Positions 1 to 64,000 of a stretch of 64,000 bases of DNA are shown here, one piece after another; the stretch's first letter is position 1; each line of letters opens with the position of its first letter. The stretch is from positions 2,170,001 to 2,234,000 of the forward strand of contig CP036296.1 of NCBI GenBank assembly GCA_007751255.1. The letters run 5' to 3'. The notes under the pieces are model-generated. The model searched no databases. It was not told the DNA's origin and saw only the letters and a program-made list of their open reading frames with translations. This DNA comes from Engelhardtia mirabilis (GTDB lineage Bacteria > Planctomycetota > UBA1135 > GCA-002686595). Both the position numbers and the translations under genes were made by a program.

Positions 1-174
1 AGGCCTATAGGGCTCGCAGCGCGACTGAAATCGCCCTACTGAGCCCTGAACCTGGCTGAGCGCCCGCTGCGCCCCCCGGCTGCTCGCCCCCCGAATCCAC
101 CCATCGCCCGCCCGCCTGAACGCGGTCGGCGCGGACTCGAGTCCCCAACCCCACCCCGCAACAGAATCCTCCTC

Positions 175-1068
175 ATGGCAATCAAGAAGGTCGGCGTGAT
201 CGGCTGTGGCCTCATGGGTCACGGCATCGTCCAAGTCGCCGCACAGTCCGGCTTCGAGGTCGTAGCCCTCGAGTCGACCCAGCCGGCGCTCGACAAGGGC
301 CTGGCCCGCATCGAGAAGAGCTTGGCGAAATTCGCCGAGAAGGCCGTCGAGAAGGGCAAGCAGACCGAGGACCAGGCCAAGGCCTTCGTCGAGGCGGCGC
401 GCGGTCGCATCCTCGGCTCGCTCGACAAGCAGGACCTGGCCGACTGTGACCTCGTGATCGAGGCCATCGTCGAGGACCTGGACGTCAAGAACGCGCTCTT
501 CGCCGAGCTCGGCAAGATCTGCAAGCCCGAGACGATCCTGGCGTCGAACACGTCGTCGTTCCCGATCTCCGAGATGGGGGTCGCCTCCGGGCGCCCCGAG
601 CGCATGGTCGGCCTGCACTTCTTCAACCCGGTGCAACTGATGCGTCTGGTCGAGGTCGTGCGCGGCGAGCAGACGGCTGAAGACGTCTTCGCCCAGGCCA
701 AGGCCTTCGGCGAGGCCGTCGGCAAGACGCCGGTTTCCTGCAAGGACACCCCGGGCTTCGTGGTCAACCGACTGCTTGTGCCGTACATGAGCCAGGCCCT
801 GTTGATGCTCGATCGCGGCGACGCGACCAAGGAAGACATCGACGCGGCCATGCAGTTCGGCTGCGGCTACCCCATGGGCCCGTTGACGCTGACCGACTAC
901 GTCGGGCTCGATACGACCCTGTCGATCCTCGAGGGCTGGGTCGAGCGCTACCCGAACGAGCCCGCATTCGTCATTCCGCAGATCCTCAAGGACAAGGTTG
1001 CGGCCGGGAAACTGGGCCGCAAGTCCGGTGAGGGCTTCTACAAGTGGGAAGGGGACAAGAAGTCATGA
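175..1068 (+). CDS. hbd: 3-hydroxyacyl-CoA (3-hydroxybutyryl-CoA) dehydrogenase
   Basis: NAD-dependent oxidation of 3-hydroxyacyl-CoA to 3-ketoacyl-CoA in the cytoplasm, the third step of beta-oxidation or the butanoate pathway. The 297-residue length is typical of the stand-alone enzyme. The N-terminal Rossmann motif G-C-G-L-M-G is at residues 10-15, SNTSS is near 124-128, the catalytic His is H148 in GLHFFNPV, and the 3HCDH C-terminal domain begins near DTPGFVVNRLL. The TGA stop overlaps the ATG of the next gene (ATGA), so the two are probably translationally coupled. An enoyl-CoA hydratase and a thiolase follow on the same strand, supporting a fatty-acid or butanoate role. The exact chain-length preference cannot be read from the sequence. 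Confidence 0.93.
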   Translation: MAIKKVGVIGCGLMGHGIVQVAAQSGFEVVALESTQPALDKGLARIEKSLAKFAEKAVEKGKQTEDQAKAFVEAARGRILGSLDKQDLADCDLVIEAIVEDLDVKNALFAELGKICKPETILASNTSSFPISEMGVASGRPERMVGLHFFNPVQLMRLVEVVRGEQTAEDVFAQAKAFGEAVGKTPVSCKDTPGFVVNRLLVPYMSQALLMLDRGDATKEDIDAAMQFGCGYPMGPLTLTDYVGLDTTLSILEGWVERYPNEPAFVIPQILKDKVAAGKLGRKSGEGFYKWEGDKKS

Positions 1069-2030
1069 TCGCAACAGCAACCATCGCCGCCCTGGCCAGC
1101 GCCCTTGGGGCCCCCGCGTTCGCCGCTCCGGCCCTCGGAGTCGAACCGACAGCCGTGGCCCAGGAGCAGGCTCCCGTGGTGACCTTCGAGGCACCGACGA
1201 TGTACGTCGCCGGGATGCCCTACGTCGTCGACGTGCGGATCCAGGCCCCGGCCGAGGGCGCGTCGGCCGCGGGCTGGTGGCTCTCGCCCGCCGGCTTCCT
1301 GATCAACGGCGAGCCGGCCCAGCGTCGCGAGAGCGAGGCGCTGATCAAGCTGCCGCCCAACGCCTTGATGAGCCTGAGCTTCGACCTGGGGCCCTTCATC
1401 ACCGCCACCGGCAACTTCGAGTTGTCCTTCGCTCGGGCGGCCTACGAGGGTGGGCCGGTCGCGGTCGACTACTTCGTCGCGGTGCCCACCGAAGGCGAGG
1501 CCAAGGTCGACTTCATGACCATGCCCCTCGAGCAGTTGGACGACTACCAGGTGGTGCTCGAGACCAACCGGGGCACGATGGTCGCCGACTTCTGGCCGGA
1601 GGTCGCGCCCAACCACGTGCGCAACTTCCTCGACCTGTCCTACACGGGCTTCTACGACGGCACGCTGTTCCACCGCGTGATCCCCGGCTTCATGATCCAG
1701 GGTGGCGATCCGTACACCAAGGATCCGAGCAAGTCGCGCCTGTGGGGAACCGGCAATGGTCCGCGGCAGCTTCAGGCCGAGTTCAACGACCGCCAACACG
1801 TGCCCGGCGTGCTCTCGGCGGCGCGCTCGCAGGACCCGAACTCTGCCTCGTCGCAGTTCTTCCTGATGCACGCCCGCTCCACGCACCTCGACGGTCAGTA
1901 CAGCGCCTTCGGGCAACTCACCCGCGGTCTCGAGGTGGTCGACAAGATCGTCAAGTCGCCGCGCAACGGGCAGGATCGCCCCGATCAGCCCCAGCAGCTG
2001 ATCCACGCCATCGTAGTCAAGAAGAGCTGA
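1065..2030 (+). CDS. exported cyclophilin-type peptidyl-prolyl isomerase
   Basis: Cis-trans isomerase of prolyl bonds, predicted to act outside the cytoplasm. The ATG at 1065 overlaps the preceding stop and opens with an Ala-rich hydrophobic signal peptide (MIATATIAALASALGAPAFA). About 130 residues of unassigned beta-rich sequence follow, then a cyclophilin domain from about residue 160 to the end (FHRVIPGFMIQGG, SASSQFFLMHA). Total length is 321 residues, about twice a minimal bacterial cyclophilin. A start 21 bases upstream (1044) is also open but would remove the signal-peptide character. The next gene is a second, cytoplasmic cyclophilin 12 bases downstream, so this looks like a tandem duplication with differing localisation. 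Confidence 0.9.
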   Translation: MIATATIAALASALGAPAFAAPALGVEPTAVAQEQAPVVTFEAPTMYVAGMPYVVDVRIQAPAEGASAAGWWLSPAGFLINGEPAQRRESEALIKLPPNALMSLSFDLGPFITATGNFELSFARAAYEGGPVAVDYFVAVPTEGEAKVDFMTMPLEQLDDYQVVLETNRGTMVADFWPEVAPNHVRNFLDLSYTGFYDGTLFHRVIPGFMIQGGDPYTKDPSKSRLWGTGNGPRQLQAEFNDRQHVPGVLSAARSQDPNSASSQFFLMHARSTHLDGQYSAFGQLTRGLEVVDKIVKSPRNGQDRPDQPQQLIHAIVVKKS

Positions 2031-2042
2031 ACGGAGAACCAA

Positions 2043-2534
2043 ATGGGAAACTACGACGACGTGACCGCGGTGCTCGACACGACCGCCGGCGAGATGAAGC
2101 TCGAGTTCTTCGAGGACAAGGCCCCGGGCCACGTGAAGAATTTCGTCGAGCTGGCTGAGAAGGGCTTCTACGACGGCACGATCTTCCACCGCGTGATCCC
2201 CGGCTTCATGATCCAGGGCGGTTGCCCCGAGGGCTCGGGCCGCGGCGGCCCCGGCTACCAGATCAAGGCCGAATTCAACGACGTGCCGCACACCCGCGGC
2301 GTGCTGTCGATGGCTCGCTCCCAGAGCCCCGACTCGGCGGGCAGCCAGTTCTTCATCTGCCACGGCGACGCCGGCTTCCTCGACCGCCAGTACACGGCCT
2401 TCGGGCGTCTGGTGGAGGGGGACGACACCCTCGACGCGATCGCCCAGGGCGAGACCTTGCCCGGCGGAGAGAAGTCGAGCCCCAAGAACCCGGTCAAGAT
2501 CAACTCGGTTCGCATCGAGCGCTCACAGGGTTGA
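2043..2534 (+). CDS. cytoplasmic cyclophilin-type peptidyl-prolyl isomerase
   Basis: 163-residue single-domain cyclophilin without a signal peptide, hence predicted cytoplasmic (PpiB-like). Diagnostic motifs include FHRVIPGFMIQGG near residue 55, AGSQFFICHGD near 100-110 and FGRLVEG near 122. An AACGGAGAACC Shine-Dalgarno region lies just upstream of the ATG. It is closely related to the cyclophilin half of the preceding gene. Both lie between beta-oxidation genes, which is not a standard functional pairing and may simply be co-transcription. Confidence 0.93.
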   Translation: MGNYDDVTAVLDTTAGEMKLEFFEDKAPGHVKNFVELAEKGFYDGTIFHRVIPGFMIQGGCPEGSGRGGPGYQIKAEFNDVPHTRGVLSMARSQSPDSAGSQFFICHGDAGFLDRQYTAFGRLVEGDDTLDAIAQGETLPGGEKSSPKNPVKINSVRIERSQG

Positions 2535-2736
2535 GTTTGACTGGACTGGGCCCGACTGGATCGGGCCCGACTGGGCCGAGCAACGAGTCGCCTCGAGGTC
2601 GTCGCTACCTGGCACGAGCCGCCGCAACGGGCGCGCCCGGCCGACGGTAGTGGCGGCCACCCGGCGCGCCGCCCCGCGGCCGCTCGGGACCCCCTCGATC
2701 CAACCACCGCACCCCGCATCCCGATCCGAGATCAAA

Positions 2737-3519
2737 GTGAGCTACGAGAACATCCTGCTGGAGGCCGCAGAGGGCATGGCGACGGTGACGATCAACCGTC
2801 CCGACAAGATGAACGCCCTGAACGACGCCACGCTCCACGAGCTGGCCCACGCCTTCGACGCCGTCAAGGCTGACGACGACGTGCGCGCGATGATCCTGAC
2901 GGGCTCCGGTGACAAGGCCTTCGTGGCTGGCGCCGACATCAACGAGCTGGCGAAGATGAAGCCCCTGGGCGCCAAGGACCTGGCCTTCTTCGGCCAGAAT
3001 GTCCTGAGCCGCCTGGAGACCATGGGCAAGCCGACCATCGCAATGGTCAACGGCTTCGCCCTCGGCGGCGGGCTCGAGCTGGCCCTGGCCTGCACCCTGC
3101 GGACGGCTTCCACGTCGGCGCGGGTCGGCCTGCCGGAAGTGAGCCTGGGGATCATCCCCGGCTACGGCGGCAGCCAGCGCCTGGCGCGCATCGCCGGGCC
3201 CGGTGTGGCTCGCGAGTGGATCCTGACCGGCGACATGTTCGGTGCGGAGGAGGCCCACCGCGTGGGCGTGGTCAACCGCCTGTTCGCGCCCGAAGAGCTG
3301 CTCGAGGGCACGCACAAGATGGTCAAGACGATCCTCTCGCGCGGTCCGATCGCGGTGCGCCTGGCCCTCGAGGCCATCCGTCGCGGTACCAACATGAGCC
3401 AGGCCGAGGGCGAGTTGATCGAGACCGACATGTTCGCTCTGGCGGCGACCACGCAGGACATGCAGGAGGGCATGACCGCCTTCCTCGAGAAGCGTCGCCC
3501 CGAGTTCAAGAACAACTGA
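2737..3519 (+). CDS. enoyl-CoA hydratase/isomerase (crotonase family)
   Basis: Hydrates trans-2-enoyl-CoA to 3-hydroxyacyl-CoA. I place the start at GTG 2737 (V-S-Y-E-N-I), giving the usual 260 residues. The longer open frame from 2650 adds 29 Pro/Arg-rich residues absent from the family. Crotonase signatures are visible: AFVAGADINELA forms the first oxyanion-hole loop, GFALGGGLELALAC the second, and GLPEVSLGIIPGYGGSQRLAR carries the catalytic Glu. The next gene is a thiolase and the upstream gene a 3-hydroxyacyl-CoA dehydrogenase, so the three catalyse successive steps. Confidence 0.92.
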   Translation: MSYENILLEAAEGMATVTINRPDKMNALNDATLHELAHAFDAVKADDDVRAMILTGSGDKAFVAGADINELAKMKPLGAKDLAFFGQNVLSRLETMGKPTIAMVNGFALGGGLELALACTLRTASTSARVGLPEVSLGIIPGYGGSQRLARIAGPGVAREWILTGDMFGAEEAHRVGVVNRLFAPEELLEGTHKMVKTILSRGPIAVRLALEAIRRGTNMSQAEGELIETDMFALAATTQDMQEGMTAFLEKRRPEFKNN

Positions 3520-3549
3520 TCCCGCCAGGGACCTGAAGACCAAAGACCC

Positions 3550-4755
3550 ATGAGCAAATCAATCGTCCTCGTCGGCGGCGCTCGCACGGCCATGTGTGAG
3601 TACAGCGGCACCCCCAAGTTCGGCAAGTTCAAGGACGTGTCGGCCATCGACCTGGGCGCCCACGCGGCCAAGGCGGCCCTGGAGCGTGCCAAGGTCGGCG
3701 CGGACACGGTCGACCACGTGGTCATCGGCAACGCGCTGCAGACCTCGAACGACGCCATCTACGGCGCGCGTCACGTGGGCCTGAAGGCCGGCACGCCCCA
3801 CGGGGTCCCGGCCCTGACCGTCAACCGCCTGTGCGGGTCCGGTATCCAGTCGCTGATCAACGGCGCGCAGATGATTGCCCTGGGCGAGGCCACCACGGTC
3901 CTCGCCGGCGGCATGGAGAACATGAGCCAGGCGCCCTACGTGCTGCACGGTGCGCGCCAGGGCTTCCCCTTCGGCACCGCGCCGCAGATGGAAGACCTGC
4001 TCTTCGCCAGCCTGCAGGACCCGTTCTGCGGGCTCTACATGGCGCAGACGGCCGAGAAGGTCGCCAAGCGCCTGGGCATCAGCCGCGAGGAGCAGGACGC
4101 CTACGCCCTGCGTAGCCACCAGCTCGGCGCAGCGGCGGTGAGCGAGGGTCGCTTCGCTGAGGAGATCGCGCCGTACACGATCCAGACCCGCAAGGGCGAC
4201 GTGGTCGTCGACACCGACGATCACATCCGGCCCGACACCACCCTCGAGGGCCTGGGCCAATTGCGCGCGGCCTTCGGCAAGGACGGCACGGTCACCGCGG
4301 GCAACGCCAGCGGCATCGTCGACGGAGCCGCCGCCGTGGTGATGACCACCGCCGATCGCGCTGCTGCCGACAAGTTGGACGTCTTCGCCCGCGTGCTCTC
4401 CTACGCCACGGTCGGCGTGGACCCCTCGGAAATGGGCATCGGCCCTGTTCCGGCCATACGCGCCTGCCTCGACCGGGCCGGCGTGGCCCTGGGTGACGTG
4501 GATCGGATCGAGATCAACGAGGCCTTCTCCGCCCAGTACCTGGGCTGTGAGAAGGAGCTCGAGCTCGACCGCGACAAGGTCAACGTCAACGGCGGCGCGA
4601 TCAGCCTCGGGCACCCCCTGGGCGCGACCGGCAGCCGCCTGATCCTGACCCTGATGTACGAGCTGCGCCGCTCGGGCAAGCGCTACGGCGTGGCCAGCGC
4701 CTGCATCGGTGGCGGTCAGGGCATCGCGATGCTGATCGAGAACCCCGACGCCTGA
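3550..4755 (+). CDS. acetyl-CoA C-acyltransferase (thiolase)
   Basis: Thiolytic cleavage of 3-ketoacyl-CoA, or condensation of two acetyl-CoA. The 401-residue length is standard. The nucleophilic Cys is C95 in NRLCGSGIQS, the catalytic His lies in GGAISLGHPLGATGSR, and the second Cys is in CIGGGQGIAM near the C-terminus. It lies 30 bases after the enoyl-CoA hydratase and completes a dehydrogenase-hydratase-thiolase set. No acyl-CoA dehydrogenase is present in this window. Degradative versus biosynthetic direction cannot be settled from sequence alone. Confidence 0.94.
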   Translation: MSKSIVLVGGARTAMCEYSGTPKFGKFKDVSAIDLGAHAAKAALERAKVGADTVDHVVIGNALQTSNDAIYGARHVGLKAGTPHGVPALTVNRLCGSGIQSLINGAQMIALGEATTVLAGGMENMSQAPYVLHGARQGFPFGTAPQMEDLLFASLQDPFCGLYMAQTAEKVAKRLGISREEQDAYALRSHQLGAAAVSEGRFAEEIAPYTIQTRKGDVVVDTDDHIRPDTTLEGLGQLRAAFGKDGTVTAGNASGIVDGAAAVVMTTADRAAADKLDVFARVLSYATVGVDPSEMGIGPVPAIRACLDRAGVALGDVDRIEINEAFSAQYLGCEKELELDRDKVNVNGGAISLGHPLGATGSRLILTLMYELRRSGKRYGVASACIGGGQGIAMLIENPDA

Positions 4756-4852
4756 GACGCGAAGCGACGCGATTCCAAACGTCGACCGGAAGGTCGGCGG
4801 TGTCCGCAGCGCCGGGAGCCGCGTGCTCCCCGGCGGAAGGTTTGACCCCTCC

Positions 4853-6862
4853 GTGAACTCTCTGATCCACACCCACGACGACGGCTCTCGGGTCGTGAAG
4901 CTCGACCCCGACCACAGGGTTCTGTTCCTGTTCAAGGACCTCGAGCAGATCCGCCGTCAGCTCCGCGGCGAGGTCGCCTTCCGCATGGCGGACATCGACC
5001 CCGCGGACCTCCTGGACGACATCAACACCGACGTGATGACGCCCGCGTGGGTCTGCTTCCGGCACAAGCCCGAGGACATCGCCCTGGACGCCTACGCGGG
5101 TCTCCTGGATGACTCCGGCGAGCGGGTCTTCGGGACCCGGGCGCTGATGGATGGCGGCTTCAAGGCGATCGTGTCCGGTCAGCGCAAGGGCACCGGGTCC
5201 AGCCGCGAGACGGCGGTTCAGTGCGAGAAGTGGTCGGGCATCGAAGCGGTCTTCGCCTCGTCGTTCGCGCCGATCCACGAGCGCAACAACCTCAATCTGG
5301 GCCAGCTGCTGGGTGGCCACGAGTTGATCGTGCGGCTGCAGGCCGGCGAAGCAGTGCCCCTGGCGGAGTTCACCGGGGAGTACGACCCGGTCACGCGCAC
5401 GATCGTGGAGGCGGGCGGCCTGTTCGCCTTCGCGGCCAAGTACGAGGCGGGCGAGGCGACGGTTCCGCTGCCCGACACCGCCCGCCGCCCGATGACCATC
5501 GCGGAGAAGATCATCGCTCGGCACCTCGTTGGCGCCGATGCTGCCGCGGAGCGCTTCGTCGCCCCCGGCGACGCCTGCCTGGTCAGGGTGGACGGCGGCT
5601 ACAGCCACGAGTTCACCACGGCCCAAGTGCACTACTTCCTGCAGTCCGAGTACGGCGACGACTACGGCATCCCCGACGCCTCCAAGTTCGCGGTCTTCGA
5701 GGATCACCTGCTCTACGCCGACGGCGTGGCGCGCATGGCGCCCTTCGCGCCCCAGATCCAGACCCTGCGCGACCTGCAGCTCGAGTTCCAGCGCCACACC
5801 AAGGTGCGCGACTACTCGGCGAAGGATGGCGTCAGCCCGGGTATCTGCCACCAGGTGGCTCGCGAGCACTTCGTGGACCCGGGGGACTTCATCCAGGCCA
5901 CCGACAGCCACACCTGCATGGGCGGTGGCAACAACGCCCTGACCTACGGCGTGGGCGCGACCGAGTACGCGGGCCTGATCTACTCGGGCTTCACCTTCGT
6001 GCAGGTGCCGGAGTCGATCCGCTTCGAGCTGGTCGGCGCCCTGCGCCCGGGTTGTACCGCCAAGGACGTGATCCTCCACATCCTGCGGACCCACGCGGTG
6101 GCAGAGGAGACCCTCGACCGCTCGATGGAGTTCGGCGGTCCCGGGCTGGCCTCGCTCGACATGGACGAGCGTGCCACCCTGACCAACATGGCCACCGAGT
6201 GCACCGCGAAGACGGGCATCTGCGAGGGCGACCGGATCACGGCGCAGTGGTTGGCCGCGCGGCGCCCGGGCCAGACCATCGAGCAGATCGAGGCCAGCTT
6301 CGTCAGCGCCGACGAAGGCGCGACCTACGACGGCGGCGTGCACACCATCGATCTCTCGACGATTGAGCCGATGGTGGCCGAGCCCGGCGACCCGACCTAC
6401 GGGAAGAACATCGAGGACCTGGGCGAAGTCGCGATCGACATCGCCTACGGCGGTTCCTGCACCGCGGGCAAGGAGCGCGACCTGGACTTCTACGCCGAGG
6501 TGCTCGCCGAGGCCCTGGACGCCGGTGCGCGCATCGCCCCCGGCGTGCGGATGTTCATCCAGTACGGCAGCGAGAGTGTCCGCGACTACGCCCGCGCCAA
6601 GGGCTACGTGGAGATCTTCGAACGCGCCGGTGTCACGGTGATCGACCCAGGCTGTGGAGCCTGCATCGGCTGCGGACCGGGCGTCTCCGACGACGCCGAG
6701 CAGGTCACCGTGAGCGCAATCAACCGCAACTTCCGAGGCCGCAGCGGCCCCGGGAAGCTGTACCTGGCTTCACCTCTGACGGTCGCGGCCAGCGCCGTGG
6801 TCGGACGCATCGCGGCTTACCGGCGCGGCATGTTCGCCGCCCACGCGACCGGAGTCTCCTGA
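4853..6862 (+). CDS. aconitase/isopropylmalate-dehydratase family protein with N-terminal swivel domain
   Basis: 4Fe-4S hydro-lyase of the aconitase superfamily with both halves on one chain. The swivel (LeuD-like) domain comes first, with DINTDVMTPAW and the substrate-binding KGTGSSRETA near residue 126 (counted from 4823). The catalytic LeuC-like domain follows, with TDSHTCMGGGNN near 360. The cluster Cys are 546 (GGSCT), 611 and 614 (PGCGACIGC). This order is the reverse of classical aconitase, where the swivel is C-terminal. GTG 4853 has GGCGGAAGG about 12 bases upstream; GTG 4823 is an alternative adding 10 residues. A LeuB-like dehydrogenase lies 92 bases downstream, favouring isopropylmalate isomerase, though aconitase or homoaconitase activity is possible. 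Confidence 0.85.
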   Translation: MNSLIHTHDDGSRVVKLDPDHRVLFLFKDLEQIRRQLRGEVAFRMADIDPADLLDDINTDVMTPAWVCFRHKPEDIALDAYAGLLDDSGERVFGTRALMDGGFKAIVSGQRKGTGSSRETAVQCEKWSGIEAVFASSFAPIHERNNLNLGQLLGGHELIVRLQAGEAVPLAEFTGEYDPVTRTIVEAGGLFAFAAKYEAGEATVPLPDTARRPMTIAEKIIARHLVGADAAAERFVAPGDACLVRVDGGYSHEFTTAQVHYFLQSEYGDDYGIPDASKFAVFEDHLLYADGVARMAPFAPQIQTLRDLQLEFQRHTKVRDYSAKDGVSPGICHQVAREHFVDPGDFIQATDSHTCMGGGNNALTYGVGATEYAGLIYSGFTFVQVPESIRFELVGALRPGCTAKDVILHILRTHAVAEETLDRSMEFGGPGLASLDMDERATLTNMATECTAKTGICEGDRITAQWLAARRPGQTIEQIEASFVSADEGATYDGGVHTIDLSTIEPMVAEPGDPTYGKNIEDLGEVAIDIAYGGSCTAGKERDLDFYAEVLAEALDAGARIAPGVRMFIQYGSESVRDYARAKGYVEIFERAGVTVIDPGCGACIGCGPGVSDDAEQVTVSAINRNFRGRSGPGKLYLASPLTVAASAVVGRIAAYRRGMFAAHATGVS

Positions 6863-6954
6863 CTCGAGCCCCGCTCGAGTTTCCAACAGAACACCCCCCA
6901 CCCGGATCGTCGGAGACGCATCTTCGCGCGCCCGTCAGGATCCCCCCAAGACCC

Positions 6955-8019
6955 ATGAAGCAGTACGACATCGCGTCCATCGGTGGTGATGGCATCGGCC
7001 CCGAGGTGACGGCCCAGGCCATGCGGATCCTCGACGCGGCAGCCGAGCAATTCGGCTTCTCGCTGAAGATCCAGGATTACCCCCTGGGGACCGACTACTA
7101 CCTTGCGAACAACGAGATCTTCCCCAGCTCGATCTTCGAGGAGTGCAAGCAGCAGCACGCGATCTTCCTCGGGGCGATCGGCGATCCGCGCGTGCCCGTG
7201 GGCATGATCGAGTTCGGCATCATCGCCAAGCTGCGCTTCGAGCTGGACCTCTACATCAACCTGCGTCCGGTCAAGCTTTACGACGCGCGGCTGTGCCCGC
7301 TCAAGGACAAGACGCCGGAGGACATCGACATGTTGATCGTGCGTGAGAACACCGAGGGTGCCTACTCGGGCATGCACGGTTTCGCGCACAAGGGGCAGCC
7401 GCTCGAGGTCGCGACCCAGACCATGGTCTACACCCGCGAGGGGGTCGAGCGTGCGGTGCGCTACGCCTTCGAGCTGACCAAGACGCGGGCCGAGCGCAAG
7501 GTGACCCTGGTCGACAAGGCCAACGCCATCCGCGCCCAGGACATCTGGACCCGCACCTTCGCCGAGGTGGCGGCCGAGTACCCGGACGTGGCCACCGACC
7601 ACGCCTACGTGGACGCCGCCTGCATGTGGATGATCAAGAACCCCGAGTGGTTCGACGTGATCGTGACCCCCAACCTGTTCGGCGACATCATCACCGACCT
7701 GGGCGCCAGCTTGCAGGGCGGCATGGGCATCGCGGCCAGCGGCAACATCCACCCGGGTCAGGTCAGCCTGTTCGAGCCGATCCACGGCTCCGCGCCCAAG
7801 CATGCAGGCAAGAACGTGGCCTCGCCGGTGGCGGCGATCATGGCCGCTTCGATGTTGCTGGACTACGTCGGCGAGAAGGAAGCTGGCGCCGCGATCGAGA
7901 CCGCCATCGTGGACCTGGTTCGCGACGGCAGTATCCGCGGCGTCTCGACCGCCATGCACCGCACCGACGAGGTCGGGGACATGGTGCTCGAGCGCATGCG
8001 CTCGACCGCGGGTGTCTGA
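6955..8019 (+). CDS. isocitrate/isopropylmalate dehydrogenase family (LeuB-like)
   Basis: NAD(P)-dependent beta-decarboxylating dehydrogenase of 354 residues. Family motifs are GGDGIGPEV at the N-terminus, [13 protein letters not shown] carrying the substrate-binding Arg, [12 protein letters not shown], the metal-binding [19 protein letters not shown], and [15 protein letters not shown] near the C-terminus. The length and the NLRPVKL loop fit 3-isopropylmalate dehydrogenase best. Isocitrate, homoisocitrate or tartrate dehydrogenases share the fold. Its partner upstream is the fused LeuCD-like protein, so the pair could perform consecutive leucine-pathway steps. A strong hairpin follows at 8058-8092. 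Confidence 0.85.
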
Positions 8020-8057
8020 CCGCGACGAGACCGAGCCAGGTGAGGCCTGGCGGTGAA

Positions 8058-8092
8058 GGGACCCGGGGTGATCTGCGATCGCCCCGGGCCCC
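8058..8092 (+). terminator. intrinsic terminator-like hairpin after the leuB-like gene
   Basis: The left arm GGGACCCGGGGTGATC (8058-8073) and right arm GATCGCCCCGGGCCCC (8077-8092) form a 16-bp stem around a 3-base TGC loop, with only two non-Watson-Crick positions. It is followed by CTTACC rather than a T-run. It sits 38 bases after the dehydrogenase stop and 14 bases before the next ATG. It could end the upstream operon or affect translation of the VOC gene. Confidence 0.6.
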
Positions 8093-8105
8093 TTACCATT
8101 GGCCC

Positions 8106-8543
8106 ATGTCCGCCTCCGAACCCCTGCCCGGGGCCAGGTTCCACCTGGCCTTCCCGGTCGACGACCTGGCCGCGGCCGAAGCCTTCTACGCCGTGCTGCT
8201 CGGGTGCCCGATCGGTCGGCGCTCACAGGCCTGGATCGACTTCGACCTGGGCGGGAACCAGCTCACCGCCCACTTGGTGAGTGGGACGGAGCAGGGCGTG
8301 GGCAGCAACCCGGTCGATGGAGACCAGGTGCCGGTGCGCCATTTCGGCTTGGTGCTCCCATGGGAAGTCTGGGAGGCCCTGGCCGAGCGCTTGGCCGCCG
8401 CGGGCGCCGCCTTCCAGATCTCACCCCGCGTGCGCTTCGTCGGTGAAGTGGGGGAGCAGGGGACGTTCTTCATCCACGATCCCGCCGGCAACGCGCTCGA
8501 GTTCAAGGCCTTCCGCGACCCGCGACGGCTCTTCGCCCGCTGA
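8106..8543 (+). CDS. VOC/glyoxalase-fold protein
   Basis: 145-residue single VOC domain of the glyoxalase/bleomycin-resistance superfamily. FHLAFPVDDLAAAEAFYAVL is the opening beta-alpha unit, and FIHDPAGNALEFKAF is the closing metal-site strand with the terminal Glu. Full-length homologues of this small type are often annotated as glyoxalases or lactoylglutathione-lyase-like, but the substrate is unknown. The ATG at 8106 lies just after a terminator hairpin, so the gene may have its own promoter. It is convergent with the PP2C gene. Confidence 0.8.
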   Translation: MSASEPLPGARFHLAFPVDDLAAAEAFYAVLLGCPIGRRSQAWIDFDLGGNQLTAHLVSGTEQGVGSNPVDGDQVPVRHFGLVLPWEVWEALAERLAAAGAAFQISPRVRFVGEVGEQGTFFIHDPAGNALEFKAFRDPRRLFAR

Positions 8544-8582
8544 GTTGGCCCGCGAGCCGCTCGCCTGGTGGTGCGACCTCGG

Positions 8583-9425
8583 TCAGGGCGCCAGGCGGAA
8601 GGTCGCGAAGGTCAGGTCGTCGGGCTTGGACGGAGCCTGGCCGCCCGGTGCGTTCATGCGCTCGGTGGCGACCGACTCGAGCTGCTGGCACACACTGGCC
8701 AACTCGCCGCCTCTGGACAACTCGCTCAACTCGGCCAGGGTCAGGTTGTCGAACAGCCCGTCCGTGGCGAGCAGCACCGTGTCGCCGGGGTCGAGCTCGA
8801 TCGCCGACGAGAACTCGATGTGGATGCGCTCCAGTCCGAGGCAGTTGAAGATGATGTTGCGGTGGTCGTGAAAGAAGGCCTCGGCTTCGGTGATCAAGCC
8901 CGACTCGAGGGCATAGCCCACCGGCGAGTGGGCCACCGTCTGCAGCCTCAACTCACCGTCAGCGTCGAAGATCAGGATCGCGCTGTCGCCCGCGTGGTAG
9001 GTGCGAAGCTGCCGGCCGAGGATCTCGACCGCAGCCAAGGTCGTCGCACCGCCGTCGCCCGTCTCGCGGATGGCCCGGTGTGCCAGCTCGATGCCGTCGA
9101 GCACCGCGTTCCGCAGGCGGCTCTCGGTCACGTCGCCCCCGAGTTCGCCGAGGGTCCGACCGATCTCCTCGAGGGCTCGGGTCGAGGCCATCGCGCCGCC
9201 CGGTAGCCCGCCCACGCCATCGGCCACGGCGATGACCACCGCATCGCCGACCCGGAAGACGGCCGCGCCGTCCTCGTTCCGATCCGGATGCAGGGGCGAG
9301 GGCGAGGTGTAGACGACGAGCTCACCCGCGGTGAGATCGATGCCCTCGCAGATCCGCCGGTTGCAGCCGGTGTAGAAGCGAGTCGTGAACGCGTCCTGCG
9401 CGGAAAGGGGAGGTCCGGGGAGCAT
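8583..9425 (-). CDS. PP2C-family protein serine/threonine phosphatase
   Basis: 280-residue PPM/PP2C phosphatase. The metal-binding Asp motifs are in order: RNEDGAAVF, VADGVGGLPGG, YHAGDSAILIFD and LATDGLFDNL. A further Asp pair near the C-terminus is less clear. No transmembrane segment or extra sensory domain is seen. Such enzymes commonly reverse Ser/Thr kinase signalling, but no kinase gene lies in this window. It ends 40 bases from the convergent VOC gene and starts 132 bases downstream of the DUF2071-like gene on the same strand. Confidence 0.88.
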   Translation of the reverse strand: MLPGPPLSAQDAFTTRFYTGCNRRICEGIDLTAGELVVYTSPSPLHPDRNEDGAAVFRVGDAVVIAVADGVGGLPGGAMASTRALEEIGRTLGELGGDVTESRLRNAVLDGIELAHRAIRETGDGGATTLAAVEILGRQLRTYHAGDSAILIFDADGELRLQTVAHSPVGYALESGLITEAEAFFHDHRNIIFNCLGLERIHIEFSSAIELDPGDTVLLATDGLFDNLTLAELSELSRGGELASVCQQLESVATERMNAPGGQAPSKPDDLTFATFRLAP

Positions 9426-9557
9426 TGGGCCTCATGGCCTTGATTCGGTTGGGGAGTCCTGGCTCGATCGCCAGTCAGCGACGAAGTCAGGTGCAGATCG
9501 GAGTCGGGGCAGGTTGGTAGGGGGCAGGTTCGTCAGGGAGCATGGGCATGAACCCCG

Positions 9558-10313
9558 TCAGCGGAGCTGCCCGGATGTCATGGCCGGGGAAGGGCTGGTA
9601 AGGCCACCGCTGTTCGCGCGGATTCGGCCGCGAGTCGTCGCGTCGGCGCCCTCGCGTCGACGGTCGATGACTCGGAAGGCGCAGTCGAGTACGAGTTCGC
9701 CACGGCGCGCGATCCCGTTGGGCGCGGTGACTTCCAGGCTGTGGACGATCAGCGGACCGAGGCCCACCTGCCCGCGGGCCAAGGGCTGGCGGTCGATCAG
9801 CCAGCTCAGGGGGTGCGGATTGAGGACTCGACCGCCCTCGGCCAGGAACAGCTCGGCCTGGCGCGTCGAGACGAACATCGAGCGCTCGGTGCGCGGACCG
9901 GGGGTCGCGCGAATGCACACCCGGCGCGGGCCGGAGCGAACTTCGACCTCCAGGTCGCCCCTTGCGGTCTCGTTCCACTGGGAGTGGCGCGGCGGACGCT
10001 CCGCACTGCGCGGGACGCCCCAACGCTCCGGCCAGCCGGCGCCGATCCGCGCGCTCGACCAGCGGTCGAGTACCCACAGGCCGCGGGCGCCGTCGGCGCG
10101 CGACACCGGCACTCGCCAGGCGATCAGGGCGACGTCGCCACCCAGGGGCAGATCGATCGGCGCGGCGCAGGCGAGCTCCAGCAGAACCCAGCCCTCACGC
10201 TCCACCGCCGTCAGATCGCTGGGCAGCGCTTCTCGAAGCGCGCGGGCGGGTGCGCGATAGAGGATCGAGACCTGGCGTGCCGGCGGTCCCGCGAGAGCGG
10301 AGAACATGCCCAT
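9558..10313 (-). CDS. DUF2071-like conserved protein
   Basis: 251 residues from the ATG at 10313 (M-G-M-F-S-A). The open frame extends further upstream but becomes Arg/Pro-rich and unfolded-looking. The N-terminal part (REALPSDLTAVEREGWVLL) and the central FVSTRQAELFLAEGGRVLNP resemble the DUF2071/acetoacetate-decarboxylase-like fold, but the match is by eye only. There is no signal peptide. It lies 166 bases downstream of egtD on the same strand and could be the last gene of the ergothioneine operon. It is not a known step of that pathway. Confidence 0.5.
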   Translation of the reverse strand: MGMFSALAGPPARQVSILYRAPARALREALPSDLTAVEREGWVLLELACAAPIDLPLGGDVALIAWRVPVSRADGARGLWVLDRWSSARIGAGWPERWGVPRSAERPPRHSQWNETARGDLEVEVRSGPRRVCIRATPGPRTERSMFVSTRQAELFLAEGGRVLNPHPLSWLIDRQPLARGQVGLGPLIVHSLEVTAPNGIARRGELVLDCAFRVIDRRREGADATTRGRIRANSGGLTSPSPAMTSGQLR

Positions 10314-10479
10314 TGCGCGACACTGTACCCCGGGCACCCGCTCCCGGTGCAAGGGGGCCAGGGGGCGGCCATCGAGCCCGCGAGTACGAGTTGGCCGCCG
10401 CAGGGACACACTCGATCCGCGCCAGGCCCGACCCACGCCCGGGGACGGCCGTGGCGGCCCTGGCACGGTCGATCGGAGT

Positions 10480-11502
10480 TCAGTCCGCCGTACCGGATCC
10501 GGTACGAGTCGTGGGCACGGCACTCGGCTCCGCCACGGCCAGGCCGAAACGGCGCGCCCGATCGAAGAGGAACTGGACCGGCTCCAGCCCGGCGGCCCGC
10601 AGCTCGGCGCCCACGTCCGACGGCGAGAATTTGCCCGAGACTTCCACCCGCAGGTACTCGCCCCGCTCGAAGTCCAGGGTCAGGTCGAGGGCCTCGATCC
10701 GCACGGTCATGGCCGCTGTCGCCACCAGGCCGATGTCCATGCGACGCGCGGCGGCGTCCCAGGTGCCGCGGTAGCGGAACCGTTCGGGGTCGAAGTCCGC
10801 GCCATAGTCGCGGTTGAGCACGACCAGCACGTTGCGGATGAACTCGCGGGTGACCCCGGCAGCGTCGTTGTAGGCGGCCTCGAGGGCCTCGCGGTCCTTG
10901 ACCAGGTCGAAGCCGAGCAGCAGCGCGTCACCGGGTCGCAGAAGGCTGTGGACCTGCTTCAAGAACGCTCGGCGCTCGGACTCCATCAGGTTGCCGATGG
11001 TCGAGCCCAGGAAGGCGACCACGCGCCGACCGGGGTGGGGCACGGCGTGGAGGTCGGTGTGGAAGTCACCGACCACGCCGCGCACTTCGAGCTCCGCGTA
11101 GTCGCGGCACAGCACGTCCGCGGCCGCACGCACCGCGTCGTCACTGACGTCGAAGGGCACGTAGCGCGACCCGCCGTGCTCCAACATCGCCTCGAGCAGG
11201 GCGCGCGTCTTGCGCGACGAACCCGAGCCGATCTCGAACAGCTCCTCGGGCCGGTAGCGCTCCATGATCGCCGGCGCGTGCTGCTCCAGGATCTCGGCCT
11301 CCGAGCGCGTGGGGTAGTACTCCGGCTGGCGCGTGATGCGCTCGAACAGCTCGGATCCGTGCCCGTCGTAGAGCAGCTTGGGTTGCAGCTCCTTGGGACT
11401 TCCCGCCAGGCCCGCGCGCAGCTCGTCGAGCGCCTCGCGCTCCTGCTCCTCGGGCCCCTCGAGTCGGCGAATGATCAGGGTCGGCGTGGAGTCGTCGCTC
11501 AT
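10480..11502 (-). CDS. egtD: L-histidine N-alpha-methyltransferase (ergothioneine synthesis)
   Basis: SAM-dependent trimethylation of histidine to hercynine, the committed step of ergothioneine biosynthesis. The 340 residues carry the EgtD hallmarks: QPEYYPTRSEAEIL near the N-terminus, the SAM-site EIGSGSSRKTRALLEAML, PFDVSDDA, LLLGFDLVKDREAL and AAYNDAAGVTREFIRNVL, which contributes substrate contacts. It is the fourth gene of the minus-strand run egtA-egtB-egtC-egtD, 21 bases after egtC. The final 50 residues (FGLAVAEPSAVPTTRTGSG) form a low-complexity tail. Confidence 0.95.
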   Translation of the reverse strand: MSDDSTPTLIIRRLEGPEEQEREALDELRAGLAGSPKELQPKLLYDGHGSELFERITRQPEYYPTRSEAEILEQHAPAIMERYRPEELFEIGSGSSRKTRALLEAMLEHGGSRYVPFDVSDDAVRAAADVLCRDYAELEVRGVVGDFHTDLHAVPHPGRRVVAFLGSTIGNLMESERRAFLKQVHSLLRPGDALLLGFDLVKDREALEAAYNDAAGVTREFIRNVLVVLNRDYGADFDPERFRYRGTWDAAARRMDIGLVATAAMTVRIEALDLTLDFERGEYLRVEVSGKFSPSDVGAELRAAGLEPVQFLFDRARRFGLAVAEPSAVPTTRTGSGTAD

Positions 11503-11523
11503 GGTTCCGGCGGGGGAGGTTCG

Positions 11524-12381
11524 CTACTCCGCGGGGGGGCTCGGTGCACCGACTTCGAGGGCCACCGAGCGGAGGGACTCCGCGGGCCGATCGACGCACA
11601 TCCGGACTTGGGTCTGGTCCGGAACCGGCTCCCAACTCGCCGGCGGGCTCTTAGTCGATCCCGGGTCCGGAATCGAGCCTTGCAGGGGTTCGGAAGCGAT
11701 CTGCGCGCTCTCCGCTTCCTTGTCCGCCCGAATGTACAGGCTGTTCGGAGGCAGGCCAACCGCCGAGCGGATCGCGCTCAGGCTGCCCCCGTCGACCGCC
11801 ACCGAGACCAGGTTGGCGCGTACCCCGGCGGCGACGCAAATCTCGGCGAGCTCCGCGGTGGCCGCGGCGTGGGCCTCGGCGAGCCCGGCCGCGGGACGCT
11901 CGCGCAGGTGGCGGCGCAGCAGCGCGAACAGCACCAGGGAGTCGGTTCGGACCTGCAGCTCGCCGAAGAGGTCGTCGGGCAGCCGCGCCAGGACACTCCT
12001 CGCGACGGCCCGCTCGAAGTCCTCGACGAAGCCGTTGTGGGCGAAGGCCACGCCGTCGGCGACGAAGGGGGCCACGGCGGCGGCGCTGAAGGGCATGCCC
12101 GGCGTGGCCGAGCGCACCGCGGCGAGGATCACCTCGGCCTCGATTCGCGGCGCCAGTGCCGGCAGGTTCGGATCGCTCCAGGGCGGCCGCTCGGTGACGT
12201 AGCGCAGGGGCTCCCCCGCGCCGCGCCGCGGCCACCAGGCAACGCCGGTGCCGTCCACGTTGACGTGCCCCGAGCACATCTCGCGCGGCCGGTAGGCCTG
12301 GACCTCGAGCGAGTGCTCTGGATCGTAGAGCAGCGAACTCAGCGGGACCCGGACCCCGACGTGAGCGCCCAAGCGGCACAT
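11524..12381 (-). CDS. egtC: class II glutamine amidotransferase, gamma-glutamyl-hercynylcysteine sulfoxide hydrolase
   Basis: Removes the gamma-glutamyl group from gamma-glutamyl-hercynylcysteine S-oxide. The start at 12381 places Cys as residue 2 (M-C-R-L-G), the N-terminal nucleophile of class II amidotransferases after Met removal. Other motifs are GHVNVDGTGVAWW, PFVADGVAFAHNG and VRTDSLVLFALL. It is 285 residues long. It starts two bases after the egtB stop and is followed by egtD. The C-terminal extension after AVGLPPNSLYIRAD (about 60 residues, Pro/Ser/Glu-rich) looks disordered. Confidence 0.92.
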   Translation of the reverse strand: MCRLGAHVGVRVPLSSLLYDPEHSLEVQAYRPREMCSGHVNVDGTGVAWWPRRGAGEPLRYVTERPPWSDPNLPALAPRIEAEVILAAVRSATPGMPFSAAAVAPFVADGVAFAHNGFVEDFERAVARSVLARLPDDLFGELQVRTDSLVLFALLRRHLRERPAAGLAEAHAAATAELAEICVAAGVRANLVSVAVDGGSLSAIRSAVGLPPNSLYIRADKEAESAQIASEPLQGSIPDPGSTKSPPASWEPVPDQTQVRMCVDRPAESLRSVALEVGAPSPPAE

Positions 12382-12383
12382 GC

Positions 12384-13691
12384 TCAGGCGTCCCAGGCCA
12401 GCCGGCAGCCGGCGAAGATCTGGCGTCGTTCGGGCAGGTCCCAGTTGCGGTAGGTCACGCGCGCCAGGGCCCCGGCCGCGGCCCACGACGAACCCCGCAG
12501 GACCCGATAGCCACGGTCGAAGAACACCTGACTGTACTCCGGGTAGGGGAAGGGCTCGAAGCCGCGGTAGCCGTCGAAGCTCGACGCGGTCCACTCGTGC
12601 ACGTCCCCGAGCATCTGCTCGATTCCAAGGGGCGAAGCGCCGCGCGGGAAGCTGCCCACCGGCGCGGGGCCGTCGCGCCGGCCGTCGCAGTTGGCCCGCG
12701 CCTCGTCGATCTGGGGCGTGCCCCAGGGATAGGGGGCGCGGGCGCCGCCGGCTGTGGCTGCGTGCTCCCATTCGAACTCGGTGGGCAGGCGTGCACCGAC
12801 CCAGGTGGCGAAGGCCTCGGCCTCGTGGCAGGAGATGTGTTGCACCGGCTCGCGCGGATCGACGGCGATCTGCCGCCCGAAGCGGCGCACGCTCCAACGC
12901 CCGTCGTCGTTGCGGGTCCACCCCGCGGGCGAGCGAGCGCCACAGCGCGCCAGCCAGGAGCGACCCTCAGCGGTCCACAACTCCGATCGCGCGTAGCAGC
13001 CCGCTTCGACGAAGGCCAGGAAGCGGCGGTTGGTCAGCGGATAGCGATCCAAGGCGAAGGGGGCCAGCTCGACCGCATGGCGCGGCCGCTCGTTGTCGTA
13101 GGGGCCCCATTCGGTCTGCCCACCGATCACGACCTCGGCGCCGGGCAGTTGGATCCGCTGCTCGTCGTCGACGGCCGGCGCCTGCTCGGCTCGGGGCTCT
13201 CCGGCCATCGGATCGGCCGTCGGAATGGCGACGCCCAGGTGTTGGAGCGACTGAAGCAGGGTCTCCTGGTGCTGGGCTTCGTGCTGCACGAGCATCGACC
13301 AGACGTAGCCCGATCGCACGAGGTCGTCGCCGTCCGTGAGCCGCGCCCGCTCCAGCCCCTCGAGGGTCCGCGCGCGTACCCGCTCGAGTAGTTCGAGGGC
13401 ACCGTCGCGATCCAGGAGAGGCAAGTCACAGCGCTTGGACCTGGGCTGCTCGAAGGCGTCGTAGAGCTCGTCGAGCTCGGGGGCCGAGACCCGCTCGGAC
13501 TCGCCCAACACCCGCCGCACGCCCCACAGGTCCTCGAAGCTGGCCAGGTGGCCGAGATCCCAGATCCCCGGACCCAGGGCGGCGTCCGCGCGACGGGCCA
13601 GATCCGCAGCCGAGGTCGCTTCGACCAACTCGAGGGTGCGACGGCGCGCAGCGGCCAGCTCGCGACGCAGTCGCTCCCGCAGGGCGTCCAT
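12384..13691 (-). CDS. egtB: ergothioneine sulfoxide synthase, DinB plus FGE-sulfatase domains
   Basis: Mononuclear iron enzyme joining hercynine to gamma-glutamylcysteine with oxygen. The start is ATG 13691 (M-D-A-L-R-E-R-L), giving 435 residues. The N-terminal DinB-like bundle has the iron-ligand motifs WDLGHLASFEDLW and QHEAQHQETLLQ (HxxxHxE). The C-terminal formylglycine-generating-enzyme-like domain carries RFLAFVEAGCY, HISCHEAEAFATWVGARLP, LGDVHEWTASSFDGY and YRVLRGSSW. It is flanked by egtA (5 bases upstream) and egtC, matching the actinobacterial-type EgtABCD route, where EgtB uses gamma-glutamylcysteine rather than free cysteine. Confidence 0.95.
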   Translation of the reverse strand: MDALRERLRRELAAARRRTLELVEATSAADLARRADAALGPGIWDLGHLASFEDLWGVRRVLGESERVSAPELDELYDAFEQPRSKRCDLPLLDRDGALELLERVRARTLEGLERARLTDGDDLVRSGYVWSMLVQHEAQHQETLLQSLQHLGVAIPTADPMAGEPRAEQAPAVDDEQRIQLPGAEVVIGGQTEWGPYDNERPRHAVELAPFALDRYPLTNRRFLAFVEAGCYARSELWTAEGRSWLARCGARSPAGWTRNDDGRWSVRRFGRQIAVDPREPVQHISCHEAEAFATWVGARLPTEFEWEHAATAGGARAPYPWGTPQIDEARANCDGRRDGPAPVGSFPRGASPLGIEQMLGDVHEWTASSFDGYRGFEPFPYPEYSQVFFDRGYRVLRGSSWAAAGALARVTYRNWDLPERRQIFAGCRLAWDA

Positions 13692-13696
13692 CGGCG

Positions 13697-15091
13697 TCAG
13701 ACGGCGGCGCTGCAGCCGCTGCCGTCGGCCCAACGCAGTGCCGCCGCGGGGCCCACGGCTACGGCGGCGCGCAACTCGTCGACCGGGGCCGCGGTGCGCG
13801 CGAAGAAGCGCTCGGCGAAGGCGCGCGCATCCGACATGTGTTCCTCGCGCATGAACTGCGGGCCCAAACGCTCCATGCCGTCGAGGGCCGTGCGCCACAG
13901 GAAGTCGACCTCGTCGCGCAGGCGCGGGATCTCGAGTCCGCGCTCCGCGCTGTCGCGCCAACGTTGGTCGAGACCGGCCAGGCTCGGCGCGAGCCGCTCG
14001 AGGGCCAGTCCGCGCGCCCGCTCGTCGTAGAGCAGGCCACAGACGAAGGCCACGGCCGCCGGTCGCATGCAGTAGGGCAGGGCGTCGATGCCGCGCAGCT
14101 CGAAGAACCCCCGCGGACGCACCTCGAAGAAGAGCGTCGTCAGGTGGTAGTCGAGGTCGTCGATCGTCGGCCAGCCGTGGACCGGGTGGCCGCGCTCGAT
14201 CCAATCGCGGAAGCGCAGGCCGGGCTCACCCGTGACCGCGTGGCCCGCTTCCGTGCGGAACAGCAGCACGTCGGCGTCCAGAGCCGCCGCGGCGTACTGG
14301 CGCTCGGGCCCCTCGAGGCTGCCGTCGAGGAGCCCGGCGGGGAACCCCGTGCGGGTCGGGTCGATGGTCTGCCAGACGCGGGCGCGCCGGCAGTGGAAGT
14401 AGTCCTCACCCGCACGTTCGGGCGAGGTCGAGAAGATGCCGACCAGGGCCGGGCTGAGCAGGTTGCCCAGCAGCCAACGCTCGTCGCGCACTTGCCTGGA
14501 GCCCAGGTCGACGTTGACCTGCAGGCTGCACGACAGGCGCATCATCCACGGACCGCTCGGGCCGCGGGCGTCGAAGTAGGCCGCCATCGATCGGTAGCGG
14601 TCGGCATCGAGCTGTTGCGGCACGTCGCCCGGTCCGAACCAGGGGTCGAGGCCCAGGGAGATCAAGGCCACCCGGCGCGGACCGAAGACCTCCTCCAACT
14701 TGGACACCACCGCGCGCACGTCGTCCAGGGCCGCCGAGGCACTGGGATGGACGGCGGTGGAGTGCTCGATCTGGGCACCGGGCTCGAAGGTCAGGCTGCC
14801 GCCCTGGGTCAGGCCCACGGTGGGCGGGACCCGCTCGGGGTCGCGGGCCTGGATCAGATCGTCGCGCCCGGCGACCTGATCGATCGCCTCGAGTACGCCG
14901 CCGGGACCCGCGAGGGGTAGGCGTCGCAGGGGTCGCCCCTGGGCGTCCATCTCGATCGCGAAGCGCTCCGGCTCGAGGCCCACGTCGCGGGCACCGGCTC
15001 GGGACTCGTCGATCTCGGGGAAGGCGCGGGCAGCGGCCCGCTCCAGCGCCTCGTCGACGGTGATGGTCAGCTCAGGGTCTTTGGTGGGCAT
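13697..15091 (-). CDS. egtA: glutamate-cysteine ligase (GCS2 family) of ergothioneine synthesis
   Basis: ATP-dependent formation of gamma-glutamylcysteine, the sulfur donor for EgtB. ATG 15091 (M-P-T-K-D-P-E-L) gives 464 residues. GCS2-type motifs include GLEPERFAIEMD, GGSLTFEPGAQIEHST and a long C-terminal helical half (YHLTTLFFEVRPRGFFELR). It is the first gene of the egt operon and is divergent from a two-component regulator, sharing a 189-base intergenic region that must hold both promoters. No glutathione synthetase is seen nearby, so the product is probably dedicated to ergothioneine. Confidence 0.92.
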   Translation of the reverse strand: MPTKDPELTITVDEALERAAARAFPEIDESRAGARDVGLEPERFAIEMDAQGRPLRRLPLAGPGGVLEAIDQVAGRDDLIQARDPERVPPTVGLTQGGSLTFEPGAQIEHSTAVHPSASAALDDVRAVVSKLEEVFGPRRVALISLGLDPWFGPGDVPQQLDADRYRSMAAYFDARGPSGPWMMRLSCSLQVNVDLGSRQVRDERWLLGNLLSPALVGIFSTSPERAGEDYFHCRRARVWQTIDPTRTGFPAGLLDGSLEGPERQYAAAALDADVLLFRTEAGHAVTGEPGLRFRDWIERGHPVHGWPTIDDLDYHLTTLFFEVRPRGFFELRGIDALPYCMRPAAVAFVCGLLYDERARGLALERLAPSLAGLDQRWRDSAERGLEIPRLRDEVDFLWRTALDGMERLGPQFMREEHMSDARAFAERFFARTAAPVDELRAAVAVGPAAALRWADGSGCSAAV

Positions 15092-15280
15092 GCGAGTTCT
15101 CGGGAGGGCCCATCTTAGGTGGGCTCGGTGGGACCTCAACCGAGGTGCTACGAACTCCGGTGCCCGGCCGGACTTCGATGTGGAGCCCGGTCCCCTCGGA
15201 CCCGACCCGGGCCCGATCCTGTGGCCTCGCTCATGTCCCCCGGGACCCGCGCCACTCGGCGGGTTAGTCTGTGGGCGACC

Positions 15281-15961
15281 ATGCGAATCCTGCTCATCGA
15301 GGACTCCGAGCGGCTCCAGCTCGCCCTGACCACCGGCCTTCGCAAGGAGGGCCATGGGGTCGACGTCGCGGGGGACGGCGAGGCTGGCCTCAGCTACGCC
15401 CGCAACAACCAGTACGACGCCATCGTGCTGGACCTGATGCTGCCCAAGATCGACGGGTTGACGGTGCTCCAGACCCTGCGCGAGGAGGGTAACGACACCC
15501 ACGTCCTGGTCTTGACCGCCAAGGACACCGTCGACGAGCGGGTCACGGGCCTGCGCCGCGGGGCCGACGACTACCTGGTCAAGCCCTTCGCGTTCGACGA
15601 GCTCCTGGCCCGACTCGAGGCCCTCGGGCGGCGGGTCTACAACGCCAAGAGCCCCGAGGTCACGGTCGGGGACCTGATGATCGACACCAGCGCCAAGTCG
15701 GTGGAGCGCGCCGGCCGCCGCATTGACCTCTCGACCCGCGAGTACGCGCTGCTCGAGTACCTGGCGCGGCGCCTGGGCGAGACCGTGTCGCGGATCGAGA
15801 TCGAGGACCACCTCTACGACGAGACCAGCCTGCCCACCAGCAACGCCGTCGATCGCGCGGTGTGCAGCCTGCGGGCGAAGATCGGCGGGCCTGACGATCT
15901 GCCCCTGATCCACACTCGCCGCGGGCTGGGTTACGTGCTCGAGGCGCGCGAGGACCGTTGA
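15281..15961 (+). CDS. OmpR-family response regulator
   Basis: 226-residue two-domain regulator starting at ATG 15281 (M-R-I-L-L-I-E-D). The receiver domain has the acidic pair E7-D8, phospho-acceptor D51 (VLDLMLPKIDGL), the switch Thr in LTAKD and Lys in DDYLVKPF. The C-terminal winged helix (LSTREYALLEYLARR to HTRRGLGYVLE) is OmpR/PhoB type. The longer frame upstream is not needed. Its stop overlaps the TTG start of the sensor kinase, so the pair is coupled. Its position divergent from egtA makes a role in egt regulation possible but unproven. Confidence 0.93.
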   Translation: MRILLIEDSERLQLALTTGLRKEGHGVDVAGDGEAGLSYARNNQYDAIVLDLMLPKIDGLTVLQTLREEGNDTHVLVLTAKDTVDERVTGLRRGADDYLVKPFAFDELLARLEALGRRVYNAKSPEVTVGDLMIDTSAKSVERAGRRIDLSTREYALLEYLARRLGETVSRIEIEDHLYDETSLPTSNAVDRAVCSLRAKIGGPDDLPLIHTRRGLGYVLEAREDR

Positions 15962-17367
15962 AGACCCTCGTCGGTCGCCTGACCCTGTGGTTGGTCGGCG
16001 GGGTGGGGGCGACCCTGCTGCTGGTCGGGCTCCTGATCTGGACTCGCGTGGACGCGTTCCTGATCGACTACTTCGACGACAACCTCTACACGCGGGTGCT
16101 CTCCCTGGGCGCGGCCGCGCAGTGGGACTCCGACGGGATGGTCTCGCTCCCCTACGAGACCGCCCTCTACAAGGACTACGAGGGGCCCTTCGAGCGCGAC
16201 GTGTTCCAGGTCGTGGATCTCGAGGGCGAGGAACTCGCGCGCTCGCCCACCCTCGGCGTCGGTGCCGACATCACCCTGGATCCCGAGCGCATCCAGCAGG
16301 CCTGGGCCAGCAACAGCGCGGTGACCGCGGACCTCGAGCTCCCCGGCGGAAGCTCTGGACGGGCGGTGGCCATGGTGCTCGAGGTCGCGGACCCCGAGGG
16401 TGAGCCGCGCCGTGCACTGTTCATCGTCGCGACGCCGCGCCTCATGCTCAGCCAGGCGCAGAAGTCGTTGTTCGTGCCCCTGTCCCTCGGAGCCCTGGCG
16501 GCGTTGATCGGGCTCGGGGTGTGGGTCCGCGCCGTGGTTCGGCGGGGCCTGCGGCCCCTGGAGGACATCGCCGATCGCCTCGGCGACCTCGACGAGGACA
16601 CCCTCGAGCGCCGTCTCCCCGTGGTCGACCTGCCGGGGGAACTGCGTCCCATCGCCGGTCAGGCCAACGCCCTGTTCGACCGCCTCGACGCCGCCTTCGA
16701 GCGCGAACGGCGCACCACCAACAACATCGCCCACGAGCTGCGCACGCCCATTGCGGAGCTGCGCGGCCTGACCGAGGTCGCCCTGCGCCTGGGTGATGAC
16801 CCGGAGTTCGCTGCCAAGACGGTCGCCGAGGCCTACGCCATCGCAACCGAGATGGATCGCATCGCGACGACCCTCCTGCGCGTGGCGCGGGCCCAGGCGG
16901 GCGAACTCGAGGTCAAGCGCGAGGTGCTGAGTTCGTCCGCGGTGCTCGAGCGCGCGATCCGCTCGGTCGGCGAGAGCGCCCGCGGCCGCGGGATCGAGTT
17001 CGAGCTGAAGTTGCGCGACGACCTGGAGCTGGCCGCCGATCCCGACCTGCTCGACCTGATCCTGATCAACCTGCTGTCGAACTCGATCCAGCATGCACCC
17101 GCGGGGGACCGGGTCACCTGCGAGGTCTGGCGTGGCCAGGACGACGTGCAGTTCGTGATCGAGAACACCAACCCCGGACTGGAGCCCGGGGACATGAAGC
17201 ACCTGACCGAGACCTTCTGGAAGAAGGACGACGCGCGCACCGACGCCGTGCACACGGGTCTCGGGCTGGCACTCGTCGATCAGCTCGCGCAGACCTGCGG
17301 CTACAGCTTCAGCATGGCCCTGGCAGGCGACCGCGTGCGCGCCCGGGTCACCGTTCCGCTCGACTGA
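15958..17367 (+). CDS. membrane sensor histidine kinase
   Basis: 469 residues from TTG 15958, which overlaps the regulator stop (TTGA). One transmembrane helix lies near residues 13-33, a periplasmic sensor region at about 35-160 and a second helix near 165-190. A HAMP-like linker follows, then HisKA with phospho-acceptor H259 (NNIAHELRTPIAEL). The HATPase domain has the N-box NLLSNSIQHAP and the G-box TGLGLALVDQLA. No ligand is evident from the sensor region. It probably signals to the regulator encoded just upstream. A miniature inverted-repeat element begins 39 bases after its stop. Confidence 0.92.
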   Translation: MKTLVGRLTLWLVGGVGATLLLVGLLIWTRVDAFLIDYFDDNLYTRVLSLGAAAQWDSDGMVSLPYETALYKDYEGPFERDVFQVVDLEGEELARSPTLGVGADITLDPERIQQAWASNSAVTADLELPGGSSGRAVAMVLEVADPEGEPRRALFIVATPRLMLSQAQKSLFVPLSLGALAALIGLGVWVRAVVRRGLRPLEDIADRLGDLDEDTLERRLPVVDLPGELRPIAGQANALFDRLDAAFERERRTTNNIAHELRTPIAELRGLTEVALRLGDDPEFAAKTVAEAYAIATEMDRIATTLLRVARAQAGELEVKREVLSSSAVLERAIRSVGESARGRGIEFELKLRDDLELAADPDLLDLILINLLSNSIQHAPAGDRVTCEVWRGQDDVQFVIENTNPGLEPGDMKHLTETFWKKDDARTDAVHTGLGLALVDQLAQTCGYSFSMALAGDRVRARVTVPLD

Positions 17368-17405
17368 CGCGGCCCGGGAGGGCCAGGCCTCCAGCCTGAT
17401 CGGGC

Positions 17406-17569
17406 TAGTGTCCTGGATCAGAAATTCGGCGTCACTGCCCGGAGGTCCGATCGATGCTGGCTAGGCGCGCCGACGACGCGTATCCGCTGCGATACTCGGA
17501 GGAGGCGCAACGACGCCAGCGGCGATCGGAGCCCGGGAAGTGACGCCGAATTTCTGATCCAGGACACTA
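17406..17569 (+). mobile_element. MITE-like element, copy 1 (full length)
   Basis: A 164-bp element with terminal inverted repeats of about 37 bp beginning TAGTGTCCTGGATCAG and ending in its reverse complement. It is flanked by CTAG on both sides (17405-17408 and 17567-17570). The arms stay complementary for about 10 further bases with one gap. The interior carries a GTATC/GATAC-type short palindrome and an internal CTAG at 17461. There is no coding capacity. The same element recurs at 27998 and 53820 in opposite orientation. TA ends within CTAG are what IS630/Tc1-type transposases leave, so it is probably mobilised in trans (inference). Confidence 0.8.
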
Positions 17570-17676
17570 GGCGCGCCGACGACGCGTATCCGCTGCGATA
17601 CTCGGAGGAGGCGCTGGCGACGCCAGCGGCGATCGGAGCCCGGGCAGTGACGCCGAATTTCTGATCCAGGACACTA
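17568..17676 (+). mobile_element. MITE-like element, truncated tandem copy
   Basis: Repeats the right-hand ~108 bp of copy 1 directly after it. The junction is CTAG, so the internal CTAG of copy 1 and its terminal CTAG bound the duplicated segment (period 106 bp). It differs from copy 1 by a one-base indel and a few substitutions: here the interior has CGCTGGCGACGCCAGCG, a perfect 8-bp stem, where copy 1 has CGCAACGACGCCAGCG. Its final CTA (17674-17676) is the stop codon of the minus-strand gene that ends here. Confidence 0.75.
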
Positions 17677-18285
17677 GTCCGTGATCGGGCGCAACAACCG
17701 CCGCACCCGGTGGTCGTCGGTCAGGTGCAGGGAACGGGCCTTGCGCACGAAGGCGTAGCTCTCGTGGCGGCCGACGTCGGACGCGAGCAGAAGCCGACCG
17801 CGCGCGCTGCTCCAGACCCCGCGGTCGCCGGCGTCCTGGCCGGTGAGTCCGTCGCTGGGCTTCGCGGCCGGATCGGCGGGACCGCGGGCGAAGTGACCCT
17901 CGGGCGCTAGGAGCAGCAGCACGGTGTTGGTCAGGGCGAAGCTGGTTTCGTCGCCGTGCTCCGTCCAGGCGTAGAGACCGACCAACTCTCGGTCGCGGGG
18001 CGCGGACTGCGGTGCGCGTCGCAGCCCGGGGACGGCGACGTCCTGCTCGAACCGCCGCCGAGCACGCGGCGTTCGCTCGAAGGCGCGGTGGATCGCGTCC
18101 ACCAGCTCGCCCAGATGGTTGGCGCGCCGTGGGTCCGAGATCAGCCGCCCGATGCTGAGCAGCTCCTGTTCGCTCGGCTCGTTGTCCAAGGCGATCGCGA
18201 GCTGCTCGAGATCGTCGGCGCAGGGATCCAGTCCGGCGTCGATGCGCCGAATGCACGCGGCGATGAGGGGGGCGAGGGTCGGCAT
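17674..18285 (-). CDS. protein of unknown function
   Basis: 203 residues, not recognised. The N-terminal half is helical and acidic with a leucine pattern (MPTLAPLIAACIRRIDAGLDP), the C-terminal half more beta-rich (LVGLYAWTEHGDETSFAL, TVLLLLAPEGHFA). There is no signal peptide, membrane segment or metal motif. The TAG stop lies in the end of the truncated miniature element (GAC-TAG), so the element inserted exactly at the CTAG containing the original stop and left the protein intact. It is on the same strand as the RND efflux genes but separated from them by 192 bases. Confidence 0.6.
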   Translation of the reverse strand: MPTLAPLIAACIRRIDAGLDPCADDLEQLAIALDNEPSEQELLSIGRLISDPRRANHLGELVDAIHRAFERTPRARRRFEQDVAVPGLRRAPQSAPRDRELVGLYAWTEHGDETSFALTNTVLLLLAPEGHFARGPADPAAKPSDGLTGQDAGDRGVWSSARGRLLLASDVGRHESYAFVRKARSLHLTDDHRVRRLLRPITD

Positions 18286-18477
18286 GGAACGATCGCGAAG
18301 CTAGCAGAAGTCCGCGTCGGGCGATTCAACGTCCCAATGCTCGCGCCGACCGGGCACTGGGGGTCGCGGGAAGTTCGGACCCAGGGACGCCGCCCATTGC
18401 CGCCCCGCATCCGGGACGGCGACGGGGGCCAATTCGGCCTCAGCCAGGGCCATGGGGCCGCTGTCGGGGTCCAGCGG

Positions 18478-21400
18478 TCACTGCACGGCGCGATCCACCC
18501 TCGGACGGCCCGGCAGCAATCGCTGGACCAAGCCCCGCGCGTCCTCCTGGATCAGGTAGAGCGACGGCACCAGCCCGAGGGTGATGAACGTGGCGAAGGC
18601 GACCCCGAAGGCCAGGGAAATGGCCATCGGAATCAGGAACTTGGCTTGCACCGAGCGCTCCAGCATCAGCGGGGTCAGCCCCGCGAAGGTCGTCAGGGAG
18701 GTCAACAGGATCGGCCGGAAGCGCGTCCGACAGGCATCGATCGCGGCCTGTGAGGCCGACTTGTGCGGGTGGGCGATGCGTTCGCGGTTCACGAAGTCCA
18801 CCAGCACGAGGCTGTCGTTGACGACCACACCGCCCAGGGCGACGACCCCCAGGACCGAGATCATCGAGAGCTGGTAGCCGGTCAACAGGTGTCCACCGAC
18901 CGCGCCCACGAGGCCGAAGGGGATCGCGCTCATCACGATCAGGGGTTGGAAATAGGACCGGAACGGGATCGCCATCAGCGCGAAGATGCCCAAGAGGGCC
19001 ACGGCGTAGAGCCGCGCGAGCTGCGAGATCGTCTCGGCCTGCTCCTGCTGTTCGCCCACCATGGACCAGCGGCTGCCGGGGTAGGCGGCGACCAGGCGCG
19101 GGAGGATCTCCTCCTGCAGCCGCGCGCGAACCGCGTTGGGGTCCGCCATGGCGTCGTCCACGTCGGCCGTGACCTCGATCGCGCGCATGCGGTCCGCGCG
19201 CATGATGGTCGAATCGCCGCGCGTCTCGAAGGCGGTGGCGACCTCGCCGAAGGGCACCTCGCCACCGTCCGGCGTGCGCACGCGCATGGCCGCGACGTCG
19301 GCCAGGGACAGCCGTTCGTCCTTGGGGTAGCGGACCATCACGTCCACGTCGTCGCGCCCGCGCTGGATGCTCTGGGCCTCGTCGCCGTAGAAGCCCTGTC
19401 GCACCTGCCGCGCCAACTCCGCGCGACTCAGACCCAGGGCCTGGGCCTGGGGCTTGACGTCCAAGCGCAGCTCGCGCTTGCCCTCGCGGAAGGTGTCGGC
19501 GATCGCGAAGACGCCGGGCAGGTCGCGCAGCTCCGCGCGCAGGTCGTCGGTCAAGGCACGCAGCCGCGACGTGTCCGTGGACTGCAGGCGCACGTGCACC
19601 GGCTTGCCGGAGGCGATCAGGTCCGAGTCGAACTCGAGCTCGATCGCACCGGGGATCTCGCCGACCAGGTCACGCCAGCGCTTGGCGATCTCGAGCGAGG
19701 GCACCTCGCGCTCCTGCGCCGGGGCCAGCTCCAAGGTCACCTCGGCCAGGTGCTCGCCGGAGAAGCTGCCGCCGATGCGGCCGCCGTTCGAGCTCTGATC
19801 GCCGCGGAAGGGCTGGGAGCCGACGGCGGTGAACCAGTGCCGGATCAGGTCGGGCTGACCCTCCGCCGCCAGCTCGTCCTTGAGCTCCACGATCGCGGCC
19901 TCGAGCTGGGCCGCCGCGGCGGCCGTGCGTTCGATCGGCGTTCCCAGGGGCATCGACACCTGCGCCGCCACGTTGTCGGCCTCGACCGGGGGCATGAAGT
20001 CGAAGCGGATGTGCCCGCCCGCGACCGTCTCGAGCGTCAGGGCCAGGGCCACGAGCCCGGCGCTGAGCGTCGCGTAGCGGAAGCGCAGCGCGGCCCTCAG
20101 GGTCGGCGTGAAGAAGCGGTCGACGAAGGTCTCCTGGCCATCGGCGATGCGCTTCTGGAAGCGCACCCACCAGACGAAGGGCGGGCGCTCGGAGAGGCGG
20201 TCGAGCAGGTGCGAGCTGTGGGCCAGGTGGGCCGGCAGGATCAGCAGCGACTCGATCAAGGAGAACAGCAGGGTCGGGATCACCACCGCGGGGATGATGA
20301 ACCAGATGCGCCCGCTGAACCCGTCGAGCAGGGCCATGGGCACGAAGGCCAGCACGGTGGTGAAGATCGCGAACTGCACCGGTTGCGACACGTCCAGGGC
20401 GCCGCGGCGACTGCCCTTGATGCCGCCCTCACCCCGTTCCTGGAAGCGGTGCACGCTCTCGCCCACGACGATCGCGTCGTCGACCACGATGCCCAGCACG
20501 AGGATGAAGGCGAACAGGCTGATCAAGTTGATCGAGCCACCCAGGTGGGGGAGCATCGCCAGGGCGCCGAGGAACGACACCGGGATGCCGAGCGCCACCC
20601 ACAGGGCCAGGCGGAAGCGCAGGAACAGCGCCAGCACCACGAACACCAGCCCCAGTCCACTCAGGCCGTTCTGGATCATCACCCGCAGGCGATCGCGGAG
20701 GATGATCGACTGGTCCTGCCAGGTGTCGATGTTGAGTCCCTGGGGCAGGTCGAGGCGCGTGCGTTCCACGTAGTCGCGCACGGCCGCGGCGATCTCGAGC
20801 GCGTTCTGGTCGCCCACGCGGTAGACGCGGATCTGGGCCGATGGCAGCCCGTCGAAGCGCGTGCGTTCGTCGGTGTCGGCGAAGGCGTCGACGACCTGCG
20901 CCACGTCGCCCACCGTGAGCCGACTGCCGTCGGGGGCCGTGCGCACGACCAGGGCCTCGAAGGCCTCGCGCTCCTTGGCGCGGCCGGCCGTGCGCAGCAG
21001 GATCTCGCCGCCGCGGGTCTTGACCGAGCCGCCGGGCAGCTCGATCGAGCCCCGCCGCACGGCGGCAGTGACCTCGTCGAAGGTCAGCCCGAACTGGCGC
21101 AGGCTGTCCTCGGAGACTTCGATCGAGATCTCGTAGGGCGGCGCGCCGGCCAGTTGGGCCTGGCTGATCTCGGGCAGGGCCGAGAGCTCCTCACGCACCC
21201 GCTCGGCCAGGCGCCGCAGGGTGAACTCGTCCGTGCTTCCGAAGACGGTCACGTCGATCACCGGCTTGCGCGTGACCAGCTCCGCCACGATCGGTTGCTC
21301 GGCCTCGTCGGGGAAGGTGTCGATCGCGTCCACCCGGACCTTGACGTCGTCGAGGACCTCGCGCGCGTCGGCGTCGCTGCGCACCTCGACGGTCACCGTG

Positions 21401-21669
21401 GCCATGTTCTCGGCGGCGGTCGAGGTGATTTCTTCGACTCCCGAGACGTCCCAGATGGCCTCCTCGATCCGCACGCAGATCGACTGCTCGGTCTCCTCGG
21501 GCGCGGCACCGGGGTAGGGCACCTGGATCGTGACCATGTCGGAGGAGAGCTCCGGGAAGACCTCCACCTGGATCGTCGGGATGGTCACCACGCCGGCTAC
21601 CAGGATCAGGGCCATCAGCAGGTTGGCGGCGACGCCGTTGCCTGCGAACCAGCGAATCCACTTGTCCAT
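18478..21669 (-). CDS. RND efflux pump inner-membrane permease
   Basis: 1063-residue proton-driven RND permease, the usual AcrB/CusA length. N-terminal helix 1 is in WFAGNGVAANLLMALILVAG. Two large periplasmic loops follow helices 1 and 7, and the helix-4 segment around FAFILVLGIVVDDAIVVGE carries the paired Asp proton-relay residues. GVVALGGVVVNDSLVLVDFVNRE is the corresponding repeat near the C-terminus. It is the last gene of the tetR-outer membrane-fusion-RND operon, 9 bases after the fusion protein. The Asp pair and the VEVFPELSSDMVTIQVPYPG start favour the multidrug (HAE-like) group over heavy-metal pumps. Confidence 0.92.
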   Translation of the reverse strand: MDKWIRWFAGNGVAANLLMALILVAGVVTIPTIQVEVFPELSSDMVTIQVPYPGAAPEETEQSICVRIEEAIWDVSGVEEITSTAAENMATVTVEVRSDADAREVLDDVKVRVDAIDTFPDEAEQPIVAELVTRKPVIDVTVFGSTDEFTLRRLAERVREELSALPEISQAQLAGAPPYEISIEVSEDSLRQFGLTFDEVTAAVRRGSIELPGGSVKTRGGEILLRTAGRAKEREAFEALVVRTAPDGSRLTVGDVAQVVDAFADTDERTRFDGLPSAQIRVYRVGDQNALEIAAAVRDYVERTRLDLPQGLNIDTWQDQSIILRDRLRVMIQNGLSGLGLVFVVLALFLRFRLALWVALGIPVSFLGALAMLPHLGGSINLISLFAFILVLGIVVDDAIVVGESVHRFQERGEGGIKGSRRGALDVSQPVQFAIFTTVLAFVPMALLDGFSGRIWFIIPAVVIPTLLFSLIESLLILPAHLAHSSHLLDRLSERPPFVWWVRFQKRIADGQETFVDRFFTPTLRAALRFRYATLSAGLVALALTLETVAGGHIRFDFMPPVEADNVAAQVSMPLGTPIERTAAAAAQLEAAIVELKDELAAEGQPDLIRHWFTAVGSQPFRGDQSSNGGRIGGSFSGEHLAEVTLELAPAQEREVPSLEIAKRWRDLVGEIPGAIELEFDSDLIASGKPVHVRLQSTDTSRLRALTDDLRAELRDLPGVFAIADTFREGKRELRLDVKPQAQALGLSRAELARQVRQGFYGDEAQSIQRGRDDVDVMVRYPKDERLSLADVAAMRVRTPDGGEVPFGEVATAFETRGDSTIMRADRMRAIEVTADVDDAMADPNAVRARLQEEILPRLVAAYPGSRWSMVGEQQEQAETISQLARLYAVALLGIFALMAIPFRSYFQPLIVMSAIPFGLVGAVGGHLLTGYQLSMISVLGVVALGGVVVNDSLVLVDFVNRERIAHPHKSASQAAIDACRTRFRPILLTSLTTFAGLTPLMLERSVQAKFLIPMAISLAFGVAFATFITLGLVPSLYLIQEDARGLVQRLLPGRPRVDRAVQ

Positions 21670-21678
21670 GGCCTGGCC

Positions 21679-22836
21679 TCAGTTGCGCGCGGGAGCGTCG
21701 GGTTGCTCGACCGCGACGGCCATCCCGTCGACCGCGAGGTCCAGGGCGGAGGTGATCACCCGCTCGCCATCGGACAGGCCGGACTCGATCACGACATCGT
21801 CGGTGCCGCGTTGGACGACCTGCACCGTGCGGCGCTGCAGCCGCTGGTCGGCGTCGACGATCCAGACCTGATCGGCGCCACGCAGGGCTTCGGTGGGAAT
21901 CGTGGCCGCGCGCTCGATCTCGCGGCCCGCGATGCGCGCGCTTGCGAAGGCACCCAGCCGCAGGGGCGCGGAGCCCTGGTCCAAGGGGGCGTCGATGCGC
22001 GTGATCGCCATTAGACTCCTGGAGCGGGGATCGAGCTGCGCCGCGGTGCGCACGACGCGGCCGCTGAAGGTCGCCGGTCGCCCGTCGACCTCCACGCTCA
22101 ACTCCACGGCTGGGCCGTCGATCTCGCCCACGCCGAGGGGCTCGAGGCGCGCCAGGTCGGCCGCGCCCAGGGGCAGGGCCACCTCGTAGGCCTCCGTCGC
22201 GATCAGTTGCGCCAGGGGCGTGCCCGCCGCGATCACCTGCCCCGCGTCGACCAGGCGGCGATCGACGACCGCGTCGAAGGGCGCGCGCAGCACCGTGCGC
22301 TCCAGATCGAGGAGCGCCTTCTCGCCAGCCGCCACCGCGGAGTCGAAGCGCGCCTGGGCCCGGGCCAGTTGCGGCTCGCGGCGCGCGAGGGCGCTGGGTT
22401 CGTCCACGCCCGAGGCCAGCAGGTCGCGGCGCGTGATCTCGGCTTCGGCCTGCTCGAGCTCGAGCGCGGCGCGCGCTTCCGCCACGGCCGCGGACGCCGC
22501 AATGCGCGCGATCTCGAGGTCGCGGCGATCGAGCTCGACCAGCACGTCGCCCTGGTGCACCCGCGCGCCCGACTCGAGCGGGGCGGCGATGCGGGTGATG
22601 CGGCCACCGACCTCGGCCGCGATCGTCGCCTCGCGCGCCGACTCGACCATGCCCTGGCTCTGGACCTCGAGCACCAACGGCGAGAGCTCGATCCACTGGA
22701 CTTGGACCAGGGGCACCACGGCCTCGCGCGGCTCGACCTGGACCTCGCCACGGGAGGCGACCAGGGCGCTGACGCCTGCGGCGCCCAGGGCCAGGATCAC
22801 GGCGCACAGGGCCACTTGGAACAGAACCGGCTTCAC
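21679..22836 (-). CDS. RND efflux membrane-fusion (periplasmic adaptor) protein
   Basis: 385 residues from GTG 22836, whose GTGA overlaps the stop of the outer-membrane gene. The N-terminal anchor is FQVALCAVILALGAAGVSALV. A lipoyl half (ARVHQGDVLVELDRRDLE), an alpha-hairpin with coiled-coil character (about residues 90-160), the second lipoyl half (LRAPFDAVVDRRLVDAGQVI) and a beta-barrel (SRSLMAITRID) follow. This is the canonical HlyD/AcrA order. It bridges the RND permease and the outer-membrane channel. An upstream in-frame ATG at 22929 would place 31 Arg/Pro-rich residues inside the preceding gene and is unlikely. Confidence 0.92.
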   Translation of the reverse strand: MKPVLFQVALCAVILALGAAGVSALVASRGEVQVEPREAVVPLVQVQWIELSPLVLEVQSQGMVESAREATIAAEVGGRITRIAAPLESGARVHQGDVLVELDRRDLEIARIAASAAVAEARAALELEQAEAEITRRDLLASGVDEPSALARREPQLARAQARFDSAVAAGEKALLDLERTVLRAPFDAVVDRRLVDAGQVIAAGTPLAQLIATEAYEVALPLGAADLARLEPLGVGEIDGPAVELSVEVDGRPATFSGRVVRTAAQLDPRSRSLMAITRIDAPLDQGSAPLRLGAFASARIAGREIERAATIPTEALRGADQVWIVDADQRLQRRTVQVVQRGTDDVVIESGLSDGERVITSALDLAVDGMAVAVEQPDAPARN

Positions 22837-24263
22837 TCCTGCACCTCCGCGGTGGCGTCGAACCCGCCACCCAGGGCCAGGTGCAGGTCGATCCGGTTCT
22901 CGAGCCAAGCGCGCCGCGTGTCGAGCCAAGCGCTCTCGGCGTCGAGTCGGGTGCGCCGCTCGATCAAGAGCTGCAGCAGGTTCTCGAGACCGGAGCGGTA
23001 GCGCTCGTCGACCAGCGCCTCCGAAGCGCGTGAACTCTCGACCGCCGACGCCAGGTGCGTCACCTGCAGTGCCAGGTCGTCCTCGGCGTCCAGGGCGATC
23101 TCGACCTCGGCGCAGGCGCGCAGCACGGCTCCGGCGAACTGGGCGCTGGCCTCGCTCGCGAGCGCGTCGCTCGATGCGATCTGCGCGCGGATGCGACCGC
23201 CCTCGAAGATCGGCTGGACCAGGTTGCCGGCCAGGCTCCAGACGCGGAAGTCGCCGTCGAGCAGGTCGCCGAGCTCGTTCGAGCTGGTGCCGCCCGACGC
23301 CGTCAGCGCCAGCCGCGGGTACAGGTCGGCCCGGGCAGCTTGGAAGCGCTCGTCAGCCGCGCGCAGGCGCAGTTCCGCGGAGAAGAGGTCCGGGCGCCGG
23401 GAGACGATCGTGGCGGGAATGCCGACCGGCGGGCGCTCCGGCGGGTTCGGCAGGCTGTCCGCCACCTGCAGATCGCCGGAGGGATAGCGGCCCATGAGGA
23501 TCTCCAGCCGCCGGATCGAGGCCTCCGCCGCGCGGCGCCGCCCGGCGACGAGGGCCTCCGAGTTCGCGAGCTGGGTGCGGGATTGCTCCAGCTCGAGCCG
23601 CGGCGCGAGGCCGCCCTCGAAGCGGTCCTGGACCAACTGCAGCGAGCGTCGGCGAATCTCCACTGCGTCGTCGGCCACCCGCAGCTGGGCCTTTGCCTCC
23701 ACCGCGCTCACGTAGGCCTTGGCCACCTGACCCGCGATGGACAGGCGCACCCCAGCGAAGTCGGCGGTGGTGGCGTCGCGCTGCAGCTCCGCGGCCCGCT
23801 CGAGCGCCGACAGTCGGCCCCACAGGTCGAGCTCCCAGGAGAGGTTGAGCGACAGGCCGAAGGTCGTCGCAGTCGAACTCAGCACCCCGCCCGAACCGGG
23901 GATCGGCAGGCCCACGTAGTTGCGTCGCGAGCGATCGGCCGAGAGCCCGGCGCTGACCTGGGGCCGACGGGAGACGCCCGCGAGCTCCGCCTCGGCGTCG
24001 GCCTGGGCCACCCGCTCGAGGGCCGCGCGCAGGTCGTAGCTGCGCTCCAGGGCCTCGACGATCAGCGCGTCCAGCTCGGGTGTTCCGAGCTCCTCCCACC
24101 AAGCGTCGGCGGCCTGCTCGGCGGCGGGCGGGGCGCTCTCGTCGGCCACGAACACATCGGGCAGGGGCGGCGCCTCGACCCGAGCTCGGGCCTCGGGCGG
24201 ATCGATCGCGGCGCAGGAGCCGAGGGCCAACAGGCCGAGCAGCGAGGTCGCAAGTTGCTTCAT
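22833..24263 (-). CDS. NodT-type outer-membrane efflux lipoprotein
   Basis: 476 residues from ATG 24263. It has a lipoprotein signal with lipobox LGSC (MKQLATSLLGLLALGSC), so it is acylated. Two OEP repeats are seen: LSLNLSWELDLWGRLSALERA and LAGNLVQPIFEGGRIRAQIA, typical of TolC/NodT trimeric channels. Its start overlaps the TetR stop (ATGA) and its stop overlaps the fusion-protein start (GTGA), so all pump genes are translationally coupled. The order outer-membrane channel, adaptor, pump is inverted relative to acrAB-tolC. Confidence 0.92.
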   Translation of the reverse strand: MKQLATSLLGLLALGSCAAIDPPEARARVEAPPLPDVFVADESAPPAAEQAADAWWEELGTPELDALIVEALERSYDLRAALERVAQADAEAELAGVSRRPQVSAGLSADRSRRNYVGLPIPGSGGVLSSTATTFGLSLNLSWELDLWGRLSALERAAELQRDATTADFAGVRLSIAGQVAKAYVSAVEAKAQLRVADDAVEIRRRSLQLVQDRFEGGLAPRLELEQSRTQLANSEALVAGRRRAAEASIRRLEILMGRYPSGDLQVADSLPNPPERPPVGIPATIVSRRPDLFSAELRLRAADERFQAARADLYPRLALTASGGTSSNELGDLLDGDFRVWSLAGNLVQPIFEGGRIRAQIASSDALASEASAQFAGAVLRACAEVEIALDAEDDLALQVTHLASAVESSRASEALVDERYRSGLENLLQLLIERRTRLDAESAWLDTRRAWLENRIDLHLALGGGFDATAEVQE

Positions 24264-25033
24264 CGGTCGGAATCCAGGTTCGATGGACGGCCGGCACGGG
24301 GACCGGTCGGCGAAGCGGTGGCCGGGGCGCGCAGGCCCGCGGCCGTGAAGGAGACGATCTGCTCGACGACGGTGCCCACGTCGTCCGGATCGCACAGGCC
24401 CCCGGTCGCCAGTCGCAGGCGATCGGTGTCGGACAGCACCATGCAGAGCGAGGCCAGCCCGAAGTGCAGGCGCCAGACCAGGTCGGCGGTCGAGAGCTCC
24501 GGGCAAAGCCGCACGAAGACCGGCATGAACTCCGCCTTGACCCCTTCGAACTCCCGTTCGATGGTCTTCCAGTGGGGACCGTCGGCGCTCAGCGAGCGTC
24601 CGATCAGGCAGGCGAAGGAGCGCCCGGCCGGCGTGGCCCGCAACGCCGCCGCGGGTTCGACCAGGGCGCGCAGCACGTCCTCCAGACTCGGCTCGGCGGG
24701 CGCGGCCGCGGTGAGCAGCGCGCGCAGCCCTTGCAAGCGTCGGTCGTTGACCGGTCCGACGCGCCGGTGGAACACCGCGCGGAACAGCTCGTCCTTGGAC
24801 CCGAAGTGGTAGTGGACCGCGGCGATGTTGGCGTCGGCCGCTGCCGTGATCTGTCGCAGGGACGTCGACGCGAAGGTGCGCTCGGCGAAGAGTCGCTCGG
24901 CGGCGTCGAGCAGGCGCGTGCGGGTGTCGCGGCTCACGTCGGACGACGGATCGACCTGCCCCCGGGCGGGCGACTCGGCCGCGGGCGAGGCCGGGGGCTG
25001 AGCGGGCGGCTGCTGATCGTCGGAGTCCAACAT
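24260..25033 (-). CDS. TetR/AcrR-family repressor of the efflux operon
   Basis: 257 residues from ATG 25033. A Pro/Ala/Asp-rich 30-residue N-terminal extension precedes the DNA-binding helix-turn-helix (RTRLLDAAERLFAERTFAST to ITAAADANIAAVHYHFGSKD). The C-terminal ligand-binding half is of the AcrR type. It is the first gene of the operon, with a perfect 16-bp palindrome 6 bases upstream of its start, fitting autoregulation. The inducer is unknown. Confidence 0.9.
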   Translation of the reverse strand: MLDSDDQQPPAQPPASPAAESPARGQVDPSSDVSRDTRTRLLDAAERLFAERTFASTSLRQITAAADANIAAVHYHFGSKDELFRAVFHRRVGPVNDRRLQGLRALLTAAAPAEPSLEDVLRALVEPAAALRATPAGRSFACLIGRSLSADGPHWKTIEREFEGVKAEFMPVFVRLCPELSTADLVWRLHFGLASLCMVLSDTDRLRLATGGLCDPDDVGTVVEQIVSFTAAGLRAPATASPTGPRAGRPSNLDSDR

Positions 25034-25038
25034 GTGTT

Positions 25039-25054
25039 TCAAACGATCGTTTGA
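25039..25054. promoter_or_regulatory. palindromic operator for the TetR regulator
   Basis: TCAAACGATCGTTTGA is a perfect 16-bp inverted repeat with no spacer, located 6 bases upstream of the TetR start and about 85 bases upstream of the divergent DUF429-ATL gene. The length and dyad symmetry fit a TetR dimer site. It may control both directions, but that is inference. Confidence 0.7.
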
Positions 25055-25138
25055 TAGCGGGCTCCAGGTGCGCCTGCAACACCAAATTTCAGCCTGGGGG
25101 CCGGATTCCGCCGGCGGCGGCCGGCAACCTCGGGAGCC

Positions 25139-26248
25139 ATGAAGCGCCTTCGCAGGTTCCCCCGAGGTCCCTGGACCGGGGTCGACGGCTGCCGGGCGGG
25201 CTGGGTCCGGGCCCGGCTGAGCCCCGCGGGTCGGATCGAGATCGACCTCGTCAAGTCGGCTCGGGCCCTGATCGCGGACCCCGCCGATCCCCTGGTGATC
25301 GACATGCCGATCGGCCTCTTCCCCGGCGGCCGCGCGCGCGCCCGGGACTGCGACCGCGCGGCGCGCGAACGCCTGGGCCCGCGCCGCTCGAGCGTCTTCA
25401 ACCCGCCGACCCGCGCGATGCTCCGCGCGCGCGAGCACGGCGAGGTGGGGCGCCTGGGCCTCTCGATCCAGGCCTTCCACCTGATCCCCAAGATCGCCGA
25501 GCTGGATCGAGCTCTGAGCGCGGACGACGCGTCCCGAGTCCTCGAAGGCCATCCGGAGCTAGCCTTCGCGTGCCTGGCCGGCGCGCCGCTCGAAGCCCCC
25601 AAGCGCACCACGGCCGGCCGGCACGCGCGCGCGCGCCTGCTCGAGGCCGCGGTCGCCGGATCCCTCGACGCCTTCGCGGACTTCGCCGCCGCGACGCGGC
25701 GCAAGGACGTAGCCCTCGACGACATCCTCGATGCGATGGTCCTGGCGGTCGCGGCCCGCGACGTGGCCGCGGGCACGGCGTTGCGATTGCCCGAGGGCGA
25801 GCTGGACCGTGATCGACGCGGCCTGCCGATGCAGATCTTCGGCGCGTCGTCGGTCCCGACGCCGGTCGACGATCAGCGAACTCGGATCGACACCCTTCGC
25901 CCGTTCGGAATGGCGCGACGGCCGGCTGTGCGGGGCCAGACGGACGAGCGCAGAGCACGCGTCCTGGCCACGGTCGACGCGATCCCATCGGGGAAGGTGG
26001 CGACCTACGGTCTCGTTGCGACCGAAGCGGGGCTCCCGCGTCGTGCGCGCTTCGTCGGCGGTTGCCTGCGCGACTTGCCCCCGGGCACCTCGCTGCCCTG
26101 GTGGCGAGTGGTCAACGCCTCGGGTGGCATCAGCCCCCGCGGCGACGGCTCGAGCACCGGTGAACAGCGACGACGTCTCGAGCGCGAGGGGGTCCAGCTC
26201 ACCGGGGGTGGGCGCGTCGACCTCAGTCTCCACCTCTGGCGGCCCTGA
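25139..26248 (+). CDS. DUF429 (predicted nuclease) fused to alkyltransferase-like (ATL) domain
   Basis: 369 residues with two recognisable parts. Residues 1 to about 235 match DUF429: GVDGCRAGWVRARL, LVIDMPIGLFPGG, RSSVFNPPTRAML, FHLIPKIAELD, EGHPELAFACLAG and PKRTTAGRHARARLL. This family is predicted to be an RNase H-fold nuclease. Residues from about 270 match the ATL branch of O6-alkylguanine transferases: AIPSGKVATYGLVATEAGLP, GTSLPWWRVVNASGGIS and EQRRRLEREGVQL. The PWWRVV has Trp where the repair enzymes have the acceptor Cys, so this half would bind but not reverse O6-alkylguanine. The gene starts 105 bases from the divergent tetR. Confidence 0.82.
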   Translation: MKRLRRFPRGPWTGVDGCRAGWVRARLSPAGRIEIDLVKSARALIADPADPLVIDMPIGLFPGGRARARDCDRAARERLGPRRSSVFNPPTRAMLRAREHGEVGRLGLSIQAFHLIPKIAELDRALSADDASRVLEGHPELAFACLAGAPLEAPKRTTAGRHARARLLEAAVAGSLDAFADFAAATRRKDVALDDILDAMVLAVAARDVAAGTALRLPEGELDRDRRGLPMQIFGASSVPTPVDDQRTRIDTLRPFGMARRPAVRGQTDERRARVLATVDAIPSGKVATYGLVATEAGLPRRARFVGGCLRDLPPGTSLPWWRVVNASGGISPRGDGSSTGEQRRRLEREGVQLTGGGRVDLSLHLWRP

Positions 26249-26339
26249 GGCGGTGTCCTCGAGGAATCTCGCGCTGGGCTCCAGCGGCGTCACGCGCCGC
26301 GCCGAAGTGGCGTGCGGGACCAATCAAAGGGGGGCCCAC

Positions 26340-27614
26340 ATGTTTCAAAGAATTCCTGCCCCGTTGCCCGGGGACCAGGCGCCGCGCCCGATCTCCGAGG
26401 TGCGGCAAGTCGATCAGGCGGCTGGGGGGCCGCCGGATCGGCGGACGGCTGGTGAGCTGCCGAAGGCTCGGCGCGTCGACGAGATCGCCATCTCACGTGA
26501 GGCGGAAGACCGCCTCTTGCGCGAAGATCAGTCGCGCGCCGCCGCGACCCAGCGGGACGGTACGTCATCCCTGCGCGAACGCCCGCAGGGGACCGAGGCG
26601 CGCGAGCGCACCGAGGGTATTCAAGCGCGCGAGCGACCCGAGGGCGTTCAGACGCGCGAGGGACCCGAGGGGCCCGTGGAGCGTGAGCGCCCCGAGGGGC
26701 CAGCCGCGCGCGAGCGGGTGGATCGCCCAGAAGCCCGCGCTGAACAGGCGCGGGAGCGAGAGGTGAGTCGAAGCCGGCCCGATGACGGGGTTCGGACGTC
26801 CGCTTCGCGTGGCGAGGCGACAGATCGCTCCGACGCTGCGCCGCAGAGGGACGCCGAGGGCCCGAGGGCACCTCGGGAAGTCGCCACGGAACGCATCAAC
26901 GAGCGGATCCAGGCCGCGCGCGCGGACGAGGAGACCCGCACCGAATCGCGCCAGGACGTGGTCGCACAGCAGCGTGCCGTGGTGGAAGAGCGAGGGATCG
27001 GGGGCGATGCGCCCCGCGGTGTCGCGGCCGTCGACGAGGCGACTCGCATCGACAACCAGGCCGCCGACCGGGCGCGCCGGGGCGAGGCCGACACCTTCGA
27101 GGTCGAGCGCAACCGAGACAGCGTCGAGCTCGTCCGCGAGGACGTCGAGCGCGGCATCGAGCGGCAGGCGTCGACCGAGCGCCAGATCGAATCGGAGGCT
27201 CGCCTTCGGAGCGACGACGTAGCCGTGGACGAGCGGTCGAGGGAGGGCAGCGAGCGCGTGGCCGCCGAGCGTTCAGAACGCGAAGCGGCGACCCGCGACG
27301 GGATCCTGCGCAACCGCCTGGACGAGGCCAGGGCCGTGCGGCCGAGCGATTCGCGCTCGGTCGAGGCCACTGCGGTGCGCGGCGACGATCTGGACCGACT
27401 GCGGGAGTCCGCCGCGAGGCAGCGGGTCGCGGCCCAGGCCGAGTCGCGCCCGAACGGGGCGATGGGGGAGGAGCGTCAAGACCGCGAGGTCAAGCTGCCC
27501 TTCCCGGACGGCGGCCGTACCGACTTCGGGCCCGATGCGGCGACGCTGCTCGAAGAGCTCGACGGTCGACCGGATCCGCCCGAGTCGACGCTGCCCGAAG
27601 AGTTGTTCGGCTGA
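26340..27614 (+). CDS. highly charged low-complexity protein of unknown function
   Basis: 424 residues starting at ATG 26340, preceded by CAAAGGGGGGCC as ribosome site. The protein is almost entirely Arg/Glu/Asp/Ala with no hydrophobic core, hence probably disordered or coiled-coil. Residues about 75-145 are imperfect repeats around ARERPEGVQ and TREGPEGP. A short motif VDEIAISREAEDRLL near residue 45 resembles the start of FlgM-type anti-sigma helices, but this is weak. The C-terminal LPFPDGGRTDFGPDAATLL is better ordered. The long frame that starts further upstream overlaps the DUF429-ATL gene and is discarded. Confidence 0.55.
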   Translation: MFQRIPAPLPGDQAPRPISEVRQVDQAAGGPPDRRTAGELPKARRVDEIAISREAEDRLLREDQSRAAATQRDGTSSLRERPQGTEARERTEGIQARERPEGVQTREGPEGPVERERPEGPAARERVDRPEARAEQAREREVSRSRPDDGVRTSASRGEATDRSDAAPQRDAEGPRAPREVATERINERIQAARADEETRTESRQDVVAQQRAVVEERGIGGDAPRGVAAVDEATRIDNQAADRARRGEADTFEVERNRDSVELVREDVERGIERQASTERQIESEARLRSDDVAVDERSREGSERVAAERSEREAATRDGILRNRLDEARAVRPSDSRSVEATAVRGDDLDRLRESAARQRVAAQAESRPNGAMGEERQDREVKLPFPDGGRTDFGPDAATLLEELDGRPDPPESTLPEELFG

Positions 27615-27997
27615 GTCGCGACGACGGCCGGCGCGCGGACCCAACTCCCCGCGTCGGTCGTCGTCGGTGCCGATCTCGCCGCGGTCGTCGTGCCACTCGC
27701 GCGGGGCGCCCTGTCGCCAGCGGTGGCCCGCGCCTGGCCCTGGCCGTCGACGCCCGATTCCAGGTCACCGGTCCGCGTCGATCCCCTGGATCCACAGCCG
27801 GCGAGTTCGGCTGGCCCCGCGGGGTTGTCCCGCGGATCGACGAGCACTCCGGAGCGCCGTCGAATCCAGCCGGGCTCGGCTCGCGGACCTGCGCCGGGCG
27901 CGAGGGTCGGCAATCGAGACAGGTCGAGCCGATCGACAGCCAAGATCCACTTCGCGACCGCCCAGGGGCGTGCCCGAGAGTGCCAGCCGTTCCGGGC
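27615..27997. other. 383-base gap with no gene recognised
   Basis: Both strands were read between the charged protein and the miniature element. Open frames here are Pro/Arg/Ser-rich and run into the inverted repeat, and none has a ribosome site or recognisable motif. No terminator or RNA was found. Confidence 0.5.
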
Positions 27998-28148
27998 TAG
28001 TGTCCTGGATCAGAAATTCGGCGTCACTTCCCGGGCTCCGATCGCCGCTGGCGTCACCAGCGCCTCCTCCGAGTATCGCAGCGGATACGCGTCTAGCCAG
28101 CATCGATCGGACCTCCGGGAAGTGACGCCGAATTTCTGATCCAGGACA

Positions 28149-28151
<3 letters not shown>
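27998..28151 (-). mobile_element. MITE-like element, copy 2
   Basis: 154-bp copy in the orientation opposite to copy 1, with the same ~37-bp terminal inverted repeats and CTAG at both edges (27997-28000 and 28149-28152). It lacks about 10 bp of interior (the CGTCGGCGCG stretch present in the others). Its right edge coincides with the stop codon of the downstream minus-strand gamma-glutamyltransferase: TTC-TAG contains the CTAG target. It was therefore inserted at a stop codon without changing the protein. Confidence 0.8.
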
Positions 28152-29837
<1,686 letters not shown>

Positions 29838-30079
29838 CGCCGCAGCCTAAGGATCCGGCCCGCAGGGCCCCACGGGGTGGAGACAATCGGGCCCGCGGTA
29901 CAGGTCCCGGGGCGTCCCGGCGTCCGAGTCCGCGCCCGCCATGTACGGCATTCGGAGACCTCCGTTGCTCGGCCCCGATCGCCAGCCGCGGATCGTGACC
30001 GGGGGCTCCTCCGCGGCCAGCCTTCAGTGGGCGGTCGTCCGGGGCCGGACTTCAGCGGCCCTCCTCCAGCGTTCAGTCG

Positions 30080-30328
30080 TCAGTCGCCCAGGCCCTTGGG
30101 CACTCGCAACTGCACCGGCCCACGCTCGTCGCTCGAAGGCTTCTCGTCGTCTCGACCGAAGTTCGGCACCGCGACCTCGGGAATGGCGACCTCAAGCAGC
30201 CCCGAGGCGGTCCCGCTCGCCATCGAGTGTCTCTCACGCTCGGGCCCGGCCTCCGGCGCCGACGTCAGCTCGACCAGGGCCGCCACCGCACCGATGGCAC
30301 CGAGCAGGATCAGGATCTTGTTCTTCAT
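30080..30328 (-). CDS. small single-pass membrane protein
   Basis: 82 residues from ATG 30328, chosen because GGAG stands 6 bases upstream and because the sequence begins with a clean transmembrane helix (KILILLGAIGAVAALVELTS). The remaining 55 residues are acidic and Pro-rich. It follows the AttH-like lipoprotein gene by 109 bases on the same strand. It is not recognised; it might belong to the AttEFGH module or be independent. Short length makes false positives possible. Confidence 0.5.
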   Translation of the reverse strand: MKNKILILLGAIGAVAALVELTSAPEAGPERERHSMASGTASGLLEVAIPEVAVPNFGRDDEKPSSDERGPVQLRVPKGLGD

Positions 30329-30437
30329 GGGGTTCTCCGCCGCGCCGGCCCGCGAGGAATCGCAGCCGCGCGGCCACGGTCCGACGCCCCTCGCGGTCGC
30401 ATCTTCCCGAAGAAGTCGGGGCGCCGGACGCGGCGCC

Positions 30438-31613
30438 TCAGCGCGGCGCTCCGCCCTCGCCAATGTCCGCATAGCCCGTCAGCTCGACGAAGCCCACGCC
30501 GCGGACCGGGCGGCCGGCGCGCGTGCCTTCGATCTGGACGGCGCCTTCCCAGTAGACGACGGAGAGGGGCAGCTCCTGGTCGGGCAGGAGCGGTGTGATC
30601 CGCAGCTCGAGACCCTTCTCGGGCACCACGGCGGTCCAGCCGCTGGGGTAGGGCGCGCCCGAGCGCGGGCTGTGCCAGGTGTCGGCCGAGCGGAGCGTGT
30701 AGCCGCTGCCCTCGAGCTTTGAGTGCGAGCCGTCCTTCTCCGTGATCGATCCGTGACTGGTGGCGTCGACGCCCCCGTCCGCTAGGCGCATCTGGTACAG
30801 CATCACGTCGGTGCCGTCGTCCAGTTGCAGGGCGAACCAGTCCCAGCCGACCTGGCCCTGGCCGAGCACCGAGGTGCTCCACTCGCGGTCGAGCCAGGCG
30901 CTGCCGTCGACGGCGAAGGTCTCGCCGCCCACTTCGACGGAGCCCGAGGCCGTCAGCCGAGTCACGGCGTAGTAGTACGAGGCCTGGCCGGGCGCTGAGC
31001 CCTTGATCGACAGGCCCGCGTCGCCCTGGAGCACCGCGGGTTTGCGCGCGGCGAGGTTCAGCTCGAGGGCGTCGTCCCCAGCGCGGGCGACCAGGCGCAA
31101 TCGCGGCAGCTCGCCCGCGCCGAGTCCGTCGACGAAGGCCAGCTCCCAGTCCTCGAGCCAGACGCGCAGTTGCGAATCGCCAGCACCATCGTCGCTCCAC
31201 GCCGCGCCTGCCAGCCCGCCAGCGCCGCGCGCGGTCCGCTCGTGGGCGTGGACCTCTCGGCCCGCGCCGTCGGCGATCGCGAAGTGCGCCATCCACAGGT
31301 CGCTGGGGGCCAGGTCGCTCGCGCGACCCTCCGGCTGGGCCAACCCGCGGCGGAAGAGCGTCAGGTGGAAGCCGAACGGGCGGCCATCCGCCGAGGTCAG
31401 GTTGCCGGTCACGTACCACCACTCGGTCCGAAACCCCGGGTGGGGTCCGTGGTCCGCGGGGAAGGTGAAGTCGCGTGGTCCGTCCGCGCGCGCGAAGCTG
31501 GCCGTGTCACCGGCTCCCAGGAGGTCGGACAAGGCGACCGCCGGTGTCGAGGGCTTGGAGCCGCCGCAGGCGGACAGGGCCAACAGAGCCAGAAGGAGTG
31601 AACGTCTACTCAT
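30438..31613 (-). CDS. AttH/CrtC-type lipoprotein (lipocalin-like)
   Basis: 391-residue exported lipoprotein; the lipobox is LSACGG (MSRRSLLLALLALSACGG). The mature protein has the paired lipocalin-like halves of the AttH / carotenoid 1,2-hydratase (CrtC) family: FRTEWWYVTGNLTSADGRPF near residue 65 and GSAWLDREWSTSVLGQGQVG WDWFALQLDDGT near 220. The start overlaps the permease stop by 8 bases, and the ATPase precedes. This gene order is that of the AttE-AttFG-AttH systems first described in Agrobacterium. Substrate unknown. Confidence 0.85.
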   Translation of the reverse strand: MSRRSLLLALLALSACGGSKPSTPAVALSDLLGAGDTASFARADGPRDFTFPADHGPHPGFRTEWWYVTGNLTSADGRPFGFHLTLFRRGLAQPEGRASDLAPSDLWMAHFAIADGAGREVHAHERTARGAGGLAGAAWSDDGAGDSQLRVWLEDWELAFVDGLGAGELPRLRLVARAGDDALELNLAARKPAVLQGDAGLSIKGSAPGQASYYYAVTRLTASGSVEVGGETFAVDGSAWLDREWSTSVLGQGQVGWDWFALQLDDGTDVMLYQMRLADGGVDATSHGSITEKDGSHSKLEGSGYTLRSADTWHSPRSGAPYPSGWTAVVPEKGLELRITPLLPDQELPLSVVYWEGAVQIEGTRAGRPVRGVGFVELTGYADIGEGGAPR

Positions 31614-34176
31614 CGCGCAGGGCCTCCACCACGGACGAGCGCGACACGCGGCGCGCGGGCCAGGCTCCGGCCAAGACCGCGACGACCACGCTTCCGACCA
31701 CCGCCGTGGCCACGGCACCGTAGGCCGGCTCGAGATCGAGCAAGGTCCAACCGAACGCCTGTCGATTGATGACCGCGACCATGCACCAGGCCAGGGCATA
31801 GCCGAGGGGGATCGCGTACAGACCCGCCGCGGCGCCCAGGAGGGCGTGTTGAGTCGACAGGGTGCGCCACAGTTGGCCGGGGGTCATGCCCACGGCGCGC
31901 AGGGTCGCCAGCTCGCGTCGCGCGTCGAGGCCCAGCGCGGACAGGGCCGAGAAGACGCCCACCAGGGCCACCACCAGGGTCAGCGCGCGCAGGACCGACG
32001 TCACCGCGAAGGTGCGATCGAAGACCCTCAGGGTCTCGGCGCGCAGGGAGCGGTTGGAGCGGATCTGCAGGTCCTCGTCGGGAGCGAGTCGCTCGCGCAG
32101 GCCGGCGATGACCGCGTCGACTGAGGCGTCCTGGGCCACTTCAAAGGTGAACGAACTCAGGCGCTCGTCCTCGAGCAGTCCGTTCAGCAGCTCCAGGTGG
32201 ACCACGACCACGCCGCTGTCGGAAGCGTAGTCGCGAGTCACCGCCCCGATCGGCAGGGTCAGCGCGCCGCCCGGCGACTCGATCTCGAACTCGTCGCCCA
32301 GGCTCAGGCCGTGGTGGAAGGCCAGGGGCTCGGTCACCACGCAGGCGCGCCCGGCCGCGAAGTCGTCCCAAATGGCCGCGCTGCCCTCGGCGAACAGGTA
32401 GCGCTCGAAGCGGGCGCGGTCGATGCCCACACCGATCACCTGCACGCGGCCCACGGAGGTCTGCAGCACTCGACCGCGGAAGGTCTGGGTGCCGACGATT
32501 CCCGGCGTGCGCTCCAGCCGTTCAACCAGCGACGGATCGATGCTGCCGGTGGTGCGGGTCGCGGTCAGGCTGGGCGAGGTCACGAAGACGTCGCCGACCA
32601 GGGCGGAGTCCAACCAGGTCACCACCGTGGCCCGGAAGCTGGTCACGAGCACCGCGACGCCCAGGCTTGCGGCCAGGGCCACCGAGAGGGCCGCGACGGC
32701 AACGGAGGTGCGCGAGAGAGAGCGTCTCGCCCCGCGCGCCGCCATGCGTCCGGTGCCGCCGAGCAGGCGCGCAAGGGGACCCTCGGCAAGACCCAGGAGC
32801 AGGTCGGTGGCGCGCGGCGCGATCAGCGCTGCGCCCACGAGGCCGGCGAAGAGGCCCGCGTAGCTGATCTGGATCGAGCGGCCGGCGGCGGCGATCACGG
32901 CGGCGCCGAGGATCAGGAGCACGGCGCCCAGCACCAACCCCAGTCGCGCTCGGGATTGGGCGCGTTGCTCGAGACTCGAGCGTTGCAGTGCGCGGTGGGG
33001 CTCGATTCGCAGGGCCTCGCGCAGGGGAGCGAGCACGGCCACCATGCTGGTGACCAGACCGAGCACCGCAGCCTTGCCGAGGGACCCCGGCGCCAGGGTG
33101 CTCGCGCCGACCTCGAGGCTGAAGTAGAGATCGTTGATCGTGCGCAGCACCAGGTGCACGAGGCCCGCGCCCAGGGCCGTGCCGAGCACGAGGCCCAGCA
33201 CCACGCCGACACCCGCCAAGAGGCCGGTCTCGATCAGTATCGCGACGCTGACCTGGGCCCGGGTCGCACCGAGCGTGCGCAACAGGCCCAACTCCTCGCG
33301 CCGCTCGACCACGGCGAAGGACAGGGCGTTGAAGACCAGGAACCCGCCGACCACCAGGGCCAGGAGCGAAAGGGCCTGGAGGTTCAGCCGAAAGCCGCGG
33401 GTCAGTCGGGCCAGGGTGCCGACGCGCGCTCCGGTGGATTCGATGCGCTCGCCGGGGCCGAGCAGGGCTTCGACCTGTGCGCGCTGGGCCTCGCCCGCGG
33501 GCCCGTCGTCGAGCACCAGGTCGATGCGGGTCAGACGTCCCAGGCTCCCGGTCAACTCCTGGGCCGTGGCGATGTCGCACAGCATCAAGCCCCGCAGCAG
33601 CTCGGCGTCGAACCCGTCGCGGGGCTCGAGCACGCCGATCAGCTCCACCGACCGGCGCTCGGCGCCCAGGCGCAGGTCGAGGCGCGCGCCGACTTCAACG
33701 CCCAGGCGCCGCGCCGTCTCGGCGCCGAGCAGCACGGCATCGGGCGAGGCCAAGAAGCGGTCCAGGTCCACCGCGAAGCCCGATTCGGCCGAGGCCAGGT
33801 AGGGGCGAAAGGGCGCTTCGCAGAAGGGATCCAGGCCGAGCAGGCGCAGGACCTCGTCGGGCGCGGGGGCCGCGGTCGACTCGGCCGGAGAGAGGGCCAC
33901 GTCCCGCTCGACCACCGGCGCCGCGGCTCGCAGGCCGAGATCCGCCCGCAGGGTCCGCAGCAGTCGCTCGTCCACATCCGGCGATCCGACGACGGAGTGG
34001 GTCGCACGGCCCGCCGCTCGCTCGACCGACAGCTCCATCGCGCGCAGGGACGCAGCGTTGGCCAGGTCGATGCCCAGCACCACCGCCACGCCGAGGGCGA
34101 CACCGAGGATCGCCAACAGGGCGCCGCCCGGCCGGCGCCGCGCGTGGCGCGCGGCGCTCGAGAGCAGCGCGAGCAT
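31606..34176 (-). CDS. FtsX-like ABC transporter permease (AttFG-type fusion)
   Basis: 856 residues with two FtsX/MacB-type permease halves. An N-terminal helix (GGALLAILGVALGVAVVLGID) is followed by a large extracytoplasmic domain, then three helices around residue 260-370, a linker, and a repeat of the same arrangement starting near SLSRTSVAVAALSVALAASLGVAV. In the Att systems the two permeases are separate genes; here they are one. The ATG at 34176 overlaps the ATPase stop by one base (TGATG). Such permeases move substrates, often lipoproteins or lipids, within the envelope rather than importing solutes. Confidence 0.88.
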   Translation of the reverse strand: MLALLSSAARHARRRPGGALLAILGVALGVAVVLGIDLANAASLRAMELSVERAAGRATHSVVGSPDVDERLLRTLRADLGLRAAAPVVERDVALSPAESTAAPAPDEVLRLLGLDPFCEAPFRPYLASAESGFAVDLDRFLASPDAVLLGAETARRLGVEVGARLDLRLGAERRSVELIGVLEPRDGFDAELLRGLMLCDIATAQELTGSLGRLTRIDLVLDDGPAGEAQRAQVEALLGPGERIESTGARVGTLARLTRGFRLNLQALSLLALVVGGFLVFNALSFAVVERREELGLLRTLGATRAQVSVAILIETGLLAGVGVVLGLVLGTALGAGLVHLVLRTINDLYFSLEVGASTLAPGSLGKAAVLGLVTSMVAVLAPLREALRIEPHRALQRSSLEQRAQSRARLGLVLGAVLLILGAAVIAAAGRSIQISYAGLFAGLVGAALIAPRATDLLLGLAEGPLARLLGGTGRMAARGARRSLSRTSVAVAALSVALAASLGVAVLVTSFRATVVTWLDSALVGDVFVTSPSLTATRTTGSIDPSLVERLERTPGIVGTQTFRGRVLQTSVGRVQVIGVGIDRARFERYLFAEGSAAIWDDFAAGRACVVTEPLAFHHGLSLGDEFEIESPGGALTLPIGAVTRDYASDSGVVVVHLELLNGLLEDERLSSFTFEVAQDASVDAVIAGLRERLAPDEDLQIRSNRSLRAETLRVFDRTFAVTSVLRALTLVVALVGVFSALSALGLDARRELATLRAVGMTPGQLWRTLSTQHALLGAAAGLYAIPLGYALAWCMVAVINRQAFGWTLLDLEPAYGAVATAVVGSVVVAVLAGAWPARRVSRSSVVEALRDE

Positions 34177-34883
34177 CAGCCCCCGACCAGCCGGCCGTCG
34201 TCCATCTCGAGGGCGCGGTCCGCCCGGCCGGCGGCCTCGGCGGAGTGGGTCACGACCAGGAGCGTCACGCCACGCTCGCGCACCAGGCGCTCGAGCAGGT
34301 CGAGTACCCCGTTCCCGGTCTCGTGGTCCAGGTTTCCGGTTGGCTCGTCGGCCAGCACCAGGGCCGGCTCCCCGGCCAGGGCGCGGGCCACGGCCACCCG
34401 CTGCTGCTCGCCGCCGGACAGGCGGTCCGGGAAGCTGTCCGCGCGATCGCCGAGACCGACGTCGACGAGCAGCTCACGGGCCCGGGCGCGGGCCGCGCGG
34501 TCCGCGCGCCCGTCGAGCTCCAGGGGCAGCAACACGTTCTCGAGCACGGTCAGGGTCGGCACCAGGTTGAAGGCCTGGAACACGAACCCGATCCGCCGCC
34601 GCCGCAGGACCGTGCGCGCGGTCTCGTCGAGGGTGTCGACCCGCTGGTCGTCGATCCAGATCTCGCCCTCGTCGGGTGCATCGAGCCCGCCGAGCAGGTT
34701 GAGCAGGGTCGACTTGCCCGAGCCGCTGCGGCCCAAGAGGGCCACGAACTCGCCACGCTCCAGGCGCAGATCGACTCCCCGCAGAATCTCGCGTTCGACC
34801 CCGCCCTCGGACACGCGCCGCACGAGTCCGTGGGTCTGCACGGCCGCGGGTCCGCCGGTGTTGTGGATCTCGGGGGCAGTCAT
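34176..34883 (-). CDS. ABC transporter ATP-binding protein (AttE/MacB/LolD type)
   Basis: 235 residues from ATG 34883. Walker A is GRSGSGKST, the Q-loop is FVFQAFNLVPTLTVLENV, the signature is LSGGEQQRVAVARA, Walker B is LVLADEPT and the switch His is in VVTHSAEAA. The length and FVFQAFNL loop place it with the LolD/MacB/AttE exporters. It starts the operon with the permease and AttH-like lipoprotein. The upstream frame to 34979 is Arg/Gly-rich and unlikely to be translated. Confidence 0.92.
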   Translation of the reverse strand: MTAPEIHNTGGPAAVQTHGLVRRVSEGGVEREILRGVDLRLERGEFVALLGRSGSGKSTLLNLLGGLDAPDEGEIWIDDQRVDTLDETARTVLRRRRIGFVFQAFNLVPTLTVLENVLLPLELDGRADRAARARARELLVDVGLGDRADSFPDRLSGGEQQRVAVARALAGEPALVLADEPTGNLDHETGNGVLDLLERLVRERGVTLLVVTHSAEAAGRADRALEMDDGRLVGG

Positions 34884-35077
34884 CGATCGGCTTCCGAGGC
34901 AATCTGGGGCGCCCGCTCGGCTCCCACAAGGACCTCCCAGCGATACCGCTCCGATGTGGCCTCGGCTCCTGCGACGCAAGCGAGCCGTCGTCTACGGAGG
35001 GTCTGGCTCCCGGCGCGACGGAGATCAACGCGCAGCGCCGCCGACAGCCGCTGCTGCGGGCTCGATGCCCCGCGGAC

Positions 35078-35944
35078 TCATTCAGCCTCTTCGCGGTTCC
35101 ACAGGGACGGTCCCTCGGCCGCGATGACCTGCTCGTAGCCCTCGCGGAAGGTCGGGTACTTGAACCGGTAGCCGGCCGCGCGCAGGCGGGCGTTCGACAC
35201 GCGCTTGTTGCCGCCGCGACCCAGGACCGGTTGGGCCACGTGTCGCGGACGGGGCGCGTCGAGCCGGTTGGCGAGCCAGCTCAGCACCTCGCCGCGGGGC
35301 GCGGGCCCGTCGTCCACGCCGCAATAGATCGGGGCCGGCCCCTCGGCTTCGAGCAGGTGCACGGTCGCCAGGGCCGCGTCGTCCCGGTGGATGCGGTTGG
35401 TGTAGTTGGGGGGCTCGGCGCGAAAGTCGCTCTCGCCGTTGAGCACGCTCTCGATCAAGCGCGTGCGCCCCGGTCCGTAGAGGCCGCCCAGGCGCAGGCT
35501 GATCGGCGTGTCGACCCGCGCGCGCAGGTGGGCCTCGGCCTCGAGCAGGGTCGCGCCGCGGTAGTCGGCCGGGACCGTGGGCGAGTCCTCGTCGACCCAT
35601 TCGCCGCCATCCTGGCCGTAGACCGCGGTGGACGACACGAACAGGGCCCGGGAGGGCAGCGCGCCCGCGCGCTCGAGGGCGTCCAGGACCCGCGCGAGTC
35701 CGTCCACGTAGATCGCCCGGTAGCCGGCCTCGCCGCGGGACGACGGCGCGGCCGCGAAGACCAGCCAATCGGCCGGCGCGAGCTCCAGCCCAGGGTCGGT
35801 CAGGTCCCCCCGCACGGGCTCGATCGAGTCCGGCAGGCCGGCCGGATTCCGGCGCAGGCCGCGCACCGGGTAGCCGAGGCGCGCGAGCAGGGCGCCGACG
35901 GTGGTCCCCAAGTAGCCACAGCCGGCGATCAGGATGGTCTGCAT
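35078..35944 (-). CDS. NAD-dependent epimerase/dehydratase-like SDR (YeeZ type)
   Basis: 288 residues from ATG 35944 (M-Q-T-I-L-I-A-G). The nucleotide motif is AGCGYLGTTVG at the N-terminus. There is an SDR-like stretch SSTAVYGQDGGEWVDE where the Tyr position carries TAVYGQ, and LRLGGLYGPGRTRLIESV. This fits the atypical SDRs related to E. coli YeeZ, of unknown substrate. It is divergent from the NUDIX hydrolase gene with 184 bases between starts. Confidence 0.82.
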   Translation of the reverse strand: MQTILIAGCGYLGTTVGALLARLGYPVRGLRRNPAGLPDSIEPVRGDLTDPGLELAPADWLVFAAAPSSRGEAGYRAIYVDGLARVLDALERAGALPSRALFVSSTAVYGQDGGEWVDEDSPTVPADYRGATLLEAEAHLRARVDTPISLRLGGLYGPGRTRLIESVLNGESDFRAEPPNYTNRIHRDDAALATVHLLEAEGPAPIYCGVDDGPAPRGEVLSWLANRLDAPRPRHVAQPVLGRGGNKRVSNARLRAAGYRFKYPTFREGYEQVIAAEGPSLWNREEAE

Positions 35945-36128
35945 GGTGGTCGGCAGCCGATCCGCCCGGGCCGAGTGCCGCAAGGGCTATAGCACGCTCG
36001 GAGCGCGGATCCCGTGGTCATTTCGGCGCCCGGCGGATCCGCTCGGTTCGTGGCTTTCACGCGGGGGAGCCAGGGTCCAGAATCCCGGGGCGCGCGGGCG
36101 GGCCCCGGGGGTCCGCGCCGGCCAGGCC

Positions 36129-36740
36129 ATGAACTTCTGCTCCCACTGCGGCGACGCCGTCGACCTGGCCGTACCCGTGGGCGACGACCGGGCTCGGCGC
36201 GTCTGCTCCGGTTGTGGGGCGATCCACTACGAGAACCCGCGGGTGGTCGTGGGCTGCGTGATCGAGGAGGGCGGCAAGCTGCTCTTGTGTCGGCGCGCGA
36301 TCGAGCCGATGGTCGGGCGCTGGACGGTGCCGGCGGGGTTCCTCGAGCTGGAGGAGAGCCTGACCCAGGGCGCCGCGCGCGAGACCTGGGAGGAGGCCTG
36401 CGCGCGGGTGCGCGTGGCCGCGCCCCTGGCGAGCTTCGACCTGCTCCACATCGGTCAGGTCTACACGCTGTTTCGCGCCAGCCTGGCGGAGCCGGGCTTC
36501 GCGGCGGGACCGGAGAGCCTGGAAGTGCGCCTGTTCGAACCCGAGGCGATCCCCTGGGACGAGTTGGCCTTCCCCGTGATCGACTTCGCCCTGCGGCTGT
36601 ACCTGCAGGACCGCGCGTCGGGGCGGCCGAACCTACACCTGGGTCACCTGCGCTGGAACGGCGAGGGGTCGCGCTTTCGGGCGGCCAACTACGAACTCGG
36701 CGACCACCGGCGCGTGGGATTGGATCCGGACGGCACATGA
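36129..36740 (+). CDS. NUDIX hydrolase with N-terminal zinc ribbon
   Basis: 203 residues from ATG 36129. The N-terminal zinc ribbon is CSHCG near residue 4 and CSGCG near 32. The NUDIX box is GFLELEESLTQGAARETWEE, matching Gx5Ex7RExxEE. This zinc-ribbon NUDIX type acts on nucleoside diphosphate derivatives such as NADH or ADP-ribose, but the substrate here is unknown. Its stop overlaps the start of the following membrane-protein gene (ATGA). Confidence 0.9.
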   Translation: MNFCSHCGDAVDLAVPVGDDRARRVCSGCGAIHYENPRVVVGCVIEEGGKLLLCRRAIEPMVGRWTVPAGFLELEESLTQGAARETWEEACARVRVAAPLASFDLLHIGQVYTLFRASLAEPGFAAGPESLEVRLFEPEAIPWDELAFPVIDFALRLYLQDRASGRPNLHLGHLRWNGEGSRFRAANYELGDHRRVGLDPDGT

Positions 36741-37606
36741 GCGGCCCGGCGATCGGGCACGCCCAGCCGCGGTCGGGGCCGGCGGCGCGCTTGCTGCTGG
36801 CTCTGAACGTGGCCAGCCTCGATGCGCCCCTGGTCGCCGTGGTCTGGGCCGCGCTGCTGGCGCGGGCGGCCGGGCGTCGGGCCGAGCCCGCGGAGTTGGC
36901 CCTGCTCGCCGCGGGGGTTTGGCTCGGCTACGCGGCCGATCGTCTGCTCGACGGCCGGCGGCTGGGAGCGCGGGCGGCCACCGCGCGCCATCGCGCCGCC
37001 GCGCGCCATCCCCTCGCGATCGGCAGCCTGTGGCTCGTGGTACTCGTCGCCGCGATGGTCGCGGCCTGGACCCAACTCGCGCCCCAAGTCCTTCAACGGG
37101 GCATCGCCCTGGCGGCCCTCGTTGCGGCCTACACCCTGGCGGTGGCCCTGTGGCCAGGTCAGGTGCGACGGCTGATTCCGCGCGAGTTGGTGGTGGGGGC
37201 CCTGTTCGCCGCGGGCACTTCGGTCTTCGCCTTCGGGGCGACCCTGCCCTCGGCGTCGGCGCTGCTGTTGGCCTCGGGGTTCACGGCCCTGTGCGTCGTC
37301 GATTGCGCCGCCGTGGCCCTGGGCGAGGCCGCCGGCGATCGTGCCGCGGGTGAAGTGTCGTGGGCCACGGAGTGGCCGGGCCTGGCGTCGGCCTTCGCGC
37401 CGGTGGCGGCGAGCCTCGGCTTCGTCGCGCTCCTGGCTGCCACCCTGGCGAGCGGATCGGCCGTAGCCACGGGCTGGCTCGCCCTCGCGGCGGCGGCGGC
37501 CGGCCTGGTCGCGTTACACCGCTCCAATCGGCCCATCTCGACCCTGCCCACGGCCGCCGACCTGTGCCTGTGTGTTCCCGCAGCACTGGCCCTGCTCCTA
37601 TCCTGA
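36737..37606 (+). CDS. polytopic membrane protein of unknown function
   Basis: 289 residues with about seven to eight hydrophobic helices, starting ATGA-coupled to the NUDIX gene. Helices include RLLLALNVASLDAPLVAVVW, PLAIGSLWLVVLVAAMVAAW and FVALLAATLASGSAVATGWL. GYAADRLLDGRRLG is a polar loop reminiscent of UbiA-like prenyltransferase loops, but the Asp-rich motifs are incomplete, so I do not assign it. It ends just before an exported protein gene. Confidence 0.6.
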   Translation: MSGPAIGHAQPRSGPAARLLLALNVASLDAPLVAVVWAALLARAAGRRAEPAELALLAAGVWLGYAADRLLDGRRLGARAATARHRAAARHPLAIGSLWLVVLVAAMVAAWTQLAPQVLQRGIALAALVAAYTLAVALWPGQVRRLIPRELVVGALFAAGTSVFAFGATLPSASALLLASGFTALCVVDCAAVALGEAAGDRAAGEVSWATEWPGLASAFAPVAASLGFVALLAATLASGSAVATGWLALAAAAAGLVALHRSNRPISTLPTAADLCLCVPAALALLLS

Positions 37607-37637
37607 GCGCGAAACTTCGGCCCACGAACATCGATCC

Positions 37638-38546
37638 ATGCTGACCGCCGCCCTGTTTGTACTCGCCCCCCTCGTCGCTGTCCCTCAGGAGCAGGACTCG
37701 GGCTACCTGCCGGGGTACATGGACTTCCTCGACGGCGTCGAGTTGGTCTCGCCGTGGGCCAACGGCCTCAGCTTGGAGCTGGCGCTGGAGCGCCGGATGG
37801 AGCGCCTACAGGTCGGCCAGTGGACGACGGTCGGCGGCAAGTCGTCGACCATCGCCGTCGATGCCGTGCGGTCGACCGAGAACGGCCGCTGGCTGCTCGA
37901 CATGACCCTGTCGAGCAGCCGCTCGCTGCTCGCCGCGCCCGGTGACGACGGGTCCCTGGCCCATCGCTTCGCCGCCCTGGCTGACGGGGTGGAGTTCCAC
38001 CTGCTCTGCGACGAGTACGGCGTGCCGGACACCCTGGTCGAAGTCGAGGGCACGGTCGACGCGTTGAACCGGCGTCGCGGCGAGCTCGTGGCCGGTCTGC
38101 CCGCAGACCTCGGTCCTGTCGCAGCGGAGTTGGCGCCGACCCACGACGTGCTGGCAGCCGAGCTGATCGATCTGTGCGAGGCCTGGTGCATCCCGATCGG
38201 CTACTTCCTGGTCGCGGACGAGCCCCTGGACCTCGAGTACTACGAGTCGCCGGCCTGGTCCGTGGTCAGCTCGACCCGCACGCTGACGTACCGGCTCGAG
38301 GATCATGACGAGCTGACGGGACGGTGCCGGGTCAGTTGCGACGACCGTCCCAGCGCACAGGATTCGCTCCTGACCGAGCGGCTCGAGGACGCGGGCCTGG
38401 CGGGGCAGACACCCCTGGGTCCGATCATCCGCACCGAGTGGGACTTCGACCTCGACACGAGCCTGCCGACGCGCGTGAAGCGCGTCAGCCTGGAGTCCAC
38501 GGGCGCGATCTCGACCCGCGAGACCCTGACCCTGAGCGTGCGCTAG
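37638..38546 (+). CDS. exported protein of unknown function
   Basis: 302 residues from ATG 37638 with an N-terminal signal (MLTAALFVLAPLVAVPQEQD). The mature part has no motif I recognise; it is acidic with Cys pairs (LCDEYG, CEAWCIP). It follows the membrane protein by 31 bases and probably shares its transcript. A repeating sequence style (VGQWTTVGG, STENGRWLLDM) suggests beta-sandwich structure, but this is an impression only. Confidence 0.6.
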   Translation: MLTAALFVLAPLVAVPQEQDSGYLPGYMDFLDGVELVSPWANGLSLELALERRMERLQVGQWTTVGGKSSTIAVDAVRSTENGRWLLDMTLSSSRSLLAAPGDDGSLAHRFAALADGVEFHLLCDEYGVPDTLVEVEGTVDALNRRRGELVAGLPADLGPVAAELAPTHDVLAAELIDLCEAWCIPIGYFLVADEPLDLEYYESPAWSVVSSTRTLTYRLEDHDELTGRCRVSCDDRPSAQDSLLTERLEDAGLAGQTPLGPIIRTEWDFDLDTSLPTRVKRVSLESTGAISTRETLTLSVR

Positions 38547-38588
38547 GCGCACCCGATCGGGCCGACCCTGACCGCCGACTTCGACCCC

Positions 38589-39221
38589 GTGGCGCGGGCC
38601 TTCGCGCCCCTCGAGCGGCTGGCGTTCGGCGGCGCGATGCAGCGTTGCCGCGTGCGCTTCCTCGATCGGGTCGTTGGGGCGCGGCGCGCGTTGACGGTTG
38701 GGGAGGGCGACGGGCGCTTCCTGCTGGCGCTGCTCCGCGCGGCGCCGGGGGCGCAGGTCACCGTTGTCGACGCCAGCGCGCGGATGCTGGAGCTCGCCCG
38801 TTGCCGCCTCGAACGCGAGGCGCCCGACTGGCTCGCTCGGGTGGAGTTCGTGCAGGGGGATCTATCCGCGGTCGCGCTGCAGCGCGGGGCCTTCGATCTG
38901 GTCGCGACCTGCTTCTTCCTCGACTGCTTCGAGGGGGACTCCTTGACGGAGATCGTCGAGGGGCTCGACGCGGCGGCGGCACCCGAGGCCACCTGGATCG
39001 TGGCGGACTTCCACCGACCGCCGTCGGGCTGGCGCAGCCTGCACGCGCGGGCCTGGTTGGCGCTGCTGTACGCCTTCTTCGGCGTCACGACCGGCTCGAG
39101 CGCCCGCCGCCTGGAAGATCCAGCACCCCGCTTGGAGGCGCGCGGATGGCACCGCACCGCGACCCACGACGAGCGCGCGGGCCTGCTGCACTCAGAGGTT
39201 TGGCACCGAGCAGCGCGCTAG
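38589..39221 (+). CDS. class I SAM-dependent methyltransferase
   Basis: 210 residues from GTG 38589. The SAM site is in LTVGEGDGRFLLALLRAAPG with the usual VTVVDASARMLELAR strand, then FVQGDLSAV and FDLVATCFFLDCF. The frame remains open upstream to near 38550 and LTADFDP would match the family start better, but no ATG/GTG lies there. The last codons lie in the first unit of the palindromic repeat array, and the TAG stop is in its CTAG centre. Substrate unknown. Confidence 0.75.
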   Translation: MARAFAPLERLAFGGAMQRCRVRFLDRVVGARRALTVGEGDGRFLLALLRAAPGAQVTVVDASARMLELARCRLEREAPDWLARVEFVQGDLSAVALQRGAFDLVATCFFLDCFEGDSLTEIVEGLDAAAAPEATWIVADFHRPPSGWRSLHARAWLALLYAFFGVTTGSSARRLEDPAPRLEARGWHRTATHDERAGLLHSEVWHRAAR

Positions 39222-39367
39222 CGCGGCTCGCAGTGGGCACCGAGCAGCGCGCTAGCGCGGCTCGCAATGGGCACCGAGCAGCGCGCTAGCGCGGCTCGCA
39301 GTGGGCACCGAGCAGCGCGCTAGCGCGGCTCGCAACGGGCACCGAGCTGCGCGCTAATGCGGCTCGT
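39202..39367. repeat. five 34-bp tandem palindromic repeats between convergent genes
   Basis: The unit starts GGCACCGAGCAGCGCGCTAG and continues CGCGGCTCGCAGTG. Starts are at 39202, 39236, 39270, 39304 and 39338, exactly 34 bp apart; the last unit is degenerate (CTGC, CTAATG). Each unit contains the self-complementary CGCGCTAGCGCG, and the flanking CGAGC/GCTCG allow a longer hairpin with small bulges. The plus-strand methyltransferase stop (39219-39221) and the minus-strand protease stop (39354-39356) both lie in these units. It could act as a bidirectional terminator. Confidence 0.85.
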
Positions 39368-40913
39368 CCGAACTGTCGTCGGCTCCCGCCTCTGGGGATC
39401 CGTCGCCGCTGGGGTCGGATTCATCGTCCTCGACTTGCCCGTCCTCGACTTGCCCGTCCTCGACTTGCCCATCCCCGACTTCGCCATCTCCGACCGCGGG
39501 TGGGCGCAGCGCCGCTTCCAGGGTGGCGCGGCCCCACTCGGCCAGGACGTTGTGTTCCTCGGGCGCGAACACCGCGGACACCTCCACCAGCAGGGGCCCG
39601 TTGACCAGCAACACGGTCGTGACCTCCAAGGAGTCGATGGGCGTCTCGACGGTCTTCATCGCGGCCAGGCCGCGTTCGCCGCCCTCGAGGGCGATCTCGA
39701 GGTACTCGGACTCGGCGATGTGGATCGGGCCCTCGGCCATCTGCTCGTCGCGGAACTTCAGCAGGGCGCGCTCGAGGGCCAAGCCAGCCAGGGCCTCGCC
39801 GGCCGTGCCGAACTGGAACAGGCCGATGCTCCGCATGGCGCCCGGCTGCTCGGGGTCCGTGGCCACGACCAGACGGCACTCGATCATGGCCTCCTGGAAG
39901 CGCCGTACCTGGAGCTCCGGGAGGCCCGCGAAGATCGCCCGGACCTGGCTAGGCAGCAGATTCAGCCGCTGTTCGCGCTGGCCCTCCTGGACCACCAGCT
40001 CGACGAACCGATCGAGGCCGCGTTCGAGGTCGATCTCCGAGGCTGGGCGCAGGCTGGGGTCCAGGTACCAATCGGGCCGCAGCACCTCGATCGGGCTGCG
40101 GGGCGGGGAGCTGAACAGCGCCTCGATGCCCTCCTGCCCGCGGGCCGCCGCGACCGCGTCCACGAGCCGCTCGCCGTCGTAGTAGGCGAAGGCGAAGGAC
40201 TGGGCGGCGACCTCCATCGTCATGCGCGCGATCGGATCGTCGATCCCCGGCGGCACGGCGTCGATCAGGTCGGTGAACTGCAGGAACCCGGCGCTCCAGC
40301 CCTGATCGGCACAGACGGCGCGGGCGACGCGCTGGGCGTGGCCCTCGATCACGGCATTGCGCGCGTGCAGCGCGTCGACGTCGGACGAGCTGTTCAAGAA
40401 CTCGGCCAGGTCGTGGGTGCGGCTGTCGTTGGCGTGAACGAACTCGTGCACCAACACGGCGCGCAGGATTCCGTCGTCGGTCAGGGACTCGTCCTCGAAG
40501 AGCTCGGCCATGAAGTCGAAGTTCTCGGGACAGACCAGGATGGCCTGCTCGGTCCAGCAGTAGCGCGCGAGGACGGCGAAGCCGATGGTCTCGGCGAAGC
40601 TCCGGGCCTGGTTGGCGGCGACCTCCTCGTCCTCGAACTGCATCCTCATCTGCGGTCCGAGGTCGACGGTCATGGTCGCCACCAGGCGGTCGCGGTCGAC
40701 GATCTTCACCGCGACGGGCTCGGCCCGCTGCTGCTCGCCGTAGCGCGCGGCCACCGCGAGTCGGGCCTGTTCGATCAGCGCCAGCAGCTCGGGGTCTCGG
40801 GCCCGTTCCGCGTCGGCGACCGGGGCGGACGCTGCCGGGGGCGTTTCCTGGAGCGGCGCGGCGGGGAGCCACAGGAGCGGCAGGAGCAGAATCGTCGAGT
40901 GCAGTCGTTGCAT
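39354..40913 (-). CDS. exported HExxH protein (predicted zinc metallopeptidase)
   Basis: 519 residues with signal peptide MQRLHSTILLLPLLWLPAA. VLVHEFVHANDSRTHDL carries an HExxH zinc motif around residue 160 and AVIEGHAQRVARAV, about 40 residues later, could give the third (Glu) ligand, as in gluzincins. No named family was recognised. The C-terminal 45 residues are acidic with three GQVED repeats encoded by a perfect 15-bp tandem repeat. The stop TAG is in the palindromic repeat array. Longer upstream frames overlap the next gene and are rejected. Confidence 0.7.
   Translation of the reverse strand: MQRLHSTILLLPLLWLPAAPLQETPPAASAPVADAERARDPELLALIEQARLAVAARYGEQQRAEPVAVKIVDRDRLVATMTVDLGPQMRMQFEDEEVAANQARSFAETIGFAVLARYCWTEQAILVCPENFDFMAELFEDESLTDDGILRAVLVHEFVHANDSRTHDLAEFLNSSSDVDALHARNAVIEGHAQRVARAVCADQGWSAGFLQFTDLIDAVPPGIDDPIARMTMEVAAQSFAFAYYDGERLVDAVAAARGQEGIEALFSSPPRSPIEVLRPDWYLDPSLRPASEIDLERGLDRFVELVVQEGQREQRLNLLPSQVRAIFAGLPELQVRRFQEAMIECRLVVATDPEQPGAMRSIGLFQFGTAGEALAGLALERALLKFRDEQMAEGPIHIAESEYLEIALEGGERGLAAMKTVETPIDSLEVTTVLLVNGPLLVEVSAVFAPEEHNVLAEWGRATLEAALRPPAVGDGEVGDGQVEDGQVEDGQVEDDESDPSGDGSPEAGADDSSDEPH
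39426..39470 (-). repeat. 15-bp tandem repeat inside the HExxH protein gene
   Basis: Three perfect copies of GTCCTCGACTTGCCC (39426-39470, plus strand sense), followed by a degenerate fourth. On the minus strand they encode the residues GQVED in succession. Copy-number changes would keep the frame. Confidence 0.75.
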
Positions 40914-41002
40914 TGCAGCGGGGACCTTCGGAGCTGGTGGATCGAGCCCGTATGCAGCGTCGGCGCGACGCTCGGTGCTGGGTCGAGGGCGCCTGGCGTC
41001 GC

Positions 41003-41689
41003 TCAGTCGTCGCTGGACTCGGCCCGGTCGAGGATGCGCTCCTTGATCTGCTCCGCGTCCGGCACGCCGACGAAGCGCACCTCGATGCCCGCATTGCCGG
41101 CCGAGGAGATGTCGATCGAGCCGATGCCGAAGATCCGCTGCCACACATTCTGGTGCAGATTCACCAGGCGGATGTCGCTCACGTGGAGCTCGGCGGTCAT
41201 GCGCGTCAGGAGGCCGTGCTGCTCGCGCACGTAGCCGTCGTGGGTCAGGGCGTAGCGCGTCCCGAGGCGTCGGATCAGCGCGCCGCCCAGCAGGAACAGG
41301 CTGATCGCCAGTAGGCCGAGACAGACGTACCAGACCCACGGCGAGTGGATCTGCAGGCCGCTGCCCGCGGTCTGGGCCGCGACGGCTCCCTCGGCGGGTG
41401 CCGCGCCCTCGGTGCCCTCGGCCCCGGGAGCCCCGCCCCCGCCCAGGAGCAGATTCCAGATCAGCGGCAGCAGCGGCAGGACGGCGGCCAGGATGTAGCG
41501 CCACACGAAGTAGATGTGGCTCATGCGCCAGATGTGCTCCGTGCCCTCGGCCACCGCCGCCGCGCGGGGCGGCGCGCCCCCGTGGCTGGCGGGGCGGTCC
41601 ATGGGGTGCCCGCAGTGGGGGCAGGCGGGCGCGGCGAGGGAGACCAGCCCGTCGCAGGCGGGACAATTGGTGGTCTTGGGTTCGGTCAT
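41003..41689 (-). CDS. zinc-ribbon plus PH-domain membrane protein
   Basis: 228 residues. The N-terminal zinc ribbon has CPACDG and CPHCGHPM. Two hydrophobic helices follow (ILAAVLPLLPLIWNLLL and WVWYVCLGLLAISLFLLGGA), and the C-terminal bPH2/YdbT-like PH domain contains TRYALTHDGYVREQHGLLTR and IRLVNLHQNVWQRIFGIGSI. Such proteins are inner-membrane and of unknown function. It starts 190 bases downstream of the redox-like lipoprotein gene. Confidence 0.8.
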   Translation of the reverse strand: MTEPKTTNCPACDGLVSLAAPACPHCGHPMDRPASHGGAPPRAAAVAEGTEHIWRMSHIYFVWRYILAAVLPLLPLIWNLLLGGGGAPGAEGTEGAAPAEGAVAAQTAGSGLQIHSPWVWYVCLGLLAISLFLLGGALIRRLGTRYALTHDGYVREQHGLLTRMTAELHVSDIRLVNLHQNVWQRIFGIGSIDISSAGNAGIEVRFVGVPDAEQIKERILDRAESSDD

Positions 41690-41879
41690 GGCTGGCTCGA
41701 GTCTCGATGGGTTGCCCGGGAGGAACCGCGGGCCTACGCGCCGCCTTGGCGCGCATTCTGGCGCCGTCGCTCCACCGACGGCCCTGCCGGAGTCCTTGGG
41801 CAGACGGTCGTGCTCCTTGCGGCGGTCCGAGCCTAACCGGCGGGTGGGCCGGAACCACGGGCGTGGGCCGATGGCGGGC

Positions 41880-42437
41880 TCAGCGGCCCGCTCGGCCCAC
41901 GGCGTCGACCAGCTCGGGGATCAGGGGCGCGGCGTAGCCCTGGTCGTGGAACCAGGTCACGCGCCCCTGGGCGTCCAACAGCAGTACGCGGGCGTTGCGC
42001 GGTCCCTCGGTGCCCGTGAAGCGGGCGATCTCCGCCGCGTCGCCGTAGACCGTGACCACGTCACCCCAGAAGCGCTCGGGAATCCCGCCGCGCATGCCCT
42101 CGTCGATGGTCCCGGACAACAGGCCGGGGACCAGCCCGCGCACCGTGGGCACCTCCACCGTGCGCACCGCCACCTGGGCCTGAATCAGCCCCAGCAGCCA
42201 GCGATCGATGTCGAACTGGGCGTCCTGCACGTAGCCCACGAGCAGTAGGGCCGGCTCGCCCAAGAGGTCGTTGGGCAGGGCCACTTCCTCGCCTTCGAGG
42301 GACTTGCCGACTGCGGCCGGGAAGAGCTCGCCGGTGGGGTCCCGACGGGGCAGGGGCGACGAGCAGGATGTGACGGTGAGCAACCCGAGCAGCGCCAGGG
42401 CAGCCGCACCGATTCCGACGCGAGCGAGTTTCGACAT
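41880..42437 (-). CDS. redox-like lipoprotein (ATP10/thioredoxin-fold type)
   Basis: 185 residues from ATG 42437; the signal and lipobox are in LLTVTSCSS. The mature protein resembles bacterial ATP10-like or SCO-like thioredoxin-fold lipoproteins (GKSLEGEEVALPNDLLGEP, ARVLLLDAQGRVTWFHDQGY) but has no CxxC, so redox catalysis is unlikely. It is divergent from the second gamma-glutamyltransferase. Confidence 0.5.
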   Translation of the reverse strand: MSKLARVGIGAAALALLGLLTVTSCSSPLPRRDPTGELFPAAVGKSLEGEEVALPNDLLGEPALLLVGYVQDAQFDIDRWLLGLIQAQVAVRTVEVPTVRGLVPGLLSGTIDEGMRGGIPERFWGDVVTVYGDAAEIARFTGTEGPRNARVLLLDAQGRVTWFHDQGYAAPLIPELVDAVGRAGR

Positions 42438-42572
42438 TGCCTGGGTATGGGCCCGGCGGACCGCTGATTCCAGTCTCTGGCGGGCGGCCGATGGCACGGC
42501 GAGTCCGCGGTGATTAGAACGAGCGTCGCCAGCGCTCTCTTCTTCCGAACTCGGCGCGCGCCCCTCCCAACC

Positions 42573-44210
42573 ATGGACCGTCCCATCGGCCGACCGTTCG
42601 CCGCCCGCTCGACCGTCTACGCGCGGGGTGGTGTCGCCGCCACCAGCCAGCCCCTGGCGACCCAGACGGCGATCGAGCTGCTGCGCCGGGGCGGCAGCGC
42701 GGTGGACGCGGCCATCGGCGCCAATGCGGTGCTCGGTCTGGTCGAGCCCACGGGATCCGGCGTCGGGGGCGACCTCTTCGCCCTCGTGTGGGACGCGGAG
42801 AATCGCAAGCTCTCGGGCTACAACGGCAGCGGTCGGTCGCCCCTGGGCCTTTCTCGCGAGCACCTGCTGGGATTGGGCCTCGATCGGATTCCGGCCCACG
42901 GCCCCCTGTCGGTCAGCACCCCCGGTTGCGTCGACGGCTGGGTCGCCCTGCACGAGCGCTTCGGTCGCCTACCCCTGGCGGACCTCCTGGAGCCGGCCAT
43001 CGCCTACGCCCGCGAGGGCTTCCCGGTCTCGCCGGTGATCGCCCACGAGTGGGCCGCAAACGCGCGGCGCCTGGGGGGCTTCGACGGCTTCCGCTCGCAG
43101 TTCATGCCCGGCGGTGCCGCGCCCCAGGCTGGGCAGGTCTTCAGTAACCCGAATCTCGCGCGCACCTACCGACGCATCGCGACCCACGGGCGCGAGGGCT
43201 TCTACCGCGGCGACGTTCCCGAGCGCATCGAAGCGGCCATGCGGGCCGAGGGCGGCTTCCTGTGCGCGCGCGACCTGGCCGAGCACCGGGGGGAGTGGGT
43301 CGAGCCGGTGGGGGCCAACTACCGCGGTGTGGACGTGTGGCAGATCGGTCCGAACACCCAGGGCATCGCGACCCTGCAGATGTTGGGGCTCCTGGAGCAC
43401 TTCGCCCTGGACCGGCGTGGGCCCGACGACCCGCGCTGGCTGCATCTTCTGGTCGAGGCCAAGAAGCTGGCCTACGCGGACCGCGCGCGCTGGTACGCGG
43501 ACCCCGACCAAGCCGAGATCCCCGTGGCCGAACTCGTCTCGAAGGACTACGCCGCGGCGCGGGTGGGTTCGATCGACGAGCTCCGCGCGGCGACCGACGT
43601 GGCGCCCGGCGATCCCCGCTTGGACGCGGGCGACACCGTCTACCTCGCGATCGGCGACGGCGACGGGAACTTCGTGTCCCTGATCCAGAGCAATTTCCGC
43701 GGCATGGGCTCGGGGATCGCGCCCGAAGGCCTCGGCTTCGTGCTGCAGGATCGGGGCGAGCTCTTCGACCTGGCCCCGGGACGACCGAACACCTACGCCC
43801 CGGGCAAGCGCCCGTTCCACACGATCATGCCGGGCTTCGCCACCCGCGACGGCGAGCCCTGGATGAGCTTCGGGGTGATGGGCGGCGCGATGCAGCCCCA
43901 GGGGCAAGTCCAGATCCTGGTCGGCCGAATCGATTTCGGCCTCGATCTCCAGGAGGCGGGCGACGCGCCCAGGGCCCTGCACGAGGGCGGACCGGAACCG
44001 ACCGGCGCCGAGCGCCGCGGGGGCGGCCGCGTGTACCTCGAGAGCGGATTCTCCCAGGGGACTGTTCGCGATCTGCTCGCGCGAGGTCATCGTGTCGGCG
44101 CCGCGCGCGGCGTCTTCGGTGGCTACCAGGCCGTCGGTTGGGATCCGGTGGCGCGTGTGCTGAGCGGGGCCTCCGAGTCCCGCAAGGACGGCCACGCCGC
44201 GGGATTCTGA
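42573..44210 (+). CDS. gamma-glutamyltransferase without signal peptide
   Basis: 545 residues from ATG 42573 (M-D-R-P-I-G-R-P); the further-upstream frame is not convincing. The Ntn Thr is in DAGDTVYLAIGDGDG, with SNFRGMGSG and GVMGGAMQPQ as family motifs. It resembles the exported copy at 28-30 kb closely and shares its last 14 residues, but has no signal peptide and so should be cytoplasmic. It lies 18 bases before the antiporter gene. Confidence 0.88.
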   Translation: MDRPIGRPFAARSTVYARGGVAATSQPLATQTAIELLRRGGSAVDAAIGANAVLGLVEPTGSGVGGDLFALVWDAENRKLSGYNGSGRSPLGLSREHLLGLGLDRIPAHGPLSVSTPGCVDGWVALHERFGRLPLADLLEPAIAYAREGFPVSPVIAHEWAANARRLGGFDGFRSQFMPGGAAPQAGQVFSNPNLARTYRRIATHGREGFYRGDVPERIEAAMRAEGGFLCARDLAEHRGEWVEPVGANYRGVDVWQIGPNTQGIATLQMLGLLEHFALDRRGPDDPRWLHLLVEAKKLAYADRARWYADPDQAEIPVAELVSKDYAAARVGSIDELRAATDVAPGDPRLDAGDTVYLAIGDGDGNFVSLIQSNFRGMGSGIAPEGLGFVLQDRGELFDLAPGRPNTYAPGKRPFHTIMPGFATRDGEPWMSFGVMGGAMQPQGQVQILVGRIDFGLDLQEAGDAPRALHEGGPEPTGAERRGGGRVYLESGFSQGTVRDLLARGHRVGAARGVFGGYQAVGWDPVARVLSGASESRKDGHAAGF

Positions 44211-44228
44211 TCCGCACCCCTTCCGACG

Positions 44229-46052
44229 ATGGAACTCTCTCCCACCTCCCAGCTCGGGCTGGTCGCCGCCCTCGGCGTCGGCAGCCAGTGGCTCGCGACC
44301 CGCCTGCGGTTGCCCTCGATCCTGCTCCTGTTGCTGGTCGGCTTCGCCGTCGGACCGGTCCTGGGCTGGCTCGATCCCGACGAGCTGATGGGGCCGATGC
44401 TGTTCCCGCTGGTCTCGCTGTCGGTGGGCACGATCCTGCTCGAGGGCGGACTCAGCCTGCGGCGCTCGGAGCTGACCGAGATCGGCCCCGCCTTCAGTCG
44501 CCTCTTGACCATCGGCGTGGCGGTGACCTGGACCCTGTCGAGCGTGGCGGCCCACTGGACCCTGGGCTTCTCCTGGCCCCTCTCGACCCTGATCGGCGCC
44601 CTGTTGGTGGTCACGGGTCCCACGGTGACCCTGCCGCTGCTCAATTTCGTGCGGCCCAAGGGCCCGGTGGGCTCGCTGGTCAAGTGGGAGGGCATCGTCA
44701 ACGACCCCATCGGGGCCGTGCTCGCGGTGCTGGTCTTCGGTTGGATCAGCGCCGGAGGGGGCAAGGCCGCGACCGGTGACGCGTTCATCGAGCTGTTCGC
44801 GGCCGGTGCCGTGGGCGTCGTGATCGGACTGGCCGTGGCCGAGGGCTTGGCCGTCGTGCTGCGGCGCCACCTGATCCCGGACTACCTGCAGAGCGCCGTG
44901 GTGCTGATGACCGGGCTGACGGCGTTCGCCCTGTCCAACGAGCTGGCCCACGAGTCGGGCCTTCTGACCGTGACCGTGCTCGGCATCTCCCTGGCCAACG
45001 CCAAGGGCGCGCGCATCGAGCACATCGTGGAGTTCAAGGAGAACCTGCGCGTGGTCCTGATCGGGACCCTGTTCGTGCTCCTGGCCGCGCGCCTGCGATT
45101 CGACGACTTCGCCCCCCTCGGTTGGGGCAGCGTCGGTTTCCTCGCGCTCCTGATCCTGGTCGTCCGGCCGCTGGCCGTGTGGCTCTCGTGCATCGGCACG
45201 GGCCTCAATTGGCGCGAGAAGGTGTTCCTCTCGGTCATGGCGCCGCGCGGGATCGTGGCGGCGGCGATCTCTTCCCTGTTCGCGATCGAACTGTCGCACG
45301 CGGGGGTCGATCGCGCCCGGGAGTTGGCCCCGGTGGTGTTCGTCGTGATCGTCGGTACGGTCGTCGTCTACGGCCTGCTCGCAGCGCCCATCGCCCGCAA
45401 GCTCGGCATCGCCGACATGGAGCGTGGGGGCCTCTTGCTGCTCGGGTCCCACCCCTTCGCGCGCCAGCTCGGGGTGACCCTGACGAAGTTGGGCGTGCCG
45501 GTGATCCTGATCGACACCAACCGCACCCAGGTGGCCACGGCGCGGCTCGACGGGCTGAAGGCCTACCACGCCAACGCCCTTTCGGAGTACGTCGACCAGC
45601 GTGTGCCGTTCGACGGCATCGGTCGACTGCTGGCGCTGACGCCCAACGATGAGGTCAACAGCCTCGCGGTGGCTCGCTTCGCCGGCCGCTTCGAGCGCTC
45701 GGGCCTCTACCAGCTCCCGCCCGAGTGGCTCAGCGACGGTGAGCCGCAGTCCGAGGCGGCCCGCAATCGCATCACCCAGGAGATGCAAGGGCGCCTGCTG
45801 TTCGCTCCCCAGGCGAACTTCTGGGAGCTGGATTCGCGCCTGGTCCAGGGCGCCCGCATGCGCGTGACGCCCTTGACCGAAGACTTCGACTTCGCGTCCT
45901 ACAAGGAGCACCACGGGGACCGGGCCTTGCCCCTGTTCCGCATCGATCGCAACGGCGAGCTGTTCGTGGCCTCCGTGGACGTGCCCTTCGATCCCAGGCC
46001 GGGTGACCAGGTCGTCGCCTTGGTTCTGGAATCGGACACCGAGGTCACCTGA
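44229..46052 (+). CDS. CPA-type cation:proton antiporter with C-terminal TrkA_N-like domain
   Basis: 607 residues. About 11-12 membrane helices occupy residues 1-395, with the CPA1 core motifs LLLVGFAVGPVLGWLDPDEL, WEGIVNDPIGAVLAVL (the ND of the antiporter transport site) and FLSVMAPRGIVAAAISS. The C-terminal part (about residues 400-540) has a Rossmann-like TrkA_N flavour (RGGLLLLGSHPFARQLGVTL, PVILIDTNRTQ) and a closing TrkA_C-like stretch. The combination suggests a regulated sodium or potassium/proton antiporter. It follows gamma-glutamyltransferase closely. Confidence 0.85.
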   Translation: MELSPTSQLGLVAALGVGSQWLATRLRLPSILLLLLVGFAVGPVLGWLDPDELMGPMLFPLVSLSVGTILLEGGLSLRRSELTEIGPAFSRLLTIGVAVTWTLSSVAAHWTLGFSWPLSTLIGALLVVTGPTVTLPLLNFVRPKGPVGSLVKWEGIVNDPIGAVLAVLVFGWISAGGGKAATGDAFIELFAAGAVGVVIGLAVAEGLAVVLRRHLIPDYLQSAVVLMTGLTAFALSNELAHESGLLTVTVLGISLANAKGARIEHIVEFKENLRVVLIGTLFVLLAARLRFDDFAPLGWGSVGFLALLILVVRPLAVWLSCIGTGLNWREKVFLSVMAPRGIVAAAISSLFAIELSHAGVDRARELAPVVFVVIVGTVVVYGLLAAPIARKLGIADMERGGLLLLGSHPFARQLGVTLTKLGVPVILIDTNRTQVATARLDGLKAYHANALSEYVDQRVPFDGIGRLLALTPNDEVNSLAVARFAGRFERSGLYQLPPEWLSDGEPQSEAARNRITQEMQGRLLFAPQANFWELDSRLVQGARMRVTPLTEDFDFASYKEHHGDRALPLFRIDRNGELFVASVDVPFDPRPGDQVVALVLESDTEVT

Positions 46053-46106
46053 TCCCAAGGGGGCCGTTGGAACCCGCCCGCCGGCCCCGGCAGGCGCGGT
46101 CGCCAG

Positions 46107-46145
46107 GCCGCCGGGGGCACCGGCGACCCCGGCGACCCCGGCGGC
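46107..46145 (+). terminator. inverted repeat after the antiporter gene
   Basis: GCCGCCGGGG (46107-46116) and CCCCGGCGGC (46136-46145) form a perfect 10-bp stem with a 19-base loop, about 55 bases after the antiporter stop. No T-run follows, and the surrounding GGCGACCCC repeats make the match partly a compositional effect. Confidence 0.35.
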
Positions 46146-46294
46146 AAGCGGGTCGGGATAGGCTCTGGGGGCGTTCCGCCCAGGCGGTGGGAACCAAATC
46201 GTCCCCAGGACCTTCCAAGGGGACTCCCCTCGCATCGGGAGCGGCCACCGGCGGCTCTCACTCGAATCCCAACACTACCCACACGATCACGTTC

Positions 46295-47944
46295 ATGAGA
46301 TCCCACGCCGTCCTGGCGGCCCTCTTCGGGGCCGCCCTTTCTTCGTTCGCCAGCGCGGCACCGCAGCAGAACGTGATTCCGGGCACCGATGTCGCCCTCG
46401 GCTTGCTCAACGACCTGACCGCCGTCAACCGCTCGGGGACCTTCCCCGGGGGCATGAACGCCGTCGCCATGTCGACCACCTCCTGCAACAAGGGCACGGT
46501 CGACGTGCCCTGGCTCGCGCCGATGCAGGAGGACCACCCGATGATCGCCTTCCTCGTCGTGCGCCACGACGACTCGGGACGGATGATCCAGATCTCCGAC
46601 TACTCCTACGTCAAGCACGGCTTCTTCGCCCTGGCCAGCAGCCAGTGCGACACCTGCACCGTGAGCCCCTTCGGCCACGACGGGACGTACCTCGGGATCG
46701 GTTGCTCGGACACCTACGCGGTGTCGAACAACAGCAACAACTTCTACCTCGCGCCCCCGGACGAGATCGATCCGTGGCTCGGGCAGTGGACCGCCCAGTG
46801 CTCGTTCTTCGACGCCGGACTGAACCCGACGCCGGGCACCATGTGCGACGGCAACCGCAGCTTCACCATGGGCCAGGCCGGCAGCCTGGGTCCGATCGGC
46901 AACCGCATCCACATCCCCGATGCGGCCTTGGATCCGGTTCTGAACCCCAGCTTCGCCTACTCCAGCTACTACGTGATCCGTGGTGAGCCCGAGGCCCGTC
47001 GCGGCAACAACCTGGGCTTCCGTCCGTTCAACCCGACCTGGAACGGTTCCAAGTGGAACTTCTCCAACACGGGGCCGCTGGTGAACGACACCGTGCTGTC
47101 GATCTGGCCCGGCGCGTCGGTCGATTCGAGCACCAACGGCAACGACGACGGTCGCGTCTTCGTGGCCTCGAAGGTCACCGGTCCGAACGCGAACGGCCTC
47201 TACCACTACGAGTACGCGCTGCACAACCGCGACAACGCGCGCGGCATCGACGAGCTGCGCCTGCCCCTGTGTGCCTCGGCCCAGGTCTCGGGCTTCGGCT
47301 TCAAGGACGTGGACCTCGACCCGGCCAACGGCTGGAGCTTCAACCACGTGGGCGGCGAACTGGTCGTCTCGACCGGCAACAACCCGCTCAACTGGAACTC
47401 GATCTACAACTTCTGGTTCGACTCCTCCGCGGCGCCCGAGTCCGGCCTGGCCTCCCTCGGCCAGTTCCTGCCCGGCACCGGCGCGGACAGCTTCGCCGTG
47501 GCGACCCAGGTGCCCACCGGCCAGTACGACCTCGTGCTAGGCCCGGGTTGCGGCAGCTCGAGCGTGCCGACCTTGGCGGCCAACGGTCAGGCGACCCTCG
47601 GCAACGCCGGCTTCGCCCTCGACATGACCGACAACGCCCCCGGCGCGACCTCGGTCCTGTTTGCCAGCCCCCTCGCGACCAACCTGCCCCTGGGCAGCGG
47701 CTGCACCCTCTACCTGGGTGGCGTCTTCGGTGCGCAGATCTCCCAGGTCGGCTCGGCGATCAACGACGGCGCCGGCGACGGTTCCTTCGCCCTGCCGGTG
47801 CCGAGCGACGTGGCCCTCGAGGGCGTCGACCTGAACTTCCAGGCCTTCACCCTGACCGGCAGCGGTCCGGCCTTCGCCCTGGGCGACCTGACCAACGGTC
47901 TGCTGGTGCGCCTGGGCAACAACACTGCCGGCTGCGCCAACTGA
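46295..47944 (+). CDS. exported protein with C-terminal module typical of planctomycete secretomes
   Basis: 549 residues from ATG 46295 with a signal peptide (MRSHAVLAALFGAALSSFAS). The body is rich in Asn/Gly/Ser with Cys pairs (SSQCDTCTVSP). The last 130 residues, from about GPGCGSSSVPT, form a separate beta-rich module (LPLGSGCTLYLGG, GVDLNFQAFTLTGSGPAFAL). I associate this module with secreted proteins of planctomycetes from memory; no search was run. Function unknown. A strong hairpin follows. Confidence 0.65.
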   Translation: MRSHAVLAALFGAALSSFASAAPQQNVIPGTDVALGLLNDLTAVNRSGTFPGGMNAVAMSTTSCNKGTVDVPWLAPMQEDHPMIAFLVVRHDDSGRMIQISDYSYVKHGFFALASSQCDTCTVSPFGHDGTYLGIGCSDTYAVSNNSNNFYLAPPDEIDPWLGQWTAQCSFFDAGLNPTPGTMCDGNRSFTMGQAGSLGPIGNRIHIPDAALDPVLNPSFAYSSYYVIRGEPEARRGNNLGFRPFNPTWNGSKWNFSNTGPLVNDTVLSIWPGASVDSSTNGNDDGRVFVASKVTGPNANGLYHYEYALHNRDNARGIDELRLPLCASAQVSGFGFKDVDLDPANGWSFNHVGGELVVSTGNNPLNWNSIYNFWFDSSAAPESGLASLGQFLPGTGADSFAVATQVPTGQYDLVLGPGCGSSSVPTLAANGQATLGNAGFALDMTDNAPGATSVLFASPLATNLPLGSGCTLYLGGVFGAQISQVGSAINDGAGDGSFALPVPSDVALEGVDLNFQAFTLTGSGPAFALGDLTNGLLVRLGNNTAGCAN

Positions 47945-48000
47945 GCGCGGCGACCCGCTCCGGTGACCGCGCTCGCGCGCTGACCGAAGCGGGCGATCGA

Positions 48001-48036
48001 CGGGGCCGCGTCCGGCACTTGCCGGGCGCGGCCCCG
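48001..48036. terminator. strong bidirectional hairpin between convergent genes
   Basis: CGGGGCCGCGTCCGGC (48001-48016) and GCCGGGCGCGGCCCCG (48021-48036) pair over 16 bp with a single T-G wobble and an ACTT loop. It lies between two convergent stops (47944 and 48057), the ideal place for a shared terminator. Confidence 0.7.
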
Positions 48037-48056
48037 CGCCATTCGCGGTCGGCCGA

Positions 48057-49787
48057 TCAGAGCTCGGAGGCGCGCGCCTCGTCGAGCAGTCGTACCAACC
48101 GGGGCTCGCCAGGGAAGCGTTCCAGGGCGCGCTCGAGGTTGGTGATCGCCGTGTCGCGATCGCCCAGGGCCAGCTGGATGCGCGCGATGCAGAGCCGGGG
48201 CTCGACCGCGTCGGGCAGCTCCTGGACCAGCCGCACCACCAGCGGCGCGCGGGCGGCGGCCTGGGCCGCGTCGGGCGGCGCAGCTTCGAACTGGTCCCAC
48301 AGCACCGCGGCGGCTTGCGCCAGTCGCTCCTGCCGCACCAGCAGTTCGAGCAGGACCTCGCGGGCGACCGTCATGGTCGGGTCGGCCTCGACGGCGGCGC
48401 GCAGGTCGGCCTCGGCTTCCTGCTCGCGCCCCAGGCCGAAGTAGGCCTGACCGAGCTGGTTGTGAAGTCGCTTGGGCACCAGCAGTCCGAGGTGACGCGC
48501 GCGTTCGAGGTGTACCAGGGCCGACTCGATCGCGGCCGTGCGCTGCGGTTCGGCGCCGGGAGCCGTGCGCAAGAGGCGTTCACCTTCGATCGCGCTGAAG
48601 CGCACGAGCGCCGAGTGGACCGCCAGCAACAGGAAGCCGCAGCTCGCCACGAACGCCACGCCGCCGCGGGGCGTCCAGCGGCCATTCGACACGAGCACCG
48701 AGCGTTGGAAGCGCAGCTCGACCCGGCGGGCGAGGCGCAGGCCCAGCACCGCAGCGAGGCCGGCGAAGCCGCCCAGGGCCAGGGAGAGGAGGAAGGGCAC
48801 TTGGTCGTAGAGCCCGCGGAAGGCCCAGACCGACGCCAGCGAAACGCTGCCGAGCAGGAACTCCTCGGGCCAACTGAAGTCGAAGGTGCGTGCCGGCTTC
48901 GCGCGCCCATCCGCGGGTCGCTTCGGTGGCAAGCTACCGAAGCCGAAGCTCAGCGCGTCCTTGGGACAGGCGCTGACGCAGTCCATGCACTTCATGCAGC
49001 CCGGATCGGTGACCTGGCCAAAGAGCGCCACCTCGCGGTGCACGACCACGTTGCTGGTGCAGACGGCGGTGCAGTGCCCACAGCCCTCGCAGGCGTCAGC
49101 ATCGACGCGGATGCGCCCGGGCGCCACCCGATCGGCGAGCCCGAAGATCGCGCCGTAGGGACAGGCGTAGGTGCAAAAGCCCTTGGCGCCGAGCAGCCAA
49201 ACCGCGACGAAGCCACACACGACGAAAGTCGCCAGGGCCACCGGCCAGTCCGGGAAGCGTGCCCACAGGTCGTCGGTGAACAGGTGCCACTGCCAGGCTG
49301 GACGCGGGCCGTCGCCGACCATTCGCAGCACGCTCGGCACCACGAACATCTCCAGGGCAGCGACGGCCGGGAGCCAGGCCAGGAGGCGCGAGCGCAGCGG
49401 CCGGGGGCGCAGACCGAGGCGCCCCAACAGCCACGCGGCGCCGTCCTGCAGCGCAACCAAGTGGCAGGCCCAACCGCAGAAGAAGCGACCCACCACCAGG
49501 GTGGAGAGGGTCAAGAGCACCATGAACACGAGGCCGGCGTTGATCACGCCTTGGGCCAAGGAGTGGCCCGCCTCCGAGGGTTCGAGGGCGCTGAGCGTGC
49601 GCTCGGTGGCCAGCCAATGGGCTACGCGCACCGCGATCACCGCGTGGACGGCGACCAGCACCGCCGCGCGCCAGCGCCCGCGGGTCGAGCGCGGGCTGGC
49701 CGGGACCCCGGCCTCGGGGCCACAGCCGGCGCGGTGCTCACTCGCCCGCGGCAGGTCGCGGGCCGTTGCGCTCGGCGTGGCGGCCAT
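48057..49787 (-). CDS. NapH/NosR-like 4Fe-4S membrane protein with C-terminal TPRs
   Basis: 576 residues from ATG 49787. Membrane helices alternate with Cys clusters: FFCGWACHLV, FCTYACPYGAIF, then two ferredoxin clusters CEGCGHCTAVC and CMKCMDCVSACPKDAL. This is the polyferredoxin arrangement of NapH, NosR and CcoG. After further helices, the C-terminal ~180 residues are TPR repeats (LHNQLGQAYFGLGREQEAEA). It begins five bases after the mogA stop on the same strand. Probably an electron-transfer or assembly role in the membrane, but the partner is unknown. Confidence 0.82.
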   Translation of the reverse strand: MAATPSATARDLPRASEHRAGCGPEAGVPASPRSTRGRWRAAVLVAVHAVIAVRVAHWLATERTLSALEPSEAGHSLAQGVINAGLVFMVLLTLSTLVVGRFFCGWACHLVALQDGAAWLLGRLGLRPRPLRSRLLAWLPAVAALEMFVVPSVLRMVGDGPRPAWQWHLFTDDLWARFPDWPVALATFVVCGFVAVWLLGAKGFCTYACPYGAIFGLADRVAPGRIRVDADACEGCGHCTAVCTSNVVVHREVALFGQVTDPGCMKCMDCVSACPKDALSFGFGSLPPKRPADGRAKPARTFDFSWPEEFLLGSVSLASVWAFRGLYDQVPFLLSLALGGFAGLAAVLGLRLARRVELRFQRSVLVSNGRWTPRGGVAFVASCGFLLLAVHSALVRFSAIEGERLLRTAPGAEPQRTAAIESALVHLERARHLGLLVPKRLHNQLGQAYFGLGREQEAEADLRAAVEADPTMTVAREVLLELLVRQERLAQAAAVLWDQFEAAPPDAAQAAARAPLVVRLVQELPDAVEPRLCIARIQLALGDRDTAITNLERALERFPGEPRLVRLLDEARASEL

Positions 49788-49792
49788 CGGCG

Positions 49793-50332
49793 CTACTTCT
49801 GCTTCGGACGGAAGACCTCGACCACCTCGGGGTTGCCCTCGAGCCAGGCCCCGCCGATCAGGTCGATGCAGTAGGGGATGGCCGGGAACACGGCGTCGAG
49901 GCAGACGCGGATCGCCGCCGGCTTGCCGGGCAGGGTCACGAACAGGGTCGAACCCAGGGTCCCCGCGGTCTGGCGCGAGAGGATCGCGGTGGGCACGCCC
50001 TCGTCCAGGGACGCGCGGCGCATCTGTTCGCCGAAGCCCGGGAAGAGCTTGTCGCACACCTCCTCGAGGGCCTCCGGTGTGACGTCGCGCGCCGAGGGGC
50101 CGGTGCCGCCGGTGGAGCAGACCAGCGAGCAACCCTTGGCCGCCAGCTCGCGCAGGGCGGCGCAGATGCCCTCCCGGTCGTCGGGGATCACCACCCGCAG
50201 GTACTCGCAGGGCGTGGCCAGGTAGTCGCGCAGGGCTGCTTCGATGGCCGGGCCGGAGAGGTCTTCGTACTCGCCGCGGCTGGCGCGGTCGGAGATCGTC
50301 AGGACGCCGATCTTGGGGCTGTCTTCAGTCAT
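49793..50332 (-). CDS. mogA: molybdopterin adenylyltransferase (MoaB/Mog family)
   Basis: 179 residues from ATG 50332. It adenylates molybdopterin before molybdenum insertion. The MoCF motif CSTGGTGPSARDVTPEA contains the conserved T-G-G-T-G-P and the substrate loop Asp; LPGKPAAIRVCLD is the second signature. It is followed 5 bases later by the Fe-S/TPR membrane protein, and it is divergent from the CgeB-like gene. No other molybdenum-cofactor gene is in the window. Confidence 0.9.
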   Translation of the reverse strand: MTEDSPKIGVLTISDRASRGEYEDLSGPAIEAALRDYLATPCEYLRVVIPDDREGICAALRELAAKGCSLVCSTGGTGPSARDVTPEALEEVCDKLFPGFGEQMRRASLDEGVPTAILSRQTAGTLGSTLFVTLPGKPAAIRVCLDAVFPAIPYCIDLIGGAWLEGNPEVVEVFRPKQK

Positions 50333-50416
50333 GGGGAGCACGGCCCTCGTTCCGGCCGGCGGCGCACTGTAGAAGGGGGGCGCGCGAGCCGTCCACCGCG
50401 GCGCGCCGGTCCAGCC

Positions 50417-52168
50417 TTGCCCCCGACCGAATCCAACCCCCAGCCCGCGACCGGGACCCCGGCGGTTCTCGAACGCAACGTCCTCGCTCTGCAGCGCCGC
50501 GCGCCGGCCCTGCTCGCGCGTTTGGATCTGCCGGCGCGGGAGGACCACCTGCGCGCGGAGCCCGGCGGCGTCGGGATCGACTGGCGCGGGACGTGGCAGC
50601 GGCTCGATCTCGAAGCGGCGGCCGCGGACGGCGCCACGCTGGACTTGGCGGCGCGCTCGGGCAGCCGGGCCGAAGGGAGCCTCCTGTTGTTCGGCGTCGG
50701 CCTGGGCGAGACCCTGGCGCGCGCCCTCGCGGGGCCTGCGACCCGGATCCTGGCCTGGGACCGCGATCCGCGCCTGCTGCGGCTCTTGATCGAGCGCCTG
50801 GACCTGGCCGAGGCCATCGACGGCGGGCGGCTCGAGTTGCTGCTGGGCACGGACCTCTTGGCCTGGACCGGCCAGCAGATCCCGGCGCAGGTGCGTGCCC
50901 ACCCGATTCTGGGCTCCATGTGGGCCCGCGAGCGGCGGCTGGTCGAGCGCGGCGCCGTCGGTCGCCCGATCGCCCTGGGCGAGGGGCGCCTGTTCGTCGA
51001 TCAGGTCGGGGAGTGCCTGGAGCGCCTGGGCTTCTGGCCCTGGACGGTCGACATCCAAGGCCTGGCCGTGGAGGAGATCGAGCACCAGGTCGACGCCCTG
51101 GACCCGGTGGCCCTGGTGACCGTCAACCACACCCATGGTGTGGCCGAGTTCTGCTCCGCGCGCGGGCTCCCCGCGCTGACCTGGGAGATCGATCCCTCGA
51201 CCGACTCCCTGGCGCGGCTCGAACGCCCCTGCCCGACCAGCCATGTGTTCACCTACCGGCGCGCCCACGTGGACGCCTTCCGCGCCGCCGGCTTCGAGCA
51301 CGTCACCTACCAGCCCCTGGCCGCGGACACCCTCGCGCGCAGGCCGGCGCAGCTCGCCGGCGCCGAGGCCGAGCACTACCGGGCGCCGGTGGCCTTCGTG
51401 GGCGCGAGCATGGTCGAGCGCGGGCGACGGGCCCAGGACCAGTTCCTCGAGCTCTACGGCGCCTGGGCCCGCGACGAGGGGGCCACGGACGCGAGCGGTC
51501 GCGCAGCCCTCGAGCAGGCCCTCGCGGACCAGCGGGGGGATTTCTCCCGCTACCGCCTGGCGACCCTGCTGCGCCCGACCTTCGGCAAGTTCCTCGACGA
51601 CTGCGCGGCCGAGGCGGAGGCGGGGCACTCGACCCTGCGACCGGAGTCCCTCGCCGCCGAGGCGGCGGCCGCCGAGAAACGCCTGTCCTGGGTGGGTTCC
51701 CTGGCCAGCTTCGACGTCCAGGTCTGGGGCGACGAGGGTTGGAAGGCCCTCGAGCCCCACGGCGTGCGCTACCGCGGCGGGGCGGGCCACGCGCTCGAGC
51801 TCAACCGGGTCTACTCGGGCGCGTCGATCAACGTGGACATCGGACGCCTGTACCAGGCGGACATCGTCACCATGCGGGTCTTCGACGTGCTGGCCTGCGG
51901 GGGCTTCGCCCTGGTCGAGGCCTCCGAGGCCCTGGCGGAGTGCTTCGCGGTGGGGGAGGAACTCGCGGTCTACCGTGACCTGGCCGAGCTGCGGGCCAAG
52001 ATCGCGCACTACCTCGAGCACCCCGACCAGGCCCGCGCCATGGCCGAGCGCGGCCGGGCGGCGGTGCTCGAGCGGCACGACATGACGGCGCGCCTGGCGT
52101 CCATGCTGCGCTCGGCCGGGGTCGATCGCGGCACCGGGGCGACCGATCCAGAGCCGGCCGGAGCCTGA
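50417..52168 (+). CDS. CgeB-like glycosyltransferase
   Basis: About 583 residues. The N-terminal ~200 residues are a separate alpha/beta domain (LLFGVGLGETLARALAG), and the C-terminal half resembles the CgeB / DUF3880 family with its glycosyltransferase-like end (LNRVYSGASINVDIGRLYQ, VTMRVFDVLACGGFALVE). Acceptor and sugar are unknown. No ATG fits the start; I place it at TTG 50417, 84 bases from the divergent mogA. GTG or TTG starts further in cannot be excluded. Confidence 0.65.
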   Translation: MPPTESNPQPATGTPAVLERNVLALQRRAPALLARLDLPAREDHLRAEPGGVGIDWRGTWQRLDLEAAAADGATLDLAARSGSRAEGSLLLFGVGLGETLARALAGPATRILAWDRDPRLLRLLIERLDLAEAIDGGRLELLLGTDLLAWTGQQIPAQVRAHPILGSMWARERRLVERGAVGRPIALGEGRLFVDQVGECLERLGFWPWTVDIQGLAVEEIEHQVDALDPVALVTVNHTHGVAEFCSARGLPALTWEIDPSTDSLARLERPCPTSHVFTYRRAHVDAFRAAGFEHVTYQPLAADTLARRPAQLAGAEAEHYRAPVAFVGASMVERGRRAQDQFLELYGAWARDEGATDASGRAALEQALADQRGDFSRYRLATLLRPTFGKFLDDCAAEAEAGHSTLRPESLAAEAAAAEKRLSWVGSLASFDVQVWGDEGWKALEPHGVRYRGGAGHALELNRVYSGASINVDIGRLYQADIVTMRVFDVLACGGFALVEASEALAECFAVGEELAVYRDLAELRAKIAHYLEHPDQARAMAERGRAAVLERHDMTARLASMLRSAGVDRGTGATDPEPAGA

Positions 52169-52340
52169 GCGGGCGGGGAGCGGGTCGCCGCAGGGCTCCG
52201 CGACCCTTCGAAGTCGCTTCCGGGCACGGGGTCCCGGGAATCGGAGCCGAGGGTGGGAAATGGGTGAACTCCGGTGGGTGCCGCGGCCGATGCAAGGGTG
52301 GCCGTGGTGCGTCTGGCCGATTTCCCCTGATCAACTCTCC

Positions 52341-53636
52341 ATGGCCCGAAGCAAAGTCGTCCCCGTCGACCGCAGTGCGGATTTCGACCTCTCGGAGCTG
52401 TTCTTCTCCACGACGGACCCGAAGGGTCGCATCAAGTCGTGTAACGACGTCTTCCTTCGCATCGCCGGTTACCCGGCCAGCGAGGCGATCGGCGCGCCAC
52501 ACAGTCTCGTGCGGCACCCGGACATGCCGCGCTGCGTGTTCCGGCTCCTGTGGAGCTACCTCGGCGCGGGCAAGCCGATCGGTGCCTACGTCAAGAACAT
52601 GACCAGCAACGGCGAGTTCTATTGGGTCTTCGCCGTGGCCTTGCCGATCGAGTCCGGCTACCTCTCGGTGCGACTCAAGCCGACCTCGGGGGTGATTCCG
52701 GCCGTGGAGGAGCTCTACGCCAAGCTGCTCGCGACCGAGGCCGGCTTCGGCACGGACACGCCGGCGGCGATGGACGCCTCCACCGCCCAACTCGTCGAGG
52801 CCCTCGGGACCCTGGGCTACGAGAGCTACGACCGCTTCATGGTCAAGAGCCTGCGTAGCGAGATCATGTCGCGGCGCACGCTGATGCCGCGCACGAGCGC
52901 CGCAGAAGGTTCGAACAAGACGGGCCGCATGTTCGCGATCCTCGAGGATCTCGAGCTGCTCGATCACCTTCGCGACGTGGCCAACGACCAGGCCCGGTCC
53001 TCGGACGGCGTCAGCCGCTCGGTCAACCGCATCGCCCTCAACTCGAGCATCTGCGCGGCGCGCATGGATGAACGCGGTCGCGCCCTGGGAGTGGTCAGCG
53101 AGCAGACCTCGATCATCTCCGGGGACATCTCCCGCGAAGCCCGCATCCTGGAGACCGAGCAGTCCGTGCTCGACGAGACCATCGAGCAGACCTCGCTGCA
53201 GGTCTCGGTGGCGACGCTCCTGGTCGAGACCGAGGCCTACTTCCTGTCTCGATCGCACATCGCGGATGCGGACCGCGCCCAGCAGATCGAGGACTTCGGT
53301 GCCACCTGCGAGGAGCTCTCGTCGATGCTCAAGCAGAGCTACTCGGCGGTGGCCGGATCGGCAGCCGAGGGCGTGGCCCAGCTCCGCAAGTCCCTGCGCA
53401 CCTTCGGGGCGATCACGGACCGCTTCAGCCGCATCCTGCTGACCGCCAAGGTCAACCACGTCACCGGGCGCTCGATCTCGGAGACGGTCGAGGGCGGGCA
53501 GCAGTTCTCGGGGCTCTTGGACGAGCTCGCCGGCGTCTCCAACGCCGCCCGCGCGTCCTTGGACGAGCTCCAGGACCTGGTCGATTCGGTCGACCGGCGC
53601 GTCAAGCGCTGGAACCTCCAAGCCGTCGGCGCCTGA
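52341..53636 (+). CDS. PAS-domain sensor with degenerate chemoreceptor-like signalling domain
   Basis: 431 residues from ATG 52341; ATG 52260 is also in frame. An Aer-type PAS domain (about residues 15-125) contains LVRHPDMPRCVFRLLW and TSNGEFYWVFAVALP. The C-terminal two thirds is a coiled-coil with a region resembling the chemoreceptor hairpin: RIALNSSICAARMDERGRAL, where classical receptors have [20 protein letters not shown]. Several contact residues differ. There are no transmembrane segments, so it is cytoplasmic. Followed by MITE copy 3. Confidence 0.72.
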   Translation: MARSKVVPVDRSADFDLSELFFSTTDPKGRIKSCNDVFLRIAGYPASEAIGAPHSLVRHPDMPRCVFRLLWSYLGAGKPIGAYVKNMTSNGEFYWVFAVALPIESGYLSVRLKPTSGVIPAVEELYAKLLATEAGFGTDTPAAMDASTAQLVEALGTLGYESYDRFMVKSLRSEIMSRRTLMPRTSAAEGSNKTGRMFAILEDLELLDHLRDVANDQARSSDGVSRSVNRIALNSSICAARMDERGRALGVVSEQTSIISGDISREARILETEQSVLDETIEQTSLQVSVATLLVETEAYFLSRSHIADADRAQQIEDFGATCEELSSMLKQSYSAVAGSAAEGVAQLRKSLRTFGAITDRFSRILLTAKVNHVTGRSISETVEGGQQFSGLLDELAGVSNAARASLDELQDLVDSVDRRVKRWNLQAVGA

Positions 53637-53819
53637 GATCAGCCCGCACGCACCGCCGATCGCGCCCCCCTGGGATCGGTGGCGAGACCGCGGTGCCCCG
53701 ACATCGGGGGCAGGGCGAGCGGAACCGTTGCCCGGCGCTCCTCGGCAGGGATCATTCGCCGCCTGCCCCGCCGACGACGAGTGCCGATTCCGTGCGAGGC
53801 GGGAGTCTCTGCCCGCCAA

Positions 53820-53980
53820 GTGTCCTGGATCAGAAATTCGGCGTCACTTCCCGGGCTCCGATCGCCGCTGGCGTCGCCAGCGCCTCCTCCGAGTATCGCA
53901 GCGGATACGCGTCGTCGGCGCGCCTAGCCAGCATCGATCGGACCTCCGGGCAGTGACGCCGAATTTCTGATCCAGGACAC
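53820..53980 (-). mobile_element. MITE-like element, copy 3
   Basis: 161-bp copy with intact ~37-bp terminal inverted repeats, in the same orientation as copy 2. The interior contains the full palindromic CGCTGGCGTCGCCAGCG stem and the CGTCGGCGCG stretch lost from copy 2. The flanks are CAAG and CCAG rather than CTAG, so the target has mutated or the ends shifted. No ORF of its own; it lies between the PAS gene and the Hsp70 gene. Confidence 0.78.
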
Positions 53981-54095
53981 CAGCTCGATCCGCTCGCGCA
54001 GGACCGTTCCGAGTCGCTGGACGCCGACACCCTGGCGGTAGAATCCGCCCGCCCCCCTCCCGGCGCCCTTGGCCCGGGACCTGGATGGGCGCCCC

Positions 54096-55841
54096 ATGGC
54101 ACGCATCATCGGCATCGACCTCGGCACGACGAACTCCCTGTGCGCGGTCTTCGGGCCCGGTGGGCCGCGCCTTCTGCCGACCGCCGGCGGCGGACTGCTG
54201 ACCCCCTCCGTCGTCGCCCTGCTCGACAGCGGCGAAGTGCTGGTCGGACAGGCGGCCCGTGAGCACCGGGTGGTGCAGCCGAGAGCCTGCGCTTCCTTCT
54301 TCAAGCGCCTGATCGGGACGCCCCGGCAGCTCAGCCTGGGCGACCTGAGCCTCGATCCGATCGAGCTCTCCAGCGTCGTCCTGAGGTCGCTCAAGGCCGA
54401 CGCCGAGGCGGCGCTGGGCGAGGCCATCACCGAAGCGGTGATCACGGTCCCGGCCTACTTCAACGACCACCAGCGCCTGGCCACCCGTCAGGCGGGCAGG
54501 CTGGCCGGCCTGAACGTGCGGCGCATCGTCAACGAGCCCACCGCGGCCGCCCTGACCTACGGCTTCCACGACCGGCATTCGGAGCGCTCGCTGCTCGTGT
54601 TCGACCTGGGCGGCGGGACCTTCGACGTGACGCTGATGGACGTCTTCGAGGGCAACCTCGAGATCGTCGCCACCGCTGGTGAGAGCCAACTGGGCGGCGA
54701 GGACTTCACCGACGCCCTGGCCGCCTGGGCCCTGGAACAGTTCGACCTGCAAGCCGAGGCCACGGCCCTGGGCGAGCCCGAGCGCTGGGCACGGCTGCGG
54801 CTGGAGTGCGAGCGCTACAAGTGCGCCGGCGCCGCCGCGCAGGCGATCCGTCTACCCGCCGCCGACGGGACCATCGGGCCCGACGCGCCGAGCCTGGCGC
54901 CGGACGGCGAGGTCATCGATGCAATCTTCGCGCCTCTCGTCGAGCGGCTGGTGGGGCCCCTGACGCGGGTGCTGCGCGACGCCGGACGGCAGCCGCGGGA
55001 GATCGACGAGACGATCTTGGTCGGAGGCGCCACGCGCCTGGCCCAGGTTCGCGCCATGGTGGCGGCGTTCACCGGCGGCGAGCTCCTGCAGCGCTTCGAC
55101 CCCGACCACGTGGTGGCCCTGGGCGCCGCGGTTCAGGCGGCCCTGATCGCGGACGATGCCGCGGTCGAAGACCTGGTGGCGACGGACGTCTGCCCCCACA
55201 CCCTGGGCGTCGAGACGGCCAAGGAGATAGCCACCCAGTTTCGCAGGGGCTATTTCCTCCCGATCATCCACCGCAACACGACCATTCCGGTCTCCTGCGA
55301 GAAGTACGTCTCGACGGTCCATGCGGGTCAGACCTGCGTCAAGCTCGAGATCTACCAGGGCGAGTCGCGCCGCGTGGAGGACAACCTCCGCATCGGCGAG
55401 CTGGAGGTGCGGGGCATCCCGTCCGGGCCGCCGGGGCAGGTGGTCGGCATCCGCTTCACCTACGACTTGAACGGTCTGCTCGAGGTCGAGGCGCGCATCG
55501 AGGAGACCGGTCAGGTGTTCCAGACGGTGATCGAGCACGCCGTCGAGGGCCTCAGCGAGGCGGACGTGGCCCGAGCCGTCGAGCGCATGCAAGCGATCAA
55601 GTTCTACCCCCGCGACGAGCTGGCCAACCGCGAGCTGTTGGCCTTCGCATCCCGAGTGGTGGGGGAGGTCGAGCCCTTGCAGCGCGAGGGATTCGAGGGC
55701 GTCGTCGACGACTACGAGCAGGCCCTGGCCGGCAGCGAGCGCAGCACCTTCGTGGCCATGCGCGAGCAGCTCCTGATCGCCCTCTCGGCCCTGGGGTTCC
55801 CCTACGTCCCACCGCGCGCGCCCGATGGCGGACAAGACTGA
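54096..55841 (+). CDS. HscC-like Hsp70 chaperone
   Basis: 581 residues from ATG 54096 (M-A-R-I-I-G-I-D). Nucleotide-binding motifs are GIDLGTTNSLCAVF, VVITVPAYFNDHQRLATRQA-like stretch near residue 130, LLVFDLGGGTFDVTLMD and ILVGGATRLAQVRAMV. The substrate-binding part is present but the C-terminal lid is short, as in E. coli HscC (about 556 residues) rather than full-length DnaK. Two membrane-linked genes follow, one J-like, echoing the E. coli HscC/DjlB/DjlC set. The next ATG overlaps its stop by 17 bases. Confidence 0.85.
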   Translation: MARIIGIDLGTTNSLCAVFGPGGPRLLPTAGGGLLTPSVVALLDSGEVLVGQAAREHRVVQPRACASFFKRLIGTPRQLSLGDLSLDPIELSSVVLRSLKADAEAALGEAITEAVITVPAYFNDHQRLATRQAGRLAGLNVRRIVNEPTAAALTYGFHDRHSERSLLVFDLGGGTFDVTLMDVFEGNLEIVATAGESQLGGEDFTDALAAWALEQFDLQAEATALGEPERWARLRLECERYKCAGAAAQAIRLPAADGTIGPDAPSLAPDGEVIDAIFAPLVERLVGPLTRVLRDAGRQPREIDETILVGGATRLAQVRAMVAAFTGGELLQRFDPDHVVALGAAVQAALIADDAAVEDLVATDVCPHTLGVETAKEIATQFRRGYFLPIIHRNTTIPVSCEKYVSTVHAGQTCVKLEIYQGESRRVEDNLRIGELEVRGIPSGPPGQVVGIRFTYDLNGLLEVEARIEETGQVFQTVIEHAVEGLSEADVARAVERMQAIKFYPRDELANRELLAFASRVVGEVEPLQREGFEGVVDDYEQALAGSERSTFVAMREQLLIALSALGFPYVPPRAPDGGQD

Positions 55842-56576
55842 ACGCCGCCGCGCCCTGCTCGAGATCATCGAGGATCCCGAGCGCGACCCCTGGTCGTTGA
55901 TGCGGCGGCACGGAGGCCTGCCGATGCTGCCGCCCGATTCCCGCGACGACGAGATGGGGGCCATGGTCGCCGCGCGCTTCGATCGCATGCAGCGCCTCGC
56001 GGACCTGCGCGAGCGGTTCGAGGAGCTCGACGCCGAGACCTTCCGCGCGCGCCTGGCCGAGATCGAGGTCGAACGCTTCCCCGACCTGTCGCATTGGTCG
56101 GCGCGCCTGGAGCTCGCGAATCGGGCCCGCCCCGAGTTGGAGCGCCTGGGCACCGATCGGCTGGTGGCGAGGCCCCTGGCCGAGATCCTGCGCCGGCTTC
56201 CCGCCGCCCCGTCGGACGTCGCCCGCGCCCATCGCGCGGACCGCGCGCGCCTGACCTCCGGCGACCGCTCCACGTCCCGTCAAGCGCTGATCAAATCGTC
56301 GGTGGCGCGCATCTCCCGCGAGTACCCCCACCTCGCGCGCCTCGAGGGGATTGGCTGCGCGAGCTGGCGCCGATCCCGGCGGCCGGCGTCGCGCCCGCCC
56401 TGGCGCCGGTGTTGCGACGGGCGGCGGCAACAGTCTTCTTCCTGCTGTGGGGGCTGGCGATCCCGCTCCTGCTCGTGGTGGCCTTCCTTCCGCTGCTCGC
56501 CAGCACTCTGGTGCGGACCTGGCGCCTGTTGCACGGTCGCGTCGAGGCGGCCCGAGCCCGGCGGAGGCTCCAATGA
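55825..56576 (+). CDS. membrane-anchored protein of unknown function, frameshifted
   Basis: The first frame (55825 onward) encodes about 175 acidic helical residues ending near SREYPHLARLEG. At the GGGG run near 56346-56349 the reading passes to the next frame, which encodes DWLRELAPIPAAGVAPAL and a hydrophobic helix (TVFFLLWGLAIPLLLVVAFL), stopping at 56576. One extra G would join the two into about 251 residues. The stop overlaps the J-like ATG (ATGA), which suggests the intact gene was functional. Either an assembly error or a real one-base loss; no family recognised. Confidence 0.65.
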
Positions 56577-58156
56577 GCGCGGCCGAGGAGGCGCCGGAGC
56601 CGGACTGGAACTTGCTGCCCGACGATCCCCTGGGCTTCTTCGGACTGTCCTCGCCCCTCGACCAGCGCGAGTTGAAACGGGCCTACAACCGACTCGTCCG
56701 GCGGCACAAGCCCGAGCGCGACCCCGAGGGATTCCAACGCATCCGCGCGGCATTCGAGCAACTCAGGCAGGGCCCCACAGACCAGCCGTCGTTCGAAGCT
56801 CCGCCGCAGGTCGCGCGCGCGAATCGCGATGCGGAGCTGCGCCGAGCCGAGCTGCACGGGGAGCGCGACGACGCGGCCGAGACCGCCTGGCCCGCTGAGC
56901 CCGGGCAGAGCTCGCCCGCGCGTCAGTTCTTCATCGACTCCCTGCGTCGCGACATCGCCGCTCCGGATTCGGCGCCCTCCTTCGACGATTTGCTGGTCCA
57001 GGCGCTCGACCGTTGGCCCGACGACGGGGTGTTGCACTTCCTGGTCTGGAAACGCGCGCGCGGCGAGGACGACCCGGGGGACTTGCTGGCCTTTCTCGAG
57101 CGCGTCCAGCGGGTCCTCGGTTCGCGGCCACTCCTGCGTGGCGTCTGCGATCACCTGATGCGCACGGCGTCGGGCGCCGATCCGGACCCTTGGCAAGAGT
57201 TCGTCGACCGCCTTGCCGACGACCCGGAGCTGCGCTTCGACCGCTCGCGGGTGTCGTTCCTGCTGACGATTCTGCCCACGGCGACGTGGATCGCCGAGCG
57301 TACCTGGGTCGAGGCGCGCTTGGCCGAGGTCGACGAGGAGTTGGGCTTCGACGACGACAGTCGGCTGATCGATGTCGCGCTCCTGTTGGACTACCAGGCC
57401 GAGCGCCAGGCTTTCGTCGCACCCTCGGGGCGTCGCCACGGGGTCCATCCCCTCGTGGCCGAGCTGGACGAGTTGTTGCGAGAGCTCAGCGGTCCTGCGC
57501 GCCCGCGCGTGGATGAGCGGGTGGTCGCCCTCCTGGTCCAGGTGGCCGACGATCCAAGGCCGCTGCTCGACGCCGTCGGAAGCGGTCGGCCGGGCTCGGG
57601 GCGATTCGTGCCGGCCTTCGTGCACCTGGCCGCCCAGGCCCTTGACCGCACCGACGCCGAGGAACGCGAGCCCATCGGCTTCTCTTCGCAGCAGGCCGAC
57701 GAGCTGGTCGAGGCTTTCCTGGCCCGGACGGAGCGCGCCCGCACGGACTCGCTCTCGTCGCTCCTGCGCTCGGCTCTGCTGGGGCTGAGCTCGCTCGCCG
57801 CGATCGTACTGGTGTTCAGGATCGGCTCGGACCTGGGCGACGTGCTCGTCGAAGCGATGCCCGACTGGCTGGCCCAGGCCCTGGCTTACGTCAGCGCCGT
57901 CGCCATCCTCGGCTTGCTGTGGCTGTTCGCGAAGGTCCGCATCGATGGGCTCTTCGGCCGTCACCTCTGGCGCAGATGGTGGCGTCCGATGCTGCACGAG
58001 TTCGTCATCCGATCGGGCCTGCCGGCGACCGAGATCCTGGCGCGCTTCGAGGGCTTCTCGAGCCCCCCGTTGACGATCTCGGAGCAGCTCTCGATCCACG
58101 CCGCGGACGACGAGGTCTTGGCCATCAGCGAACTCGCGCGGCGGGTCGTGCGCTGA
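56573..58156 (+). CDS. J-like membrane protein (divergent J domain, HKP for HPD)
   Basis: 527 residues from ATG 56573. The N-terminal J-like region has FFGLSSPLDQRELKRAYNRL and VRRHKPERDPEGFQRIRAAF, with HKP where canonical J-domains have HPD. The middle is an alpha-helical domain without assignment. The C-terminal part has two membrane helices (LLGLSSLAAIVLVFRI and LAYVSAVAILGLLWLFAKV). Coupled to the frameshifted gene and the HscC-like Hsp70 upstream, it is presumably their co-chaperone. The altered tripeptide should change how it stimulates ATPase activity. Confidence 0.75.
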   Translation: MSAAEEAPEPDWNLLPDDPLGFFGLSSPLDQRELKRAYNRLVRRHKPERDPEGFQRIRAAFEQLRQGPTDQPSFEAPPQVARANRDAELRRAELHGERDDAAETAWPAEPGQSSPARQFFIDSLRRDIAAPDSAPSFDDLLVQALDRWPDDGVLHFLVWKRARGEDDPGDLLAFLERVQRVLGSRPLLRGVCDHLMRTASGADPDPWQEFVDRLADDPELRFDRSRVSFLLTILPTATWIAERTWVEARLAEVDEELGFDDDSRLIDVALLLDYQAERQAFVAPSGRRHGVHPLVAELDELLRELSGPARPRVDERVVALLVQVADDPRPLLDAVGSGRPGSGRFVPAFVHLAAQALDRTDAEEREPIGFSSQQADELVEAFLARTERARTDSLSSLLRSALLGLSSLAAIVLVFRIGSDLGDVLVEAMPDWLAQALAYVSAVAILGLLWLFAKVRIDGLFGRHLWRRWWRPMLHEFVIRSGLPATEILARFEGFSSPPLTISEQLSIHAADDEVLAISELARRVVR

Positions 58157-58181
58157 GCTTCGCCCCGGTCACCGGATCCCG

Positions 58182-59624
58182 TCAGTGCTCGGTCGCCCTG
58201 CGCGCGGCCCGCACCCAGTTGCGGACCTCGCGGTCGTAGGGCGCCGGGCCGTAGCGTCGCAGCAGGGATTGGGCCACCGGTGTCGCGCTGCCCGCCAGGC
58301 TGACGACCCTGCGCCAGTCGAGTGCCGCGAGTTCGTGGGCGTTCTCGACGCTGATCGCGTCCAACCAGGCCACGCCCCGTGCTCCCATCAGGGCGGTGTT
58401 CATCAGCTCCATCTCGGACTCGGCCGCGGCGCGCAGTTGCGGCGGCAGGCTGCTCCATGCGGTGGGAGCGTGGTCCCCGTGGATCACGGCCAGGAGGTCG
58501 CGCACGTCGGTGTAGCCCGCGCGCGTCAGGGCCGTCTGGCTGCCGCTCGGCAGGGACTTCATCTCGCTCACCAGAGCCCGCGTACCGCGCACCACCTCGG
58601 CGTCGGTGGCGAACATCATCGGGACGGCCAGCACGGCGGCGGCCAGCGCACCGAGGGTGGCTCGGGTCGTCGTGGTGCGCGCGGCGTCCTCGGCGTCGAA
58701 GCCTTCATCGAAGGGCGGGCAGAGCCCGAGGGCGACGAGGATGCAGGCGAAGCTGTAGCACTCCAGGGCAAACGGCGGGAAGCCGAGGAAGCCCAGCAGC
58801 GGCATCTCGAACAGCTTCAGGTGCTCGAAGAACGGCACCGTGTACATCCACTTGGCGCCGGCGAAGAAGTTCCAGGACTCCCACAGGCCACCGGTGACGA
58901 AGCCCGCGGCGAGCAGTTGCAAGGCGGGGCGCGGATCCCCGGCGGCCAGGCACACGATCAGCCCACGCTGGCCACGGTGCACCAGGAAGGCCTCACCGAG
59001 GAAGAAGGTGGCGCCCCAGACGAGGGGGTAGAAGTAGGTGGGCCAGATCAGCGGCAGGGCGGTGAACAGCACGCCGCACAGGGCCAAGTTGCGCGACGCG
59101 CCGGCGCCGATCGGCCGCGCGCGCAGCCTCGCGCCCGCCGCGAAGCCCAGGGCGGCGATGCAGTCGCGGGTGACGAAGACCCCGGGCAGTACCGTCGCGA
59201 AGCAGACCGTCATGCCCAGCAGGCGCCCGGCGAGGGTCGGCATCGAGCCGACGTAGTACCAGTTGTCGAGGGCGATGTTGAGCACCTCGAACAAAAGCCA
59301 GAAGGTCACCGACCACAGGGTCAAGAGGCCGAAGGCGCGCGGCCTGGTGAACAGCAGCGAGCGCCCCGCGCGCGCCTGGGTCCAGCCGCTCGCGGCGGCG
59401 ATCCAGCCCCACCAGACGAAGGCGTAGAAGTAGGTCCGGAAGGGCTCCACGCCCAAGGCCAAACCCACGGCGCCGACCAGGGCCAACAGCAGTCCGCCGC
59501 GCATGGCCCAGCGGGGGCCGGCTGCGGGCGGGGGCTCATGCTCGGTCGGGGCGCGGTCGCGGGCGGTGCCGTCGGGGGTGATGCGGTCCGGCGCCGCGGC
59601 GGGGAGGGTCTCGAGGGGAGTCAT
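58182..59624 (-). CDS. polytopic membrane protein of unknown function
   Basis: 480 residues from ATG 59624, after a Pro/Ala-rich cytoplasmic tail of about 40 residues. Seven or more membrane helices lie in residues 45-345 (GGLLLALVGAVGLALGVEPF, TYFYPLVWGATFFLGEAFLV). The C-terminal 110 residues are soluble, including an SGSQTALTRAGYTDVRDLL stretch that resembles helix-hairpin-helix spacing. Its ATG overlaps the phosphoesterase stop (ATGA), so the two are coupled. No family recognised. Confidence 0.6.
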   Translation of the reverse strand: MTPLETLPAAAPDRITPDGTARDRAPTEHEPPPAAGPRWAMRGGLLLALVGAVGLALGVEPFRTYFYAFVWWGWIAAASGWTQARAGRSLLFTRPRAFGLLTLWSVTFWLLFEVLNIALDNWYYVGSMPTLAGRLLGMTVCFATVLPGVFVTRDCIAALGFAAGARLRARPIGAGASRNLALCGVLFTALPLIWPTYFYPLVWGATFFLGEAFLVHRGQRGLIVCLAAGDPRPALQLLAAGFVTGGLWESWNFFAGAKWMYTVPFFEHLKLFEMPLLGFLGFPPFALECYSFACILVALGLCPPFDEGFDAEDAARTTTTRATLGALAAAVLAVPMMFATDAEVVRGTRALVSEMKSLPSGSQTALTRAGYTDVRDLLAVIHGDHAPTAWSSLPPQLRAAAESEMELMNTALMGARGVAWLDAISVENAHELAALDWRRVVSLAGSATPVAQSLLRRYGPAPYDREVRNWVRAARRATEH

Positions 59625-60361
59625 CGACCCGGATTGGATCGACCACTGGTGGCGTGGCGCTCCAGGTCGATTGGCCGCTCGACGATTCCGTTGCGGATCG
59701 GGAACAGATGCTGGTCGGGGCGACGGCGCACCGGGTGGGCGTGGGTGCCCGAGCCGAAGGCCGGCAGGACCAGGCCGCGCCCCTCGACCAGGAAGGCGGG
59801 AGCGCGGGGCGCGTCCCGTGGCCCCCCGAAAGTTGCCGCCGGGTGCAGGTGGCCCGCGACCCAGCCCGCCGGCGAGACTCCGGGATCTCCCGGCTCCGGC
59901 GGGTAGTGGTGCAGGGTCAGGGGGCCTTCGGGCCGTCCGGGCGCGTGGATGTGGAGACCGGGCGCGTCGCTCGGGTCTCCGGCGGCCTCGTCCTGGTTGC
60001 CGCGCACCATGTGGATCTCGAGTTCGCCTCGCGCGGCGAGCCACACCGCCAGCACCTCGTCCGCCGCGCCCAGGCCGGACGCGCTCGAGTGGCGCAGGTC
60101 CCCGAGGATCCAGAGACGGCGCGCCCCGAGCTGATCGAGCAGCTCGCCGAGGCGGGACAGATCGGCGGCGGCGGCGATCGTCGGATCCGTAAGGTAGGGG
60201 TCGTCGGTCGGCGGGCGGCCCAGGTGCAAGTCGCTCACCAAGAGGGTCGACTCCAGGGGCCACCAGGCCGCCCGCTCGGCCAAGAGCCACAGCTCCTGCC
60301 CGCCGACTTCGACGCGCCGGGCGCCGGTCCGCGGGGCGCGCCTGTTCTCGCGATCTCCCAT
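59621..60361 (-). CDS. metallophosphoesterase (PdeM-like)
   Basis: 246 residues. The calcineurin-like motifs in order are VSDLHLGRPP, ILGDLRHSSASG, MVRGNQDEAAG (GNQD where most have GNHD) and VAGHLHPAATFGG. Similar to the PdeM family, often found beside DNA ligase/helicase genes, but no such neighbour is seen here. The stop overlaps the start of the membrane protein gene downstream (ATGA). Confidence 0.82.
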   Translation of the reverse strand: MGDRENRRAPRTGARRVEVGGQELWLLAERAAWWPLESTLLVSDLHLGRPPTDDPYLTDPTIAAAADLSRLGELLDQLGARRLWILGDLRHSSASGLGAADEVLAVWLAARGELEIHMVRGNQDEAAGDPSDAPGLHIHAPGRPEGPLTLHHYPPEPGDPGVSPAGWVAGHLHPAATFGGPRDAPRAPAFLVEGRGLVLPAFGSGTHAHPVRRRPDQHLFPIRNGIVERPIDLERHATSGRSNPGR

Positions 60362-60447
60362 GACGCGAGGTTATCGGCGGCAGCGGGGACGCGGGTCGCC
60401 GCGCCGTCGCGGGCCGCCCCGACCTGGGAATGCCCCACGACGAACAA

Positions 60448-60479
60448 CGCCCCCACCGCGCACAGGCGCGATGGGGGCG
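60448..60479 (-). terminator. hairpin downstream of the repeat-rich exported protein
   Basis: CGCCCCCACCGCG (60448-60460) and CGCGATGGGGGCG (60467-60479) pair with one mismatch around a 6-base loop. On the minus strand it is followed by GTTGTTCG. It lies about 68 bases past the stop of the minus-strand gene at 60547. Confidence 0.5.
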
Positions 60480-60490
60480 GGGTTGGGACG

Positions 60491-60528
60491 CCCGCCGGGC
60501 CGCAGTCCTCACGGGGCGGTCCGGCGGG
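60491..60528. terminator. second hairpin in the same gap
   Basis: CCCGCCGGGCCG (60491-60502) and CGGTCCGGCGGG (60517-60528) pair over 12 bp with one mismatch and a 14-base loop. In the plus direction it is followed by TTTCGTC. Together with the neighbouring hairpin it probably ends transcription of the minus-strand gene. Confidence 0.5.
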
Positions 60529-60546
60529 TTTCGTCGAGGCGACGGC

Positions 60547-61560
60547 TCAGATCGCGCGGCGGTCGATCTCGACTCCGCGCGAGCGACGGTGGGGCCCCGC
60601 TTCGGCCGGACCTTCACGGCGGCCGCCGTTCTGGGTCGGTCCGCGCCGCTCGTCGACCCGGGTGCCTTGTCGCAGGGCGTCACGATGGGATTGAAGGCGC
60701 TCGCGCAAGCGTTCGATCGCGGCCTTGCGGCGCTCGGTCGACTGGGTCTCGCGCTCCTCGCTGCGGGGTTGGTCGACCTGCCCCAACTGCTCGTCGTCAC
60801 GTTGGGAGCGCCGACCGCGCGCGTCCTCGAAACGATCGCGCAGGTGTTCGCGGAGCTGTTCGCCCGGTTGGCTGCCCGCCTCGCTCCGAAGCCGGTCGGG
60901 CTCCGAGCTGCTGCGAAGCTCGGACCCACGCTCCCGTCCGTCGTGAGGCGCCGGGATACGGTCGGCGCGACCTGCCCCGAAGCCAGCCCGCCGGCCGGCC
61001 TCACGCCCGGCCGCGCCGCGTCCGATGAAGTCGCGTCCGATGACGTCGCGTTCGACCGCACCGCGCCCGAGCCTGTCGCTTCCGCTGACCCCACGATCAT
61101 CCTCGCCGGGTCCCGTGGCACCGCGACCGCTTGCACCGCGGCCGATTTCACCGCGGCCGATTTCACCGCGACCGCTTGCATCGCGATCGAGTCGGCCGCG
61201 TAGGCCGGCACCACGATCGTCGACAGTGTGCCGAGACCGGCGATCTGTCAGCGGTGACGGCTCCCGGTCTGCGCCGCGAGGCCGCTCGACGCGTTCTTGC
61301 CGGAGGCTGCCCTGGGGGATGCCGAAGCGTTCGCGCAGTTCTTGAACTCGATCGCGGAAGCGTTCGACGCGCGCGTCGTTGCGCTCGCCTTCGGTGTCGG
61401 AGTCGAAGCGTTCCGCGCGCCGCTCGAAGCCGTGTTCGGTGCCCGGGCGTTGCTGGGCGTCGGCATGGCCTGGGGTCAGGGCCAAGAGGGCCAGGGCGAT
61501 GGCGGTCGCAGGCCGGCGGAGTATCGCGGGCCGGCGGAGTATCGTGAGTCGGCGGAGCAT
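60547..61560 (-). CDS. exported repeat-rich protein (period-5 GRGxx repeats)
   Basis: 337 residues from ATG 61560, chosen because GAGGA lies 7 bases upstream; ATG 61581 is a longer alternative with no ribosome site. The signal peptide has a duplicated N-region (LRRLTI, LRRPAI, LRRPAT), then AIALALLALTPGHADAQ. Residues about 120-190 are five-residue repeats around GRGEI, GRGAS, GRGAV and GRDFI, with coding repeats of 15 bp. The remainder is Arg/Glu-rich. No known function; the repeat pattern is not a canonical pentapeptide-repeat (A[DN]LxX) fold. Confidence 0.6.
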   Translation of the reverse strand: MLRRLTILRRPAILRRPATAIALALLALTPGHADAQQRPGTEHGFERRAERFDSDTEGERNDARVERFRDRVQELRERFGIPQGSLRQERVERPRGADREPSPLTDRRSRHTVDDRGAGLRGRLDRDASGRGEIGRGEIGRGASGRGATGPGEDDRGVSGSDRLGRGAVERDVIGRDFIGRGAAGREAGRRAGFGAGRADRIPAPHDGRERGSELRSSSEPDRLRSEAGSQPGEQLREHLRDRFEDARGRRSQRDDEQLGQVDQPRSEERETQSTERRKAAIERLRERLQSHRDALRQGTRVDERRGPTQNGGRREGPAEAGPHRRSRGVEIDRRAI

Positions 61561-61669
61561 CGTCGAATCCTCGTGATTCATGGCTGCGGAAGCAGCGTTG
61601 GTCTGATCGATGCCACCCTCAACCGCACGGCTCCGCGGCGGTTCCGGCGCGCCGCCACATTTGGATCGC

Positions 61670-62512
61670 TCAGGCCTTCCTGCGCCCGACGCGGTCACCC
61701 GGTGTCCACATCCCCTTGCCCAGGGAAGCGCCTCCGTCCTGGACGAAGACCTCGCCGTTGACGTACGCGCAGGCGGGGGAGAGCAGGAACAGGGCGTGGC
61801 TGGCGACCTCGTCCGGCGTGGCGAAGCGACCCAGGGGCACGCCGCGCAGGATCGCTTCGCGCACCTCTTCGCTGGGCCACAGGTTGGCCTCGGCGCCCTT
61901 GCTCTCGAAGGGGCCGGGGGCGATCGCGTTGACTCGAATGCCGTGGCGGGCCCACTCGACGGCGAGGGTGCGGGTCATGGCAAGGACGCCGGCCTTGGCC
62001 GAGGCGGAGTGCACGACTCCGGGCATGCCCGTCCAGGCGTAGGTCGCGAGCACGTTCAGCATCTGCCCACCGCCCGCCGCGATCATGTGCCGACCGAAGG
62101 AGCGGCTGCAGTAGAAGGTGCCGTCGAGGACGATCCCGAGCACCGCTCGCCAGGCCTTGGCGGACAGCTTCTCGGCCGGGCAGACGAAGTTGCCGGCGGC
62201 GTTGTTGACCAGGATGTCGACCTTGCCCTGCTTCTCGACGACGCGGTCGGCCAACTCGCGCACGCGGTCCGCCTCGCGCACGTCGACGGTCTCGGAGTAG
62301 ACCCGCCAACCGGCGGCGTCGCCCTCTTCGAGCAGTGCTTGGTGATGCTCGGCGGAGCGGCTGGCGATCACCACGGTGGCGCCCAGGGCGGCCAGGCCGC
62401 GACTGATCTGCAGGCCCAGCCCGGTGCCGCCCCCGGTGACGACGGCCACCTGGCCGGAGAAGAGGTCGGGGGCGAGGAAGCGGATGGCCTCGGGCGGGTC
62501 GGACTGGCTCAT
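61670..62512 (-). CDS. 2,4-dienoyl-CoA reductase-like SDR
   Basis: 280 residues from ATG 62512 (M-S-Q-S-D-P-P). The Rossmann motif is GGGTGLGLQIS, NNAAGNFVCPAEKLS is the SDR mid-chain motif, and the conserved Lys is in HSASAKAGVLAMTRT. The Tyr of the classical YxxxK is absent, as in peroxisomal-type 2,4-dienoyl-CoA reductases, which this resembles best. NAIAPGPF and VNGEVFVQDGGASLG close the fold. A role in degrading unsaturated acyl-CoA fits the beta-oxidation genes at the start of the window, but it is not adjacent to them. Confidence 0.82.
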   Translation of the reverse strand: MSQSDPPEAIRFLAPDLFSGQVAVVTGGGTGLGLQISRGLAALGATVVIASRSAEHHQALLEEGDAAGWRVYSETVDVREADRVRELADRVVEKQGKVDILVNNAAGNFVCPAEKLSAKAWRAVLGIVLDGTFYCSRSFGRHMIAAGGGQMLNVLATYAWTGMPGVVHSASAKAGVLAMTRTLAVEWARHGIRVNAIAPGPFESKGAEANLWPSEEVREAILRGVPLGRFATPDEVASHALFLLSPACAYVNGEVFVQDGGASLGKGMWTPGDRVGRRKA

Positions 62513-62643
62513 GGGGGCAGGGTGACAGACTCGCCCTGGCCGTGGAAGCTGCGCCGGAAGGCGTGGGGGCGACGGCGGATTCGGAGGCGGGGTCGGATAT
62601 CCTGTTCGCCCCCGCGCCCGGCGCGCCACCCCCCGAGAGCCCC

Positions 62644-64000
62644 ATGATCAAGCTCGAGAGCTACCTCAGCGGCACCTGGCAGACGGGCCAGGGCGATCCC
62701 CAGGTCCTGGTCGATCCGGCCACCGAGATGCCCCTGGCCGAGTGCGCCAGCGACGGCATCGACCGCGGCGCCGCCGTGGCCTACGCCCGCGAAGTGGGCG
62801 GTCCGGCCCTGCGCGCCATGACCTTCGCCGAGCGCGCCGCGGCCCTGAAAGCCCTGTCCGGCGCCATCCACGAGCACCGCGAGGCGCTGATCGAGTTGTC
62901 GATCCAGAACGCCGGTTCGACCCGCGGCGACGCGAAGTTCGACCTCGACGGCGCCACCGGAACCCTGGCGGCCTACGCCAGCTTCGGCAAGCGGCTCGGC
63001 GACCGGCCCTTCCTGACGGACGGCGAGGGCCAGCAGCTCGGCCGCACCCCGCGCTTCTGGGGCGAGCACGTGCTGGTGCCGCGCCCCGGCGTGGCGGTCC
63101 ACATCAACGCCTTCAACTTCCCGGGTTGGGGCATGGCCGAGAAGATGGCCTGCTCGCTCCTGGCCGGGATGCCGGTGATCGAGAAGCCCGGCACGCCGAC
63201 GGCTCTGATCGCCTACCGCATCGCGCAGATCGTGGTCGAGTCGGGCGTGCTGCCCGAGGGCGCCTTCCAGTTCCTAGCGGGCAGCGCGGGCGATCTGCTC
63301 GATCACCTGGGTCCGATGGACGTGGTCGCCTTCACCGGCGGTTCGAAGACCGCGGCGCTGATCCGCGGCCACGAGAACCTCGTGCGCCACAACGTGCGCG
63401 TGAACATCGAGGCCGACTCGCTCAACTCCTCGGTCCTCGGTCCCGACGTGGACACGGACTCAGAGCTGTACGGCGAGTTCCTGGCCAATGTGATGCTCGA
63501 CATGACCCAGAAGGCGGGTCAGAAGTGCACGGCGGTGCGGCGCATCCTGGTGCCCAAGGACATGGTCGAGAGCGTGGTCGCCGACCTGACCGCCGACCTC
63601 GAGCGTCAGAAGCAGGGTAGCCCCGGCGACAAGGACACCCGCGTCGGGACGCTCACCTCGAGTGGCCAACTGCGCGACGTGCGCGCGGGAATCGAGAGCC
63701 TGGCCGAGAACGGCCACGTGCGCTGCGGCGGCGCCGACAGCGTTGGCGATGCGGGCTACGGGATCCGACCGACGCTGATCGAGGCCATCGACGCCGACGC
63801 CGACACCTTCCACGAGTTGGAGGTCTTCGGACCCGTGGCCTCGGTCCTGCCCTACACCGGCGAAGCCTCCGAGGCCGTGCGCCTGGTCAACCGTGGCGGC
63901 GGTGGGCTGGTGGCGGCCGTCTACTCCGACGACGCCGATTGGACCACCGAGGTGACCCTGGGCATCGCCCCCTGGCACGGACGGGTCTGGATCGGCTCCA
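62644..64000 (+). CDS. PaaZ-type aldehyde dehydrogenase (truncated by window end)
   Basis: 452 residues are seen from ATG 62644 and the gene continues off the window. The aldehyde-dehydrogenase domain has [20 protein letters not shown], the NAD loop [27 protein letters not shown] carrying the general-base Glu, and the catalytic Cys in [15 protein letters not shown]. The beginning ([17 protein letters not shown]) matches PaaZ, the oxepin-CoA hydrolase/dehydrogenase of phenylacetate degradation. A C-terminal MaoC-like hydratase domain, diagnostic for PaaZ, would lie beyond the end. It is divergent from the dienoyl-CoA-reductase-like gene by 131 bases. Confidence 0.8.

Follow-up and report, generated by a model that had tools for sequence, protein, structure and literature searches.

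A single gene of Engelhardtia mirabilis joins a complete DUF429 domain to an alkyltransferase-like (ATL) domain, and we tentatively read its product, with a confidence that falls short of even, as a two-domain DNA-repair protein that acts as a lesion-directed nuclease. The gene lies in a window of 64,000 nucleotides (contig CP036296.1, positions 2,170,001 to 2,234,000 of the forward strand), and its features are collected in Table 1. The single ORF that a sequence-only reading of the window had reported is indeed seen there on the plus strand, running from an ATG to a stop codon, and the Pfam matches to both of its domains lie far above their cut-offs. PF04250 (DUF429) scores 154.4 bits against a cut-off of 23 and covers profile positions 1-210 of 214, with the match found at residues 14-219 of the first 235, and PF01035 (DNA_binding_1) scores 71.7 bits against a cut-off of 27 at residues 272-352, covering profile positions 3-81 of 81. 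These two are the only Pfam families above cut-off in the fused protein; the AGT N-terminal domain is absent, and a SAF match is sub-threshold (E 0.26 in a search at E up to 1).

Table 1. The fused gene and its parts, in window coordinates.
Feature	Coordinates	Strand	Basis
Fused gene, 369 aa, DUF429 + linker + ATL	25139..26248	+	Single ORF, Pfam matches to both domains
DUF429 domain, residues 14-235, predicted RNase H/RuvC-like fold	25178..25843	+	Pfam match 14-219; invariant D16, D55, E136, K155, D195, D198
Linker, about residues 236-264	25844..25930	+	pLDDT below 50 at 241-244 and 251-264
In-frame ATG (M258), near the start point of free ATLs	25910..25912	+	Candidate start codons of free ATLs
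ATL domain, residues 265-369; Y290, R304, W321, R323, R334	25931..26245	+	Pfam, PDB relatives, alignment, Foldseek

The conservation of the DUF429 domain was assessed on an alignment of 35 of the 42 DUF429 ORFs (alignment A1). All 19 columns that are invariant across these 35 other domains are retained in the fused protein, which was itself left uncounted, and so are all nine columns conserved in at least 90% of them. Together with the profile coverage, this agrees with the earlier description of a complete DUF429 domain with its family motifs intact. The invariant residues include the putative active-site acids D16, D55, D195, and D198, as well as E136 and K155. The DUF429 part alone is modeled by AlphaFold2 with a mean pLDDT of 95.1. 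In the model, D16 lies in the first strand (residues 12-18), D55 lies beside the strand 52-54, and D195 and D198 lie in the helix 193-211, a placement that appears to resemble the RuvC layout. The best PDB match of this part in Foldseek is RuvC, and it is weak (E 0.025, probability 0.85, TM 0.33/0.47); no PDB structure matches at E of 0.001 or below, and a profile search of PDB sequences with this part returns no match at E up to 10. A whole-genome scan for DUF429 gives one match, the fused gene.

In published work, DUF429 is assigned to clade D of the RNase H-like superfamily, where RuvC also belongs, and its putative active-site residues are described as conserved (PMC3985635). Most DUF429 proteins are said to consist of one domain, a few being fused to Nudix or RelA/SpoT (PMC3985635, PMC3153485). 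The DUF429 domain of M. smegmatis MSMEG_5849 (RelZ) is cited for RNase HII activity (PMC4429107), and RelZ is described as removing R-loops, with induction under UV stress and activities that depend on both of its domains (PMC7591505). Cleavage of the RNase HII type, with RNA-DNA hybrids or R-loops as substrates, is the sole biochemical activity of a DUF429 protein that we found in print; it is not the nicking of damaged duplex DNA (PMC4429107, PMC7591505).

The C-terminal part has the marks of an ATL. Its motif is PWWRVV, so that W321 occupies the position of the acceptor Cys, as the earlier reading had noted, and PWWR stands in place of the AGT-type acceptor motif PCHR. The nearest solved relatives of this part are the ATLs 2kif (E 1.3e-19) and 3gva (E 9.7e-17), with true AGTs far behind (best E 2.2e-4), and the NCBIfam AGT model TIGR00589 stays below its cut-off (24.9 versus 46.4), as expected of an ATL. 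On an alignment of 28 of the 72 ATL ORFs and two PDB stretches (alignment A2), the fused protein, again uncounted, retains all 13 columns invariant in the 30 other ATLs and all 11 columns conserved in at least 90% of them; Y290, R304, and W321 are invariant in the 30, and R323 is invariant as well. The residues Y25, R39, W56, and R69 of S. pombe Atl1, which we take to be its key residues, are all matched in the alignment, by Y290, R304, W321, and R334, respectively. The second Trp of PWWRVV is ordinary, because WWR is found in 15 of the 31 aligned ATLs (the fused one included), beside WHR in 14, WFR in one, and one that the pattern does not match. The ATL part also fits Atl1 (3gva; DNA complex 3gx4) with a TM of 0.82 and 2kif with a TM of 0.86 in Foldseek. 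A trimmed joint alignment (A4) holds 30 of the 42 DUF429 ORFs and 6 of the 72 ATL ORFs, its ATL rows being random draws that MAFFT placed correctly. There are three PF01035 matches in the genome, and the other two carry PCHR, one gene appearing Ogt-like and the other Ada-like, so no ATL other than the fused copy was found there. According to PMC10779285, ATLs are tight binders of O6-alkylguanine that also make contact with UvrA and UvrC.

We also compared the fused ATL with free ones. Its identity is 47-63% to the free ATLs of its family and 39-55% to the other rows of the alignment. In a tree of 73 rows and 108 columns, which is too short to settle many forks, the fused ATL falls outside the clade of 35 outsiders and stands with the free ATLs of the family, although the forks around it are not settled, nor is the place of one outsider there (L052). 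The tree gives a hint, and just a hint, of vertical descent. Taken together, the identities and the tree position suggest that the ATL was probably inherited and then fused to DUF429 within the lineage.

The full-length AlphaFold2 model has a mean pLDDT of 90.4, a pTM of 0.71, and a pLDDT of at least 90 at 304 of the 369 residues. About residues 241-264 are disordered in it, while both flanking domains are confidently folded, and the protein is thus predicted to consist of two domains on a flexible tether of about 25 residues. Judged by GC per codon position, the linker looks like normal coding DNA (GC3 of 0.87 in codons 211-240, 0.77 in codons 241-270, and 0.80 in codons 271-300). Frame 2 is stop-free from codon 224 until codon 341, and frame 1 is stop-free from codon 191 to codon 480. 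Because these other frames stay open, a one-base slip in the linker could not conceal two normal genes; it would give a DUF429 tail running more than 70 residues into the ATL, unlike the DUF429 frames at 58 other loci, which stop 0-22 residues past the domain (133 residues in the fused protein; some pairs among the 58, for instance L006/L137 and L010/L125, are one and the same gene). A frame error near residue 240, which the sequence-only reading had named as a possible cause of the join, is therefore unlikely. More broadly, we consider it very improbable that two adjacent genes, DUF429 and then ATL, were merged by an artefact of assembly or base-calling. The fusion is known from one genome only, an in-frame ATG is present at M258, and six codons within 233-262 are one substitution away from a stop, which makes a single mis-read stop possible. 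However, the fusion sits on a 6.9 Mb contig, a single indel would not yield two normal genes with the other frames open, and DUF429 and ATL lie side by side as separate genes at no other locus examined. The join looks real from these sequence features, and the ATG at M258 is possibly a leftover or an internal start.

We found no second case of the DUF429-ATL architecture among the best-scoring candidates per genome in 1,666 distinct genomes. Of the checks that the earlier reading had proposed, the domain search bore it out, with PF04250 and PF01035 both matched, while the search for the same architecture in other genomes returned none. The full-length protein was queried against 81 genomes of the family, 154 of the order, and a sample of 392 of the phylum, three sets that overlap, and against 10 genomes behind the loci, 385 of the class of L043, 400 of the phylum of L064, and 369 of the class of L058. 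At most 24 candidates per genome were scored in the family, at most 13 in the order, and at most 5 in the sets of 392, 385, 400, and 369, at E limits of 1e-3 to 1e-20, where a diverged fusion could appear as one domain or be missed. Only the host genome gave a stop-free match spanning both domains. Rows that cross the linker slightly include G145 (223-356) and G075 (228-369), both stop-free, and G070 (12-273) and G1150 (8-273), each with one stop. Three candidates for a second fusion were rejected: in G008 (128-369, two stops) and G080 (147-369, three stops) the profile finds no DUF429 in the genome or in the respective loci L026 and L031, and G1130 (196-363, no stop) shows an ordinary ATL preceded by an open frame. 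The two domains occur together in none of the best 80 of 274 relatives on genome contigs, and six pattern matches on viral contigs yielded no confirmed case.

At the level of loci, DUF429 is present in 62 of 141 and ATL in 79, and both in one frame are found only in four copies of the fused gene's own locus. Adjoining separate DUF429 and ATL genes occur at none of the 141 loci, whose flanks are mostly 1.5-3 kb, and the nearest free pair on one contig among the matches listed is about 35 kb apart (G070). Of the 81 genomes of the family, 18 carry DUF429 and 52 carry ATL, the latter counted by hand at a C-terminal match of E 2e-14 or better. ATL is present in 14 of the 18 genomes with DUF429 (host included) versus 38 of the 63 without it, a co-occurrence that is not significant (p 0.27 in a Fisher test, which ignores kinship). 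The fusion is thus lineage-restricted, to one species, within the genomes searched, and because it is a singleton, conservation gives no test of its function and no sign of selection for coupling.

Upstream of the fused gene, and divergent from it on the minus strand, lies an efflux cluster with TetR, OEP, and HlyD matches; downstream lie an ORF without a Pfam match and then a gamma-glutamyltranspeptidase. None of the five neighbouring ORFs scanned is a repair gene, PADLOC matches no defence system, and nothing in the window reaches the Rfam gathering scores. A long, highly charged frame rich in Arg, Glu, and Asp (window 25731-27614, plus strand) covers the end of the fused gene in a different reading frame and continues downstream without a Pfam match. 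Elsewhere in the host genome, UvrA is present with two matches above cut-off, 1188 and 971 bits. Both are full matches in a single ORF of 1929 residues, where they stand head to tail as a tandem UvrA-UvrA (G000:C1:3520445-3526114, minus strand; L142:141-5930, minus strand). For RNase HII (PF01351), the genome yields a single match, which covers only profile positions 113-175 of 199 and scores 25.9 bits versus a cut-off of 25.8 (G000:C1:4419715-4419909). The product of the ORF at this place (L121) seems to be RNase HII-like but diverged, and the genome, which is 90.5% complete, may thus lack a canonical RNase HII.

Among 20 proteins encoded beside free DUF429 genes at 11 of the 42 loci, no pattern of repair functions emerges. 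A pyridine nucleotide-disulphide oxidoreductase gene (Pyr_redox) adjoins the free DUF429 gene at 4 of these 11 loci (L040, L049, L053, and L058), which belong to different bacterial groups. At one of the 11, a gene of the uracil-DNA-glycosylase superfamily is convergent with the free DUF429 gene (L054:3696-4445, minus strand). At one locus of the 11, L074 from Halobacterium, the DUF429 gene has a DUF1156/DNA-methylase-like gene on one side and a GmrSD-type restriction gene on the other, a defence-like setting.

A mechanism can be proposed from the fusion and the intact motifs, together with the predictions of two folded domains and of a flexible tether between them. The C-terminal ATL would find O6-alkylguanine in duplex DNA, flip and hold the base, and bend the DNA; the linker would hold the N-terminal DUF429 near the lesion; and DUF429, as a metal-dependent RNase H/RuvC-like domain acting through D16, D55, D195, and D198, would cut nucleic acid or help Uvr excision to finish. 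By analogy with relatives, the fused protein may bind lesions and may have nuclease activity, while we only infer that both domains would act at one site and which strand would be cut. A lesion-directed nuclease is plausible because of the RNase HII activity reported for RelZ, the binding of O6-alkylguanine by ATLs, and the published fusions of ATL and AGT to Endonuclease V (EndoV). The repair reading is favoured by two full-length domains with all invariant residues present, by the absence of any other ATL among the PF01035 matches of the genome, by its fit to Atl1 and 2kif beside the weak RuvC likeness of the DUF429 part, and, in the available text of the literature, by the ATL-EndoV precedent for joining an ATL to a nuclease (PMC10779285), the placement of DUF429 with RuvC (PMC3985635), and the RNase HII activity cited for it (PMC4429107). 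Against it, the fusion is a singleton and gives no sign of selection for coupling, no close pair of free genes and no significant co-occurrence is seen, repair genes form no pattern around the free DUF429 genes scanned, the resemblance to RuvC is weak, and the activity reported for DUF429, which acts on RNA-DNA hybrids, requires both RelZ domains. The sequence-only reading had proposed a self-contained enzyme. In its strongest form, in which the ATL would lock on the lesion and the tethered DUF429 would nick beside it, opening a repair route for bulky O6-alkylguanine with no need of UvrABC, this proposal seems to us rather improbable.

Two other readings, R-loop removal near lesions and an uncoupled fusion, account for the observations almost as well as the lesion-directed nuclease does. 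It is possible, if on balance doubtful, that two neighbouring genes became one when the stop codon of DUF429 was recently lost, each domain keeping its old job and the ATL perhaps also being made alone from M258. The singleton architecture, the disordered linker, the in-frame ATG near the start of free ATLs, and the non-significant co-occurrence are consistent with such an event, whereas the linker codes normally, the conserved residues are complete in both domains, and the intermediate with neighbouring genes is absent from the 141 loci. Alternatively, DUF429 would be an RNase H that attacks R-loops or RNA-DNA hybrids, and the ATL would bring it to alkylated DNA with a stalled RNA polymerase, opening the site for transcription-coupled excision repair. 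The RNase HII activity, R-loop removal, and UV stress induction reported for RelZ in the available text (PMC4429107, PMC7591505) argue for this role, as does the partial RNase HII match barely above its cut-off, yet we regard it as unlikely: hybrid cleavage by RelZ depends on both of its domains (PMC7591505), so the activity may not carry over to DUF429-ATL, our literature search found no direct link of ATLs to hybrids, and the diverged RNase HII-like protein of L121 may do the job instead.

As a natural fusion, DUF429-ATL is one protein that bears both on incision at ATL-bound lesions and on roles of DUF429 outside RelZ. If lesion-stimulated cutting is true, DUF429 gains a repair role and ATL-nuclease fusions gain a second nuclease family; if there is none, a chance fusion is documented and 'Rosetta stone' inferences deserve less weight. 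The earlier suggestion that the fusion is undescribed holds in part. We found no publication naming both 'alkyltransferase-like' and 'DUF429' in a search that left most subscription journals outside, but the idea of an ATL-nuclease fusion is already in print for archaeal EndoV (PMC10779285).

The available text of that paper reports archaeal ATL-EndoV and AGT-EndoV fusions, such as AGTendoV of Ferroplasma acidarmanus (PMC10779285), in which, as here, an alkylguanine-recognising HTH domain is covalently bound to a nuclease or nuclease-like domain. In contrast to ATL-EndoV, the partner here is DUF429, which belongs to another Pfam family, is N-terminal, and has a predicted nuclease activity; no Endonuclease V domain is found in the fused protein by Pfam at E up to 1. 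With the free ATLs of S. pombe (Atl1), V. parahaemolyticus (2kif), and E. coli, the fused ATL shares the fold, the Trp in place of Cys, the Tyr, and the Arg-finger, but those proteins are single-domain and mark lesions for excision repair, as described in the available text (PMC10779285). RelZ (MS_RHII-RSD) of M. smegmatis likewise has DUF429 fused to a second domain and a reported nuclease activity, but its partner is a ppGpp (alarmone) synthetase and its substrate an RNA-DNA hybrid or R-loop. The free DUF429 proteins (COG2410/COG4328/COG4923) share all invariant residues with the fused domain, whose own model is of high confidence with weak RuvC similarity; they differ in being mostly single-domain, and the fusions named in the available text are to Nudix, RelA/SpoT, and phosphomethylpyrimidine kinase, ATL being unnamed there (PMC3985635, PMC3153485). 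As far as this literature goes, an ATL joined to a nuclease is already known from EndoV, and DUF429 as the partner of the ATL is new.
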